From Paramecium tetraurelia (taxonomy: Eukaryota > Ciliophora > Oligohymenophorea > Peniculida > Parameciidae): a DNA stretch of 64,000 bases. The stretch spans positions 248,001 to 312,000 of the forward strand of contig NW_001799636.1 of NCBI RefSeq assembly GCF_000165425.1, in the 5' to 3' direction. The notes beneath the pieces were generated by a model. It was not told where the DNA came from, ran no database searches, and saw only the letters and a list, made by a program, of their open reading frames with translations. Positions 1 through 64,000 of this stretch are shown piece by piece. The first letter of the stretch is position 1. Each line of letters starts with the position of its first letter. The translations under genes and the position numbers were made by a program.

Positions 1-1
1 G

Positions 2-232
2 ATTTGGAAAGATTTCATTCATTGGATATTAAGTCTTTTAGTCATGGTTGGATATGGACTGACAATTTTTTATGGGTTTTGGGAAATTTTCTTTTGTGGT
101 AAAGGTGTATGCACTCATGAACCATCAAAGAAAAAAGTTCTTGATAACATTGTCTAACGCAAAGATGATAACATTGTCTAAACAAAAGATGAAACAGTAA
201 TTTATGTACTTTAATTATAAAGTGAACCATGA
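2..232 (+). CDS. C-terminal end of a membrane protein (5' partial)
   Basis: The reading frame is open from the window edge and ends at TGA 230-232, leaving 76 visible residues. A hydrophobic segment of about 20 residues (around residues 8-28) is followed by a Cys-rich turn (FFCGKGVC) and a charged tail, as in the last membrane helix and cytoplasmic tail of a multi-pass protein. The tail holds two copies of an eight-residue unit, DNIVQRKD and DNIVQTKD, from a 24-bp tandem duplication at about 143-190. TAA and TAG occur as Gln codons. The family cannot be named from this fragment. Confidence 0.6.
143..190 (+). repeat. 24-bp tandem duplication inside the coding tail
   Basis: The motif gataacattgtctaa recurs with a period of 24 bp, which keeps the frame and duplicates eight residues (DNIVQ plus RKD or TKD). 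The two copies differ at few bases, so the duplication looks recent. Confidence 0.7.
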
Positions 233-838
233 ATATATTCAATTTAATAGTATAGATTACGTATTTAAAATTATTTAAACTTCTTCTTAATTAATCCTTG
301 ATTCAAAAAATTAATTGTTTTATTACTTCCAAAGAAAGCTAAGTCAAAATAAGCATAAAGCTATAACCCTTGCAATCATCTCCCTCTGTATTTTTGAAGC
401 TAAATATTTAAATTAAAATAATACTTCAACTATTACAATCTACTCTTTGAATTTCAATTTTCTTTCCAAATTTAAATATAGCTTACGTATTAAAAAATGT
501 ATTCTCACTCATATTTATTATTTGATATATCCTCTTATTAAACTTGAGAGTCATAAACTAACTGTATCTATTTGTAATTTTAATTGTAGAGTTCCAAATA
601 AATAAATCAATATGATATTTTTTTAAATAATAAGTATTATAAAAAAAGAAAGTTTGAATTTTATAAAAAAATTGCTCTAATTTTTAAAATATATGATGAG
701 AATGTGCTAGTAGAATCATTGAGCAATTAAATAAAGATAAAACATTATTTATAATATCATCTAAAGATATTAATTTTGGATTTAAGGAAAAGATTATAAA
801 AATCAAAAAGCTTGAAAAATATAATAAAATGGGGATTC
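233..838. other. AT-rich stretch without a supported gene
   Basis: I see no frame with convincing protein-like composition here. The right half continues the frame of the neighbouring decayed gene for short runs between TGA codons, so it probably holds its eroded 3' part. Confidence 0.5.
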
Positions 839-1510
839 TCATCTTATCTTTATTGATTTAATAATTTTTATGATTTCTATGTTTTGATAATTTTGGACTT
901 GAAAGATTTTAATTATTATTTACACTTCCATTTCTTATAAAAAAATTGTTGTATTAAACTTGATTTTTTTGTTAGATTTTGAGAATGTGACAAAAATTAA
1001 TTAGTATTCCTCCATTGTAGTTCTCAAAGACTATCTCCAAATCTCAGCATGACCTGTGCATTAATTAAGTTAGGAAGGATAAATAAGTAGGTATTTTTTG
1101 ACCAAATCCAAATCTATTAAGGTATGAAAACTTTTTGTTTTCTTATATCTGAAAGATCCATTTTTGATTCACTATATAAGACCTATTATATTTTATAATT
1201 TCTATGTTTTTCTAGAAAATTCATAATTTTAGATGATAATAGACTTGTTTATCCCCAAGGAAATTAAGTGTTTATTGCATAGATCTATTAAGAATGGATC
1301 GTTTAAAATCTTGGTTTTTGTTAGATTTTATTGGGAATTGTAAGACTTAACACTTCATCATCAATTTAACCCTGATTATAAAAAGATTTTGATAGAGATT
1401 GACATTCATTTAAACATAGCACTTGTGACAATCAAATTGATTTGATTTTATGCATAATAGAGTTCTAATACATCTTAAAGAATTAATTAAGAATCTACTT
1501 AATTGTTCAT
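839..1510 (-). pseudogene. Decayed protein-coding gene, family unknown
   Basis: Read on the minus strand from an ATG at 1510, one frame has protein-like composition but is interrupted several times by TGA, including a run of three. The best-preserved block is about 108 codons (roughly 1165 down to 839) with segments such as SFHTLIDLDLVKKYL, GHAEIWRQSLRTT and MEEYQLIFVTFSKSN. Frame-consistent blocks separated by stops, with no introns that would remove them, indicate a host gene losing its coding capacity. I do not recognise the family. A functional paralogue elsewhere in the genome would be expected if this is a duplicate from a genome duplication. Confidence 0.5.
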
Positions 1511-1778
1511 GAGAACAAACGATTTCAGTTCTTTAATTTTAATTTGAACCCTATATAAAATAGTTAAAAAATAAACTTATTGGTAAGACTATGATTACTA
1601 AAAATGTGGAATTCATATTTTAAGAATCCTTCTTATATTTTATCATGTGATAAAGAGTATTGGGATAGGTTCTAGAGTGTAAAGATTTGAGGCAAGTTTT
1701 TTAGCGACTGCTTTTGATCTTGATACGATAGTTTAAATTGAGAATAATATTTAATTTGTAAAATATTCAAATTTTGGG

Positions 1779-3357
1779 ATGAATAAAATTTATAGTCAAT
1801 ATAATCTTGAGAGACTACGATTAAAATAATCTGACAAGGATTCATTGAAATTAGAAAGTAATTTAGACATAGTATTTTAAAGGAAGTGATGTGAAAAGGG
1901 GAACTGGAAAGAATGCAATTAGAAAGATCTTTGGAATAGATGAAGGTAGTAAACATGAATATGACATTTATGAGAAGTAATAACTAGATGCATTTAAGAA
2001 AGAGATTGAAGAAGAGAGGGATCTACTCACAGATGAAATAATATTGAGATTCTTATATGCTAATCATTTTGATTTCCCTTAAGCAATTAAAGTAAGTATA
2101 TATACACTTATACATAGCATATGCGAAATCATCAATAATGGCTTTCAGACCCAAACAATTTCAAGTGGTCTCTCAACACTGAGGAAATGATAGTATTTTC
2201 TATTTAATGACTCACTAGAAATAAGGGGCAATATACGTCAGTGGTCGAGGACAAGGATTCAAGCCAATAATAGTGATAAATGCGGATAAGTTTGACATCA
2301 CCATCTATCCAATAGATGACATATTGAGAGCAATTTCAATTGTACTCATGGTTGTTAAAGATTACATGTTAGTGCCTGGGAAGGTGGAGAGTTGGTTTGT
2401 GATTGTTGAAGCCAAGAACACAACTGCATTTTCTGTTCCATTCACTGTATTCCTCCATCTCAAATATGATAGCATTTGAACCAGATTTTCGAAATGTTAA
2501 AGCTAAATTTTCCTTGCTATTTGGAACGAATGTTCATCTTACAACCATAGACATCTATACAGATTACTTGGTAGATTGTTGAATAATTTATTCCTTACAA
2601 TTCGAGACACAAGATTGAATTCGTAACGAATGATTTTTCATTGATGTTCAATTATATCAAACCCAAATAATTGGAATAAAGACATGGAGGCAGAGCACCA
2701 AATGTATATGATTATTGGCCACCTCATGTGGATGACTTTAGTGAAGTTGAGTATTTGATAAAGGAGTAACAAGAAACCAAAAAAATCTAGGAGCAAATCA
2801 ATTAACTCCAAAAAGTAATGCCTTTTTCTTCTTCAATTGATGTGCAAATCTCAAGTCTCTTAAGGAAACAATACAAACCTAAGAATAAGATTTACTAAGA
2901 AGAGACCCATCTAGAAACAACGAATTATTATATGAATAAATCCAATTCCAAAACTGTGTTTTTGAATGCACCCAAAGTCTAGTAGGTTGTTTCAACACAG
3001 CAACGGATTCAGGATCAATACGAAGCACAATAAAAATAAAGGCCTTAAGAGGTCAATGCATCTTTTGAATAACAATTCAATACTAATTACTAGGCCTATC
3101 CATCCCAAACTCAATTCAATCCAAATACTCAATTAAACCAACAAAATTATAGATAACCAGTTTTTCAATCGAGATTTGTTGGATCCAAGACCAAATTAAA
3201 TGAAACCTAGAATTCGTAAATGCTTGGATCCCAAAATTCCAATTTCTAATCCAGATTTGTAGGCCTTAAAACTTAACATCTCTTAATCAAACAAGATGTT
3301 AGTATAATAGCCAACAGAGAGGATCTTATATCACCTTAACATTCATAAATAATGTGA
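1779..3357 (+). CDS. SEC14/CRAL-TRIO domain protein
   Basis: Five exons and four introns (1858-1882, 2092-2117, 2193-2218, 2447-2472; 25, 26, 26 and 26 nt) give 491 residues ending at TGA 3355-3357. Residues about 45-100 form the N-terminal helical part (RFLYANHFDFPQAI), and residues about 120-265 the CRAL-TRIO lipid pocket: GAIYVSGR, KPIIVINADKF, VKDYMLVPGKVESWFVIVE, then LERMFILQP and the closing QLEQRHGG. This family binds and exchanges phosphoinositides or other lipids between membranes. The last 200 residues are Gln/Asn-rich and contain a twice-used motif, SRFVGSKT and SRFVGLKT. The ATG at 1779 is the best start, but the same frame stays open upstream, so a longer N terminus is possible. 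Confidence 0.85.
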
Positions 3358-3386
3358 TTAAATAATAAATAATGTGATTAAATAAT
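3347..3386 (+). repeat. 20-bp direct repeat across the stop codon
   Basis: The unit aaataatgtgattaaataat occurs twice in tandem with a 20-bp period. The first copy contains the TGA of the upstream lipid-transfer gene; the second lies just before the start of the DnaJ relic. Confidence 0.75.
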
Positions 3387-3391
3387 TAGCA

Positions 3392-4547
3392 ATGATTAAA
3401 AAGTTATTTTATACATTTTCAACTATTTCTAATCCTTATAAAGTTTTAGGTATAAATAAGGGTGCTTCACAACAAGAATTTAAATAAGCATATTATAATT
3501 AGGCTTAGCACTGTCCTCCTGATAATAACTCACAGAAGGATGCTGCTATAATGTTCACTCAGGTGAATAATGCTTACGAGATTCGATAGGATGATGTAAT
3601 AATGTTTCTAAATAAAAGAAAAATATATGATACTTGTGATAATAGTAATGATTAAGATTTTAAAGATGAGTTGAGAGGCAATTCTAATTGTTATTAATAA
3701 AAAGCAAGGAGGAAATAATCCAAGGGTAAATATTATTCAAAATTTCATTTAGCAGAATACAAGTCAATATTCAATGAGTTCGATCAATTCCTCCATTAGA
3801 AGCATGGTATAAAGAGAGCATATTATGAAAAGAAAAAAATAGATGATATACAATTAGAATTTAAATTGAGTTTCCCAGATACTGTTTTTGGGGGAAAGCA
3901 TAAACTATAATAAAGAGTATAGAAATCATGTGAAACTTATAATAGATGTGTATCAGGATAATCAGCTTGAAAATGTTTTTCTTGTGGTGGATTAGGATTG
4001 TTGTTCAGATAGAGGTAGTTCGATGGAAATAAAGTGTACTAAGAGTGATGGATGGGGTAAGGTAGTCAGAGACCCTTGTAAAATATGCGAGGGGAGTGGA
4101 ATAGTTGAAAAAGAATTCGATATTGAAATAGAATTAGCAAAGGGAATGAAAAATGGAACCATAATCAGATAGTCAAGTTATGGTCATGCAGTATTTAATT
4201 TAGTTGATAGTAGAGTAGAATGAATGCTCAGGAGAACCAGAAGATTTGTTGATTGAGGTGGAAGTTCAAGAGGATGATAATTGAGGAGAGATAGTAATAA
4301 TATCATAAGTGATTTAGAGTTGAGTGTGAGCAAGATAGTTTGAGGAGGTAAGAGGCAGATTCAAACTATTTTGGGAGCTTTAGAGGTTGGGACATTGATT
4401 GATAAAGTAGGTTTCGATTCCAAGGGCATAATTGCCTAGGACCAAGTTGTAAATCTCACTGTATGGAATTCAAAATGGGGAATAGCAATGGAAGAAGAGA
4501 GACCATATAGTGATTTTAAACTTGGAGATTCCATAACAGGTGAATGA
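3392..4547 (+). pseudogene. Pseudogene of an organellar-type DnaJ (Hsp40) cochaperone
   Basis: An ATG at 3392 opens a recognisable DnaJ: a hydrophobic N terminus, a J-domain start (NPYKVLGINKGASQQEFK), then a degenerate HPD loop reading HCPPDNN, and a zinc-finger region (CETYNRC, KCFSCGGLG, PCKICEGSG). The first in-frame TGA comes at 3968-3970, inside the zinc region, between two Cys pairs. Later parts (GMKNGTIIRQSSYG and QTILGALEVGTLIDKVGF, the substrate-binding fold) lie in other frames with further TGA codons and shifts. DnaJ stimulates Hsp70 ATPase; both the HPD loop and the frame are lost here, so it should not function. This is a host gene relic, probably a decayed duplicate. Confidence 0.8.
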
Positions 4548-4629
4548 GAGAAGCAAACAATTATATTATGAACTTTTAAAGCAATTATGATTGGGAAATC
4601 CGTTTTTGTTTTGTGTTATTAATAATATA

Positions 4630-6306
4630 ATGAAGTGGACACTGATTATAGTGGCTCTTTGCATGTATTCGTTGCATGCAAATTCAGATCTTGATACTGT
4701 CAAACAACTGTTGACAGATTTGAAAACTAATGTGTAATTAGACATCGAGGCTTTGGATGCAGCTTGGGAATTGCATAAGAAAAATAAGCAATCGATTATA
4801 GATGCCTTAGGTTTCTCAGCATCAGAGCAAAGAAGTGAATGCGCAAAGAAAGATGAAGATGTTTAAAGCAAATAGAGGGATATCAAAATAACTAATGATT
4901 TCGTAGCTTGGATGTAAAAAAGATAAGGATTGAATTCTCAAAGATTAGGTGTTTTGGAAGTTAATAGGTACATACATCATCTATCATTAGATGTTAAGCA
5001 AGCAACAATTACGTACATGATATCAAGAATTACAAAATTGCATTAGCTTTAGTCAAATTCTTGAGAGAATAATTGGACAAACTTGATTCTAATGCTACAC
5101 CTGCCCAAAAACAAGAATTTTTATAAAAAGTACACAAATTCGTGTAGATCTATCAAACAGGCAAGCTCTTAACTATGGTTGAACAAATTTAAATGAATGA
5201 GGATGGTTCCTACGTATTACCAAGCATCGAAGGCGACGAATAAGATCTTACTGAATCAGCACTTACTCAAACAAGAGGAAAGAGAAATGCCAATAAAGTG
5301 CTCCTTCAATAATAATAGACTACTGTCATATCATCAAGTGATGGTGATGATAAGGCTGATAGTGCAGTTGTCCTTATTCCTAGTCAATGTGATGATTCTA
5401 TTAACACTGTTATTGTTGTCTAAAATGATGATGGCACAGGTGGTGATGATGATTTACACATTAAATTCACCAATGGAGGAGGTTCAGGAACATAAGGAGG
5501 ACCTTCAAAACCCAAGCCATAGCCAAAACCATAACCAAAGCCAGAACCAAAGCCAGAACCAAAATAAGAGGAAGACGACACAGAAGAAGAGGCTGAAGGA
5601 GAAGAAGATTCTGGAGAAGACAATGGATAACATACAGATGAACCTGCAGGAGAAGAAGAATCTAATGATGATAGTAAAACAGATGAACAACCCGTCAGTC
5701 CAACCGGAGAAGAAGAATCACATGATGATGGAAATGACAATGGAGATAACAATGGTGATAATAATGGAGATAACAGTAATGGTGGAGATTCAAAATAAGA
5801 TAATAAAGATAATGGCGGTTAAAAATAAACACAAGAAGAAGAAGAAGATTTAAGCGTATAAATATCTTTTAATTCATTTCTAGGATATCAGAAAAGTATT
5901 GGATGCAATTGAAAAACATTCCAAAAAATCACTAGATTTGGAATAAGAAGATGAAGTTAGAAGTTCTATGATCTACATTGACTTTAAATTACATATTGAA
6001 TTGGAAAATCAACACTTTGATAAGCAAATTGCTGGAGAAAAAGAAAACCTTGTACTAATTTTATATAATTCTAGATCAAACTCACAAATCAATTGACCAG
6101 CAGAGTTGGTATTGCCAGACAATGCAATGCAAGACTCAAGCAAATCGATATAGCTTATTAAGTTAGCTCAGATGTAATTATCGAATACTTATTCTTAGGA
6201 TTACAATGATTCATATTAACATTACTTGGAACTTAGAAAACAAAAGGAGGAAGAGCTAGCAACCTTTGATGACATATATAGAATTTATACCTCTTAGGTT
6301 GTTTGA
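4630..6306 (+). CDS. Secreted tripartite protein, candidate granule (trichocyst-type) cargo
   Basis: Four introns (23, 28, 23 and 25 nt) give 525 residues. It starts with a signal peptide (MKWTLIIVALCMYSLHA). An alpha-helical N-terminal region with a Cys (RSECAKKDEDVQSKQ) and a C-terminal helical region with one Cys (VGIARQCNARLKQ) flank a low-complexity linker. The linker carries alternating Pro-Lys-Pro-Gln/Glu repeats at about 5507-5570 and then acidic Gly/Asn/Asp-rich stretches. Helical, secreted and acidic proteins with this Cys pattern resemble ciliate secretory-granule matrix proteins, but I see no diagnostic signature, so the assignment is tentative. It converges on a broken minus-strand gene whose end is 15 bp away. 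Confidence 0.7.
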
Positions 6307-6321
6307 ATTTTACACCATAAA

Positions 6322-6829
6322 TCATAAAATTATTGAATTTTATAATTATAAATACTAATCCTTCCCTTGCGGACTTCTGATGATTGAATTATTAGACATT
6401 GAATTTCCATTATCTATAGTAATTATAGTTTATTTTCTCAGTCTTTTTTAAACAAAATTTATTAGATTAATTTCTGACTTAAATATCTTGACACATTGGT
6501 TAAATTTTATACTTTTTCGTAAATCAAAATTAGTTCTATAGAAATACACCCAAAGAATACTCTATCATATTATAACCTGCGATAGGAGCGAAATAGATTT
6601 TAGTATTATAAACAGCTTCGTCCATATTGATTTACAATAATAATTTTATAATGTCAATAACTGTTTCGACCTGCCAATAGATTTGTTAATCCCCTTTGAA
6701 CCTTAGTCCTTCAAAGAATTTGTGGACTTTCTCCAAATCAGAGAGATTTGGCAAATTAGCCAATCCCACATTGTAATTAATTGTGATGTCAATTTTAGTT
6801 GCTAATAAGCATTTTACAATCTTCCCGCA
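6322..6829 (-). pseudogene. Short gene with a truncated 5' end and a frame change
   Basis: On the minus strand a frame from about 6829 runs without TGA to 6524 with clear protein character (GLANLPNLSDLEKVHKFFEG, FAPIAGYNMIEYSLG). A second frame continues to TGA at 6322 (GNSMSNNSIIRSPQGKD). The two meet near 6527 but differ by one base, and no GT...AG intron fits, so a one-base indel in a T-run is implied. No ATG is found before the start of the divergent SHIPPO gene at 6830. It is probably a truncated, decaying gene; a sequencing indel plus an unseen first exon is the alternative. The family is unknown. Confidence 0.45.
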
Positions 6830-7632
6830 ATGATAGAAAAAAGATCAGCAGGAATTGGCAAAGGCAGCAAGTATTAAATAATACTAAATCACAGGATTGA
6901 TTTCACCAAAGTGGTTGTTCCAAGTCCCTCTCCTTAGCAATATGATTTGGGCAGTGATGTTTAAAATAATCTGAAAAAGAACAAGGGATATAAATTTGGT
7001 GTGAGTAGAGATAAAATGGCCAGCACAGGCATTCTTGGTACCCTAAATCTCAAGACTCCAGGTTAAAACTCATCAATTAAACCTAATAGCACCTGGAACT
7101 TACGACTTGGGAAACACATTGAGTGATATTAGATACACTATGAGACCTAAACCATAAAAAAGCTCATTAATCTCTAATGCCAAAGTCCCAGGACCAGGAT
7201 AATATGAATCATTACCAGCTATCAATGAAAAGGGGAGATATCCAATCTCAAAATATAACAATTCGTGTGCTACTTTATTCAATCCAAAATCATCAAAAAG
7301 ATTTACCACTGATTATTGTAAGAATGAGTCCCTCTCTTATGTTATTAGCTACTAAAGTACCAGGTCCAGGATAATATGGACTTGACAAGACAGGAATCCA
7401 ATAAGTATAATAGTTCAACTATTAAATAGGATGGCAGATATTTTGTATCCAAATTCCACGACTCGAATGTGAGAAGCTTTCCTAAAGAAGCCAGGAGAAC
7501 AGGATCTAATGAAAAAAGTAAATAATTGGATTATAATCAGATTAAACACCTGCTCCTGGCAATTATAGATTGCCATCTGAATTTGGCTATTACGAGGCTA
7601 GCAAAAGCGTTGGACACACTGAACCCAAATGA
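6830..7632 (+). CDS. SHIPPO/ODF3-type Pro-Gly-Pro repeat protein
   Basis: Four to five introns (24, 28, 31, 25 and 23 nt; the first is a multiple of three and ambiguous) give about 223 residues. The STPGR signature recurs: PGTYDL, KVPGPGQYESLP, KVPGPGQYGLDK and APGNYRLPSEFGYYE, spaced by basic, aromatic stretches. Proteins of this family lie along or inside ciliary and flagellar microtubules, as outer-dense-fibre or microtubule inner proteins. A second member lies at 43904-44732. The 3' splice site of the first putative intron is CAG, less usual than TAG. The start overlaps the 5' end of the broken minus-strand gene. Confidence 0.8.
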
Positions 7633-7809
7633 ACAATAATATTATTACAATTAACAATCAATATAGATTTCCGACAATCTCCTTCTAGAAGGAATAAAAA
7701 TGAGTTATCTTCGAAATACTGTTAATTTCAATATTAAGTTTTGATCCAAATCTAATCCTAATGATTAAATCGAGAATGCATTAATATTATATAAATATTT
7801 AATTTATAA

Positions 7810-8345
7810 ATGGATCAAATACCTTAAGAAGAGGTCGATGAAGAGCAATAATTGGAAAATGAGATCAAAAATATCTCAGCTCTCTCTATTTAATTAGTTT
7901 GGAAGAAGTACAAAACTCTTAAGGCCATACGACAAACAGTAAAATCTAAAAGAGAGCCTGTGGTTGCATATTACTCTTCCATAGCCACAAATTAAAAGAT
8001 CAGAAGCGACCAAATGCAACTCTTTCACATGTTGAAAGTCAAGAACATCAAATTCTATAAATTCGATCTGGTCGATAATAAAATGGCCCAAGGGTGGGTC
8101 AAGGATATTTTGAATCGTTATCAGTTGCCATTCGTCACCATCAATAATATCTTTGTTGGAGGGTATGATGAATTCTAGATCTTGTATGAATTGGAACTCT
8201 TGCCTCGCATAATCAAGAAAGGTAATAGAAAACAGGCTATATTTTAATAGATTATGAACGGGAATGCATATTGTGTGATGAACCAAAAGAAGGAGATGAG
8301 TGCCCGAATTGTAAAAAGCCTTTTGATTTCTTCAGGAAAGACTGA
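7810..8345 (+). CDS. Glutaredoxin-like thioredoxin-fold protein with C-terminal zinc ribbon
   Basis: One 29-nt intron (8222-8250) gives 168 residues. After a charged helix (residues 10-45) comes a thioredoxin-fold block: PVVAYYSSIATNQKIRSDQ, then YKFDLVDNK, a conserved cis-Pro turn in YQLPFVTINN, and FVGGYDEFQILYELELL. The usual CPYC redox pair is absent (SSIA in its place), so it resembles the SH3BGR/PICOT-like group more than an active dithiol glutaredoxin. A C-terminal CILC...CPNC quartet (residues about 145-160) probably binds zinc. The function is unknown. The fold call rests on motif order. Confidence 0.7.
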
Positions 8346-8362
8346 GTTATATAATATAAATA

Positions 8363-10028
8363 ATGAATTTCAGTCTCCCGGATGCTCTCAATTTAATAAA
8401 GGAGGGCAGAGCCAATGAAGCTGTTGATCAGCTAAACAAATTCATTGAGTGTTTACAACCTTTAAGTCCCTAGACATAACTCTTGGGTCAATAACTTGGC
8501 ATCGATTTAGAATTTTTTAGAATTGTGAAATTCTCTGATTTTTATGATCCTGATCCATAAGTCTAAGCCTTACGCTTCAAATATTATGCTTACAAAATTG
8601 CAAGTATATATTGATTACAAAAATAGAGTGGGGTTATTAAATTATCCAATAGAAGAGGAAGGTTAAAAGAAGACATGATTTAATTGAGAAGTCTGAATAG
8701 TTTGGAATTTAGAATGAGATTGGACGTACTTTTGGAGTGGATAATGAATCGAAATAATATGCTGAGTCAAGAATTCAAATGATGTCTGACAAATTGTAGA
8801 AGAAAAAATAAATTTATCAGAAATAATTATTATTTCAATTGGATGTAGAGAAGAGGAGAACTGATTATAAATTATAACAAGATGATAAAATAGAGAAAGT
8901 TAGAAAAGCCTTAAAAACAGATTATGATAATAAAATTTAACCTGTAAAGGAACATTTGGAGATCGTAAATGAGAAATTAAAGAGTAATCACAAAATGAAA
9001 AAGAAGTAAGAAGATGATTTGATTAACAAAAGAACTGAATTACTAAAAAATGCTTCATTGATGTATTTAATTAATGTTATCAAAGAGATGAGAAAATACA
9101 TAAACTCGAAGAGATGAGAAGAAATCAAATAGAACACATGAAAAATGCAAGATAAATGAAAAAGCAAAGACAACACTCCTTCCAAGAAAAATAAAATTAA
9201 AAATATGAAGAATATCTTGAAAAAATGAAACTGAAATTAGAATAAAGACGTATAGATATCTAATATTCAATTTAATAGGCATTGTTGACGTCCATTTTGA
9301 ATCGCATAAAGATTTTGGCAGGAGATAAGTACCAGATGACTTTGAAAAAAATTTAGAAAATGTAATCAATAAATACTCAAAATAATAACCAATAATTAAT
9401 AATTTATTAGCCAAACAAATTGAATAGATACAAACTAAAAAGTCTGTCGATAGTGAAAAATTCAAAAAAGTTAAATAGAATTTACAATAAGATCATCCGC
9501 ATAAAATAGAATCGCGTGATGTTGCTGAGGTTATTGTAAGGAAAGAAAAAAAATTATAAGAAGAGACAATCTTGAGAAAAGAAACTTCTTAATAAAGAGT
9601 TCTTAATTTTCTACAAAATCGTTAATAATTATAGAGATTGCAGTCTTAATAAATCGATAGATACAATGCCTTTTTCTCAAGATAAACTACTCGATTAAAG
9701 AATATGAGAACGACTAATGAGCAAATGAAATCTACTGTCAAGTATGTATATCTATTTGAATACTAGCTTTGCCTTAATGTAAGCAAATAAGATCGAAGAA
9801 CAGACAGCATTAAAAATGTCTAGAGCAATTCAATTAATCAATGATCCAGATTTACAAATGTAATTCAAACCTAATGAAAAACTAACAACTCAGTAAAAAA
9901 TCGCTAAGAAAAAGCAAGAGGAAATGCAATCGCTATTAAAATCATTTGTTACTAGTGAAGTTGATTTGCTAAGATTTTCTAAATCCGTGACAGAAGTTAA
10001 AAATGATGAAAATTAATAATAAAAATGA
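8363..10028 (+). CDS. Long coiled-coil protein
   Basis: Four introns (23, 23, 29 and 25 nt) give 521 residues, mostly charged Lys/Glu/Gln helix with heptad character from about residue 90 to the end. The N-terminal 80 residues are less charged (FSLPDALNLIKEGRANEA...) and may be a small helical domain. Gln is commonly coded by TAA/TAG. Architecture suggests a cytoskeletal or ciliary component, but no named domain is visible. The gene converges on the minus-strand membrane protein, with the stops 14 bp apart. Confidence 0.75.
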
Positions 10029-10042
10029 TATTATGTATATTA

Positions 10043-10590
10043 TCATTGTTCTATTATGATGTACTCTGCCTTTTTAATTTTTTATTTTAAGCAAAATAAA
10101 CAACCACCAATTAATAAGAAAAACGTCAGAATAGGTATGATGATGATGGCTGTCAATTCAGGATTTTTAATTGAAAACCACTAATTTAAATATTGATTTA
10201 CTTTTTTCGTTCTGGACAACAACAGTGTTCAGAATTATCTAAAGTTACATTCAGTGTGCATTGATAAGGAGAAAGATCAGATGTCCCCTTCTTTTCAATA
10301 GTTGAATTTCCAACATCTCTCTCTTAATTAAAAAACTCCTCGTCATCCACAATATCATTACAAGTTAATTTTACCAAAAAGTAATAGGAGTTTGAATCGA
10401 CCTTTGAATTTAAGTCTGGGTTTCCAATTTCAATTTATTTGCACGATTCACTAATTGAAAATTTTTTGCCTTAATTATTTTAAAATTCTCGTCCATTCTT
10501 AGTCAATTAATAGCCAAGTGTTGATATGACTTCTCCTTAGCTGCCTTCAATGTTGACCATAAGAAATAACAAATTTAATATGATTATCAT
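10043..10590 (-). CDS. Small type I membrane protein with Cys-bearing ectodomain
   Basis: A 32-nt intron near the 3' end (GTGG...CAG) gives 171 residues. A signal peptide (MIIILNLLFLMVNIEGS) is followed by a hydrophilic ectodomain with Cys residues near 50, 78, 110 and a HCCC run near 123, then one membrane helix (TIIIIPILTFFLLIGGCLF) and a short basic tail ending in IIIEQ. The helix lies in a different frame from the ectodomain, so the intron is inferred from frame and topology. The family is unknown; a surface or secretory-pathway protein is likely. Confidence 0.65.
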
Positions 10591-10631
10591 TTTAATTTAA
10601 TATATTAATTTTATAAAGCATTAATATTGTT

Positions 10632-12773
10632 TCATTGCTACTGTTTTTATTATTCTAAATATGAATTGTACAACTTATTCTATTTTTCCCATAACTCTTA
10701 AACCACCTTTTTCTATTTCTTAGATAATTCATTTCCATCCTTATCTTTAGTTGGTAAGCCAGTTTCATCAAATTCTGAATATTTATCTGCTTGCTAAGAA
10801 AAGAATTCTTTTGGACTTAGTTTAGCCTTCTCCAGCTTCTCTTATTCTTCTTTTTTCTTCTATTGTTCCTTTTATTAAAGTAGAACCTATTGTTATTCTC
10901 TTTCCAATTTCAATTCTTAAACATCATATTATTTCCAAACTGAAGCCTAATTTATAATAATAAAATTAATACTTAATCTTTATCTTTGTCTTCTATTTTG
11001 ATTCCTAAATTGAATAATTGTTAATCTCTGAGTTTATCACATAACTAAAATATTTATTACTTGTTTTTGTTTTGAGATGCAACCAATACTTCTTATTAAA
11101 ATTGGTTGATAGCATCTACCAAGTGGTTTGAAATGTTCTTCTCATATTCTAATTACTTTTACGATACAGCATTAGTAATAGATTCAAAATCATTGTTTCT
11201 AGCTGCCACCTTCACTTTATCTCTTATAGAGCAAACCTATTCCATCAATGGCTGGATATCTATTTGATTTGAAAATAATGTTTGGTAATTAATTCCCAAA
11301 AGCTACAATGTATTACAACAATACTTACTCCAAAAATAAAGTTAACATAATTAACCACACTGCTAATAAGTGGTGCTCTGACATTTTTAGCTGCGATCTA
11401 AATATTAACCTAATTTATTAATTTGTCAGTGGCATCCACAACTGTTGGAAAATCAAAGTTGTTTGTTAATGCTTAATGAATGATCTGCTTAGTCGATCTA
11501 AACAAAGCACTTAACTGAAAGTCATTTTCTGTCCACTTTTAAGCATCAGTTACCTAAGATTATCTAAGATAGATCTTTGTATTTTAGAAGAATTCCTAAT
11601 ATGATTTATCCTTTGCAATAGCCTGCTCCATTTGTTCCTCTGAATAATTTTGAGGAGCATCATATTGATGAATTGCGAAGTTCAAACGCACTTGTCTAGG
11701 AGTATATCTCTTAAGAACTTCCTCGATGGTCATAAAATTTTTGAGGGATTTTGACATCTTTCTGTCGGCTATATTTAAATGTCCAAGATGTATAAAATAG
11801 TTGATCCATTGCTCACAATTAAAACATGCTTCAGCTTATGCCAAAGAATTATCATGATGTGGGAACAATAAATCAATACCTCCAGCATGTAGATCGATTG
11901 GGTTTCCCAATATTGCACTAGCCATAACAGAACATTCAATATGCCATCCAGGTCTGCCTTCTCCCCAAGGACTTTGCCATTTTGGTTCCTCAGGTTTACT
12001 TGCCTTCCATAATGCGAAGTCATATGGACTTTTCTTTTCTGATTACTTATTTACTTAGGACTCACCCTCTCCTTCCTAAAGTAATTCAGCGTTCACTTCT
12101 GGTCTCATCTTTGGGTAGGTGTGCTAATTAAAAAATCAAATTATAATTTTATACTCCATCGGCTATATATTTTTAAACTTCAAAATAAACACTGCCGTTA
12201 CTTTCATAGGCATACCCATTTGAAATGATTTTTTAAATGAAAGTAACAATCTCAGGAACATAATCGCTGACTCTAGTGATTACATCAGGAAGTTCAATAT
12301 TCAGAGCCTCCATGGCATCAAAGAAATCCTTCTCCCATACTTTTGTAAATTCAAGGAAATCCTGTTTTGCGGCATTAGCTCCTGTGATAATCTTATCATC
12401 TATGTCTGTAATGTTCATAACACTCAGCAGATCATAGTGAAAATAGTCTCTCAAGGTCCTTCTTATTACATCAATTCCTAAGTAGGTTCTAGTGAGGGAT
12501 GAGATAACTAACAATACCTTGCATGACCCAAATGAGAATTACTATACACAGTGGGACCACAATAATAGAAGCTTTGGATTATTTTTGAAAATACTTCACT
12601 TGTCTACCATTTATTGGGATAAATGGCACTAACTCAGAACCTTTCAACGAGTTGGCCAGTTTCAATCCAGTAACATAAGAATCTTCTTTGGCTTCTGGCA
12701 CTTTGTAATGAGCAAATGGAACTTTTGATTGCTGCATAAAAATATTAATAGATCTTGAAGCAAGCTTAATCAT
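10632..12773 (-). CDS. CARS: Cysteinyl-tRNA synthetase
   Basis: Five introns (23, 29, 31, 26 and 26 nt) give 668 residues. The class I synthetase signatures are plain: [17 protein letters not shown] with the zinc-binding Cys, SNSHLGHAR (the HIGH motif), the [10 protein letters not shown] stretch, [14 protein letters not shown] (second zinc Cys and His), [17 protein letters not shown], and [10 protein letters not shown] (the KMSKS loop). It charges tRNA-Cys in protein synthesis. The length and the basic Lys/Gln-rich C terminus match the eukaryotic cytosolic enzyme. The N terminus ([14 protein letters not shown]) is basic and hydrophobic and could act as an organelle presequence, which is inference. 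Gln codons TAA/TAG occur throughout. Confidence 0.95.
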
Positions 12774-13000
12774 TTATGAAGTTAAAATTACCGAGGCATT
12801 AATAGAATTTAAAGGTTGACATATGTTCATATAAGTGCATCATTTAAATAATATTAATTCTAATAAAATTTGTCATAATTAATCATTAGTACGAACCGAA
12901 ACAACTGTTTAATAAGTCATATATTGTAATATATATTAAATTTAATCGTACAAATAATTTATAATTCGAGATTGTAAATAATTATAATTTATCATTCGAT

Positions 13001-13814
13001 ATGATTGGTGTTGAACTTTTGGTGATCCCTTTGGATGGAGATACATTTTAACACTAAAGCCAGAACAAGTCTAAGAGTCTATCTAAATTTGATTTAGCCT
13101 AAAAAGAGGCTAACATCGTTTGTCTATGCATTTGTTGCTATTATACCTTTAAACTTATTTTCACATTGGTATATCATAAAGAAATTCAAGACAAATCACA
13201 AGAACATTTTATAATCATTAATTTTTTCTATGATGTTATTGCATTTATATTATATGCAATATTACAGTATGTTATATAAATTTATTAGTGCTCTGACCGA
13301 TGATTTGAAATACTCTGAAATTAGTGACTATGACTAATAGATCAATTTATTTGAGTTGAATCATTGCCTAACTTTCTTTACCATTTAGGAACTTGTCTCT
13401 CTATTTAAACCACTTAATGGATGCATGATAATTTACACGCTGCAACAAAAGTCGTTTTCGAAATATATAGTCGTTTTGAAATTACTTCATTATTTTAACA
13501 CCTATTAAGCTCTCAACAATTGCCATCTCTTATTCGTTAGAACTAACCCCCTTTTACAACTTCAAATTGTATTACTAATCTTGAGTTGGATAATTTAAAT
13601 TATAATAATTGTTGTGCTTTTACTTGTTTATTTTATATATTCAATCAAAAAAAAAGAATTCCATTTTCACTACAAAGGGAAAATCATAGGAAAAATGTTA
13701 TTTATGATTAAAGAAATGTCCTACAAAGAAAAATTTTAAAACATTTAAGATAACTTAGTAACGTGGTATTTATCGGTATATAATCAGCCCTATTTGTTAT
13801 CAAGAGATTAATGA
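13001..13814 (+). CDS. Multi-pass membrane protein, family unknown
   Basis: One 22-nt intron gives 263 residues. About three hydrophobic segments are visible: near residues 45-65 (VCLCICCYYTFKLIFTLVY), 75-95 (IIINFFYDVIAFILYAILQ), and a long one near 195-225 (LQIVLLILSWIIQ, VVLLLVYFIY). Between the second and third is a soluble stretch of about 90 residues. The C terminus is basic (KGKIIGKMLFMIKEM). No known family is evident. The end is assigned to TGA 13812-13814. Confidence 0.55.
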
Positions 13815-13993
13815 AAACGATACTATAATCTAGTTACCCTGTCATTTGAATCATTTTTTCCATTCCAAGTGCTGCATGTAATGGTTACTGAAAGATCCTC
13901 GTTGCCCCCTCTGTCGACATGAGTTAGATTCCAATATTTCGAATAATCTATACTCAAATTTCTTATGATATTTATATTATCTTATATGATTAA

Positions 13994-15820
13994 TCACTTA
14001 GAAAAATATATTTTATGTATTTCAGAAATTTATTCCTAAATATCTTCGGCATTAGCATATTTAAAAAATCTAATTTCTATATCGTTCAACCTTATGTTAT
14101 CTGTTCCAACAACTTTCTTAACAGTTTAAAAATGAATTTCCTTATTATTCATTACTTAGTTCAAAATTATAGCCATGAGTACTTAAAATTAAATTTTAGA
14201 TAGTTCCCATTTTTCTTGGGGATCCTAGCAATTTTAAGCATTTTTCTAATAAAATCGATACACATTTAAAACATAACTTCTAAAGGCTAATTTTATATCA
14301 TTAAAGTCCTCCTCGAAAATTTCCTAAATTCAATAATTATAATCCATTACCATTTGAAAGTGTTTTCCAGTATCTTTCTTTACCTTAGTAGAACCTTTGA
14401 TGGCTTCTATATCATGTGCATTGAAAAATTACCTTTCACAATAAACCTTATCCTTTAAAATCTTTCTCAATTGGCAAAAAGATTCGCTAGAAAATTGGGC
14501 TGACAATAATCTTTGAAACTGACACATTACTATCAAGATTGTTTTATCAACAATAAATTTTAACTAATCCAAGTATATCGATATTTCTTAAACCTTATAC
14601 TTTTCGTCAATTATTTATTTTAAATTTGTCAAAATGTAAATCCTATATAATTCATCATGTAACTAATCCCAAATGATCTAGTCTTTATTTATTTATTTGT
14701 TATAATATAATAGGTAACTCATATCCTCTTGAATTTTGAACTAATCCGATTTTAGTTAATCAGATATATCAATTGTTGAACAAGCTAATGATTCTCTATC
14801 TTCTATGATTTAATCAACACTTTTACAACAATTTTAATACTTATTTATGTAAAATTTATAAGCATCCTCAGACATATTATTTTTAAAATCTTCTGCTACT
14901 TCCCACAATTAAATCCTTTCATTCTCTGGACTTAACATTCGACTAGTTAATTATTTTAATGATTGTGATATTGGAGGAGAAATCAAAGCATCTATGTAGT
15001 TTTTTTTAACATTTGTCGAGCATGTTATCAAACAGTAAGCTATCTCTCCTAAAAGTAGAGTATCCAAATTATGATTATACTTTATTAGTGTTTCACAAAT
15101 CTCAGGATATAAACCGAAATTCATCATAGTAATATTAGTTCCATCCCAAGTTATATTGTAAATACTAAAACATCTCCCTGGGATCCTAAACTTGTAGAGA
15201 GTAGCTAATCCTTCAAGAATTTAAACCAAGATAGTCTCAATGATTTTTTCTGGAATCGAGTTACTCATTTAAATAAATTATTCTAACGTCTACCCCCTTG
15301 GATGTTTCACAAGAAAGGTTTAATCATCGATTTATTTGACAACTTCTCTAAAATATTTTCCTTCCATCATTAAGTCATTAACTAAATATTCATTTATTAA
15401 TTTAGCTTTGTAGCTGATAAGTTTTTCATTATCCATAGAAACGAATTAAATATTATACCCCTCACATCTTAAATTTAATTGTTCTTACATAAATTATTAT
15501 ATTTTATTTTTCCAAATTTATGAATTTTAAACTCCTGAAAATTCAAGATTTTAATTCAAAATTCTATTTGGTTTTTTTTTTTATTTGTAAAGATATTAAG
15601 CAAAGAATGCTTTAGATTGAAGAAATAGCACTTATTTAGAAGAATACTCAATGAAATAAAATTTGTTTTTGGGCTCTTTCAAAAAGAAATCAATAGATTC
15701 GGGATCTAATTTTATTATTAACCATAAAATTGATTAAATTATTGCTTATTAATAAATTAAATTATTCGATAACCTATTGATTATGTTAGAATAAACAACC
15801 TTTGTCATAATATCTTCCAT
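13994..15820 (-). CDS. Kinase-fold protein lacking catalytic residues (pseudokinase-like)
   Basis: One 27-nt intron gives 599 residues. The middle (residues about 160-300) follows kinase-fold order: a hinge-like TFLVKHPRGQTLEQFI, helix E (ETILVQILEGLATLYKF), then GRCFSIYNITWDG where HRDLKxxN should be, and MMNFGLYPE where DFG should be, then LDTLLLGEIAYCLI like helix F. HRD and DFG aspartates are both missing, so catalysis is not expected. The C-terminal 270 residues are helical and Gln/Lys-rich. The start at 15820 follows an in-frame TGA. The fold assignment is from motif order only. Confidence 0.6.
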
Positions 15821-17256
15821 ATTTCAAATATTCATTTTGTCTTTTTTAGTGCAAGAGCTCTATTTCATTTGAAGAAAATCTTATTTGCTACCTAAGTTTA
15901 TATAATTAATGTGACTCTATATGGTACTCAATTGAACATGTTCCTAAAAAATTTCAAATCATATTAAGATTCAAAATATAGGTAATGTACCGTGCTACTA
16001 ATTAATTAAAAATATACTTTTGACTTGCTTGAAACTTATAAATATCCATATTATTTGCATTTTAATCTGTTTTAAAAACTAGTTGTTCAAAAACTCTCTA
16101 AAATTTGAACATCACCACTTTATACTTTTATTGAGATTTTTTTTATGAAATATTCTAATTGAATGCAAAAATGTTAAAGTCAAAAGGTGTAATATTATAA
16201 ATAAATCAATTTCTATGCTAAACTTTATTATTTACTTACATTCCTTTTTCAAAGTATATAAAAATGTATCATAGATTTATTATTAATATTACTCTAATTC
16301 TTATTGACAAATATTTTATTTGATTAAGGCGAAAATTGAAATCGACCAAACTATCAAACACATATTTAAGTTAAAAATTCTAAGGTATTTTGCTATAAAT
16401 AAGAATATAAATAGAAAAATAATTTTAAAATATTTGAAAGTTTTATAATAAATGGAATTATGGAATTCTATTATAAAAAAAAGTTGGATTTACTTATTGG
16501 TTTTAGCAAGTATCCTTTCTATTTCATTATATTATTAGTAAAATTGTCCTTTTGTAAATGTAAATATGAGTATTTTAATAAATGTGCTAAATTACTTTGA
16601 TTCCCTTGCTTATATTATAAAATGAAAATAAACTTATGCCTTGGGATAATCCTTTAAAATTATGAATTTATTAACTTAATAATTTTAGAGCTGGTTATAA
16701 TCATATTTAAAGGTATCAATAAGTTTACTCTTAATTTTTAAATTTGTAAGAAATTATTTTATATGTAAATAAAAAATAAATTAAAGTAAATAAGAGGTAG
16801 AAATATAATTTTTCCAAAAGAGTTAAATTGATACAATACTAAATGTTTTATGAGTAAATTTATGTTTAATTACCTTAGAAACTGTTAAAATAAAGATTCC
16901 ATAGTAGAAAGTTTGGAGATGGAAAAAATCAAATTAATTAACCGATAAAAAATATAAACTTAACAACGAGTGCTTGCTATAGAAATCCATTCATTATTTA
17001 AGAATTACTCAATTTCATCAATTTTACTATAAGTCTAATTGATTTCTTGAGTTTTTGTATATTTAAATTATTGTTATCTGACTTTCCCCCTAAAATATAT
17101 TAAACTTCAAACATTCATTCCCTAAATGGAGAAACTTTCTTTTCAAAGACCAAATATAAAAATTCACTTAAATTGGAGAAATTAAGTCACTATACTTATA
17201 TATTACTTAAAGTTATGAATAATATTAAATATATTTATGTATGAACAACTTTGAAT
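15821..17256. other. Gene-poor AT-rich interval with weak coding remnants
   Basis: This is the longest interval in the window without a supported gene, unusual for such compact DNA. At about 16452-16860 one plus-strand frame starting MELWNSIIKKSWIYLL is open except for one TGA, but AT-rich DNA with a single stop codon produces such frames by chance. It probably holds eroded gene sequence; nothing firm can be assigned. Confidence 0.4.
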
Positions 17257-17526
17257 TTAAATTTAGAGTAATTTACCATTACATGCATTATTATTATTTT
17301 TCTTAGTAATCTCTATTTTTTTTAAATATTGGAATTTTCAAATCAAAGGTTGCGAATTGTTTTTTCACTCGCCTAACCCAAATCAACTCAATCTTTATGA
17401 TGTATTCTACAAAATTATATTGAGATTATTTTATCTAAGAATGATGGCAGATTACCCGAATACAAGAAATGTACATAAAATTTATTAATCACAGAATTAA
17501 TCAAAATAAAATTTAAAAAAAATGAA
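17257..17526 (+). pseudogene. Possible gene remnant, family unknown
   Basis: After a TGA this frame is open for 89 codons and has protein-like blocks: a hydrophobic stretch (LPLHALLFFLVISIFFKY), then CELFFHSPNPNQLNLYDVFY and MMADYPNTRNVHK. There is no initiating ATG at the left and no intron linking it to another exon. It may be the 3' part of a degraded gene; chance is not excluded. Confidence 0.3.
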
Positions 17527-17647
17527 TATTAATTGAAAATACGTATTATATTCTGTAAGTGCTTAAATATCTGATTTAATATTAATTCAATATAAAAAAA
17601 TCGTTTTTTAACTATTGCTGTGAACCGATAAGGAATCATTAAAATTT

Positions 17648-19736
17648 ATGAAAAACCTATCCATTTTGTTATTATTTTTCGTCTACTGCTCTGTTAGTGT
17701 CTTAGGAGAGCCAATGTTAGTCTCCTAGTCATTTTAAGGAAACGATTTTACAGATGCTGACGGTAATTTCAGTAAGTAAAATGATAGGTTGGGTGGTAGC
17801 TGGTGGACTACCTCATATAACAGAATGTAGTGGAACCAAAATGTTTGGAGGTTTCGGTAAACTTGGTGGGAAAGCTGTTGCAAGCAAATTATTTGAACTA
17901 CCTCCTCATTCTTCAATTAATTTGAAAGTATAATTCTGGAAGTAATATTCTTATGTATTATAATTTTAGGATTGATTCATGGGATAATGAAGAAGGATAC
18001 ATTTTTGTTGATGATTAACTTGTCTGGTCAAGAAAATTTAAATTTAACGAAGGTGATGGATAGAAGTGCGGATAAGGTGGAGAGTGGAAAGAAATGATAC
18101 TCAATCTTGATCTAAACGTAAAACACACTGGTGCAACCGCTGTGGTTGTATTTACATCAAATTTGAATGAAGCTGCTGATAATGTATCTTTTTGATATTA
18201 GGAAATAGGAATCTTGGGGCATAAGAGAATTTGTATTGTCAGTAGAAAGATGTCCAGAGGGTTGCTCGGCTTGCTAAGTTGATGACAAGCGTGAAAATTG
18301 TGAATTCTGGTAATCATTTTCTTCCAGTTGGGGATCATTAGATTCTAACTAATTAGGAGCCGATGGTTGGGAAGTTGCAGGTGGATAAAAAACAGCTACT
18401 AATTGTGGAGGTATAATTTTTAAATAATTTTAAAAAAGGTGTCGCTTTATTTGGTGGCTTTGATAAGACTGGAGCTAGAGCTGTTGTAAGTAAAATTCTA
18501 AAAGTTAACCCTCATTACAAATTAAAAATTAAAGTGCTTTGGGCTAAGATTGACTCTTGGGACAATTAAGCAGCTTAAATAAAAGTTGATGGAAAATTGG
18601 TTTGGGAAAGAAGATTCTAATGGCATGAGGGTTATTTTGGTAAGATATGTGGTTGTCCTATCTTTGAATGGAAATCAATGTTTGCCAGAACTGAGGTTGA
18701 TGTTGATCACACTGGTGATTAAGCAAAAGTTGAGTTCACTACAACCTTAAACGAGGCTCCAAACAATGAATCATTTGGCTTGAGAGATCTATACATCTTC
18801 TATGCTGCCTGCTCTGAAAACTGTGCTGAATGTACAGGACCTAAAGAATCTGATTGCAAGAGTATTATCATTTTTTATGTAAATTTAGAATGTGAAAATA
18901 ATTGGGCTTTGGTTGGCGGAAAATGCTAAGCATTACCAAATTTCATACTTTTAGAATAATCATTTTTGGAAGATAAGTTCACAGGAATCAACGGATGGGT
19001 TCTTAATAAAAATAAAGGAGGAAAACAAATTAATGAATGCAGTGGTAAATCTATGGTTGGAGGTTTTGATATTATGGGTGTTGGTGCTAGTGCTACTAAA
19101 ACATTTGATATCCCCCCACACAAAAGACTCAGACTCTAATCTACAATCTACAAAATCGATTCTTGGGATGGAGAATTCATGATAATTAAAGTTGATGGCA
19201 CTGAAGTATGGAAAACTTCATGGAATCTCTAAACTGGAGGTGCCAATTTCTGTGGACAAGGAGTTTGGTTTGATGGTATTACTGGAGTAGATTAAATCTT
19301 CAATCACTAAGCTCCAAAGGCAGAAGTGATATTTACATCCACCTTAAATTAAGATGCTGCTGATGGTAATAAAAATATAATATCTTGTAGAATCTTGGGG
19401 TTTCAGAGATTTCAAATTATGGTATGAACCAAAGGAATCCTGCGCAGTTTTCTATAGTGAATGTGATTACAAAGGAGCATCATTTGAATTCTGTTCAAAG
19501 TCACCTGATTTCTCAAAGGATAACATTCCCCCATAGATTAGATCAATTAAAATTCCCCCTCAAGGAAGAGTCACATTATATGAAAGTACTGATTACAATG
19601 GAAAGAAGGTTACTTACACCTCAGATCAAGCTTGCATTTCAAGCTTTGATGTAACAATTTAATTTCATCACTTTAGTTTTCATTGATTTAGAAGAGCGGT
19701 AATGTTGAAGGAGGCTGGATCGAAGTTGAATAATGA
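17648..19736 (+). CDS. Large secreted Cys-rich repeat protein with C-terminal beta/gamma-crystallin domain
   Basis: Seven introns (25 to 28 nt) give 634 residues. A signal peptide (MKNLSILLLFFVYCSVSVLG) precedes three homologous modules of about 165-180 residues. Each holds a Trp/Gly start (GWVVAGG, GWEVAGGQ, GWVLNKN), a Cys-Ser/Gly turn, a GGF motif (FGGFGKLGGKA, FGGFDKTGARA, VGGFDIMGVGA), KIDSWD and a VDxxxVW strand. Cys-rich links (CPEGCSACQ, CSENCAECTG) join them. The last 90 residues form a beta/gamma-crystallin-like domain (YSECDYKGASFEFC, VTLYESTDYNGKKVTY). In Tetrahymena, proteins with a C-terminal crystallin domain (the Grt/Igr group) are mucocyst cargo; this gene is probably regulated-secretion cargo or an extracellular adhesive. 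A related C-terminal domain occurs at 45866-47303. Confidence 0.8.
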
Positions 19737-19941
19737 TTGAATACATTTACATAGAACAAATATAAAAATTAATCACAAAAAATATATTAGTATTAAAATA
19801 AAGTATTTTGAATTAATATCATCATCTATATTAATTGAATGTGTTTGTCGGTTAATGGGTTTTGATAATAATTTCAATTAAAAAAAATATGAATTGTATT
19901 TTTAATTCACTCTCCATAATTGTTTGAAGTTTCTTTGAGTT

Positions 19942-20213
19942 TCATGTTTGATCGATTATGAGTGTTAACTAAATTAAATTTTTAAGTGAGAAAGCCATCC
20001 TTTCAGCTCCCCGATATTTGTTGTGATATTAATTCAAAAATAACTTAGTTTGATAATTTAAGAGTGATTATGATGACCTGTTTAGAAGATTCATCTAATA
20101 GAAGGTTTCCCCATCATAGTAATCATACTAATTAGCCTATAATAAGGCGGATATCGATATGAATCAGGAACACAGAAACAGTGCTTCTTGTAATACTTAT
20201 TATAATACATCAT
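19942..20213 (-). CDS. Short basic protein, family unknown
   Basis: Two introns of 34 nt give 67 residues, starting MMYYNKYYKKHCFC, then VPDSYRYPPYYRL and ending in LFLNQYHNKYRGAERMAF and a hydrophobic tail. The exon joins are inferred from frame: without them three separate protein-like frames overlap. It is divergent from the dienelactone hydrolase at 20254, leaving only 40 bp between starts. The function is unknown. Confidence 0.45.
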
Positions 20214-20253
20214 TACTTATATTACATTAAAATAAATATATAATTATTATAAA

Positions 20254-21047
20254 ATGCAAGCAAATCCAGCTCTACATACTCCAGCAAAGAAGAATTGTAC
20301 ATTCGAAGTTGCAGGAAGACCTGATGGCGAAGGGTATATTACTTATAAATTCATACTTACGCAGATATTTAAGCCAGAACAATGCTATGTTTGGAATTAT
20401 TGTGATATAAGAATGGTGGGGTTTGAATGAATCGATGGTGAAAACAACTGATAAGATAGCCAAAATGGGATTTTAATGCATCTCTCCAGATATTTATAGA
20501 GGAAAAGTTGCCCAGAATAGAGAAGTAATGTGAACCATTTTTTATCATAGGAAGCTGGTCATCTTTTAGGTGGATTAGATTGGGAAGGAGCAGTCAAAGA
20601 CATTGAAGGTGCAGCAAAACATTTGAGAGAGATGGGATGTAAAAAGGTTGGAGTAACAGGATTTTGTATGGGCGGAGCTTTAGCCATTGCAGCTTTATCT
20701 TTTTCAGATTAAATCAATGCTGCTGCTCCATTTTATGGTGTCTGTGATTTGAATACATTCAAATTAGATAACATAAAGGGACCAATTTATGGGTAGTTTG
20801 GGGAGAAGGATGAAATGAAAGGATTCTCCTCTCCAGATGATGCTTAAAGATTAGTTGATGCAGGGTAAAAGGCTGGAAAAAATATAAAAGTGAAGTAAGT
20901 AAAATGTTTAATTAAAGAATTTGGCCAGGTGTTGGACATGCTTTTATGAATTAAGACAGGCCTGAAGCATTTAATGCTGAGGTAGCTTAATAAGCATTAT
21001 AGGAAGTGGCTACATGGTTTAAATAAGTATTTTCATAGTAATTGTGA
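20254..21047 (+). CDS. Dienelactone hydrolase family protein (cytosolic copy)
   Basis: Three introns (31, 26 and 23 nt) give 237 residues. The family signatures are present in order: IIVIQEWWGLN, PDIYRGKV, the nucleophile elbow GFCMGGAL (catalytic Cys), AAAPFYGVCD, FGEKDEM (catalytic Asp), and WPGVGHAF (catalytic His), so the Cys-Asp-His triad of this alpha/beta hydrolase is complete. Members hydrolyse dienelactones and other esters; the substrate here is unknown. It lies 25 bp upstream of a paralogue in the same orientation. It lacks a targeting sequence, unlike its neighbour. Confidence 0.92.
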
Positions 21048-21072
21048 AATTTATTATAAAAATATTTTATAT

Positions 21073-21789
21073 ATGCAAAGATCCATTTTTAAGTCAAGAT
21101 TCTTGTATTCCTTAGTTTATCAGAAAGCAACTCCTACAACAACAATTGGTGGAAAACTTCCTGTTTATGTTACACCTGCTCCTTATGGTTTGGTTATAAT
21201 CTAGGAATGGTGGGGACTAAACTCTTCCATTTGTAAAACAGCTGATATCATGAGTACTTATGGGTTTAAGTGCGTTGTACCTGATTTGTATAGAGGGAAA
21301 ATTGCTAAGGATACTGAAGAAGCAGGACATCTACTTTCTGGATTAGATTGGAAATAAGCTTTAATTGATATAGAAGAATCAGCTCGTTATTTAAAGGAAG
21401 ATTTGCATTGCAAGAAAGTAGGAATTTTAGGATTCTGTATGGGTGGAGCACTTAGCATAGCATCAATTACAACCTCTAAAATCATCTCTGCTGCTGCACC
21501 ATTTTATGGAGTCTGCGATTTAAGCACATTCAAATTATCTAATGCGAATGGACCTATTCTCGCTTAATTTGGTCAAAATGATGATATGGTAGGATTTTCA
21601 TCAGTCTAAGATGCCAAAAGATTAGAATCAACAGCAGTGTAGTAAGGAAATAAAAGTTTGCAAGTGAAAATCTGGCCTGGAGTTGGACATGCTTTTTGTA
21701 ACTAAGATAGACCAGAGGTTTATAATTAAACCATAGCTAAATAAGCTTTAGATTTAGCAGCAAAGTTTTTACATGAAAATTTAAAATGA
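21073..21789 (+). CDS. Dienelactone hydrolase family protein (probable organellar copy)
   Basis: A single exon codes for 238 residues. The triad is complete: GFCMGGAL (Cys), FGQNDDM (Asp) and WPGVGHAF (His), with IIQEWWGLN and PDLYRGKI upstream. The N terminus (MQRSIFKSRFLYSLVYQ) is Arg/Lys/Ser-rich and free of acidic residues, like a mitochondrial presequence. It is a tandem paralogue of the gene ending at 21047. It has lost, or never had, the three introns of the neighbour, so either intron loss or an origin by retroposition is possible. Confidence 0.92.
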
Positions 21790-21950
21790 TTCATAAAAAT
21801 ATTCTATTATTTAATGTACATAATCTAAGCGATAAGAATATATCCTAAAATTACCGCAATTTTTTAAATCAATATGCCTTGCTTCTTTCAAAATCCAACT
21901 TTATTTACATAGATATTTTTTTTTATGATAATTACAATAATAATAAATTA

Positions 21951-22196
21951 TCAATTCTCATGAGATCTTCTATATTTAAAAAAAATTGGAAAATATAAAA
22001 AGTTAGAAAATTTATTGATTTTTTCCAATCCTTCTTTTAATTGTCCATTTTGAAATTTTGATAGTGAGATTAAGAGATCAATTGATGATTCCCTAAATAA
22101 ATTATAAGCCTAAAAGCTTTAGTTTATATTAGAAAAAATATTTATTAATTAAGATTATTAAGATTCAGATATTATAAAATACGAACAATAAAGATA
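21951..22196 (-). other. In-frame coding-like extension after the TGA of the globin gene
   Basis: Directly after the TGA at 22199-22197 the same frame continues for about 81 codons to TGA at 21951, with protein-like blocks (AYNLFRESSIDLLISL, KFQNGQLKEGLEKINKF). No short intron removes the TGA. It may be a decayed former C terminus, stop readthrough, or chance. The remaining bases up to 21790 show nothing. Confidence 0.3.
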
Positions 22197-24172
22197 TCAA
22201 TCAAAAACTATATGTTTTTTGTAATCATCTATTACATCAAGTACAAACTATAACTTTTAAGGTTCATCTTGCATCACTATTTTCATTGCCTAAATTATTA
22301 AATATTATATGTACTTATTAAAATTCGAAGTAAGGTTATTCTCTTATTCTTAATCTTTTATGTAGTACCTCAATATCAGTTCTTTTATAAAAGTGAAGTC
22401 CATAGAGAATTAAGTTGAGTTTACATCTTAGATTTTACCCAATAGGTGATTCATTATCCTTATTTATTTATACTTTTTACTTCAAAAACTTTGTATAATA
22501 AAGGTCTTTACATAATCTCATTTTCAAGTTTAGATGCAATTCTATTGACAACAAACTATCCACCAAGTTATTTAATAGCAGTTTTTCTAGGTTTATTCAA
22601 AAGAATAGGGGTGATTTCTTCCCAATCTTCTTCAAAATCGCTTAATAAAATCGGATCGTTAGTAATTTTGCTTACCGCTTGCAAGGCCTTCTCTTTGAAT
22701 TTTTTGAAGACTTTCTCTGAAATAATAGTTTTATTCTTATGAATACTCTCAATATCACTATCAGTAATTGACTTGACGTTATCTCTAAAGAAATAATGGA
22801 AAACATTTTCACAATGGGCAGTAAATCTCTATTTGCCCCTTTTTTAAACTAAATCAAAAAGTATTGGTTCACTTGAGCACAGGCGAACAAAGCCTTCAAT
22901 GAATTCTCTGTACCCTCCTGGAGAATTGTTAATGCATTCTTATAATGATGATTTATTTAATATCGCAAACTTGTAGGTGTCCATTTTCCTCAGTAACATT
23001 CGGATATGTTTGTATCTGATTCCTAATTTTTGTAGTGTAGTAGATAGATAAAACTTAAAATTTGCCAATTACACATGTGTAAGCTTGTATTTAACATGTC
23101 TTTCTCTCAACACTTCTAGTGTATAATTTGGTGATTCAGTATGATCTATTAATTAAGCAAATAGTTTCGCAAATTTAATTGCCTATTCTTCTAGCTCTAT
23201 AGCCTTGAAATAAGGACTTAGGGTATAATCTTTAAAAATCTTCTCATACATATTTTTAGCAATTTCGTTAATTCCAAACTCTCCCCCAAATATCTCAAAA
23301 TCACTTTTTTAATTTAATATTAATGGTTTAAAATTTTCTAATTTATAACATCCTTTAAATAACAATTCAACTGGAGTCTCCATGTCCATAAATTGATTTA
23401 TAAACAGATATTTAAATCTAATAAATTATTCCTTCCTTATAAACAATGGTGCGTGGATGCTTCTCATTCTAAATGGGTCGAGCAAGATCTCTTAAGTGTA
23501 TCCAATTCCTAAAATGCTCTTGTAAATATCCTTCAAGTATTTTAGTGATTTTCCCTAGAATTTCATTTTTAATTATCTATCTAGCATAATGCGTGAATAA
23601 AGTGTTTCTGAATGTTAATCAAGCAATTCGTTACTCCCATATTACTTTATCTGAGTTTTTATTATCTTCCGAAATTTGGTTTCAAAGAATTTGCTGATAA
23701 TTTCAGTCTAAGTCATTGGTTACTGTTTTAAGTCTCTATGGGTTGGATGTATTCTTGGCCTTTTTAACTGCTCTAATTAATCTTGTACATTTCTTAACCC
23801 AATATAATTGGATGCCTTTGTTTTTGGTTGTATGGGAATAAACTTAAAATGGACAGGGGTATTTGGAAGCACGATGACTTGGGAATCGCTTATCATTGGT
23901 AAATGATATGCAGTTTTTGTAGGAGATTACTCATGACTTCGGAAATTCTTTGTTTTATTTATGAAATCTTTCATTGCTATTTGACATTAAGATGTATGCT
24001 TTATTGATAATTCATTCTATGGGTCTTATCGTAAGAGTGTGCTTAACTATTTTTCCCATCTTTGCTTTTTCGAATTAATCGGAGAGCCTTACTATTGAAA
24101 CTATCGACCTTGAAATGATGATTTCAACTCCTCCTTGGTTTGCTACATTTGAATAAAGTCTCTAAATGTCAT
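22197..24172 (-). CDS. Protein with three tandem truncated-globin-like modules
   Basis: Two introns (22459-22480 and 22290-22314; 22 and 25 nt) give 642 residues. Residues 1-285 are a basic, Gln-rich region without a recognised domain. Module 1 (about 288-380) reads EIFGGEFGINEIAKNMYEKI, SPYFKAIELEEQAIKFAKLF, then LEVLRERHVKYKL with a candidate haem-ligand His and LANFKFYLSTTLQKLGI. Module 3 (about 530-642) repeats the plan: QLGGQFVVNRIASKLENEI, RPLLYKVFED, EVLHKRLRI with an aligned His. Module 2 (about 425-515) is more diverged (FTAHCENVFHYFFRD, IESIHKN). These match the order of truncated haemoglobins: LGG near the start, helices B to E, proximal His, and the final H helix. Roles for such globins are O2, NO or redox sensing; haem binding here is untested. 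Confidence 0.65.
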
Positions 24173-24952
24173 GCTTTTACTATCCTATTTCATATGTTCA
24201 GTGGGAAATTTAAAAGGACATCTAGGAGATGTTGTAAGATTATGCATCTTTATTTTAATATTAAAATATATATTGATAATTAAGTATGGGTACAAATATC
24301 AGAATTCTTGTATTCATAACCAATTTTTCATCAATAAATTAAGCAAAAGAAAATACTCACAAATTTAACTATCTAAAATTAACACATAATATTTTAAAAA
24401 GAATTTTAGTTAATTCATATTTATCAAAACACTTAAAAATGTTGTAATTGCTCTAAAGGATATGGGAATAGTACCAAAATTCGATATTTAAATTTTTGAA
24501 AAATTGCAAGATTATGTAACAAAAGTTAATTTAATATATAATTATTAATGCTCATTTTAATATAAAAATTGATAAATTAATTTAACGTTTTCTTTAGGAT
24601 TTAATAATAAAAAAGAGGTGATTTATGCATAATTTTCATTATTTATAAACTTCTTATGTTAAGCTCTCTATTTTCCAATTAATTCCAATGGTATCCTTAA
24701 TTCATAATGGTATAAGATATAATTTATTGAATAAAATATATTAATGCTTCTAATTTTCTTCTTGATAAAATCTCAATTCACAACATTATTATTAGAATAG
24801 GAGCAAACATTGCTTCTCTTATATAATAATAAAGGAATAAAATAAATCAACTAATTTTTTAAAATATTTTTTATTATATATTCCTAATATGTCTCAATAA
24901 AAGAGGATTTGATAGATGCACAATAAAATTATTTAATAATAAATTTAAATAT
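24173..24952. other. AT-rich intergenic stretch
   Basis: It separates the 5' end of the globin gene from the 3' end of the poly-Q gene. I see no protein-like frame and no RNA gene. Confidence 0.5.
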
Positions 24953-25910
24953 TCAATATATTTATGTACTATCCAAATTTTTTAATGCTCTAGAACTAAA
25001 TATATTGAGATTGATATATACCCATAATAATTGAAAGGCTATTGATTATTTTCACTTTTCAATTTATATGTGTTTGGTGATCCTGCCTAATAAGGATTAT
25101 ACTATGAAGAGAATTGCTAGTTTTATTGGTAACTTTATGGTGGTATTTAATATGTTTAATACTATTGTGGTTATTAATTATGTTATTATTAGTATTATTG
25201 TTTTGGTAATTACGATTACGAGAGTTGTTACTGCTATTATTATACTTATTGCTAAGAAAGTTATTATTATTGTAATTACAATTATTATTATTGTAATTGT
25301 AATTGTTATTATTATTGCTATTGTTATTATTATTGTTATTGCTATTCTTATTAATATTAATAATTTTGTTGCTGTGATGGATATCCATATCCTGTTTGTT
25401 AGTTTTACAATTATGATTACGTCACTTACTGATTTTATACTTGTGTTTGAGTTTATAGCTATTTTTGACTGTCACCACCAACAAGCATATTGCCTACATT
25501 TTAATAATTAACTCTTTATTCATTGGATTATTGCGAATATCGCTGAGGTGCATAATCTTTTTGAATTTGGTTGTGGGGTTCCTTTCGAAAGATATTATCT
25601 TGTCCGAGATACAAAAAATTGTGATTATATCGCTATGGCTCTCTTCCAGATGGACTTGTAATTTAATAATTGATAAGCGGTTTCGTAAAATTTTTGAGAG
25701 GATCAGCCCTAGACGATATAGATTGTAATACACATAACTGTGATTCTTAAGCAATGATTGACTGATGATCTAAGAAGGAGGTTCGATCTTTCTAACTCTA
25801 GGACGTTCATGTAATCGTTGATCATCAGGAAATTGCTAAGGTTGTTTGCGTTTATTTCTTTGGCTAATTTCTTCCTAGAAATTTCGAACGTAGAGCTCTG
25901 GGTCCTGCAT
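24953..25910 (-). CDS. Poly-glutamine protein
   Basis: Two introns (23 and 26 nt) give 302 residues. The N-terminal 60 residues are charged (MQDPELYVRNFQEEISQRNK, RPRVRKIEPPS), followed by a Tyr/Asn/Pro-rich part (RYNHNFLYLGQDNIFRKEP). At about 25180-25390 a long run of Gln with occasional Leu is coded by mixed CAA, TAA and TAG. The C terminus is YNPYQAGSP...YYGSRALKNLD. In other frames the same DNA gives poly-Asn or poly-Ile. The frame upstream of the ATG at 25910 stays open, so the N terminus may be longer. The function is unknown; Q-rich proteins often take part in RNA or transcription assemblies. Confidence 0.65.
25180..25390 (-). repeat. Low-complexity CAR/TAR trinucleotide tract
   Basis: On the minus strand this is a run of CAA, TAA and TAG codons, all Gln in the ciliate code, with scattered TTA and TTG. 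Mixed codons mean it is not a pure CAG-type repeat and should be less prone to slippage. Confidence 0.7.
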
Positions 25911-26061
25911 CAAATTAAATAAATCAATATTTTTAATGTTTTTGAAGACATGAATTAATTTAATATTTCCCTTAAAATTTCAATACGATGACAAATTATT
26001 AATGGAGAGACGAGAGAATAAACTAATCAAATGTTGTAAATGCAAAAATTAATGAGATAAT

Positions 26062-28344
26062 TCAATAAACTAGTTTGTTGTTGATCCATCTGCCATCCAT
26101 GATTTTACCATTCATACAATAGAATATTCCAGGACCATTTATAAAATCCTTCTAGAATGTACCCACAAAACGCTCTCCATTGGTTAGATACAAAGTTCCC
26201 TATCCCTCTTTATTGTCCTAATCAAAATTGCCACTATATTTGATCCAAAAACTAAGGAATATAGGATATTATATTATACTCTTCAACATTGTCAAAATCT
26301 CTGTAATCAAACGATTCTTACAGTGGTTGTGGATGCTCATTATAGAGAGTTCCATGACCTTAAAACTAATCCTCACTCCATTGTCCTTAATAGGCAGGTT
26401 GTCCTGTTGCATAATAGAGTGTTCCTAAAAAGAATGTAATTAATTAATTACCATCTCCATGCATCTTATTTTCCTTCCATCCTCCATCATATAATCCACC
26501 ATCTTGATAGTAAAACTTTCCTTGTCCATGTCTCATGCCATTGGATTTCATCCCCTCATAACGAGATCCATTTGAATAATGTTCAACCACAAATTCTGGT
26601 CGATTGACACTGTCTGCTTTGAATTAAGGAATATCATATGGCAATGAAAACTCTTTGGTTTGGGTTGCTGTTATTTATTGAGGAAGATTGGTTGAGTCAC
26701 TAAGAATTTTAGAAAATTTGAAATATTCCTATCTTTAGGTTGTCTATTCAACATCTTCTTCTGGTTGAGGATCGATATTTTCATCGAATTAAGACTGCTT
26801 ACTAATAGTTTCACTTGGCTGTTTGAATTGTAGAGTATCGCATTAATCAGGTTGCAATGATTAAATTGGAGCAGCTTACTTTTAAATATTGCTACTCGTT
26901 TAACTACTGAATTGATATTCTTATACTTATTAAGTTGTATAATTCAATCTGGATTATTATTACTAAGTAACAGTTCTAGTATTTGAGAGTTTGTTAGATA
27001 AAGGTTTTGGAGGAAAATATATTTATTTAACCTACCCACTCTTATTACTAAGAATAGATAAATCAGTAGGAACTGTTGGAACAGCATAAGTGTAAGTCTA
27101 ATTCGGATCCTTACTGCTTTATCTTGATCCTCTTAATCTGGGAACTGAGCTGTCTCTGTTATCTCTTACTTTCAACTATTATTGGGGTACTAAGATCTTG
27201 CTTAATGGCGTGAGACTTCTTTATGAGGTATCTGTTTTAATTGTGTATTAATGAACATATTCTAATGGTGAAATGTTTTGAACTTATTGAAACCTTCTTG
27301 ATTGAATCTACTACACACTATTCACTTGAGTTAAGCATGGCTGAATTGTAGTATTAGCAACAATTGTATGTTGTTGTAGTGTCTATATGTTATTAGATTA
27401 ATAGGTAGGATCTATTATTGGGATTATCTGCCTTTAAATAACATTGGGAATATATTATTATTTATTTGAAACTTATTAATTGTTGTTGATATAGTGTTCC
27501 AATTATAAAAAATCTGGTCTTTGATCTTCCTTGATAATTAACATTGTCTATATCCAATCGCAAAATTGATGTCCATATCTCAGCTTCAATTTTTATAGTT
27601 TACTATTCAAAACATCTTCAATTAATAAGCCTTGATCATATGAGTAACAATCTGAACTTGGTTGATTTAAAGCCAAGTGGAGGAACATCATGCCCAAAGT
27701 GAACACATCACTCTTGTACTCGTTATGTTTTGGTTACCAGTTGTTTAACTATATTGATTTCACCAATATTGGGGATAGATAGATGCATTCCAAACAATTC
27801 GGATTTTGTAATACCTGCATAAAATTTGTGCTATGTTGAAAGTACATTGGGTCTGTCACCTTTATTGTTTCATCCATCAAATACAAATATTTGAGTTATA
27901 AGGAATTGTGTTAGATCTCATTTTTCTGCATGCATGCTAATCCTGCAACTGCTTGTTTCAAATACTAAACTAATTGTGTTTCATTTAAGGCTGGAACTAA
28001 CTCCAAATTTCCAGTTGGATATTCAAAAAGTAAATAAACCTTGTAGAATTGTCCACAGAGTTATTACTCAAATTGGTAAAAGTAATTGCTCAGATTAAGA
28101 ACATTTTGATGATTGATCTTGTGTCTCACTTGGTATTGCTGGACAGCCTTCTTGAAGTGAACCTCATCTGTTATGTTTAAAGTGCGAAGAATCAGCTTTT
28201 GATGTGGATCTCGTTTATGTTGTAAGATTTAACACTCTGGGAAGTCTAAGATCATCTACTTTGAGACATACCGTTGTTATAAACATTAATTTATCGGAAG
28301 TGATCATAAAGCTTGGTGATTGGTTTCGAATCGGTGGCTCCCAT
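26062..28344 (-). CDS. Pseudokinase with C-terminal MORN repeats
   Basis: Three introns (26, 27 and 28 nt) give 733 residues. It begins MGATDSKP, a fair N-myristoylation signal. Residues about 50-270 follow the kinase fold (HQNVLNLSNYFYQFE, LLFEYPTGNLEL, VQYLKQAVAGLACMQ, and YKSDVFTLGMMFLHLAL as helix F), but HRD is replaced by QHNSLQLKY and DFG by TDPMYF, so activity is unlikely. A 300-residue Gln/Ser/Thr-rich linker follows. The last 150 residues hold MORN repeats: YEGMKSNGMRHGQGKFYYQ, YDGGWKENKMHGDG, QGQWSEDQFQGHGTLY, NKEGQGTLYL and INGPGIFYCMNGK. MORN repeats bind membranes or scaffold cytoskeletal proteins; a membrane- or axoneme-associated scaffold is a reasonable guess. Confidence 0.8.
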
Positions 28345-28711
28345 TTTTGATTTCAAAATATAATTAACTGCCTATATAATATACACATCAATTATACTAT
28401 AACAAATGTATTAAATATTCCTTGATGCACAATAAATTGAATTTCCAATTATCATACACTTGCATCTCATTATCATATTGATCTATTTGGCAATCAAAAA
28501 TGAGTATGGAAGTTTTGAAATAACATTGCACATTATTGAAATTTATTCATTTAAATAAATATACCCTGCATAATATTATGTTAATTTGATTATTGGAATA
28601 GATATGTGTTATTGATTGTAACATATCAGCTTAAGTACTATGATGAACAAATTAAAACAACAAGAATTTAGAGAGGATAAATAATAATAATTAATGATTT
28701 CAAAGTATATA
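28345..28711. other. Intergenic AT-rich stretch
   Basis: It lies between the start of the pseudokinase-MORN gene and the end of the next minus-strand gene. Frames are open but their composition is that of AT-rich DNA; no gene is supported. Confidence 0.5.
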
Positions 28712-29272
28712 TCACTGTAAAGTATTAATACTATTACGAAACTCTTGCTTGACTAGTTATACGAAATACGGGCAATTAGCCATATGTTTTCTTATGATCC
28801 GTAAGAGTATGGATTAGTCCAATTTCTTAATCTTGATTAATTTTTCGATTTGATCCAAAAGATTTCTTTAAATTAAGTAATATGTGTTACTCATTATTCA
28901 ACTGATTAAATAATTAAGGAGAAGGAGTGATATTTTGATTGGATTTGCTTGGAGTTTAGTATTGTGAAAATTGAGAGACTTGTGACATATTGAGCTTAGG
29001 AGTTGAAAATTCAGATTAAGTTAATCTCTTGCTTGATTGTGAATTGATCATGTAACCCAATTGATAGATATTATCAGCACATTTGCTTTGAGCCTGTTAT
29101 ATGTGATATCATAAGATACTTGAATTAAGTCTTCTATTAAGTTTTTGTATTGATTGGTTTGAACTGTAGTTGTGGATCGATACTTCTCAGTTTTGTGGAT
29201 GGATTCCAATTAATCAATCTCATACTTTCCATCCAAAATGTCAGAATAGCGAATATATTCTTAACAGTTCAT
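28712..29272 (-). CDS. Short helical protein with Ser/Gln-rich linker
   Basis: Two introns (26 and 25 nt) give 169 residues. The N-terminal 75 residues are charged and helical (MNCQEYIRYSDILDGKYEID, YKNLIEDLIQAQSKC). A Ser/Thr/Pro/Gln linker follows (SKRLTQSEFSTPKLNMSQ). The C-terminal 50 residues are a compact helical unit (LLDQIEKLIKIKKLDQ, RIIRKHMANCPYFVQLVKQEF). The family is not recognised. It is divergent from the two-TM gene at 29290, leaving 17 bp between starts. Confidence 0.6.
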
Positions 29273-29289
29273 TAATATTAATAATAAAT

Positions 29290-29618
29290 ATGGATTGTAT
29301 TCGTTTCTGGACTGTCATTTTTGCATGTGGGTTCATCCTATTTGTAATGGAGCTATCATTTAATTCTAGTTGTCCTTGTTCCTAATCTTGAAATACTAGA
29401 TTGAGTTTTACAGATATCCTGTAAAGAATTAGACGAATTCAGAAACCACAGCGATAGTATCTGCTTGCGTGTACTTGGCTCTGACTATTGGTTTCATAGT
29501 TTGGGGCAAGAGAAGGGCTGAGAAACATAAGTTAGATATCTAATAGCAATACAACAATTTGCCAGCTAATTAATTCGAAGCAGCTCCTGAAATCGAGAAT
29601 GAGAAGAAGATGGAGTGA
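29290..29618 (+). CDS. Small protein with two membrane helices
   Basis: One 26-nt intron gives 100 residues. Two hydrophobic segments (VIFACGFILFLSLFLIL near 9-25 and TTAIVSACVYLALTIGFIVW near 42-61) flank a short hydrophilic loop (KYQIEFYRYPVKNQTN). The C terminus is basic then acidic (GKRRAEKHKLD, EIENEKKME). A helical hairpin with both ends on one side is the simplest topology. The function is unknown. Confidence 0.6.
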
Positions 29619-29674
29619 TGGACAAAGAAACTATATATAATCACAATAATAATAATCTATAATATTATGTTATT

Positions 29675-32085
29675 TCACTTTTTAATACTAGGAAGTTTAA
29701 ATTACTTCTTAATGTCACAACTACTTTTGGTCATCGGTGTTTTGGATTTAAGACCAGGTTTCTTCAAAGAAGACGAAGCTTCAAAGAGAGGACTCTTATT
29801 GCAATCTAAATCAACTGATTTCTTGAAAAGAAGCGCTGAGGCGGTATTATTCTACAACTGAGGTTTTTTAATCAGTATGGTTTGACTGTGCACGCTCGGA
29901 TTGGTGATCTTTATCTTGGTCAGGGGATACTTCTTTTTGTATTTGGTTAAATAATCGTTTAAATCTATTTTATTGAGTTCCACATCATCCCTTTCTTAAT
30001 CTAATAGTAATTGTCTTTATTTTTAATCATTCTTAAAGATCTACTCCTCTTTTTCCAGCATCTCTAGATCCTTCTGATCTAAGTAGTTTTCGTCACTTGG
30101 CTTTAGCAACTCTTCCTTGGTTTGCTAAATCATATATTGAAAAGAACGAGATCCACCGAGAATGCAATCTTGTAAAGCATCATTGAACATATTCAAAGTA
30201 GGTGCATCATTGGAATCTATCTTCTTATAAAGGATGGGTAAAATCTAAAAGGTATAAAATAGGAAATACCTTAATCAATCTCATCCTCACATTCAGGATT
30301 GGATCCTTGGAGAAGACGAGTACATCATAGAATTAATATTATTTGAACAGTTTTCTAGAGATGAACTGAGTGAATTCTTGGACTATGTCTATAAAAGTGA
30401 TTCTATTAAAGTAGCTATCTGATTTAAAGTAAAGTTCAAAGAGCTAGATAATCCAATCCTTTCTCTTCCTCAGATCTCCGATGTTGCTCAAGTATTTGGC
30501 AATGTTTAGACAACATAATTGTTTTGTTTTTGGTATTCCTTTGCTAATAGTGGTGAGCATAACATTGAGGAATGTACTGATGTCAGAAAATATGTATTGG
30601 CATTCTGAGAATTTAGATAATAAATCTATTTGTAGATCCCATTGATTTTTGACAATTAGACCATTTAGCAATTCAATGGCTGGTTGACCAAATTGGGGTT
30701 GTTACTGACTACGCATAAGATATACAAACTACTTGTTTTTGGAAAGAATTCACAATTGAATCAAATCTGATTATTAACAATTGTAAGATGGTTAAATATT
30801 TTGATTTCATGAAATTAATGAATACTTGTATTAGAATATCTGTATTCTCAGACAAGAGTACAACTTCATGGAAACTACTTAAAATGGATCTCTGAAGTGT
30901 TTCATTGGTATCATTGCAACACAACATGTATTATTCTTGAAAAAATTCAAACTTTTTTAGACTCAATGAAAGTATAGCAGGGAAATTGGAAATAAAGTTG
31001 ATCCTCACATCTATGTTTTTACTTTTGGCATACGAAGCATAAATAGTGAGAAATAAAGATATTTAATTTTGATTTAAATTGCCTTTAATCTACTATTAAT
31101 TGAGAATAATTACCAACATATATACTCTACCACACATCTTAGACATAACTACTTTACTTTCTTCGCTCTAACTTTGTATTTGATCTATGAATAGTTTAGT
31201 ACATCTATTCTTGATTTCATCAGGCGACAATTGATTGGCTATAGTGTAGAACAATTTCATGCCTGAACTCTTTACAACAATATCTGTATCATAATACAGT
31301 TCCATAATCTTTTCAAGTAAATAGCACTCAATCAAATCACTAGAAATCGATTGGCACACCTTCACGATAACATCTTCAGCCATGATCAATCTGACTTCTT
31401 TGTCATGATCAGAACACAAATTTCTAGCTCTGTCTAATAAAGGTCCTTTGATGTCATTTCCCAATAGCTTTTGTTAATAATTGAATGTACTTATGCCAAG
31501 GTGCCTATGAGTTTGGCAGCACTCTAACGAGAAATTGTTGGTTGTGATGCATCAGTCAACAATAGTATTAATTATGAGATTGGATTAAGGATGATATCGA
31601 GGCTGATAACTCTAAGTAATGCATTCATAGTATGTATCCATTCATTCAAAACTGGTAATGACCAAATTTTTAGGATTTGAGTAGTCAAATCATAAATTTA
31701 GAGTAACTCCATTACTTAAAGTTAATTGTCTTTAATCAGTTTATGAAGAGATTTGGCTGCAATAATTTGATTTTCCTCCTCTTGTTGCTGAATCTCCTCT
31801 CTTTAATATAGATTATATCATACACAATGACTTTGAACAAAATCTCAAATGCATTTGGTTCTTTTAAAATTCTATGCAAGTTTTGATATACCTATCAATC
31901 AATAAACAGCATATCTTACTGCCCTCTTTTGCAATTATTGACCCTTTGTCAATATCTGATAAGACCTTTAGCATTCGCTTAAATCCTCCTCCAACGTCAA
32001 CTTCTTAAGTTCATCTTCACTCTAGCATGGATAAAGAGTTTCTTACCTTTGTACTAGTCTTGTACTCCTATTCAGGGAAGAACAT
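29675..32085 (-). CDS. HEAT-repeat protein of the PP4/PP2A regulatory-subunit type
   Basis: Six clear introns (23 to 28 nt) and one ambiguous 21-nt candidate give about 750 residues. The protein is a solenoid of paired helices: AAKLIGTLAQ, GPLLDRARNLCSDHDKEVR followed by LIMAEDVIVKVCQSI, LLEKIMELYYDTDIVVK followed by SSGMKLFYTIANQL, then ISNFPAILSLSL, TLQRSILSSFHEVVLL and QPAIELLNGLIVKNQ. This spacing and the DxDxxVR turns resemble PPP4R1/PPP4R4 and PP2A subunit A, which hold phosphatase catalytic subunits. A C-terminal basic, Ser/Lys-rich tail (residues about 640-750) looks disordered. The exact subfamily is inferred. The gene ends 57 bp from the TM gene. Confidence 0.7.
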
Positions 32086-32176
32086 GCAAATTTTAAATAT
32101 TATTAAATTGATGTAATAATAAATATTGATTGGATAAGAATGTTAGCTAAATTAAGATATAGATGTGATTTGGTAT

Positions 32177-33244
32177 TCACATTTTTTATCCAAATGTTTG
32201 AAACTATTTTTTATTAGCTTCATTCATTCTTTCCTATTTGATGTGATTCTTGTAAAACTAGATGCCTCCCAAAATATCTTTCTCCAATTTCTATAACCCA
32301 TCCCTTATCACCACAAATGTCGGTCTTTTCTCATACTCCCCAATCATCTGCAAAATCAACTTCTAAAATATGCTAGAATATCCCAAACACAATAGCATAT
32401 CGCACATCTTCTTCACCTACTCCAGATCTACCACCTTCTTCTGCCAATTATAGTATGCCGATGAGGCTTAACATATAGGCATTCCTTACATTATTGAGCA
32501 GCCAATTCCAACAGAATCAATCCCAAAGTAAATACATCTCCCTTCACTCCGCTCTTCTAAGTAGCTGGAATCGATTGCTTTAATTCCTCCAGTTGTTCAG
32601 GAGGTAACAAATGAAATTCATCTAAGATGAAGGCCTTACTATAAGCATCTGGATGATTAGGCAAGAAACTGTGTTCCTTTCATTTTAATCAATTCTTACT
32701 ATCAACTTGATGTTCTCTGATTCATCCAAATAGATTGTCTAAGTCTTCAATTCTCCATGATACATCCCCTTCTCCTCCAAATAAGCACACGCACTCACTA
32801 TTTGATAGGCTATCAACCACAACCTTGATTCATTAAACATAAATGATTAGGTAAAACTTATTCAATTTCTATAAGTACTTCTATTCAGCCTCTGAATTCA
32901 GGGTCATCTAATAGTATTCCCCAATTATTGTTGCTTGAGATACATCTGCACACATCATCGAATTGCTATTTTCATGAAAATGCAACAATCTGATCAAATT
33001 ATCATTTTTCCATTATTTTCTATCCTCGAATCTCTTACAATAATTGTCCATCTCCTATTTAGAAGTAGTTCCCAAATTTATTTCAAACACCCTAATTTTC
33101 TTTCTTACATTCATTTAAATATACCTTGTTCTCCTTGTATTCAAGAATTCTTATATTTCCTAATTAACGATGAGACAGATTTTGGCAAAATGTAAAATCT
33201 TTCGTAATCTAGTAGGACTTCTCATTATCCAAAACATTACCCAT
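32177..33244 (-). CDS. Pseudokinase
   Basis: Four introns (25, 34, 23 and 23 nt) give 320 residues. Kinase-fold order is visible: IRVFEINLGTTSKQEMDNY (strand 3/helix C region), LIRLLHFHEN, LWLIAYQIVSACAYLEEKG (helix E), MYHGELKTQTIYL where HRDLKxxN is expected, HLLPPEQL near the APE position, and KGDVFTLGLILLELA (helix F). The HRD Asp is replaced by Gly-Glu and no DFG is present, so it should be inactive. It starts MGNVLDNE, with Gly2 available for acylation. The upstream frame is open with acidic character but lacks an ATG. It resembles the kinase-fold part of the neighbouring MORN gene and may be its paralogue. Confidence 0.7.
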
Positions 33245-33639
33245 CTCTATTATTATAAAAATTTAATAAATATAAAAGTCAGTAGGGATATCAATGAAAT
33301 CAATGTTATCTAGAATTGTATTGTCACTTTTTTGTTCCACCTTATTCTACTTTCTAATTACTTGAATTCATTTACTCTCAAATTTCTTGTGTGCATGCCA
33401 TTGTATATTTAAAGTAACAAAATTCTTATATAGCACAAGTAATAAATTTTTTATAAATCACTTTTAGAAAACAAGCTAAGTTGTTCGATTTCAATTGGTA
33501 TTGAGATTTGGCTTGAATTGTAAAAGGGAAATTTAAAAAATTTATATAAATGAAAATCCAAAAAAATAATTTATGCTCAATTTTTTAAAAGTTGTCAAAA
33601 GCACATCATTTTTTAAATCTTCTGTTTCTTTTATATAAT
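33245..33639. other. Intergenic stretch
   Basis: Just upstream of the pseudokinase start the minus-strand frame is open and acidic (VEQKSDNTILDNIDFIDIP) but has no ATG. It may be a 5' extension or a relic. Nothing else is supported. Confidence 0.4.
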
Positions 33640-34540
33640 ATTGATCAAATAAAACCCTCAATAAATAGTTTGATGCTATAATTAATGAAGTTACCCATGG
33701 CAATTATTTACCTTAATTTTAGAGACTAATATAAGCTGACTCAGGCTGGGAATTTATCTGATGGTAGCAAAAAATAATATAAAGGTCCTATCAGACGTTT
33801 AATGGTTATGAAAAAAAGTAGAAATGCCGATTATCTTGTGCAGATATTTTTAATTACATATAAACCATGAAACCAGGTCTTCAAAACATAAAAGCTTTTT
33901 AGCAGGCTCAGAATAAATAGAAAGAATAATTTTAAAAGGGGATGAGGCAATTTTTTTAAAAGAAACAAAGAAAATTTATTAAAAGGCAAGATGCAAAGAC
34001 CAAATGGAAGCTTAAATTAAAAATCAATTTATCATTATTGCTAATATCAAATTTTAGTTTATTAATTATCCTGTAATACATAAAATGGTAACTCTAGCAT
34101 TTCGCATTTTTATCTCCTATTATCTAGGAGAGGGAATTTCAGAATATGCTAAAATAACTTGTGAGCAGATATGCTCTAAAAATGTTGCTTATCTACTAAA
34201 GAATAAATTTAATAAGGTTCAAAAACAGAAAGAATATTAGACATTCCAGCTCATATAATTTATGTTACTAAAAATTATATGGATTTAAAAGATATTCAAC
34301 ATCTCAAAAATAGACGAATATAAAAAAAGCATTTCAAAAGATGTCATGAAAAAGCAATTATAACTAGCTTTTGTATTTTTGCAACTATGCAAATCCAATA
34401 AAACAAAAGAGCATCTTTAATTTCTATAGCATTTCTGCTAAGACATTCTAAGCCAAGTCATCTTTAAGAATAAGGAGCTCATAGTGATTAGAAATGTAAT
34501 AAGGCATATCTAAAATACGTCAAAAATAGAAAAAAAATGA
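33640..34540 (+). pseudogene. Probable decayed gene coding a helical protein
   Basis: Protein-like blocks on the plus strand lie in shifted frames: FDAIINEVTHGNYLPQFQRL then GWEFI and an in-frame TGA, then CRLSCADIFNYIQTMKPGLQ with a Lys/Gln-rich helix, and after a frame change a 151-codon block from ATG 34085 to TGA 34538-34540 (EYAKITCEQICSKNVAYLL, DVMKKQLQLAFVFLQLC, LQHFCQDILSQVIFKNK). No short introns reconcile the frames, so decay is the simplest reading. The last block could still be a separate intact gene. The family is unknown. Confidence 0.4.
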
Positions 34541-35016
34541 AAGAAAACGTATAAATGAATAGAAATGGAAAATTCCTAAAATCCATTCTTAAAAATTGAA
34601 TTTTGTTTGAATCAAAATTTGAAATGCCTCAAAAATAAAAAATTGAGTTTTCGTTATTAAAATTTATAATTTTTTTTAAAAAATAAACTTTGTTCAGAGA
34701 TTAAAACTCGAGTTTTGAATATTAGAAATGATTATGCGTGATATACAAGTCTTCAGTATATGTGATCTTAATAGAAGTGGAGAGCATATTTTTATACATG
34801 TTATTCCTTTGATTTTGTTTTACTTCCAATTAATAAGCTATCTGATCGAAGATCTTCTTAAAAACAAAAAATTGCCGCATATATCATTTTCATCAAAAAG
34901 TGAATGGTTCCACTATATATTTATGTAAAAGGTTTGAGAATGTTAAACAATTTAATTAGTTCGTTTATAAATATATATTAAATTCATAAGAACCATAATA
35001 TATGTTAATATTAATT
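34541..35016. other. Intergenic stretch
   Basis: A 74-codon open frame from 34728 on the plus strand and another of similar size opposite it both look weak. I support neither. Confidence 0.4.
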
Positions 35017-36099
35017 TCATCTATTTTATGGTGCTCTACAAATAGGGCAACTGGGAACTAAATTGTTTTATCGCTAAGAAATAGAAGAAATTATACATTT
35101 TATTGAAACCAATCTTAAATACATTTGGAATGGAATAGATGCGAAGGATGGCATTATAATTGTTGAAGTCCTTCATTCTCCAACATTGGTTCAAAACATA
35201 TTTAGCATTAGAGTTATTCCTCCCTTCCAAATATGCTGTATCTATGTTGTGGCGCTTCCTGTATTTACTATGGTTAATAAACCTACTCCTCTTCCACTAA
35301 TTCATTATCCAACAACAAGAAGCTATCTAAACCTTCTTAATTCTCGAACAAAGATTAATTTTACATATCTAAAATTTATTATCTCGTTGCTCTCCTTTGG
35401 AGGGCTCTCAATTTATATTCTTATCTGATTCTCCTTGGCAGTTCTATGATGAACCCGAGAGCGACAAACACAAAATCCCAAACTGTCACAAAGAAGAGTA
35501 AAAATACTAGCCAGCTGTTTGAATTTGATTAAAATCGTGATTCAAAGAAGTATGAAGTAATTACTCCAGCCGATAAGACAAGATAGAGGAAATCTTTAGA
35601 TTCGCAACAAAAGTGGTGAAAATCCATTTTAATGCTTGTATAAAGGAGACGCCACGTAGTAGCCTCACCCATGCTTCCTACATAATGGAATAATAATTAT
35701 ACTAGCCTTGATCATTTCCTCTAATTCTTAAAATGTATATTAAACATTTCCTCCCTCACTTTCTTTGATTAAGTAACCCATTGTAAACACGTATTCGACT
35801 GAATCCAGATCCTTTAATTGATTGAACAAGACTATTAACATCATAAAGAAACCAATGATGAGTTCCGAAATGTAAATAAGTTGATAGAAGGAATTATGAT
35901 CCAATACAAACATCTTACCACAAAGACATAAACCTACCAAAGAGGAAACTCCAAAAAGAGTGTTCTTAAATCTGAAGTCTTTGATCTAGCGAGCAAAGCT
36001 TACACTTATGTTCATTAAATCAATCTATAATTAATAATTATATTTACTATATTCAAGCAGAATTGGGTGTTCCATAGAAACGATGTACATTGTGTTCAT
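35017..36099 (-). CDS. Multi-pass membrane RING-H2 protein (E3 ubiquitin ligase type)
   Basis: Two introns (25 and 23 nt) give 344 residues. Four hydrophobic segments are seen at about residues 45-65 (LFGVSSLVGLCLCGKMFVL), 70-92 (YISELIIGFFMMLIVLF), 160-180 (FLYLVLSAGVITSYFF) and 195-220 (WLVFLLFFVTVWDFVFVALGF). After a charged linker comes the RING-H2: QCQICFEPM, then LQCHPSHLFHSKCIQDWF and PSCPICRAP, giving Cys2-Cys-His-His-Cys-Cys2 ligands and the Trp contact residue. Such proteins ubiquitinate membrane or ER clients. The frame runs unbroken from the membrane part into the RING. Confidence 0.85.
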
Positions 36100-36179
36100 T
36101 TTGTTAAGAGTTTATTTTTAGTTATAGATGAGATATTAATAAATTAAATAAGACTGCTCACAATATATTAATATAAAAA

Positions 36180-36794
36180 ATGAATTAATTGGTACCAATT
36201 GATTCAACCTTGTAAGCCAATTTGGAACGCCTTAGTTATTTGATGGCCCAGAAGAAGGAGAAGAAACCTGACTTCAGAGATCAATTTCAAACTCATTCAA
36301 ACGCCAAGAAAATATTCGTTAATTTGAGAGCATTTGTCAAGCAGCCCCAACCTCCCTCCCCTCCTTCTTAGAACCATAAAAAAGAGCACAAGATTCCTTC
36401 ATAAACCATCACTACGCAGACTTAGACTCCCAAAACTCCCACTTATAGATAATAGTTCATACGACCATAGTCATTAGCCTAACTAGAACCCTGCTTGAAG
36501 AGGCAAGAAATCTCTGCGAGCAATATCATGAGTGAGAGAACTAATACTAAGGCTTGTTACAAGAATTGGGTGGGTTTGTCAGTAATAGAAAGGAATGATA
36601 TATTTCTAAAGAAAAAACAATCAAAATTGTAGAAAATGAGAGAGGAGAAAGACGAAAAGGAACTTAGCAAATGCACCTTTACTCCCCACTTCTACAATCA
36701 AATTCTTATTGAGAGACCATCCTCATGCTTTCAAAATAAATCTTATTAGGATATTCACAAATTACGAAAGAATCAAAATGAAAAATTATATTGA
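36180..36794 (+). CDS. Basic Pro/Gln-rich protein with helical C-terminal motif
   Basis: A single exon codes for 204 residues. The N-terminal half is basic with a Pro/Ser/Thr/Gln linker (QPQPPSPPSQNHKKEHK). The C-terminal part, WVGLSVIERNDIFLKKKQSK followed by KMREEKDEKELSKCTFTPHF, follows a pattern frequent in ciliate proteins: W or hydrophobic, ERN.FL..K, charged helix, then CTF.P. I know the pattern but cannot name the function; a ciliary or cytoskeletal role is a guess. It is divergent from the RING gene, with 80 bp between starts. Confidence 0.65.
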
Positions 36795-36895
36795 TCAAAC
36801 TATTTCCACTTTTTATTAAATACATAATAATGAGTCAGTCATCCTATCCAAAACCTTACAAATTTAATTTAATATTAATATATATTAATCGATTT

Positions 36896-39809
36896 TCAAA
36901 TTAACCATATCTACTTTGAATGTTCAGAAGAACCAACCACTGACTGTCTCATAGGAAACTTTATGCGTCCTTAATGTTGTTTAAACTAAACATCAACTAT
37001 TGATTAATACTTGTCTCGATTATTTTATTTCGACCAAAGTAGTATAAGGGAGAAATTGCTTCAATCTTTCTGGCTTCACCTCCAGTTTAAAACGATTAAT
37101 ATCTTCCATATTGATTGCATAATAATCTATGTATTCCTCAAACACATTAACACTATTTATATATTTAAGAGGATTACTCATATTCAGTGTCTATTTTGGG
37201 TTTGATTTATGCCCCATTATAGTATCTCTATACTTCTTTTAAGACTACAGACAAATTATTGTGAGTACTATAGATTTCAAAATCATAGCCAAATTCAAAA
37301 TGATCAATTAGGGAGTAATTTTGTTAGCTTTTATTTGAAATAAAGAGATTCTCTTGATTTTGATTTTCCTTTTAAACTTGATATTCTAATATGATCTCAT
37401 CTAATTTCTATTGGATTGTCTCGGAATCACTTTGTTCGTCTGAACTTTAGTTTTCATTAATTTTGGTATGACTGATACTGCTGCTTTACAAATTTAAAGA
37501 GGGCGTTGAAGATTAGATTAATTACGAAATAGATTTAGTAAGATTAAAAAGATCATTTTGTTTTTGAGTTATCATTTAGACTTGACTCAATTATGCACGC
37601 ATGACCTTTTATATTTCTCTTCTCCTGTTTCGATCCTCTTTAAATTTGGACTTGATTTTAAAGGGTTGAGGAATATTTTTGAATAGGATTGTTTTATTTT
37701 GTGCATCTTCTAGATTACATTCTTCAACAATATATCCAGTCATCGGAATGACAGTTTATATACTCAGAGCCTCTTTCTTAATAAGATACTAGTGTTTAAT
37801 GGCATTAAAATGTATCCTATCCTTTCTAACATACTCTTTCATGATTTATCTAATGCACCTGTTCTTTGTTTTATTATACACATAAAGATCCACATTGAAA
37901 TGTAATTGAGGACAATCTCTAACTACATGTCCTGGTAATTCACAAGCAAAACAATGTATTGAGAGTACAGAAAATTGACGTTTATTAACTTCCTCTTAAA
38001 TTGAGTAGAACTTCTCAAAATCTTTAGGATACTTTTGTAAAATCTACAAAAAACTCTCTCTTTTCAGCACAAACAAATCGCTGAACCCTTCACTCTTGGC
38101 AGAGGCAGTTCGACCTACATTTCCAAAGAAATTGATCTCACCAAAGATTTATTTATTAGTTAATTTAGCTGCTACTTGTCTAGTCTTAGGCAATACAATA
38201 TTAATCAACCCATCTTGAATGAAATAAAGATGCTCCGAATTTTTGGGATTGTCTTCAATAATGATGTATTCATCTGGTTGTGCTGTTTATTCAAATAAGA
38301 TTTGAGTAATATCTAAGAGGAGGACACGAGAGAAGGTTTTACAGAAATTTGTATAAGTGGCTAGAATGTTGCCATTAACATGAACAGTCAATAACTACTT
38401 CAGTTCCTAGGATAGATTCACAGTGATTGCATCTAATTTAATAAGTCTACTTGAATCCCAAATATACTATAAGTACTTTCTCACTCTCTATTGAAGATGT
38501 TTTGGGATCTTTACTTTCTGCATGTAATTGTTGATTTCTGCAATATTCTTTTTTTACTGATCTTTTTTTTAACTCATCTATTACATGGTATTTCCTATAG
38601 AATTCATAGTAAATGACAACACTCCACAGGCTACCAATAAGAAGAATATTCCACATAATCGTTCTATCGTTGTTTAAGGCGAGATGTCTCCATAACCAAC
38701 AGTAATCATAGTAGTGACAGCCCAATAGATTGATGTTACGTACCTCACTTCAACTGGAGAGTCATAAATACCTGCTACAACTAACCAATTATGGTTAGGA
38801 TCTTCATTCATTCCCACAAAATGAAATATGCACCCTAGCCAATGTGACCAAAATAATACAAAGAAGCTCAATTTAAGAAAACTGGCTATTGTATTAATGG
38901 TGGAATAGGTTTGAAGTTGTTCTTCAATTTTATCGAAAATCACCTTTAATTTAGCTAATCTAAGTAATCTAATAATCTTGATAAATCTAAAGAATTTTAA
39001 AAGTCTCAAAATTTAAGCACTTTATTATAATGTCTTTGATTGGCCAGCACTGTTACTACTCTAATCGGTTTCATCGGCATCTGATAGCAATATCGATTCT
39101 ATGATCTAATTATGATTGTGTCTTATAATATACCATGTCGTAGGGGAAGGAGGCAATTAAATCTAGCCAAAACCACAATTTCATATATTGTTTAAATATT
39201 ACTGAGTATTAAAAATTGATGGTCCCTTTGATCCAGACGGCTGTATTGAAGGTAACTGCGATGTCAACCAAGAAGATAGTTGTTATAAATGTGCTTAATT
39301 CGCTGCTTATTTCGAAGTCAAAGCTAATTCTGAAGGGGATGGACAATATTTCATAGAAAATTAGAAACATGCACAAGAAATCCCAAATGATTTTTAGTGT
39401 TCCATCAGGTGAAAACACTATAGATTCTAAGAATGTTAGTTTTTTTTTTGGTTTTGTGATTTGCTAAATTTGATTGCTGTTCTTCATGGATGAAAGTGCC
39501 ATAGTAAGAGTCATTTCCTTAGACCGTTCCTTCTTCTCGACACAGTGCTCATTGTCAAAAGGCGTCTTGAAATCATACATTCGTTGTTCCTCTCTTGAAT
39601 GATGCAATGACTTGGGAATAGGAATGAATGGGAATACCTTGTCGTTCAATATGTACTGCTCAGTTTGGAGACAAACAAAGATAGGCTTTACGATCGGATA
39701 TGGACTTGTTAATGTATTCCAATCGTTTCCTTTCTCTTTCACTATGTTTATTAAAGTGTTGTTTTTCTAAAAGGTTGGTCTTTAGAAATTTTTTAACAAT
39801 AATTGACAT
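36896..39809 (-). CDS. Voltage/cyclic-nucleotide-gated K+ channel with CCHC zinc knuckle
   Basis: Four introns (31, 28, 25 and 25 nt) give 934 residues. Six transmembrane segments are visible: S1 (IIWDFLCMFLIFYEILSIPF), S2 (FITTIFLVDIAVTF), S3 (LWFWLDLIASFPYD), S4 with regularly spaced Arg/Lys (LLKFFRFIKIIRLLRLAK), S5 (FLKLSFFVLFWSHWLGCIF), the pore with a TVGYGD filter (38686-38703), and S6 (FFLLVACGVLSFTMNSIG). A C-linker and a cyclic-nucleotide-binding domain follow (DEYIIIEDNP, FIQDGLINIVLP, IFGEINFFG, GRTASAKSEG). Just after it is a CCHC knuckle, CFACELPGHVVRDC (about 37910-37960), then a 280-residue hydrophilic tail. It should conduct K+ across a plasma or ciliary membrane. The start rests on a 31-nt intron right after MSII. 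Confidence 0.88.
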
Positions 39810-39818
39810 TAATTAAAT

Positions 39819-41474
39819 ATGAGAACTGCTCGCATAGCTCAATCTAAGCAACAAGGGAATACTAACAAATTGACTTCCATCAAAAACACTCTCAAGTTTT
39901 AATTCGACGATGAAAACGACAAGAATGTTGATCGCACTACCAGTCCCTCCATAACCATTAAGGATTTGTGCCAAGAAGAAAAAGCCAAAATAGGAGACCT
40001 GATAAGGAGACTGGCCCAAGAACAAGAAGAAAATAAAAAGCTACAAGATCAAATAAGGTAGAAGGAGGAAGAATGCAAAAAGCAAGTAACCAAATACAAA
40101 CAACTTTCTGAATCAGCCAAAAAAGAGTAGAAGCAAACTGAAGATAAATTCAAAGAATCTCTGGAAGTCATCAAGAAGTTGCAATAATAGGAATAATTGA
40201 TCTAAGAATAAATGCTACTTGCGAGAGTGAATAAATTTGATTCATTCACTTAATGCGAGATTGACAATAAAGAAAACAATTCTAAAGTCTCATAGGCATC
40301 AATTACACCTCCAATACCTCCTCAGAAATAATAAAAGAGTGAGATCTTATAATTAAAAGCAGAAATTGAAGAATTCACTAACAGTTTGAAACAGTTTTAG
40401 TTTGAATCTAATCGTTAAGAAAGACAAGAGATTTCTCCCATAAGAAAGGTAATTAAACCTGAAACGAAATATGAAAGATAAGTAGTGATTCCAAGACATT
40501 AGACACCTGTAAATCCACCAAAACCTGATCAAAGGAAACACATAGAAGTGCAAACCATGGATTCAGGAAATCGTGTAAATCCACATTAAAATTCTGCAGA
40601 CAAATAAATATAAACCGAAACCGAAAGCTTTGCTCTTAATTCCCATGCATCCAATTTTTTCAAAAAAGAAAATGAGTAACCTCAAGAAACAATCAAAACT
40701 CTTGGAACTTAAAAAAGTAATTAGACCATGAGATTCTGTGATGAATTTAAGATCTTGGAGAACAAATTAAAATAAAATCAGAATCAATATTATAATTGCA
40801 ATAAAGATCTCTCTGAATCATCCGAGAGTCCCTAAAAGAATCAATATGTGCCAGATGAATCCTCAGACGATGAAGATGAGTATGCAATAGCCTAAGAATT
40901 ACTCAAGCGTAAAAATCAGAGAATATCACAGCAATGCTAGAAGAGGTCATCCATTGGATCTCAAAGAGGACAATAGGTTTCTGATGTTAGTTTGCAAAAA
41001 TAATAATAATTTCAATAGAACCATGGTTATCAATAACAATAATATGCTTAATATCCTTATTATCAACAATTTTAATAGTAGACTCAATCGGCTTAATAGT
41101 AAAACCTGATTTCATCAAATTACTTCAAGACCAATACTCTCAGTTTCAATTTAACAAATTAGGAATACACACCATAACAATCGGTCCAAAAATCTGCTGA
41201 ATAATTTGGATCGAGCGTTATGCAGACTCCTCAACAAAGAGATATGATTTCTCAATAGTTATAATTTTCTCAGCAGGAGGAAGATATTGATTCCGTTATC
41301 ACCAGTCTGAATGGAAGATCTTTCAATAAGCCCAATGTGTTACAACAAGAGCAATATCCCATGATCGAGCAATAATAGGAGTCATATTCTTCGGAGTCTT
41401 CTTTGCCCAGAGAGGAATATCAGAAACTCATTGATAAGTACATGAAGGATAATTAAGATTCTGATGATGATTGA
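39819..41474 (+). CDS. Coiled-coil protein with Gln-rich acidic C terminus
   Basis: A single exon codes for 551 residues. Residues about 45-125 are strong coiled coil (LIRRLAQEQEENKKLQDQIR, EDKFKESLEVIKKLQ). The middle is Lys/Pro/Gln-rich. A Tyr/Gln stretch near residues 400-430 is coded partly by TAA/TAG. The C terminus carries several Ser/Asp/Glu patches (VPDESSDDEDEYA, ESYSSESSLP, DNQDSDDD), likely phosphorylation sites. Its ATG is 9 bp from the start of the divergent K+ channel gene, so the two share almost no intergenic DNA. The function is unknown. Confidence 0.75.
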
Positions 41475-41531
41475 ATAAAATAATAAAATAATAATATCTA
41501 TAAAACAACAATTAATTTATATAAATTTTTA

Positions 41532-43303
41532 ATGAGTAGAAGGCAAAATGCTAATGATGAAAATTTGAGTTGGATTCTGAAATATCCAAACGAATTTTCA
41601 CATGAGGATTTCGAATCTCAACATATGCACATTCTTAAGTAAGAACAATTTGGGTAATTGAAAGAATCAGATGAAATTTTGAACGGATAACTCTATACAT
41701 TTTGGAATGGAACATTGGAATACAGTAAATTTATATTGATGCCAAATTTATTGATCAAGGTAACCATTTAAAATGGTTTGTTATAAATACCACAATCTCA
41801 ATTTAATCAAAATGGAGCTACCTATTATTTATCCTTATCAGAGTGCACAATAACTTAGAAAATGATTTAACACAGATCACAACAAGCCTTCGGTATGCTC
41901 TTAACCAATTCAATTGGCACAACTTACTTGTTCTTTTCAAATTTCGTAACATTCAGAACCTGGTATAAATAGATGAAGCAATTTTGCAAACTCACAGGTT
42001 TCCTGGATAAATACAAATTGGGAGACAAGGTACTTCCTGGATTTTACACATGCACTAAGAAAAAGAAGAAAACACAATATACTGTCCAGATCTATAAGAG
42101 TGACGACTTCGAACAATGTCAGGAATTGGAAGATGCAGTCTATAATGAAATACAGATATTGAGAAGCATTAAGCATCAATCCCTACTGGAACTAAAAAGA
42201 GTTTACTAAAATAATAAATATCTTTTCATTGTCTATGAGTATTATAAAGGCGATACTCTCTTCAACCTATTGAATTCTAATCTCTAATTGCATGAAGTAC
42301 AAATTGCATCTGTAATACCCATTTTAATAATATCCCTAGATCATCTATCAAATACTCCAAGTTGTCAAATTTCTTAATCAGCACCAATTCTACCATGGAA
42401 GCATCAATCCTTAGAATGTTCTGATCAACTCACAACATCAAATGCTGTAAATCACACTCATTAATCTCTCATTCAAAGAGTACAAGGTCAATGACAAATT
42501 AGACTGGATTCTGAATAGAGCAGTCGAGTCTTTCTTGGCTCCTGAGATCTTTGAAGGCATTGCCCCCAACATTTCCACGGATATCTATGCATTAGGATGT
42601 GTACTATACTTCATGACCTATTATGATTCTAAGAAATATGAAGTATCTTAATCCTAAAGTAGTTTTAGATTAAAAATGAAGATAAAGACTTCTATAATGT
42701 TATGGACAACTTCGAAATTCAAAACACTCGTATAGACGAAAGTGAACAACAATTGAAAATTGGGTTCCAATAGAACCAATCCAAGAGTAAGGTTAGTTCT
42801 TCCCAATTGGATCTTCTAAGGAAAATGCTGCAAACTGATGCAAGTAAGTGTTTTATAAAATGAGGTAAAAGATTGACAATAAAAGAAGCTACTAAACATC
42901 ATTGGTTTGTAAATGTGAAAAGTAAAATCAAATCCTTGAAAGTGGAAAGGAAAAGAAAAAAGCCACTTCCAAGTTTAAGAACTATTATTGAGTTACGAGA
43001 AATGAGTGAAATGGATGTTAGAATGACCATTATTCAACAATAACAAAGTGGATTGAATGCCTTACATAGTATGAATTCTAAATTATAATCAACTCCTTCC
43101 AATACTAAACGTACATTAATTTACACTTAACAACCATCAAAACTAAGTTAATTTGTGGCCAAGAATGAATTCGATGATGATTATGAAAGTAATTATCCTA
43201 TTGTTAACATTCAGTCCCTGATGAAGAACTTTATTTGGAAGTCCCTGTTATTAATCGTAAAAGAGAACCTAAAAAGAGACCGTCCAATATCATTCTGCTC
43301 TGA
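41532..43303 (+). CDS. PH-like domain plus pseudokinase
   Basis: Four introns (28, 26, 21 and 26 nt) give 556 residues. Residues about 45-145 look like a PH domain (EILNGQLYTFWNG, YYLSLSECTITQKM, FLFSNFVTFRTWYKQM). The kinase fold follows: KLGDKVLPGFYTCTKKKKK (degenerate P-loop), YTVQIYKS with the strand-3 position no longer Lys, EIQILRSIKHQSLLEL, FIVYEYYKGDTLFNLL, YHGSINPQNVLIN in place of HRDLKPxN, ITLINLSFK in place of DFG, SFLAPEIFEG (APE kept), STDIYALGCVLYFM, and RLTIKEATKHHWF. Key Lys and both Asp are lost, so it should bind rather than phosphorylate. Homologues with PH plus active kinase are common in ciliates. Confidence 0.85.
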
Positions 43304-43903
43304 ACGATTTTAAGACTATTTAAATTAATTTAGAATCAATTATTATTCCAAAAAGAATTATATAAAAATTAGTATTTTGATTGTTAAGGACTTATTTCTC
43401 ACATATATTAGATTTAATTTTTACTTCAATATTTCTGTAGATAGATTTTTATATCTAAGATTTGTGTTGTAATTCAAATTAAAACAACTCAGTAAGTAAG
43501 GTTAATTTCCTATAATATATTAATTCAGGTACTATCAATTGTCCTTCTATCTCATCTTATTCATGATTTTTTGTTTATAACATAAAAATGGTACAACTTT
43601 TTTCGTGGATCTTAATTGATTTATTCTATTATTTCATTATTTTGAACATCAACAAGGAAATTATTTATTTTTCATATCTAAATAAATTCATTTAGTAGGC
43701 TGAAACTAAGTTGCAAGAAAGACTTTTTCTTTTGTGGAATATGGTCAAATAAAAATGAATATGATAAATCTGATTCAAGATTCCTTTGATTAATATGTAT
43801 TTCTATTTCAAGTATGAAGTGAGGAGAATGAAGTCTAGCAGGGTCATATTTATTTTGTAAATAATTTTTTTATTTGATTAATAAATTAAAAACAAAAGGA
43901 ATT
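43304..43903. other. Intergenic stretch with one small candidate frame
   Basis: A 56-codon frame at 43588-43758 starts MVQLFSWILIDLFYYF and ends basic. It could be a tiny membrane protein but has no support beyond being open. The rest is AT-rich without signal. Confidence 0.35.
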
Positions 43904-44732
43904 ATGGAGAATACAAACTATTTAAAACGAAGGTTTAGAAGTAGTGGATCACTCGATATGAGGGATACAATGTCGAGTTCTTAAGGGTTTTTTAGTACAA
44001 ATAAACTATTTGTAAACTAATAAGGATTAAGTTCCAACATTTCCTCATCAACCTTACAACATACGGCTCTCCAATATTCCTTTCCTAGAGCCCATAGATT
44101 TAATTCCCAATCAGAATATAATATTTCAAATTTAGAACTTCCAAGTTAATTGGGAAGCAAAACAACTTCATAAGGATTTGGGGGAAGAATGGAAAACTTC
44201 CAATGGGCATGGCAAGAAACAAACGCAAAGGAAATGCCAAGTCCGGACAGATATGAAGTAAGAGAGATTCCTGGGAAAGATAAATTAAAAAGGTCTTTCG
44301 GAGGCCCCTGGGAATTATACTCCAAAACTTATCTGCCCTATAACAAGTACCAAGCCCCAGAAGTTGCCAAATTTCTTCCTGGTAATTATACATGCCTAAT
44401 AAGAGGTCCCGGAGAATACAGAGTTAGGAAAGATTTGGGTTAACATAGATATAAATTTTTATTGAAAGGAAAGGGCAAGATGATGAATGATAATCCAGAT
44501 AACGGAGTTCCAGGTCCAGAGGCTTACTCTCCTACCACAAAACTAACCTCACCTTCTCGATTCAAAGTAAGATGTGTACCTCATTTATTAGGATATCACT
44601 TAAGGAATAGGTGAAAAAAAAGATCCCTTTCGATCAACTAGTACAACACCAGGTCCTGGTAAATATACAATACCATCCGTGTTCTCGAAAAAACTTAGGG
44701 TAAGAGGAGGGGATAAACGGGCTTTTATATGA
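43904..44732 (+). CDS. SHIPPO-type Pro-Gly-Pro repeat protein
   Basis: One 25-nt intron gives 267 residues. Repeats include SPDRYEVREIPGKDKLKR, FGGPWELYSKTYLPYNKY, RGPGEYRVRKDLGQHRYKF, GVPGPEAYSPTTKL and STTPGPGKYTIPSVFSKK: the PGPxxY core with a following basic stretch. Family members are microtubule-associated proteins of cilia. It is only distantly similar to the member at 6830, so the two are not recent duplicates. Confidence 0.8.
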
Positions 44733-45865
44733 TAATTAATAATAACCTATTTAAAAGAAATTATTTAATAGATATCCCATTCAATTTCATTAAATTATCT
44801 ATTATTTGTTATATATTAAACACTCTTCTAATTTTCAATTATAATTTTATATTTCCATTTGAAATTTTAAAAACACACAAAATAACAAAGCAAAGCAAAG
44901 CAAGGCTATTTGGAACTGCGAAACTAAAATGCTCTGAAGATAATGAGAATTTAATAAATTTCAGAATTGAAATTCTAAGTATAAATACTCGGAATTTGAG
45001 ATATCTTTATATTTCATAAATGACATCATATCTTTTTATTCTTAATAACATTGGCCTTATTAAAAAGGGTTCTAATTATCTGTATAATAAAAGGATATAA
45101 TAGAATTGAACGAAACTTTGATCTGCTTATTTTCAATATTCTATTTATTTAATAAATAAGTCATTTATTTAAACTCAAATAATAAAATGTAATAATTTTA
45201 ATAGAATAAGACGAAATTTCAATTGAAGTCATAAATAGATAGTTAGAGTACAATTTCAAAGAAATCGAGAATCAATTAAATGTATTTATTGAATATTCGA
45301 ATGATTTTAGTACTCCTTTGATAATATAAATAAAATTGATTGATTGATTAATTTTTTATTATTATTTTGTACATTATTTTTATGATTTAAACTCCCAATA
45401 AATTATCTATAAAAATGCTTTATTATGAATACATTTATCTTATATTCCATGATTTTCACTATTATTTGAATAGGAAATACTAACCAATTATAGAGTATGA
45501 TACTATTATCTTTTTCTAAATATGGAATTTATATTATATTCTAAATTTAGTAGCATATATATGCTATCTTCTCTTTGAGAAAATCAAAAACCTAAATAAA
45601 CTATATAATTGGTTTTTATGAAATATATGATTATGGGTTAGGTGACTTAAAATCTTTCAGGACAATAAAATTTAAAAGTATAATTTTGCTCTCATTTTTA
45701 AGCGACTTTTATGAGATTTAATAGTAAAGAGGAATTTAATAACCAATAACGGATTAAAGAATACTTATTTTTAGCTTGTAAGCATGCATGGTAGTATAAA
45801 ATATCATATTATTATAAATTATCTGGGTTTGAACTCTAATAATATAATATTTTTAATCCGTTTTG
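44733..45865. other. AT-rich interval with two long but unconvincing open frames
   Basis: A plus-strand frame at about 44729-45130 (FGTAKLKCSEDNENLINF) and another at about 45022-45345 (ISIEVINRQLEYNFKEIENQ) are free of TGA for roughly 100 codons each. The second has decent protein character and no ATG at its start. They may be fragments of a decayed gene. No intact gene is supported. Confidence 0.35.
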
Positions 45866-47303
45866 ATGATTAAGTACTTGCTTTTAGTATGTTTGATCAC
45901 AGCACCTTTTGCCTAAACCCCTGAGGCTGTAGTAACTCATTATGATTTGGAAGGAAATTTAATTTAGGAGGAGAGTTCATTGCAAGGATCTGAGGACATT
46001 GATAGTATAAACTCAATGAACATGAATCAATAAGAATTAGATTCAAGCAGCATGGATTCTATGGTAACCGATAGCATGGATTATTCTACTCCATAAGCTG
46101 AATCTATTGAAAGTATCAATATTGAATCATCCATGACTTAAGAATCAACTGTTAGTAATATGAATGTTGACTCTAATTCAATGAATGTGGAGGATTCTAT
46201 GGCTATGAATGCCAATATCGAGAACTCTATGCCAGAATAAGATTCTATGTATAGCACTGTTGATCCCAATGATATTAGTGCCATAGAGCCAGTTTAATAA
46301 AATGTGGAAGATACATAAGTTATCGAAAACACAGAGGTGTCTAGTATAGCAGAAGTAAACTCTGAAGTTGTAAGTGAAATAGATAACAATAATATGATCG
46401 CAGAATCCAATGAAATTAGCAATATCGATCCAAACAACACTGAAATACCATAAGATAATCAAATTGATGTTTCTAATATTTTGGAATCCAATGTTAACTT
46501 GCCTAATGAAAGCATTGTATCCAATTAAAATGAAGTAGATCCAAATATGGCATTTGATGTTCTTCAAAACACAGAATCTCTACAATCATCCCCAGAAATG
46601 GACAATGGATTTGTTTAAAGTGAAGTCAATGCCGATAAAACTTAGGCTAAAAAGACACCAGATACAGAAAATAATTAAGTGGTTTAAAAAGAAGAGAAAG
46701 TTGAATAATAAGTTGAATAATAAGTTGAGTAATAAGTTGAATAAAAAGTTGAATAGCAAGTTGAATAACAAGTTGAAGAAAATTAAACTGCAGTAACAGA
46801 TAACAAGAACATCGAATAATAAACTGAACAACCCCAAGCTACAATCTAAGAGAATACAGAAGCTGCAAGTCATGAAAATGTTGATTCTGTATAATAAACT
46901 GATACTAATGTTGTAGTACAAGAAGAAGATGCAAAGTCAGAAAATAAAGTTGAAGATTAAAAGCTCTAAGCCTCAGAGTCTCAAACTAATTAATAATTAG
47001 TCTAAGGAAACTGTATTATTATTTATTCATAATGCAATTTTAAGGGAGAAGCTTTAGAAGCTTGCAATAGTTTAAGCGAAATTGAGTAATCTCATTATTT
47101 ATTCTAGGGAATTCAAGGCTTAAATTAGATCTATTTACATTCCAGAAGGATTGGGATTGACAGTCTATGATGGTGAGAACTTCACTGGTAATATGCACAA
47201 ATTCAAAACTTCATAAGAATGTTTGACAACTCCATTATCATTTGCATAATTAAATAATTCAGGAAATTAATTGAAAGGACATAATTTGAGAACTAGATAG
47301 TGA
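45866..47303 (+). CDS. Secreted acidic Ser/Glu/Gln-rich protein with C-terminal beta/gamma-crystallin domain
   Basis: One 22-nt intron gives 471 residues. A signal peptide (MIKYLLLVCLITAPFAQ) leads into about 370 residues of acidic low complexity with recurring Met-Asp-Ser and Glu-Ser units, then a VEQQ repeat at 46689-46780. The last 90 residues form a beta/gamma-crystallin-like domain: CIIIYSQCNFKGEALEAC, IRSIYIPEGLGLTVYDGE, NFTGNMHKFKTSQECL. A long variable region before such a domain is the layout of Tetrahymena Grt/Igr mucocyst proteins. It is probably secretory-granule cargo of the same functional class as the gene at 17648. Confidence 0.8.
46689..46780 (+). repeat. 12-bp tandem repeat coding Val-Glu-Gln-Gln
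   Basis: The unit gttgaataataa, read as VEQQ, recurs six to seven times with a 12-bp period and small changes (VEQK, GAG for GAA, CAA or TAG for TAA). It lies in the acidic linker of the secreted crystallin-domain protein. Confidence 0.85.
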
Positions 47304-47649
47304 TATCATTATAATAATCATATAAATATCATCAGTATAATTCTTCTATATTTATCAATATAAGTTTATCATAATTAAAACTACATATTATCTATTTTTT
47401 AGTAATATAAATTAATAACATCCTGTTTCTTGTTATAATTTAATGATTATAAATTAATTTATTCTACTTAAAAATAATAAAATGATATTTTATTTTAAAT
47501 AATTTTCATTTAATGATTCTAGTTTAATTTATTTAACTTATAAATTGCTATTCTAAAATAAAATATTTATCAAAATGGTATATTGTGATCTTTAATATGA
47601 AGTAAATACTTATACTAAACAATTTATCAATTAGCTAAAATGCATGGTT
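47304..47649. other. AT-rich intergenic stretch
   Basis: Nothing coding or structured is apparent between the crystallin-domain gene and the ferlin relic. Confidence 0.5.
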
Positions 47650-48998
47650 TAAATGAATAAATCATCACAATTACAATCACAACCACAACAGTGATAAAAA
47701 GTCTAGCAAAGAGTTTGACATCAAGCATAAAATTGCCTATATTATTGACAGCTCACTTGAAGAAGTGCCAATCCACTTCCCTCAGTTGGTTTTACTAAGT
47801 ATGGATCTTCATTCTGTTCATCTTACCCATCTCCAACAGTTTAAAAATGAGCTTTTTACTTGTTAAGTATCTTTATTTGAATAGGCACCTAACTCTATAT
47901 TATCTTGGACAATTAGGATGAGAGAGCATAATTTTGTTATGAGGTATCTCATATTTATCGTCTCTGAAATGTCGTTTGATTACTCTTTTTAAAAATAAAA
48001 GATTAAGGTTTAATGGTATAGTTGTTTATCCAAGAGATTCATTTGAACCAAAAGGTGAAGAGTCTTAAACAAATCAACATGGAATAACAACAGGAAATCT
48101 CATAAGATAAGATAAAGACCTCTGACATCAGTTTCTTTGCCCATCTTTGTCTTAAGCAGAGATGGTTCAATATTTCTAGCCTTATCTATAGGCAAGATTT
48201 CCAGTGACATCCCAAAAAGTTTCTTATGAGGCTTGCTGTTTTCCATCTATTTTAAATCCTTATATTCAATACGAACCTTAAATTTCTCATCAAAGTTTTC
48301 AATTCTTCATTGAAAATCCTTATACCTCCTTTTCTGTTTTAAATATTTCTTTAAAGTTTAGGCTATTCATTATTTTAACTTTTCTTCACCCACAATTCTG
48401 TCTTCGATGTCAATTTGAATGTTTCCAATAACAAAATCAAACATTCATTTAATTTTAATGTACAATTTCGTTTTCCATCCAATTTCATACATCCTAAAAA
48501 TGTTAGGGCTTAATTTATTTTCAATTGGTCTATCCTCATCAGTGATGTGTTTATTCCAATCTTTATTATCATGCCCACTTTCTCCTATAAAGATTGCTTG
48601 GTTGGAATTTGAACATATAGCTTAGAGTCCAGCCATGTTATGATAAGCATATATGTCTTATTTAATGCTGCTAAATTGAGATATCTCAATATATATAATC
48701 TAACTTTTAACCTGTAAGGCTAATTGAAGAATTCTAGACATCCCTCATTGAATTGACTGAATAAATAATCATCTAGTTAATCTGGGACTTCCTTTACAGA
48801 TGATTGAAGTTTAGGACATCTTACATTTTTTGGATTAATTCTAATATCAATTAAAATTCCAACATGATCTGAAATTCTAATATCTCCTTTGATAACATCA
48901 TCAGGAGAACATTTAGTTGAAGAAAACTTGCGTAAAGCAAATCTTCAAAAGGGAATTTTCTGAGCAAATTTCTCATAATTTGATCTGCCTATTTTCAT
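47650..48998 (-). pseudogene. Ferlin-like (multi-C2) pseudogene
   Basis: On the minus strand, starting near an ATG at 48998, C2-domain blocks typical of ferlins follow one another: VEVP-like linker then YRLKVRLYILRYLNLAAL, NSNQAIFIGES, ENKLSPNIFRMYEIGW, FDFVIGNIQIDIEDRIVGEE, FKVRIEYKDLKQ, FGMSLEILPIDKARNIEP, FPVVIPC, GSNESLGQTTIPLNL, and EDPYLVKP. They are interrupted by at least four in-frame TGA codons and several frame changes, and no short introns repair them. Ferlins drive Ca2+-dependent membrane fusion, including exocytosis. This copy is a 3' portion and is dead; a functional paralogue is expected elsewhere. The opposite strand shows only shadow frames. Confidence 0.75.
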
Positions 48999-49435
48999 TA
49001 TAAAATATTATAAATATACAATTAAATTAATAATGCGGTGGACAAATGTTCTCGATTACATAATATATCTAGATTGAAATATCAATAACCTATACTAAAA
49101 GAATATGTAATTCACCCTATAAAACATTTTGTTGTTAATCGTTTTATTAAAGTTTGATGTGTTAATTTAGCATCGGTTTTAATGAAATAAGAGATGTCGC
49201 TGCTTAAGATTTTTTGAATCGAAGAGTGTTCATTAATACATTAGACTTGTTTTTAAGGCAATAACTCGTGATGATAATTGCAATTCAATCTAGTGTATTA
49301 TATTACTTTTAAATCTCCATTTAGATATTGTTTTTTAATTAATTAATTACAGAACATATTTTGATATTATACGCTTAAGTTTTCTTCTTCTTTTATATCC
49401 AAGAAGTCTATATGATATAAAATGCAAATTAAATT
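48999..49435. other. AT-rich intergenic stretch
   Basis: No protein-like frame or structured RNA is evident. Confidence 0.5.
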
Positions 49436-51323
49436 ATGTCAAAGATATTAAAAAAGTTATCCGATGCCTTATCTAAACTAAAAAATGAGACAGTGCATTA
49501 GTTAGATCTTTTTGGTCAATTACCAAGCTTTACAGTGTTGAATAAGAGCAGATATACTTCAAATTTTGGGTTTGTTTTGTCTTTAATTATTGGCTGTTTA
49601 GCCTTATATTATTTGAACTCAGAGATAAGTTCAATGACTCTTAAGCTGATGCCTTCCATCTATCAATCAGAAATCTAAGTGGTCGAGACAGATGTAATTT
49701 ATACCCTCATATTTAGCCATACTTACTCACAAATTCCAATTTTACACTAGCCGTGTCAATTGCAAGTTAATTTTCTGAACCAACAAAAGGTGTAAACAAA
49801 TACTATCAACTAAACATCAGCCAATGTACAAGAGAAAGGAAAATAGATGAAAAAACAGACCACACAATCGTATTGCTAGAGTAAGAGTTATTACTAAATG
49901 TTTTAGTTGTAAAGAAATTCCAATAGAAACTTGTAATATGTCTCATTTTTCCACAGAGTTGCAATAGAAGTATTTCTCAACCATCAGATTTGGAACAGTA
50001 TAGTGTATAAATAGGGAATATTTGAAAAATAATCCACTCGTAATATTTATCAGAATATTTTAGATCTTGTAAGGACAGTTCAATGCTTTGACTTACAAAT
50101 ATTTGCTTATCAAGTTTACGCCTTGCAGGAATACAACAGAGTATTAAGGATGTGCTCCCTAAGAAGAAATAAATAAAATTTTGGAGGCAGGATAATACAA
50201 TGTTTATAAAAGTGATTACCTAACTTAGTTTGAATAATCTGGAAATCCATATTAATAAATAATCACTAATGAATTTACTAGTTTCTCCCTCACCACTTCA
50301 AAAACTATTGTTCACACCTACAGAATCATGTAAACATAAACAGATTAGGGTCTCATTTTAGAAGAAAATTAATTGGATACTAATTTACAACAAACTGAAT
50401 GGAGAGAAATATCTGACTTTTATAATAACCAATATTTGGTTTGCCATTACATTAAGTTAGATTTTAAGTAAACAAACATCAAAAGAACATACATAAAACT
50501 GTAGACCATTCTTGCCAAAATTGGAGGAATCTTATAAATATTAACTATGATTGTAGGGATCTTTTTAAAACCGATAATAGAGAATTTCATGAAGTTTGAG
50601 ATTGCTTCGTAACTTTTCAGTTATAACGATAATTAACAAGAATAATTCATTTCTTCCGGTCAAGTACTCTCTGAAAGGGAGATTTAATCTCCCTCATCTC
50701 TGCAAAAGTTGTCAACATTTTTTTAGTCAAATGAGAACATCTAGTCTAATGTTAAGCAAAAATAAGCTTCATGCTTATAGATATTCCTCATCATCTTTGG
50801 GATAAATAAAGTAAAGCACAAGTAATTTTGTAAAGCGAAGAGAAAAATAATTAAAAATTTAGACATTGTCACAATTCTTAAAAAACTATAAGATTTAGAA
50901 GTTATTAAAAAGATACTATTTACATAAGAATAATTGGAACAACTAAAAAAACGACCTCGACCAAAGCTTTGGATAAAAAAACAAGATAGCATAATTGAAT
51001 AAGATAGGCCAAAACCAGAAATAGGATTTCATCAATCAAATTTATACTCTTCTCAGTATTCAGATGTTACTGCACAAACCTTATTTAAGAGTTACATCAC
51101 AAGTCAATTCTAATAGTATTTTAATCATGTCTAATAAGGATAATAGGATCCTCGAGAATTTGAATAATAATAATAAAAATAATAAACTAACACAGATTTT
51201 CTACAGGATAAAGATGACAATATTAAATCAAGTTAAATGAATATTAATAATGAGAAAGACCAATCTCCTGAATTATAGGTTATAGAAAAGAAGATAAACT
51301 TAGAGATTAAAGTTTAACAATGA
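49436..51323 (+). CDS. Two-TM protein with large Cys-bearing ectodomain (ciliate family)
   Basis: Two introns (23 and 26 nt) give 612 residues. A cytosolic start contains LDLFGQLPSF, then helix 1 (FGFVLSLIIGCLALYYL, about 45-62). A roughly 290-residue ectodomain holds scattered Cys (CKEIPIETC, CINREY, FTPCRN). Helix 2 is preceded by a conserved-looking stretch, KLQTILAKIGGILQILTMIVGIFLKPI (about 355-382). A 220-residue cytosolic tail is Gln/Lys-rich. The layout (N tail, TM, ectodomain, TM next to a GG motif, C tail) is shared with the gene at 59932-61707, so they are paralogues. Large families of this type exist in ciliates; function is not known to me. Confidence 0.75.
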
Positions 51324-51598
51324 ATTTAATTATTAAATAAATAAACAATCAATATTAAACCTTAAAAATTTATTTTGAAAATATTCTAAATGAAAATTAC
51401 ATTCATTTTTCGTTCATTAAAATATTTTATAATTTGAGACCTTGAGTAATGACTTTGGATTGTGGATAGAACTGTTTCACAAAGATACACATATCCTTAT
51501 ATTTCAAGCATCTGGATTTTCATATTTGAAATTATGTGAATGAAATAAGTTTTTCTTATATGTCAATTTTGTGTATAATATCTTATATATCAATTAAT

Positions 51599-52459
51599 TC
51601 ATCTAAGCAATTCATAATCAGGCAATTCAAATTCTACCTCCTTCTTAACATCCTCTTTAAATTCATCATATGATTTAAATTCTATTTTACTAACCTCATT
51701 AAATTTCAAGACTTTCTTAAATGCAGTAAATAGTTTCTCTTATCTGAACCACAAATATTGAATCCTTCCATATTCTGTGTTTTTACAGACTACGAATTTG
51801 CTGTCTCTGATTCCCAAAAATTCTTTGCTGGTAAATAAGTTTAAATAATCATGGTGAATATCTTAAACAGTACAAAATTTCAATGGCTTCTCAAAATCAT
51901 AATAGGTGACCCAATTACCATCCATATGATGCTAGAATTCATAATGTTTCTCATTTTCTTGAATTCTATAATGTTCCTATGCAAATAATTCAAAAGTTTA
52001 GGCCAAATTCTAAAAGTTTACTTTTATTGGGAATCTATAGGATCTTGTCCCAAATCCTGGATCTAATAGAAATGTCTCATCTCCTAATTAAACATACAAA
52101 AATGCATGTGTACTAGAAAGATCTGGATTGTAAGGACTACCCACCTCTCTAACTTAGCATCTAATTATTTCCACCTAAAATCCTAGATGCTTAAGAATAT
52201 AGTAGAGTAGAAATTCGTGCTCATAGCATAGACCACCTTTTCTATTTACACAAACTCTCTGTAAGATATCAACAAATTCAAGTGAAATTGGTTTCATTTA
52301 TTTCAGATGTAATTCAACATTTTAATAATAATTGTATATCATCTGCTTATTCGCTAGCAGACATAATGTCTCAGCTGAAACAGACAGTTTGATATCAACT
52401 GGAAGTCCAATAGCTTTTAGATAGGTGCTAATATCTTCTTTTGATATTAATTATTACAT
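51599..52459 (-). CDS. Arylamine N-acetyltransferase
   Basis: An intronless gene codes for 286 residues, the usual length of the family. The catalytic triad is visible: Cys in NRKGGLCYEHE (about residue 74), His in SSTHAFLYVQ (about 114) and Asp in LLDPGFGTRSY (about 128). The common RGGxC motif reads KGGLC here. The enzyme moves acetyl from acetyl-CoA to arylamines and hydrazines through the Cys. Residues after 190 (WFRQEKLFTAFKK) match the C-terminal lid region in position. It is flanked by intergenic DNA on both sides. Confidence 0.92.
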
Positions 52460-52945
52460 TTTATTAAAAAAATAGGTTTAAATTAGGCGTGTTTAGGTGA
52501 TATTTTTATAGAAATTCTTTTTATGATATATTAATTAATTTATTTGTATCTTAAGTCTTTAGTTTAGTCTGACCTTTTTAAATATTGAAAGGTTTTAATT
52601 TGAGCCAGATAAATAATGAATATTAAAACAAATTACTTATAATACGTAAATCGATAAGATACTCCTTTGGAAATTCAAATTTTGTTTGCATCTCTAAGTT
52701 TGCACTTATGTAACACTTTTTTCATCAATTCAGCAATGGGGATGATTGTATGAAAATAATAGAAAATTGAGTATGGATACACATAAAGAACCATAAATAG
52801 GAACTTATTTAAGGATTACCAGGGTGATTTGGGAAGTAGACTTATTTTTATTTAGAAATCATACTATTTCTAGGCTAGAGAATTGCGATAAATTGAATAA
52901 TTATTTGAAATTCTTACATTCATAATTTATATTTATATTATATAT
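52460..52945. other. Intergenic stretch
   Basis: This is the shared upstream region of two divergent genes. I see no coding signal. Confidence 0.5.
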
Positions 52946-53820
52946 ATGCAAAACAGTTAATAATAGGTTAACATGCCCTAATCAAGAATGATTGGCGACC
53001 CTGCCTAATCACAATACCTACAAAATTCAATGGCTCAAGATCCCCAATTTTTGAGTTATTAAAATTACAGAAACGAAATTCAAGAGGAAGGAGAAATTGT
53101 AGCTGAAACAGCCAAATTAAGGAAACTATATTTCCTCATGTTACTTCAATTCTTTATTGTGATTGTGTTTAGTTATGTAGATCTATTTATAAATATAATA
53201 GCTACGTTTAGAATCTTTGGAAGATTATTTTTAAAAGAATTCTTATTGGATAATTATTCTATCGATTGGACTCTTTTTATTATCATTGGCCGCATATTTT
53301 ACTAATCCAGAGAACACTGCTGTAAATGTAGTACTCTACGTACTATTTACAATAGTCTTATATTTCTTTTTTATATCACTAACTGCTATAACAAATATTG
53401 AGCAATCCATGATGGTAGCCTTCATGATTTTTGGTTAAGTAATTTTATAAGTTGTTATATTTATTAGATCTTTTCACAATTCTTATCAGTGATGCAAAGC
53501 AGAATTGAGATGTATTATCATTAATAATCTCTCTATGTGTTGGCAGGCGGACTCATCATATTCTAATTGTTCATCATCTATTCAATCATACCATTCTTTG
53601 AAATGATTATTACCTTAGTTTCAGGAGTAGTCTTTGGGTATATATATGATTTTATGCTAGCTTCTTACTCATATATAGTACTTAAAGCAATATAAGTTAA
53701 ATTAAATCAGGAGCCTTGAATGGAAGTGTAAGAGTATATGTCGATTTACTCGGTGTGTTTTTCTATTTGAACTCTTTGATGGCAGATTTGTTTAGAAAAG
53801 AAAAAACATTAGAAAAATGA
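52946..53820 (+). CDS. TMBIM/Bax-inhibitor-1 family membrane protein
   Basis: Three introns (25, 29 and 23 nt) give 265 residues. An N-terminal Gln/Asn-rich cytosolic segment ends in AETAKLRKLYFLMLLQF, the start of helix 1. Seven hydrophobic segments follow, including YWIIILSIGLFLLSLAAYF, VVLYVLFTIVLYFFFISLTAI, SLYVLAGGLIIF, IYSIIPFFEMIITLVSGVVFGFLLIYSTQ and SVRVYVDLLGVFFYLNSL. The YxD in VRVYVDLLGVFFYL matches the family's final helix. The usual Asp of the preceding IYDTQ motif is Ser here. Members set Ca2+ leak and cell-death sensitivity of ER or Golgi membranes. Confidence 0.85.
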
Positions 53821-53829
53821 ATAATAAAC

Positions 53830-54480
53830 TATGTAAAATGTTAATATAAAATTATTAATCATCCATAATTGCTAGAACTTCTTCTGTTTTCTTTAATAAT
53901 GATCTAATATTCTTTTTTCCTCCTTACATACTGGTATTCACAATTATTAAATTATCTTTAGATTATGATTCCTTAGGCTTTCTAAATATAGAATTTCGAA
54001 TTCAAAAATAAATAGTTACAAGGAAATTAACTATTTTCTTTATTCTATTATTTAATTATTTTATCAGCAATTTCAACTTTCTGGTATTAATTTGACTTGT
54101 CTAGATTTATTACAATACTAATAAATTGATCTCATTTGAATTGATTGAAAAGACTTTAACTAATTTCAATCAATATAATATAATATAGTAATTTATTATT
54201 ATTTCTGAATGATTTTAGTAGGTTATTTACAATTAGATATTTATTCTTTAATTCTACAGCTCCTTATTAAAGTTTGAAAATATTTTTATCTGCATCTGAG
54301 AATTTCCTTCTCTTAATTAAGGCATTTAAATATTCACTTGATTAAATGTACTTGATGTTATAGTTTTTTATTAGTTCTGAGTGAAATGGGCGTTAATTGC
54401 ATCCAAATTGTCGCCTCCATATTAAAATTCTCATCCAATAGAAGTGTATTATTAGAGGATTTCTTAAATGTGGATCATGT
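53830..54480 (-). other. Probable small minus-strand gene, exon structure unresolved
   Basis: Several overlapping minus-strand frames look coding: SSEYLNALIKRRKFSDADK, NLLKSFRNNNKLLYY, KPKESQSKDNLIIVNTSM, IRSLLKKTEEVLAIMDDQ. Candidate introns (for example GTGAATATT...TTAAG, 26 nt) can join some of them, but I could not find one consistent path without a TGA. It is either a small gene with introns I misplaced or a decaying one. Confidence 0.35.
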
Positions 54481-54544
54481 AAGTTTAAAGTTACGATTTA
54501 ATTGTCTGTTGGTCTCCAATATTTATATATTTATTAAATTTAAT

Positions 54545-56797
54545 ATGCAATAATCGACTCAATAATAATAGAGATAAGATACGGTTGTGCTCAAAGAAAG
54601 AGAGGAAAGACGATTTGAGGAGTTTTTTAATAAATTTTCAAGGAATGGGACTTCTTTGAATTTTGCCGATATTCTTATGTTTGCTCTTGATCGTAGTCTA
54701 GTTACGAATGGTAACAATTTTAGCATGTTTCTGACTCATTTTGATGATGCTTTGGGTGGTGATGTAAAAGGGGAAAGAGCACTCAATAAGCCTTAATTTT
54801 ATTTCTTTCTCAAGTAACTGGCAAAGAAGATATTTCACAATGACCCTCTTCATTTAGAGAAGATGCTAAATGAGATATTGTCTGAGAAAAGTGCAGTTAG
54901 AGATCATAATGTAGAGCCAAATCGAATAGTTGTGCTTGATGAAACTAATAAAAGATTATTGGCTGAGACTTCCATCCAGGCAATATCACTCTTTGAAAGG
55001 GAATTAAAGAATATATTTACTATCTACATGTAAGAAAACCTGTCAAACAATAAAATAATGTTAAGATGGAAGGAGATTTGGGTTTAGAATAAAAAGATGA
55101 ACATGGTATCATTGGTTAGATTTTTAAGAGATGCAGAAATTGTACCTCACATTCTCTCTATTGAATAATTGGAGGAAATTCTAATGAAGATTATTCCGCC
55201 TATTAATAATAAGGAATACGACTTTTTTTAAAAAGGTCATTTCATTCAAATTTATGAAAAGAATTTAGCAGAATGCAACGATTCAGATCCCCAAATATTG
55301 ATCCATGAACTCCAATTACTCTTGGCCAGAATCTCATTTGAATTGGGACTCAAAGAAGAAGGAGGAGGAAATCAAAATAATAGAAAGTTGGATGTTGAAA
55401 AATATATAAGAAAGTTTTTTGGTGAGTTAATGCTCTTTAGAAGGAATGAGAATATAGAGGGTCCACTTCCTAATCTAAATAGAAAATTAATAAAGAACTT
55501 GGAGAAATTCACTAAACAACTGCTGAATGATTTAAGTGATTTTGAAGAAAAGGATTCTTCGGATGATGAACCAGACGGAACAGATGAATTATAAAGAATT
55601 GCAGCATTGTAAGGATCTCTATTATTCGAATAAGGTATAAATATCTAATTATTGTAAGTGTCACTCAACATTCCAGTTGATTAGGTAATCAAAATGTTAG
55701 ATAAGGAATTGCCTCCTATTCCTCCTTTGCCTTAATAAGAAAAGTAAATGCAGAAATGGGATCCAGAAAAGAGAGTAGTTATCGGAAATCCAAAACCAGA
55801 GTCTCCTAAAAATAAGAATGCCAAACCTAAACCAGCTAAAAAACAGTAACAAAGAAGAAAAGCTGGAGAACCAGAACCAAGAAAAGTCATATTTGAATAA
55901 AAAACAGAGCCTAAATAATCAGAATAATATATTCAAGAATTAGCTGATAAGTTGAAATTCGAATAAAAATTGATCTCGGATGTTGAACGTGGCTCTTTAT
56001 CAGATGTATAAGTTGCTCCTGTGCTTATACCAGAAGTGCTATATCCACCTAATCCTCCTTTAGATGTATAATTTCTAGTTGAAGCAGCCATCAATTCTCA
56101 TAATGAAGCTAATTTTGTATTTGCTATATAGAATTATGATGATGCAAGAGTAAGATATAGATAGATATATCATAGAAAAAATGGATTGCTTTAACAGGAA
56201 GAGATTTAACTGATGGATTGGAATTGTATTTTGAATTTAGTAAGGCCACGGTTTTCGAATCAGCTGGAAGGGATGACTTGGCTTTGGTTGCTTATTTGAA
56301 TGCTCGGCAATTTTCAACCAAATTACCAACAAACAATCCTGACAAAGCTTTGGCTTATTGCGGACTTGGATCGGTGTTCTATAATACAGAGGAATATGAT
56401 TGGGCACTCAGAGCATTTTTGAAGGTATTTGTTTTATTAGATTTATTTACTTTAGGCTAGGGAATACAGAGAAAATAGTATTGGGGTGGAGACAGTTGAT
56501 ACTGCGACTGTGTACAATAACTTAGGGTGTTGTATGTACATGTTGGAACGGAATAAGGAGGTAATGGATTCATTTTTATATCCATAGTCATACGGATATT
56601 TTAAATTGGCTCATGCTATTTTAGAATCTCAGTTGGGTCAGTTTCATCCGAGGACTTTGACAGCAGCTAGAAATATCAACAAATCTAAAAATTGTTGGTT
56701 TGAAAATAAACCAGAATTTCCGAAGTTATGGGTTGAATATGCATAAGATCCTTTTGCAGGAGGAAAGAAGAAGAAAAAGAAGAAGGGAAAGAAGTGA
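54545..56797 (+). CDS. TPR protein with helical N-terminal domain
   Basis: Three introns (26, 31 and 27 nt) give 722 residues. The first 350 residues are helical (EERRFEEFFNKFSRN, LERELKNIFTIYM-type helices, an acidic patch DSSDDEPDGTDEL near 345). A Lys/Pro/Gln-rich linker (residues about 390-500) follows. The C-terminal 200 residues contain TPR-like pairs: FEFSKATVFESAGRDDLAL with VAYLNARQFS, KALAYCGLGSVFYNTEEYD with WALRAFLK, YNNLGCCMYMLERNKE, and YFKLAHAILESQLGQFHPRT, as in kinesin-light-chain-type TPRs. The end is a Lys run. A longer start in frame (MGVNCIQIVASIL, 54389) is possible. The role is probably scaffolding, perhaps ciliary. Confidence 0.75.
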
Positions 56798-56889
56798 TTT
56801 GTTATATAACTAAAGTTATTTTTCTTATTAATAGTGTAAAGGGATTTATAAGATTTGAGAAAATAAAATATTATTAATAAATTAATTAT

Positions 56890-57272
56890 ATGGCTTTGAA
56901 ATCTGCTGCTTTATTTGAAAAGATGGATCCATTCATCAAAAGCCAAGGAGCTGAATTAGTTAAGAAAATCAATGCAGTTTATTATTTCGAAGTATCTAAA
57001 GCTAAAGGAGAGACTCCAGAAGTTTGGACCGTTGATCTTAAAAATGGAACAGGAGTAGATTATTTTATTTAAAGTTATAGGCAATCTCCAAAGGAAAAGT
57101 CGGAACAGCCGATGCCACCTTCACCATGATAGACGATGACATGATTGCTATGGCCCAAGGAAAGTTGAATCCTCAATAAGCTTTTATGCAAGGAAAGATG
57201 AAAATCAAGGGAAATATGGCTGCAGCAACCAAATTCACCCCAGATCTATTACCAAAGGATGCAAAACTTTGA
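56890..57272 (+). CDS. SCP2 (sterol carrier protein 2) domain protein
   Basis: One 26-nt intron gives 118 residues, a free-standing SCP2 domain. It reads [48 protein letters not shown], then [37 protein letters not shown] and [11 protein letters not shown], the standard order of this lipid-binding fold (D-x-x-F in the strand, then the MAxGKLNPQxAFMxGKxKIKGN core). It binds or moves sterols and acyl lipids. There is no clear C-terminal peroxisome signal (it ends DAKL), though a weak variant is not excluded. Confidence 0.93.
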
Positions 57273-57298
57273 GTAAAATATTAAGATCCACATCATAT

Positions 57299-57682
57299 TC
57301 AAATATTAATTCTATATATATATATTATGCAATCTTCAAATTGCATATCTGCCCATTGTATCCAAAAATAGCTCTCATTTAACTTGAATTCCTCTGTATT
57401 ATCGACAATAGTTTGTATTAATAGTGAAATTGAAGAATAATAGGTATGATTGCTCATCTTATTTGACTTTATTTTAATGAATTGAATATCTACTAGAATT
57501 TCCTAATTGAATTTATTTTTCTTGAATATTATTATTCTATATATTATTACATCTTCCCTGATTTGAAAAAGGAATGAAGGGAGTATTTTATGCAAGTCAT
57601 TTGATTTATTGCTTCTATTTCTTAAGCAATTAATTGTTTGTTTATATATTAATATGAAGGAGGTGGATTTAGTTGATTTCAT
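57299..57682 (-). CDS. Short protein, family unknown
   Basis: An open frame of 127 codons from ATG 57682 ends at TGA 57299-57301. The C-terminal half has convincing protein character (NHTYYSSISLLIQTIVDNTE, ESYFWIQWADMQFEDC); the N-terminal half is Lys/Ser/Asn-rich. Two GTA...AAG stretches that are multiples of three (30 and 27 nt) could be introns. It converges on the SCP2 gene, with 26 bp between stops. Confidence 0.45.
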
Positions 57683-57947
57683 TTTGTCCACCACTACTAT
57701 TCATAATTATATAGAATGCTAGAACTTATTTTACATTCTAAGGAATTATAGTTGTCTCATTTAGAATTGATCTTTAATATTCAAATTTTTAATATAATGT
57801 TATTTGTATTTATTGATTTATTACATTCGATTTATTGATTAGAATAGATTTTAGAGCAGACTGAGACTCAAGATGTGGGCAGTCCTTTTTATTTGCTATT
57901 ATTTATGAAATAATTAAAAAGATTGTTTTTTAAAAATAATTTTAAAA

Positions 57948-58450
57948 ATGCCAAAGGGATAAACAACCAATACATAAAAAGCATAGAAAGCTGCTAAAAA
58001 TGCAAGAGTTGCTAAGAAGGTCGTGAGAGCCAGAAAGCATTTCCAAAATAGATTCCACACAGAAAAGCCTTTAGCCTTATCCAGAAAACCAAGATTCACA
58101 AGGTTAGACAACTTTACTTAATATTTCTATAGATTAACAAGATAACTTGCTCCCGTTTCTAAAGGATTAGATTTCTAAAACGTGCTTAGACATCCACTCA
58201 TTACAGAAAAAGACATGAAAAAAATGGAAGATGAAAATACCATGGTGTTCTATGTTAATTAAAAATCAACAAAGCCATAAATTAAAAGAGCATTTTAGAA
58301 GATCTATGAAGTTAAAGTCAGAAAAGTTAATGTAATAACGCTTTATATTTTAAGATCCTTAACACTTTTGGTGGTAAGAAGAAGGCCTACATTAGATTGG
58401 GTGGAGAGAATGATGCTCTCAATTTAGCCAACAAGATCGGAATTATTTGA
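57948..58450 (+). CDS. RPL23A: Ribosomal protein uL23 (L23a)
   Basis: Two introns (30 and 23 nt) give 149 residues. A Lys/Ala/Gln-rich N-terminal extension (MPKGQTTNTQKAQKAAKNAR), typical of eukaryotic L23a, leads into HFQNRFHTEKPLALSRKPRF. The globular domain reads VLRHPLITEKDMKKMEDENT, MVFYVNQKSTKPQIKRAFQK, and the signature end GKKKAYIRLGGENDALNLAN followed by KIGII. It binds 25S rRNA near the exit tunnel of the large subunit. TAA and TAG serve as Gln codons even in this highly expressed gene. Confidence 0.95.
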
Positions 58451-58835
58451 GCTCAATAATAATTTATCAAAGTACAATAATACATATTTATATCATATGC
58501 TATTTTCTTTAATTATTTTCATGGGTTAACATTCCAAATACCATATTTATTTATACAATATTGTTTGAGCAGGCTAAATGTAAGCATGATTTTCAATTTA
58601 GTTTATATATCTAATCGAAGATCGATTCAATAAAGTAGTTAATTCAATAATTAAGGAAATTAAATGATAAAAAGATTCATATATAAAAATAATAATATCT
58701 ATATAATAACTTTACATAAATTCATACTACTGCTATGTTTGATATTATTTATTGTTCCCCCTATGTATTATTTATTTAGACTCTAGACTAGACATACCTT
58801 ATTGAATTTAAAATACTAAACCTCCTATTTCTCTA
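58451..58835. other. Intergenic stretch
   Basis: AT-rich, no coding or RNA gene seen. Confidence 0.5.
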
Positions 58836-59098
58836 TCAAATGTAAGTCATTTTGATATTTTTCAAGTTTATTAAAAGAGGAAAATCAAAACCCCTAGACA
58901 ATTTAATTTGATTGACTGATTTCCTAGAGCAGCAAAGATATTAATCAGTATTATGATAGAAGTTTGCTTCTTTGTAATTTTCAATAACAGGCGTTCTTCC
59001 AAAGCAACCCTTGAATTGAGAATCTTTCCCTAATAATCCAGTTTACTCAAAAGTAAAAGAAATAAATCTAAAACCCTAAATTTCTTAGGAATTTATGT
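58836..59098 (-). other. Gene fragment or truncated small gene
   Basis: A minus-strand frame without TGA reads EIQGFRFISFTFEQTGLLGK, then DSQFKGCFGRTPVIENYKEA and NTDQYLCCSRKSVNQIK, ending at TGA 58836-58838. Composition is clearly protein-like and GC rises here. No ATG precedes it before the divergent ADF gene at 59163, so it is either missing an exon or is a truncated relic. The family is unknown. Confidence 0.4.
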
Positions 59099-59162
59099 GA
59101 TAAATCAAAAGAAAATGTGATTTATTTAAGAAAATATTAATTAAAAATTTTAAGATATAATC

Positions 59163-59632
59163 ATGAACGTCGGTACCCATGTTAGTGATGATTGTGTAAC
59201 AGAATTCAATAAACTCAAATTGGGAAAGTAATATAGATATTTGACCTTTAAATTAAACACCGATACTAATGAAGTAATATTCAGAATTTATTTATTAGAT
59301 TGTTGTCGAACACGTTGGTGCAAGGGAAAGTACTTATGCTGAGTTTGTCGGTCATCTACAAAATGAAGTATCACTATTTTACATTATTATAGTCAAGATA
59401 TGCTGTTTATGATTATCATGCCTAAACTGATGATGTTCCACCAAGACAAGTTGAGAAATTAGTCTTCATCTTCTGGTCTCCAGATGCTAATTAACCTGTT
59501 AAATAAAAGATGTCATATGCTGCAGGAAAGGAGGCCTTGAAGAAGAAATTGAATGGTTTATCTAAAGAAATCTAAGCTAATGATCCAAGTGAAGTAGAAG
59601 AAGCAGAAATGCGTAAATTGGTATTGAATTGA
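59163..59632 (+). CDS. ADF/cofilin family actin-binding protein
   Basis: Two 25-nt introns give 139 residues, the usual size. It starts MNVGTHVSDDCVTEFNKLKL (the N-terminal actin-contact helix), then YRYLTFKLNTD, IVVEHVGARESTYAEFVGHL, SRYAVYDYHAQTDD, KLVFIFWSPDANQPVKQKMS (the long helix 3 start) and YAAGKEALKKKLNGLSKEIQ. It severs and depolymerises actin filaments. The early intron-free start includes no Ser3, the common phospho-regulation site, so that control is probably absent. Confidence 0.92.
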
Positions 59633-59931
59633 GAATCAATAAACATTAAATATATTTAATATTGTATTCAACTTGACCACTCTCTATTTCATTTTATATA
59701 ATTATATCCATTTACATCTCGATATTAATTGTATAGTCTAATTGATTAACTACAACTCGAGAATTCATCTATGAAATATCTGCATATCAATTTTACCTTC
59801 TACGAAATAATTGATTATATGGATTTACAATATTTTATATGATTTCAAAATGCAATATTAAATCTCTTTTATTAGGAATATGTCAAAAGATGTAATATAC
59901 AATAAAAATATTCGTAATCAGTATTTTTACA

Positions 59932-61707
59932 TCAAATATCAACTCTATTTTCTTAAAGACTCAAATCGTTTATTGAACTTATTTAGTGGATCTGCATTAT
60001 TGATGTTTGCTTTTACACTTTTTAATTATCACTTGTTTCGAATATCAGTTTAACATCTCTATCCAATAGACTTATAATACTCTGATTTACTTTTTTCTAC
60101 TTTTTATGATTGCTTTCTTTAATCATATTGTAAGAATTGAATGCTTATAATATTTCTTCCTCAAAAGATAGTTATTTTGTATCATAACAGTTTTGATTAA
60201 TGCTCGCTTTCATTTTTTCTCTTATTCCTAATTAAATTTTTGGTTTATGTATATAATTAAACAATATTTACTAATCATCATTTAAAAGTATTTTCTTCAA
60301 CTTATCAATTTCAATTAGTTTGTTGATAATAAAGATAATATCAATTTAATTATAAATTGATTCTATACTTTATTAGATCAATTTTCTATCTTAACCGCAG
60401 GTGAATATATATTGATGAATAAATAACTTGATTTATTGTGCTTTCAATTTAAAGTATTTTTTCAATTAAGCCAATTAATTTTGATCAATAAGTCCTTCAC
60501 TCTATCCTAATGCATTAACTTAAGGATGGACTTGTGTTTAATTAGATGATTTTTCAAAATGAAATATTTCTGATGCTAAAAACAAATCACATGAGAGTTT
60601 ATTAATCGGTTTGACTACAACACCTGCCACAAATAATATTAATTCCAATAGTCCTCCCATCTAGCCCAGAATGTCTAAAATATTATTGTAAGTTCTATAA
60701 TATAAAGCCTCTCTGTCATCTAGATAGAGAAAGACATCAATCAATTCATTTTTCTAAATATTGAAAACTTACTCAGAAGATCTTTCAAATAATAGAGCAT
60801 TGTATTACTCTTCGCTCTAGAAATAATAAAAAAAATTTTCTTTATTATAAAATTTTGATTTTCTCACCTCTAAAGTTTACGCCTTGTATGAAAGTATCGA
60901 TATTGGTGTTTTTATTAATTTAGACACTAAGGAAAAAGGATTATGGGCTTTCTATTAATTCAACACAGAATCCGAAATAAAAAATCCTAAATTTCCTTGA
61001 TAGAGCTGTTGATCAATGTATTTTTGAGATGCACATTCTACATAAAAAAAAAAATTTACATCCTCCAGACGTTGCATTATTGCATTTTTCTATTTTAAAT
61101 TGCAAACTTTTAAATACTGGGGTTTGAGGTGTACCTTGCAATGATAAAGTTGTTTAATTCCACTCTTGAGGATCAAAGCAGAGGCTTGCATCTAATATGG
61201 CTGCTGAAATATTTAATTTTTTTTGTATTTAACTATTTATTTACACAGTTGAACATGATTTAAGGGTATAATTATCACACTTATTATTAATTTAGTTCTT
61301 TTCATCAGTAATTCTTGAGCAGGCTAACATTTTAGCCGTATAAACTTACTAACCCGTTTTCTAAGGTATGGGAGTTCCATACATATCAGTCAGCACCAAA
61401 TAGAAGATGAATGAATCTTATTCTAATTTGTATTCCTATGTTACAATATGAAATGTAAAATTACTTCAGGATTAGATTTATATTGAAGATTCTAAATAAC
61501 ATTTGGATTCTTACGTTCCACCATATCAATCACTAGGGATAGAAAGGAATAATAGATGAAAGCTAAAATTCCTATGCTCATCAGCACTCCGAATAATGTG
61601 TGATATTCGTTTTCCTTTTTGATTTATAAGTTAATTTGTGATCCAAACAGGTCAATAGACAATAGCAATTTCCTTAGATTCTTAGAAAATAAGCTGCAAA
61701 ACTTCAT
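59932..61707 (-). CDS. Two-TM protein with large ectodomain, paralogue of 49436
   Basis: Two introns (29 and 22 nt, the latter with a T11 run) give 574 residues. A cytosolic start contains SIDLFGSQINL, then helix 1 (LFGVLMSIGILAFIYYSFL), an ectodomain with several Cys (NKCDNYTLKSCSTVQ, ASLCFDPQEW, IEKCNNATSGG), then TYNNILDILGQMGGLLELILFVAGVVVKPIN as the second helix region, and a 200-residue Lys/Gln-rich helical tail. The LFG-type N-terminal motif and the GG preceding helix 2 followed by KPI match the gene at 49436-51323. The family is ciliate-wide and of unknown function. Confidence 0.75.
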
Positions 61708-61981
61708 AAATTAGTGATAGTCTACAATATATTTATAAAAATGCAATCTAAATCGATATTTGAAAAACTTTATAAGTATTGTAATAGTGATATTTCTGAT
61801 AGGTATATCTAACAAAAATAATAATTTGAATTGATGAAGAGAGGAATAAGTTTCAAAGTAGAGATGTCACAATAAGATAGAATTTTGAGCAGCTACAACG
61901 ATTTTTTTATAAATTTCCAAGTACACAATTTTATTCATGGCATATTAAAATACAAAATGACGACATATTAATTATAATTCT

Positions 61982-63244
61982 ATGTTTAGATTGAATTAAT
62001 TGGCTGGACAATTTAAGGAAGTCAAGTTCCTAGCAGATCCTCTTGAGTATCTTAGATTGTATGACATGCTTGAACAGGACGAAAAAGATATTTGTTTTGC
62101 TGTTCGTAAATTTGCATAGGAGAAAGTATTATACAATTAATAATAAGGCTGCTCCAACCATTAATAAGTACGTAGAAGCAGCTGAGTTTCCCACAGAAAT
62201 AGTGGAGGCTTTAAAACCATTGAAGTTGATTCATAAGACCAACACATATGTGAAAACAGGTTTGGCCTATTTAGAATTAGCCAAAGTTGATGCTGGTTTG
62301 TCCACCTTCTATTTGTTAATGTAAGAGTGAGAATGATTAATTAGTTCATCATTGGTACCTCACAGTATTGAAACATTTGGTTCAGAAGAATAAAAATAGA
62401 AATACTTAACCAGGATTAAGGATATGGATATTTTGGGAGGATGGGCATTAACTGAAAAGGAGTATGGATCTGATGCATCGAGCATTTAAACTACAGTCAA
62501 AAAGGTGCAGGGAGGATACTTATTGAATGGCAACAAGAGATGGATTGGAAATGGAAATAAGGATATTTTAGTTGTTTGGGCCAGAAATGCTGAGAATAAC
62601 AACATAGAAGGATTTATAGTGGAAAACAAATGGGCTGGTGTTCATGCAGAACCAATCAAACATAAGTTAGCGTTGAGAATAGTTTAAAATTGTTAAATAA
62701 CATTCAAAGATGTGTTTGTACCTGATGAAAATAGGATGCCAAAAGCTAAAGACTTTTAGAATGGAGTGACTTAAGCTTTGTAGCATTCAAGAGTAGGAGT
62801 ACCTTGGATAGCCTTGGGAATATAAGCTGGAGTATATGAGAATGTGGTGAAATTTACAACCAGAAGAAAGTAATTTGGAAAACATGTTGCTGGATTCTAA
62901 TTATAATAAGAGAGATTGGCAAGGATTTTGACAACATTCTAAGCTAGTTTTCTGATGGTCATACAGGTTTCAAGATTGGCATAGGAGAAAAAGGCAACTT
63001 TGGGATAGATTGCAGCTGTGAAAGCGTGGGTTACTGATAAAACTAGAGAAGTGGCTAGATTGGGAAGAGAGATGATGGGAGGAGACGGAATCTTAATTGA
63101 AAATTACTGTATTAAGGCCTTGACCGATGCTGAAGTGGTTTATACTTATGAGGTAATTATAAACTAAATATCTCATAGGGATCTTACGATATTAATAGTT
63201 TGATTGCTGGAAGGGAAATCACAGGCTTGTCTGCATTCAAGTGA
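61982..63244 (+). CDS. Acyl-CoA dehydrogenase family protein (GCDH/ACX4-like)
   Basis: Three introns (22, 24 and 26 nt) give 396 residues. Signatures in order: GGWALTEKEYGSDASS (FAD/substrate pocket), GYLLNGNKRWIGNGNKDILVVWAR, FKDVFVPDENRMP, HSRVGVPWIALGIQAGVYE, TRRKQFGKHVAGFQL, QAERLA-like helix, REMMGGDGILIENY, and YTYEGSYDINSLIAGREITG with the catalytic Glu before Gly. This end is shared by glutaryl-CoA dehydrogenase and plant-type short-chain acyl-CoA oxidase 4, so the substrate and electron acceptor are open. The last intron splits the gene exactly between the catalytic Glu and the following Gly. The N terminus is not an obvious presequence. Confidence 0.9.
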
Positions 63245-63314
63245 GTTTGATATAGAAGATTATATATATTATTTTAAGTTTCTTGAAGAAGTTGACATTA
63301 ATAAAATTATTATA

Positions 63315-64000
63315 ATGAATAAAAAGAGTAAAACTCCTTAACAATCATCTTAACCCTAAAATCAACAAATAAACCAACCTTCTCCATTGATGTAGCCATT
63401 GTCTTTTCAATCAGGACCGTCTCCATCCTAACCGGATACTTCAGTATTAGATGAATCCGGTGGGGAGAGTGTAAAAGTTGCATTGCGAATTAGACCAATG
63501 AACTAATTAGAGCAAGGAAGAGGGGATGAATAATGTATCAAAGCAATATCAGATTCAAATTGTTAACTCTACTATAAGTAATTCGCGATCTTAATTAGCA
63601 AAGAGGAGTAGCAAAGTAATTTAGATTCAATTCTGTTCTGGATGAGAGGTGCACTTAATAAGAAGTGTTTTTGAAATGCAATATTTAGGAATTGCTAGAT
63701 GCTGCCCTGGATGGATATTCAGCCACAATATTTGCATATGGTTAAACCGGATCAGGTAAAACTTATACGTAAATTTTCAATTTTAATATTCAAGCATTTC
63801 TGGAGTTGAAGAACGTTTGGCTAGAGAAAAGTATATTTCTGATGAGTCTGAAGGCATCATTCCCAGAGCTACTAGATATTTATGGTAGATAATGGCACAA
63901 AGAGCAGAACAATTCTATGTGAAAGCCTCGTTTACAGAAATATACAACGAGTAGTTGAGAGATCTGCTAAATCCTGCTTCTGGAATCTTGCATTGCAGAT
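63315..64000 (+). CDS. Kinesin motor domain (3' partial)
   Basis: The N terminus is Pro/Gln/Ser-rich; the motor starts at VKVALRIRPMNQLEQGRG. Later come RGVAKQFRFNSVLDERCTQQ, YSATIFAYGQTGSGKTYT (P-loop), EGIIPRATRYLWQIM, and ASFTEIYNEQLRDLL, ending at the window edge. A 26-nt intron follows the P-loop. Between CIKAISDSN and IRDLNQQRG the frame changes; a GT...AG segment of only 17 nt at 63562-63578 would fix it exactly but would be below the usual minimum intron size. Kinesins move cargo along microtubules; the subfamily cannot be decided from this part. Confidence 0.9.

Follow-up and report, generated by a model that had tools for sequence, protein, structure and literature searches.

Four tandem globin-like modules on one chain encoded by a Paramecium tetraurelia gene

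Described truncated haemoglobins and the locus

Small ciliate globins bind O2, and the single-domain truncated haemoglobins of known structure PDB 1dlw, 3aq5, 1dly and 1uvx, from Paramecium, Tetrahymena and Chlamydomonas, are chains of 116-164 residues. Multidomain truncated haemoglobins are, to go by its title, reportedly the subject of Hade et al. 2017 (IUBMB Life 69:479). According to a passage of PMC7082302 that cites Hade et al. 2017 among others, single polypeptides containing several 2/2Hb domains are already known. The hallmarks of truncated haemoglobins are given in part of PMC4720485 as HisF8, AspB16 and two GG motifs, the latter (one between helices A and B, the other at the end of helix E) belonging to groups N, O and Q, while group P varies. 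As set out in a section of PMC11904497, HisF8 is the haem anchor, and the residue at E10 may also bind the haem iron, giving a six-coordinate state in which electron transfer is easier, as with Synechococcus GlbN (His) and THB1 (Lys). A passage of PMC4304232 reports NO dioxygenase activity of THB1 in vitro.

The window, i.e. the whole stretch of DNA analysed here, comprises 64,000 nucleotides (C217:248001-312000), and searches of its own genome covered 231 contigs with a total of 69.07 Mb. A minus-strand gene in the window encodes a long N-terminal tail followed by four modules (D1 to D4), as follows.

22197..24247, minus strand: whole four-module globin gene, 667 aa, three exons, ciliate code
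24247-22481, 22458-22315 and 22289-22200, minus strand: the three exons, with the stop TGA at 22199-22197
22459..22480, minus strand: intron 1, 22 nt, GT..AG
22290..22314, minus strand: intron 2, 25 nt, GT..AG
23663..24247, minus strand: N-terminal tail, residues 1-195, with no family match, evolving faster than the modules
23315..23662, minus strand: D1, residues 196-311, candidate F8 His265 at 23455-23453; absent from the initial annotation
22940..23314, minus strand: D2, residues 312-436, HisF8 384 at 23098-23096; module 1 of the initial annotation
22592..22939, minus strand: D3, residues 437-552, HisE10 478 (22816-22814) and HisF8 503 (22741-22739); module 2 of the initial annotation
22200..22591, minus strand: D4, residues 553-667, across three exons, candidate F8 His622 at 22362-22360; module 3 of the initial annotation

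The gene model was built from a four-way DNA alignment with the close paralogues C16a, C50a and C74a, followed by spliced translation, and single-intron models of the 3' end were dropped after this alignment. The start ATG at 24247 and the stop are common to all four genes, as are the place of intron 2 and the coding frame on either side of both introns. In the order window gene, C16a, C50a, C74a, intron 1 measures 22, 22, 28 and 26 nt and intron 2 measures 25, 30, 24 and 25 nt, so that all introns fall between 22 and 30 nt. Homology guided the gene models of the paralogues, which are uncertain towards the N-terminus. Translation table 11 gave one ORF of at least 200 aa in the window, as against 48 with UAA and UAG read as Gln, and was dropped in favour of the ciliate code; TAA and TAG are Gln in the frame of the gene, and UGA is its sole stop. 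Together with the tiny introns and the duplicates of the gene in similar surroundings, this code points to a Paramecium-like ciliate. A scan for bacterial-type promoters and terminators gave hits at chance level, these patterns being bacterial and uninformative for a ciliate.

In the initial annotation, made from the letters alone, the gene ran from 22197 to 24172. The long minus-strand frame carrying truncated-globin modules stands, and the start moves from 24172 to the ATG at 24247. The earlier length of 642 aa, counted from the ATG at 24172, fits one 47-nt intron at 22473-22427, which we presume was the model used, whereas the paralogue alignment shows two introns. With the 47-nt intron the total length comes out right, the frame is wrong between the true introns and the histidine of D4 is lost, the sole His past the junction falling among the last five residues.

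The window gene belongs to the published class of multidomain truncated haemoglobins. Like them, it has a tandem series of truncated-globin units within a single chain: more than one such domain is recognised by PDB profiles (D1, D2 and D4), and all four by comparison with the small globins of the same genome. The family differs in having its own conserved residues at each position, with the layout of four F8 histidines kept in 19 of 21 genes. The description of the protein as a candidate for something undescribed was too strong, since chains with several 2/2Hb domains are already in print, as part of PMC7082302 states. Among the papers listed in a literature search, none is, by title and abstract opening, on a ciliate protein of this kind, and one may still exist.

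Profile evidence for the modules

Profile comparisons showed four tandem globin-like modules on one chain, D3 being the least sure of them. That the module matches are above chance is argued by shuffle-controlled profiles, by the regular spacing of candidate proximal histidines (119, 119 and 119 residues) and by the invariance of these histidines in paralogues. Profiles were built from subsets of the 16 aligned genes of the family: nine for the PDB and Pfam searches, ten for the small-globin comparison and shuffles, and eleven for the tree.

A Pfam scan of the first reading frame (598 aa) returned residues 317-430 as the only match. This corresponds to D2, which scores 24.1 bits against PF01152 in the reading frame and 27.2 bits as an isolated module, with a cut-off of 21 bits, while D1, D3 and D4 of the window gene, each scanned alone, have no PF01152 match. 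As only one of the four modules is recognised in this way, the result suggests an underestimate of globin numbers in such ciliates. Among nine family members, matches to PF01152 at E 1 or better were found for D2 in all nine, for D1 and D4 in two each (best E for D4 0.00027) and for D3 in none. Against PDB chains, the family profile of D2 finds the globin LI637 (best E 1.1e-9) and that of D1 finds cyanoglobin and HbN (best E 4.1e-6). The D4 profile has 12 PDB matches with E no higher than 10, every one a truncated or an algal/ciliate haemoglobin; the best E is 0.0037, and the four at E below 0.01 are variants of one protein. No globin was matched by D3 in the PDB with the family profile, its best matches there being ferritins at E 0.13 and above.

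The same genome has 21 places that match PF01152, of which 19 are separate small truncated globins of several types; 16 of these 19 models were used for profile comparison, shuffles and pocket assignment, L002, L015 and L019 being dropped as faulty models. One small truncated-globin place lies on the window's own contig (C217:54958-55323). In profile-profile comparison with the 16 small globins, every module matches, with E-values (each for one comparison) of 1e-15 for D1, 1.1e-19 for D2, 1.7e-5 for D3 (probability 78) and 2.3e-11 for D4. The corresponding scores are 89.6, 112.2, 34.8 and 65.5; with the columns shuffled 150 times for each module, no score reached the observed one (best shuffled score 21.1), and reversed module profiles scored 11.7-17.8. 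The modules also match one another, clearly for D1-D2 (E 8.7e-13) and D1-D4 (1.6e-9), and more weakly for D3-D4 (2.5e-5), D1-D3 (1.6e-4), D2-D4 (4.3e-4) and D2-D3 (0.0047), all with ten-row profiles; with nine rows both D2-D4 (0.0044) and D2-D3 (0.03, probability 1.7) are weak. The case for D3 is thus the weakest of the four, and is backed by its small-globin match, its place in the repeat and its histidines.

These results change the initial picture of three truncated-globin modules behind 285 unrelated residues. Tandem truncated-globin modules with proximal histidines are borne out, the number being four, with D1 (196-311) having been missed; about 116 of the supposedly unrelated residues form this globin module, and the remainder is the faster-evolving tail. 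The former module 1 (D2) proves to be a truncated globin by a PF01152 match over the cut-off. For the former module 3 (D4), globin membership is upheld by the family profile, in both the PDB and the organism's own genome, and not by a PF01152 match of the window sequence itself. Module 2 (D3) had been called diverged and is indeed divergent, yet still appears to be a globin.

Gene family and haem pockets

From 25 matches in its own genome, 21 related genes were sorted. Sixteen were aligned, and five (C128, C174, C40, C187 and C159), whose models are broken, incomplete or very distant, were set aside and looked at later. The four closest genes, on C217, C16, C50 and C74, lie in matching surroundings, with a kinase-MORN gene 2-12 kb upstream of all four loci and a DLH gene near those on C217, C16 and C50. 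Four-module globin genes occur as a tandem pair on C16, C50, C74 and C5, and the downstream partner is missing at the window locus (window 21790-22197), with no remnant of it found in positions 18001-22200 (best E 0.12). In L049 (C128:197900-200900) the frame is broken within D3, at about 1800, which may reflect decay of this copy of the gene or a fault in the assembly. Beyond this genome, the D2 profile was run on viral contigs and exon 1 on genome contigs, where it can find close relatives only; each search gave 19 pattern matches, none of them a relative.

The modules are under purifying selection (dN/dS 0.01-0.05). Between the window gene and C16a, dN/dS is 0.024 for D1, 0.010 for D2, 0.051 for D3, 0.036 for D4, 0.15 for residues 1-195 and 0.058 overall; dS is roughly 1 or higher, and overall saturation affects four of the six gene pairs. 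In a tree of 11 genes with four modules each plus nine small globins, a branch separates each module position from all the rest (support 83/74, 100/97, 99/99 and 94/91), and thus the four-module layout is probably older than the paralogue groups; the tree has long branches, and some joins may be false.

Candidate F8 histidines of the window gene are residues 265, 384, 503 and 622. When the 12 histidines of residues 196-667 were placed at random, four equally spaced ones (step 100-140) arose in 21 of 20,000 trials. F8 histidines are present in all four modules of all 16 aligned genes, with spacing ranging from 114 to 125 among genes, and in three of the five genes checked later (C128, C174 and C40). 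The two distant genes C187 and C159 have a His aligned at D1 beside a gap; C187 is without F8 His at D2, D3 and D4, and C159, with a model that does not extend to D3, is without it at D2. The aligned genes are themselves divergent, the lowest identity with the window gene among the nine profile rows being 17% for D1, 31% for D2, 18% for D3 and 20% for D4.

Pocket positions, assigned by alignment to the small globins of the same genome, differ from module to module. D2 has a canonical pocket, with TyrB10 334, AspB16 340, PheCD1 347, GlnE7 355, LysE10 358 and HisF8 384 in the window gene. All six residues are invariant in the 16 aligned genes, including Asp340, six residues past TyrB10, and position E11 is Phe or Leu. 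By Pfam and PDB profiles and by TyrB10, GlnE7 and HisF8, D2 is a domain of the kind seen in the single-domain chains 1dlw, 3aq5, 1dly and 1uvx, and its invariant LysE10 recalls that of C. reinhardtii THB1. The window protein differs from these single-domain chains in carrying four modules in 667 residues, in the E11 residue of D2 and in the GG motif at the end of helix E, which inspection of the sequences found in none of the four window modules. The GG pair near the first site (helices A-B) is present in D2, D3 and D4 of the window gene and not in D1.

D3 carries both HisE10 (478) and HisF8 (503) in 16 of 16 aligned genes and in the later-checked C174 and C40, the same pair that is found in Synechocystis/Synechococcus GlbN, and D3 is predicted to form a bis-histidine (E10/F8) six-coordinate haem site. 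In contrast to GlbN and THB1, D3 is without TyrB10 (0 of 16) and mostly without CD1 Phe (present in 1 of 16), the window gene having neither, and its profile misses these proteins. In C128 an Ile is aligned at E10 of D3, with the frame breaking just past it and a His readable in another frame, and HisE10 is absent from C187 and from C159, whose model stops short of D3. The distal sides of the other two modules are altered: D1 has TyrB10 in 9 of 16 genes and PheCD1 in 6 of 16, both being present in the window gene, and D4 has PheCD1 in 12 of 16, the window gene included, and neither TyrB10 nor GlnE7 in any. Multi-globin chains of animals mostly repeat like pockets, and a single chain that combines unlike predicted haem pockets, as here, is unusual.

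Predicted function and alternative readings

Of the readings considered we would place an O2/NO redox protein first, ahead of a scaffold, a sensor and an oxygen store. On this reading, to which we give about even chances, the chain would be a group-I-like truncated haemoglobin of four domains, probably with haem in most or all modules and with a role in O2/NO redox chemistry. D2, with its TyrB10/GlnE7/LysE10 pocket, would be a ligand-binding or catalytic site for O2/NO, and D3 is predicted to hold a haem with bis-His (E10/F8) ligation, which would fit a part in electron transfer or a redox response. D1 and D4 keep the candidate proximal His and have altered distal sides. The likeliest task of the protein would be to remove NO in an O2-dependent way, or to carry out another redox reaction of O2/NO, in the cytosol, and the linked haems would perhaps relay electrons within the chain or regulate it. 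How much haem the four-module protein takes up, how that haem is coordinated, where the protein resides and what it does are all inferred here from the sequence. Counted against the O2/NO reading are the lack of a Pfam or PDB globin match for D3, the weakness of D3 and D4 relative to D2, the altered pockets of D1, D3 and D4, the missing helix-E GG, the His losses in C187 and C159, and the finding of no reductase domain in Pfam scans of the window gene.

Several of the same observations would be expected if the protein were chiefly a structural scaffold, its four helical globin folds forming a rod with haem in D2 at most: the distal pockets of three modules are altered, F8 histidines are not kept in two distant genes, and the N-terminal tail has no known domain. 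We consider this unlikely for the window gene, as a pure scaffold would need none of the four F8 histidines or the HisE10 of D3, and all of these are invariant in 16 of 16 genes despite identity falling to 17-31%. A four-module scaffold may nevertheless exist without haem, since C187 and C159 are without F8 His at some modules, and these distant relatives (L056 and L057, respectively) are possibly haem-free globin scaffolds.

The chain might also be a gas or redox sensor, in which ligand binding to a module, or its oxidation, alters how the N-terminal tail binds a partner. Unequal pockets and the joining of a faster-evolving tail to conserved modules are in keeping with sensing, and the separate small globins could be left to do the bulk chemistry; sensing is a prediction, the Pfam scan found no output domain, and we hold this reading to be rather unlikely. 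A polymeric store or carrier with four O2 sites per chain, comparable to the multi-domain haemoglobins of some invertebrates, would suit the equal lengths of the tandem modules and the O2 binding of small ciliate globins, and is quite improbable given four unlike pockets, with D3 predicted to be six-coordinate, where a store would be expected to have like ones.

It is also conceivable, and in our estimation quite improbable, that four haems of two or more types sit on the chain in a set order, with the bis-His D3 beside an O2/NO-reactive D2, and that the protein works as a self-wired NO dioxygenase or redox relay. If so, electrons would pass from one globin module to another within the same protein, and this in a family of ciliate genes that has grown by duplication. 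Four truncated-globin modules share the chain, each position with conserved pocket residues of its own, and the cell is of a kind open to RNAi. The protein thus lends itself naturally to asking whether haems that are linked but differ in coordination regulate one another or pass electrons among themselves.

A Cys-Pro dipeptide, the core of haem-regulatory motifs, stands near the N-terminus (residues 10-11, 24220-24215) in all five group-A genes (window, C16a, C50a, C74a and C5a), and likewise in several distant genes, perhaps by coincidence. Elsewhere in the window, apparent extra partial matches to a dienelactone hydrolase gene lie at 20282-21011, just before the intact copy. The neighbour gene at 26222-28255 has a protein kinase domain and MORN repeats by Pfam, and an ion channel with a cyclic-nucleotide-binding domain is encoded at 37138-38811.
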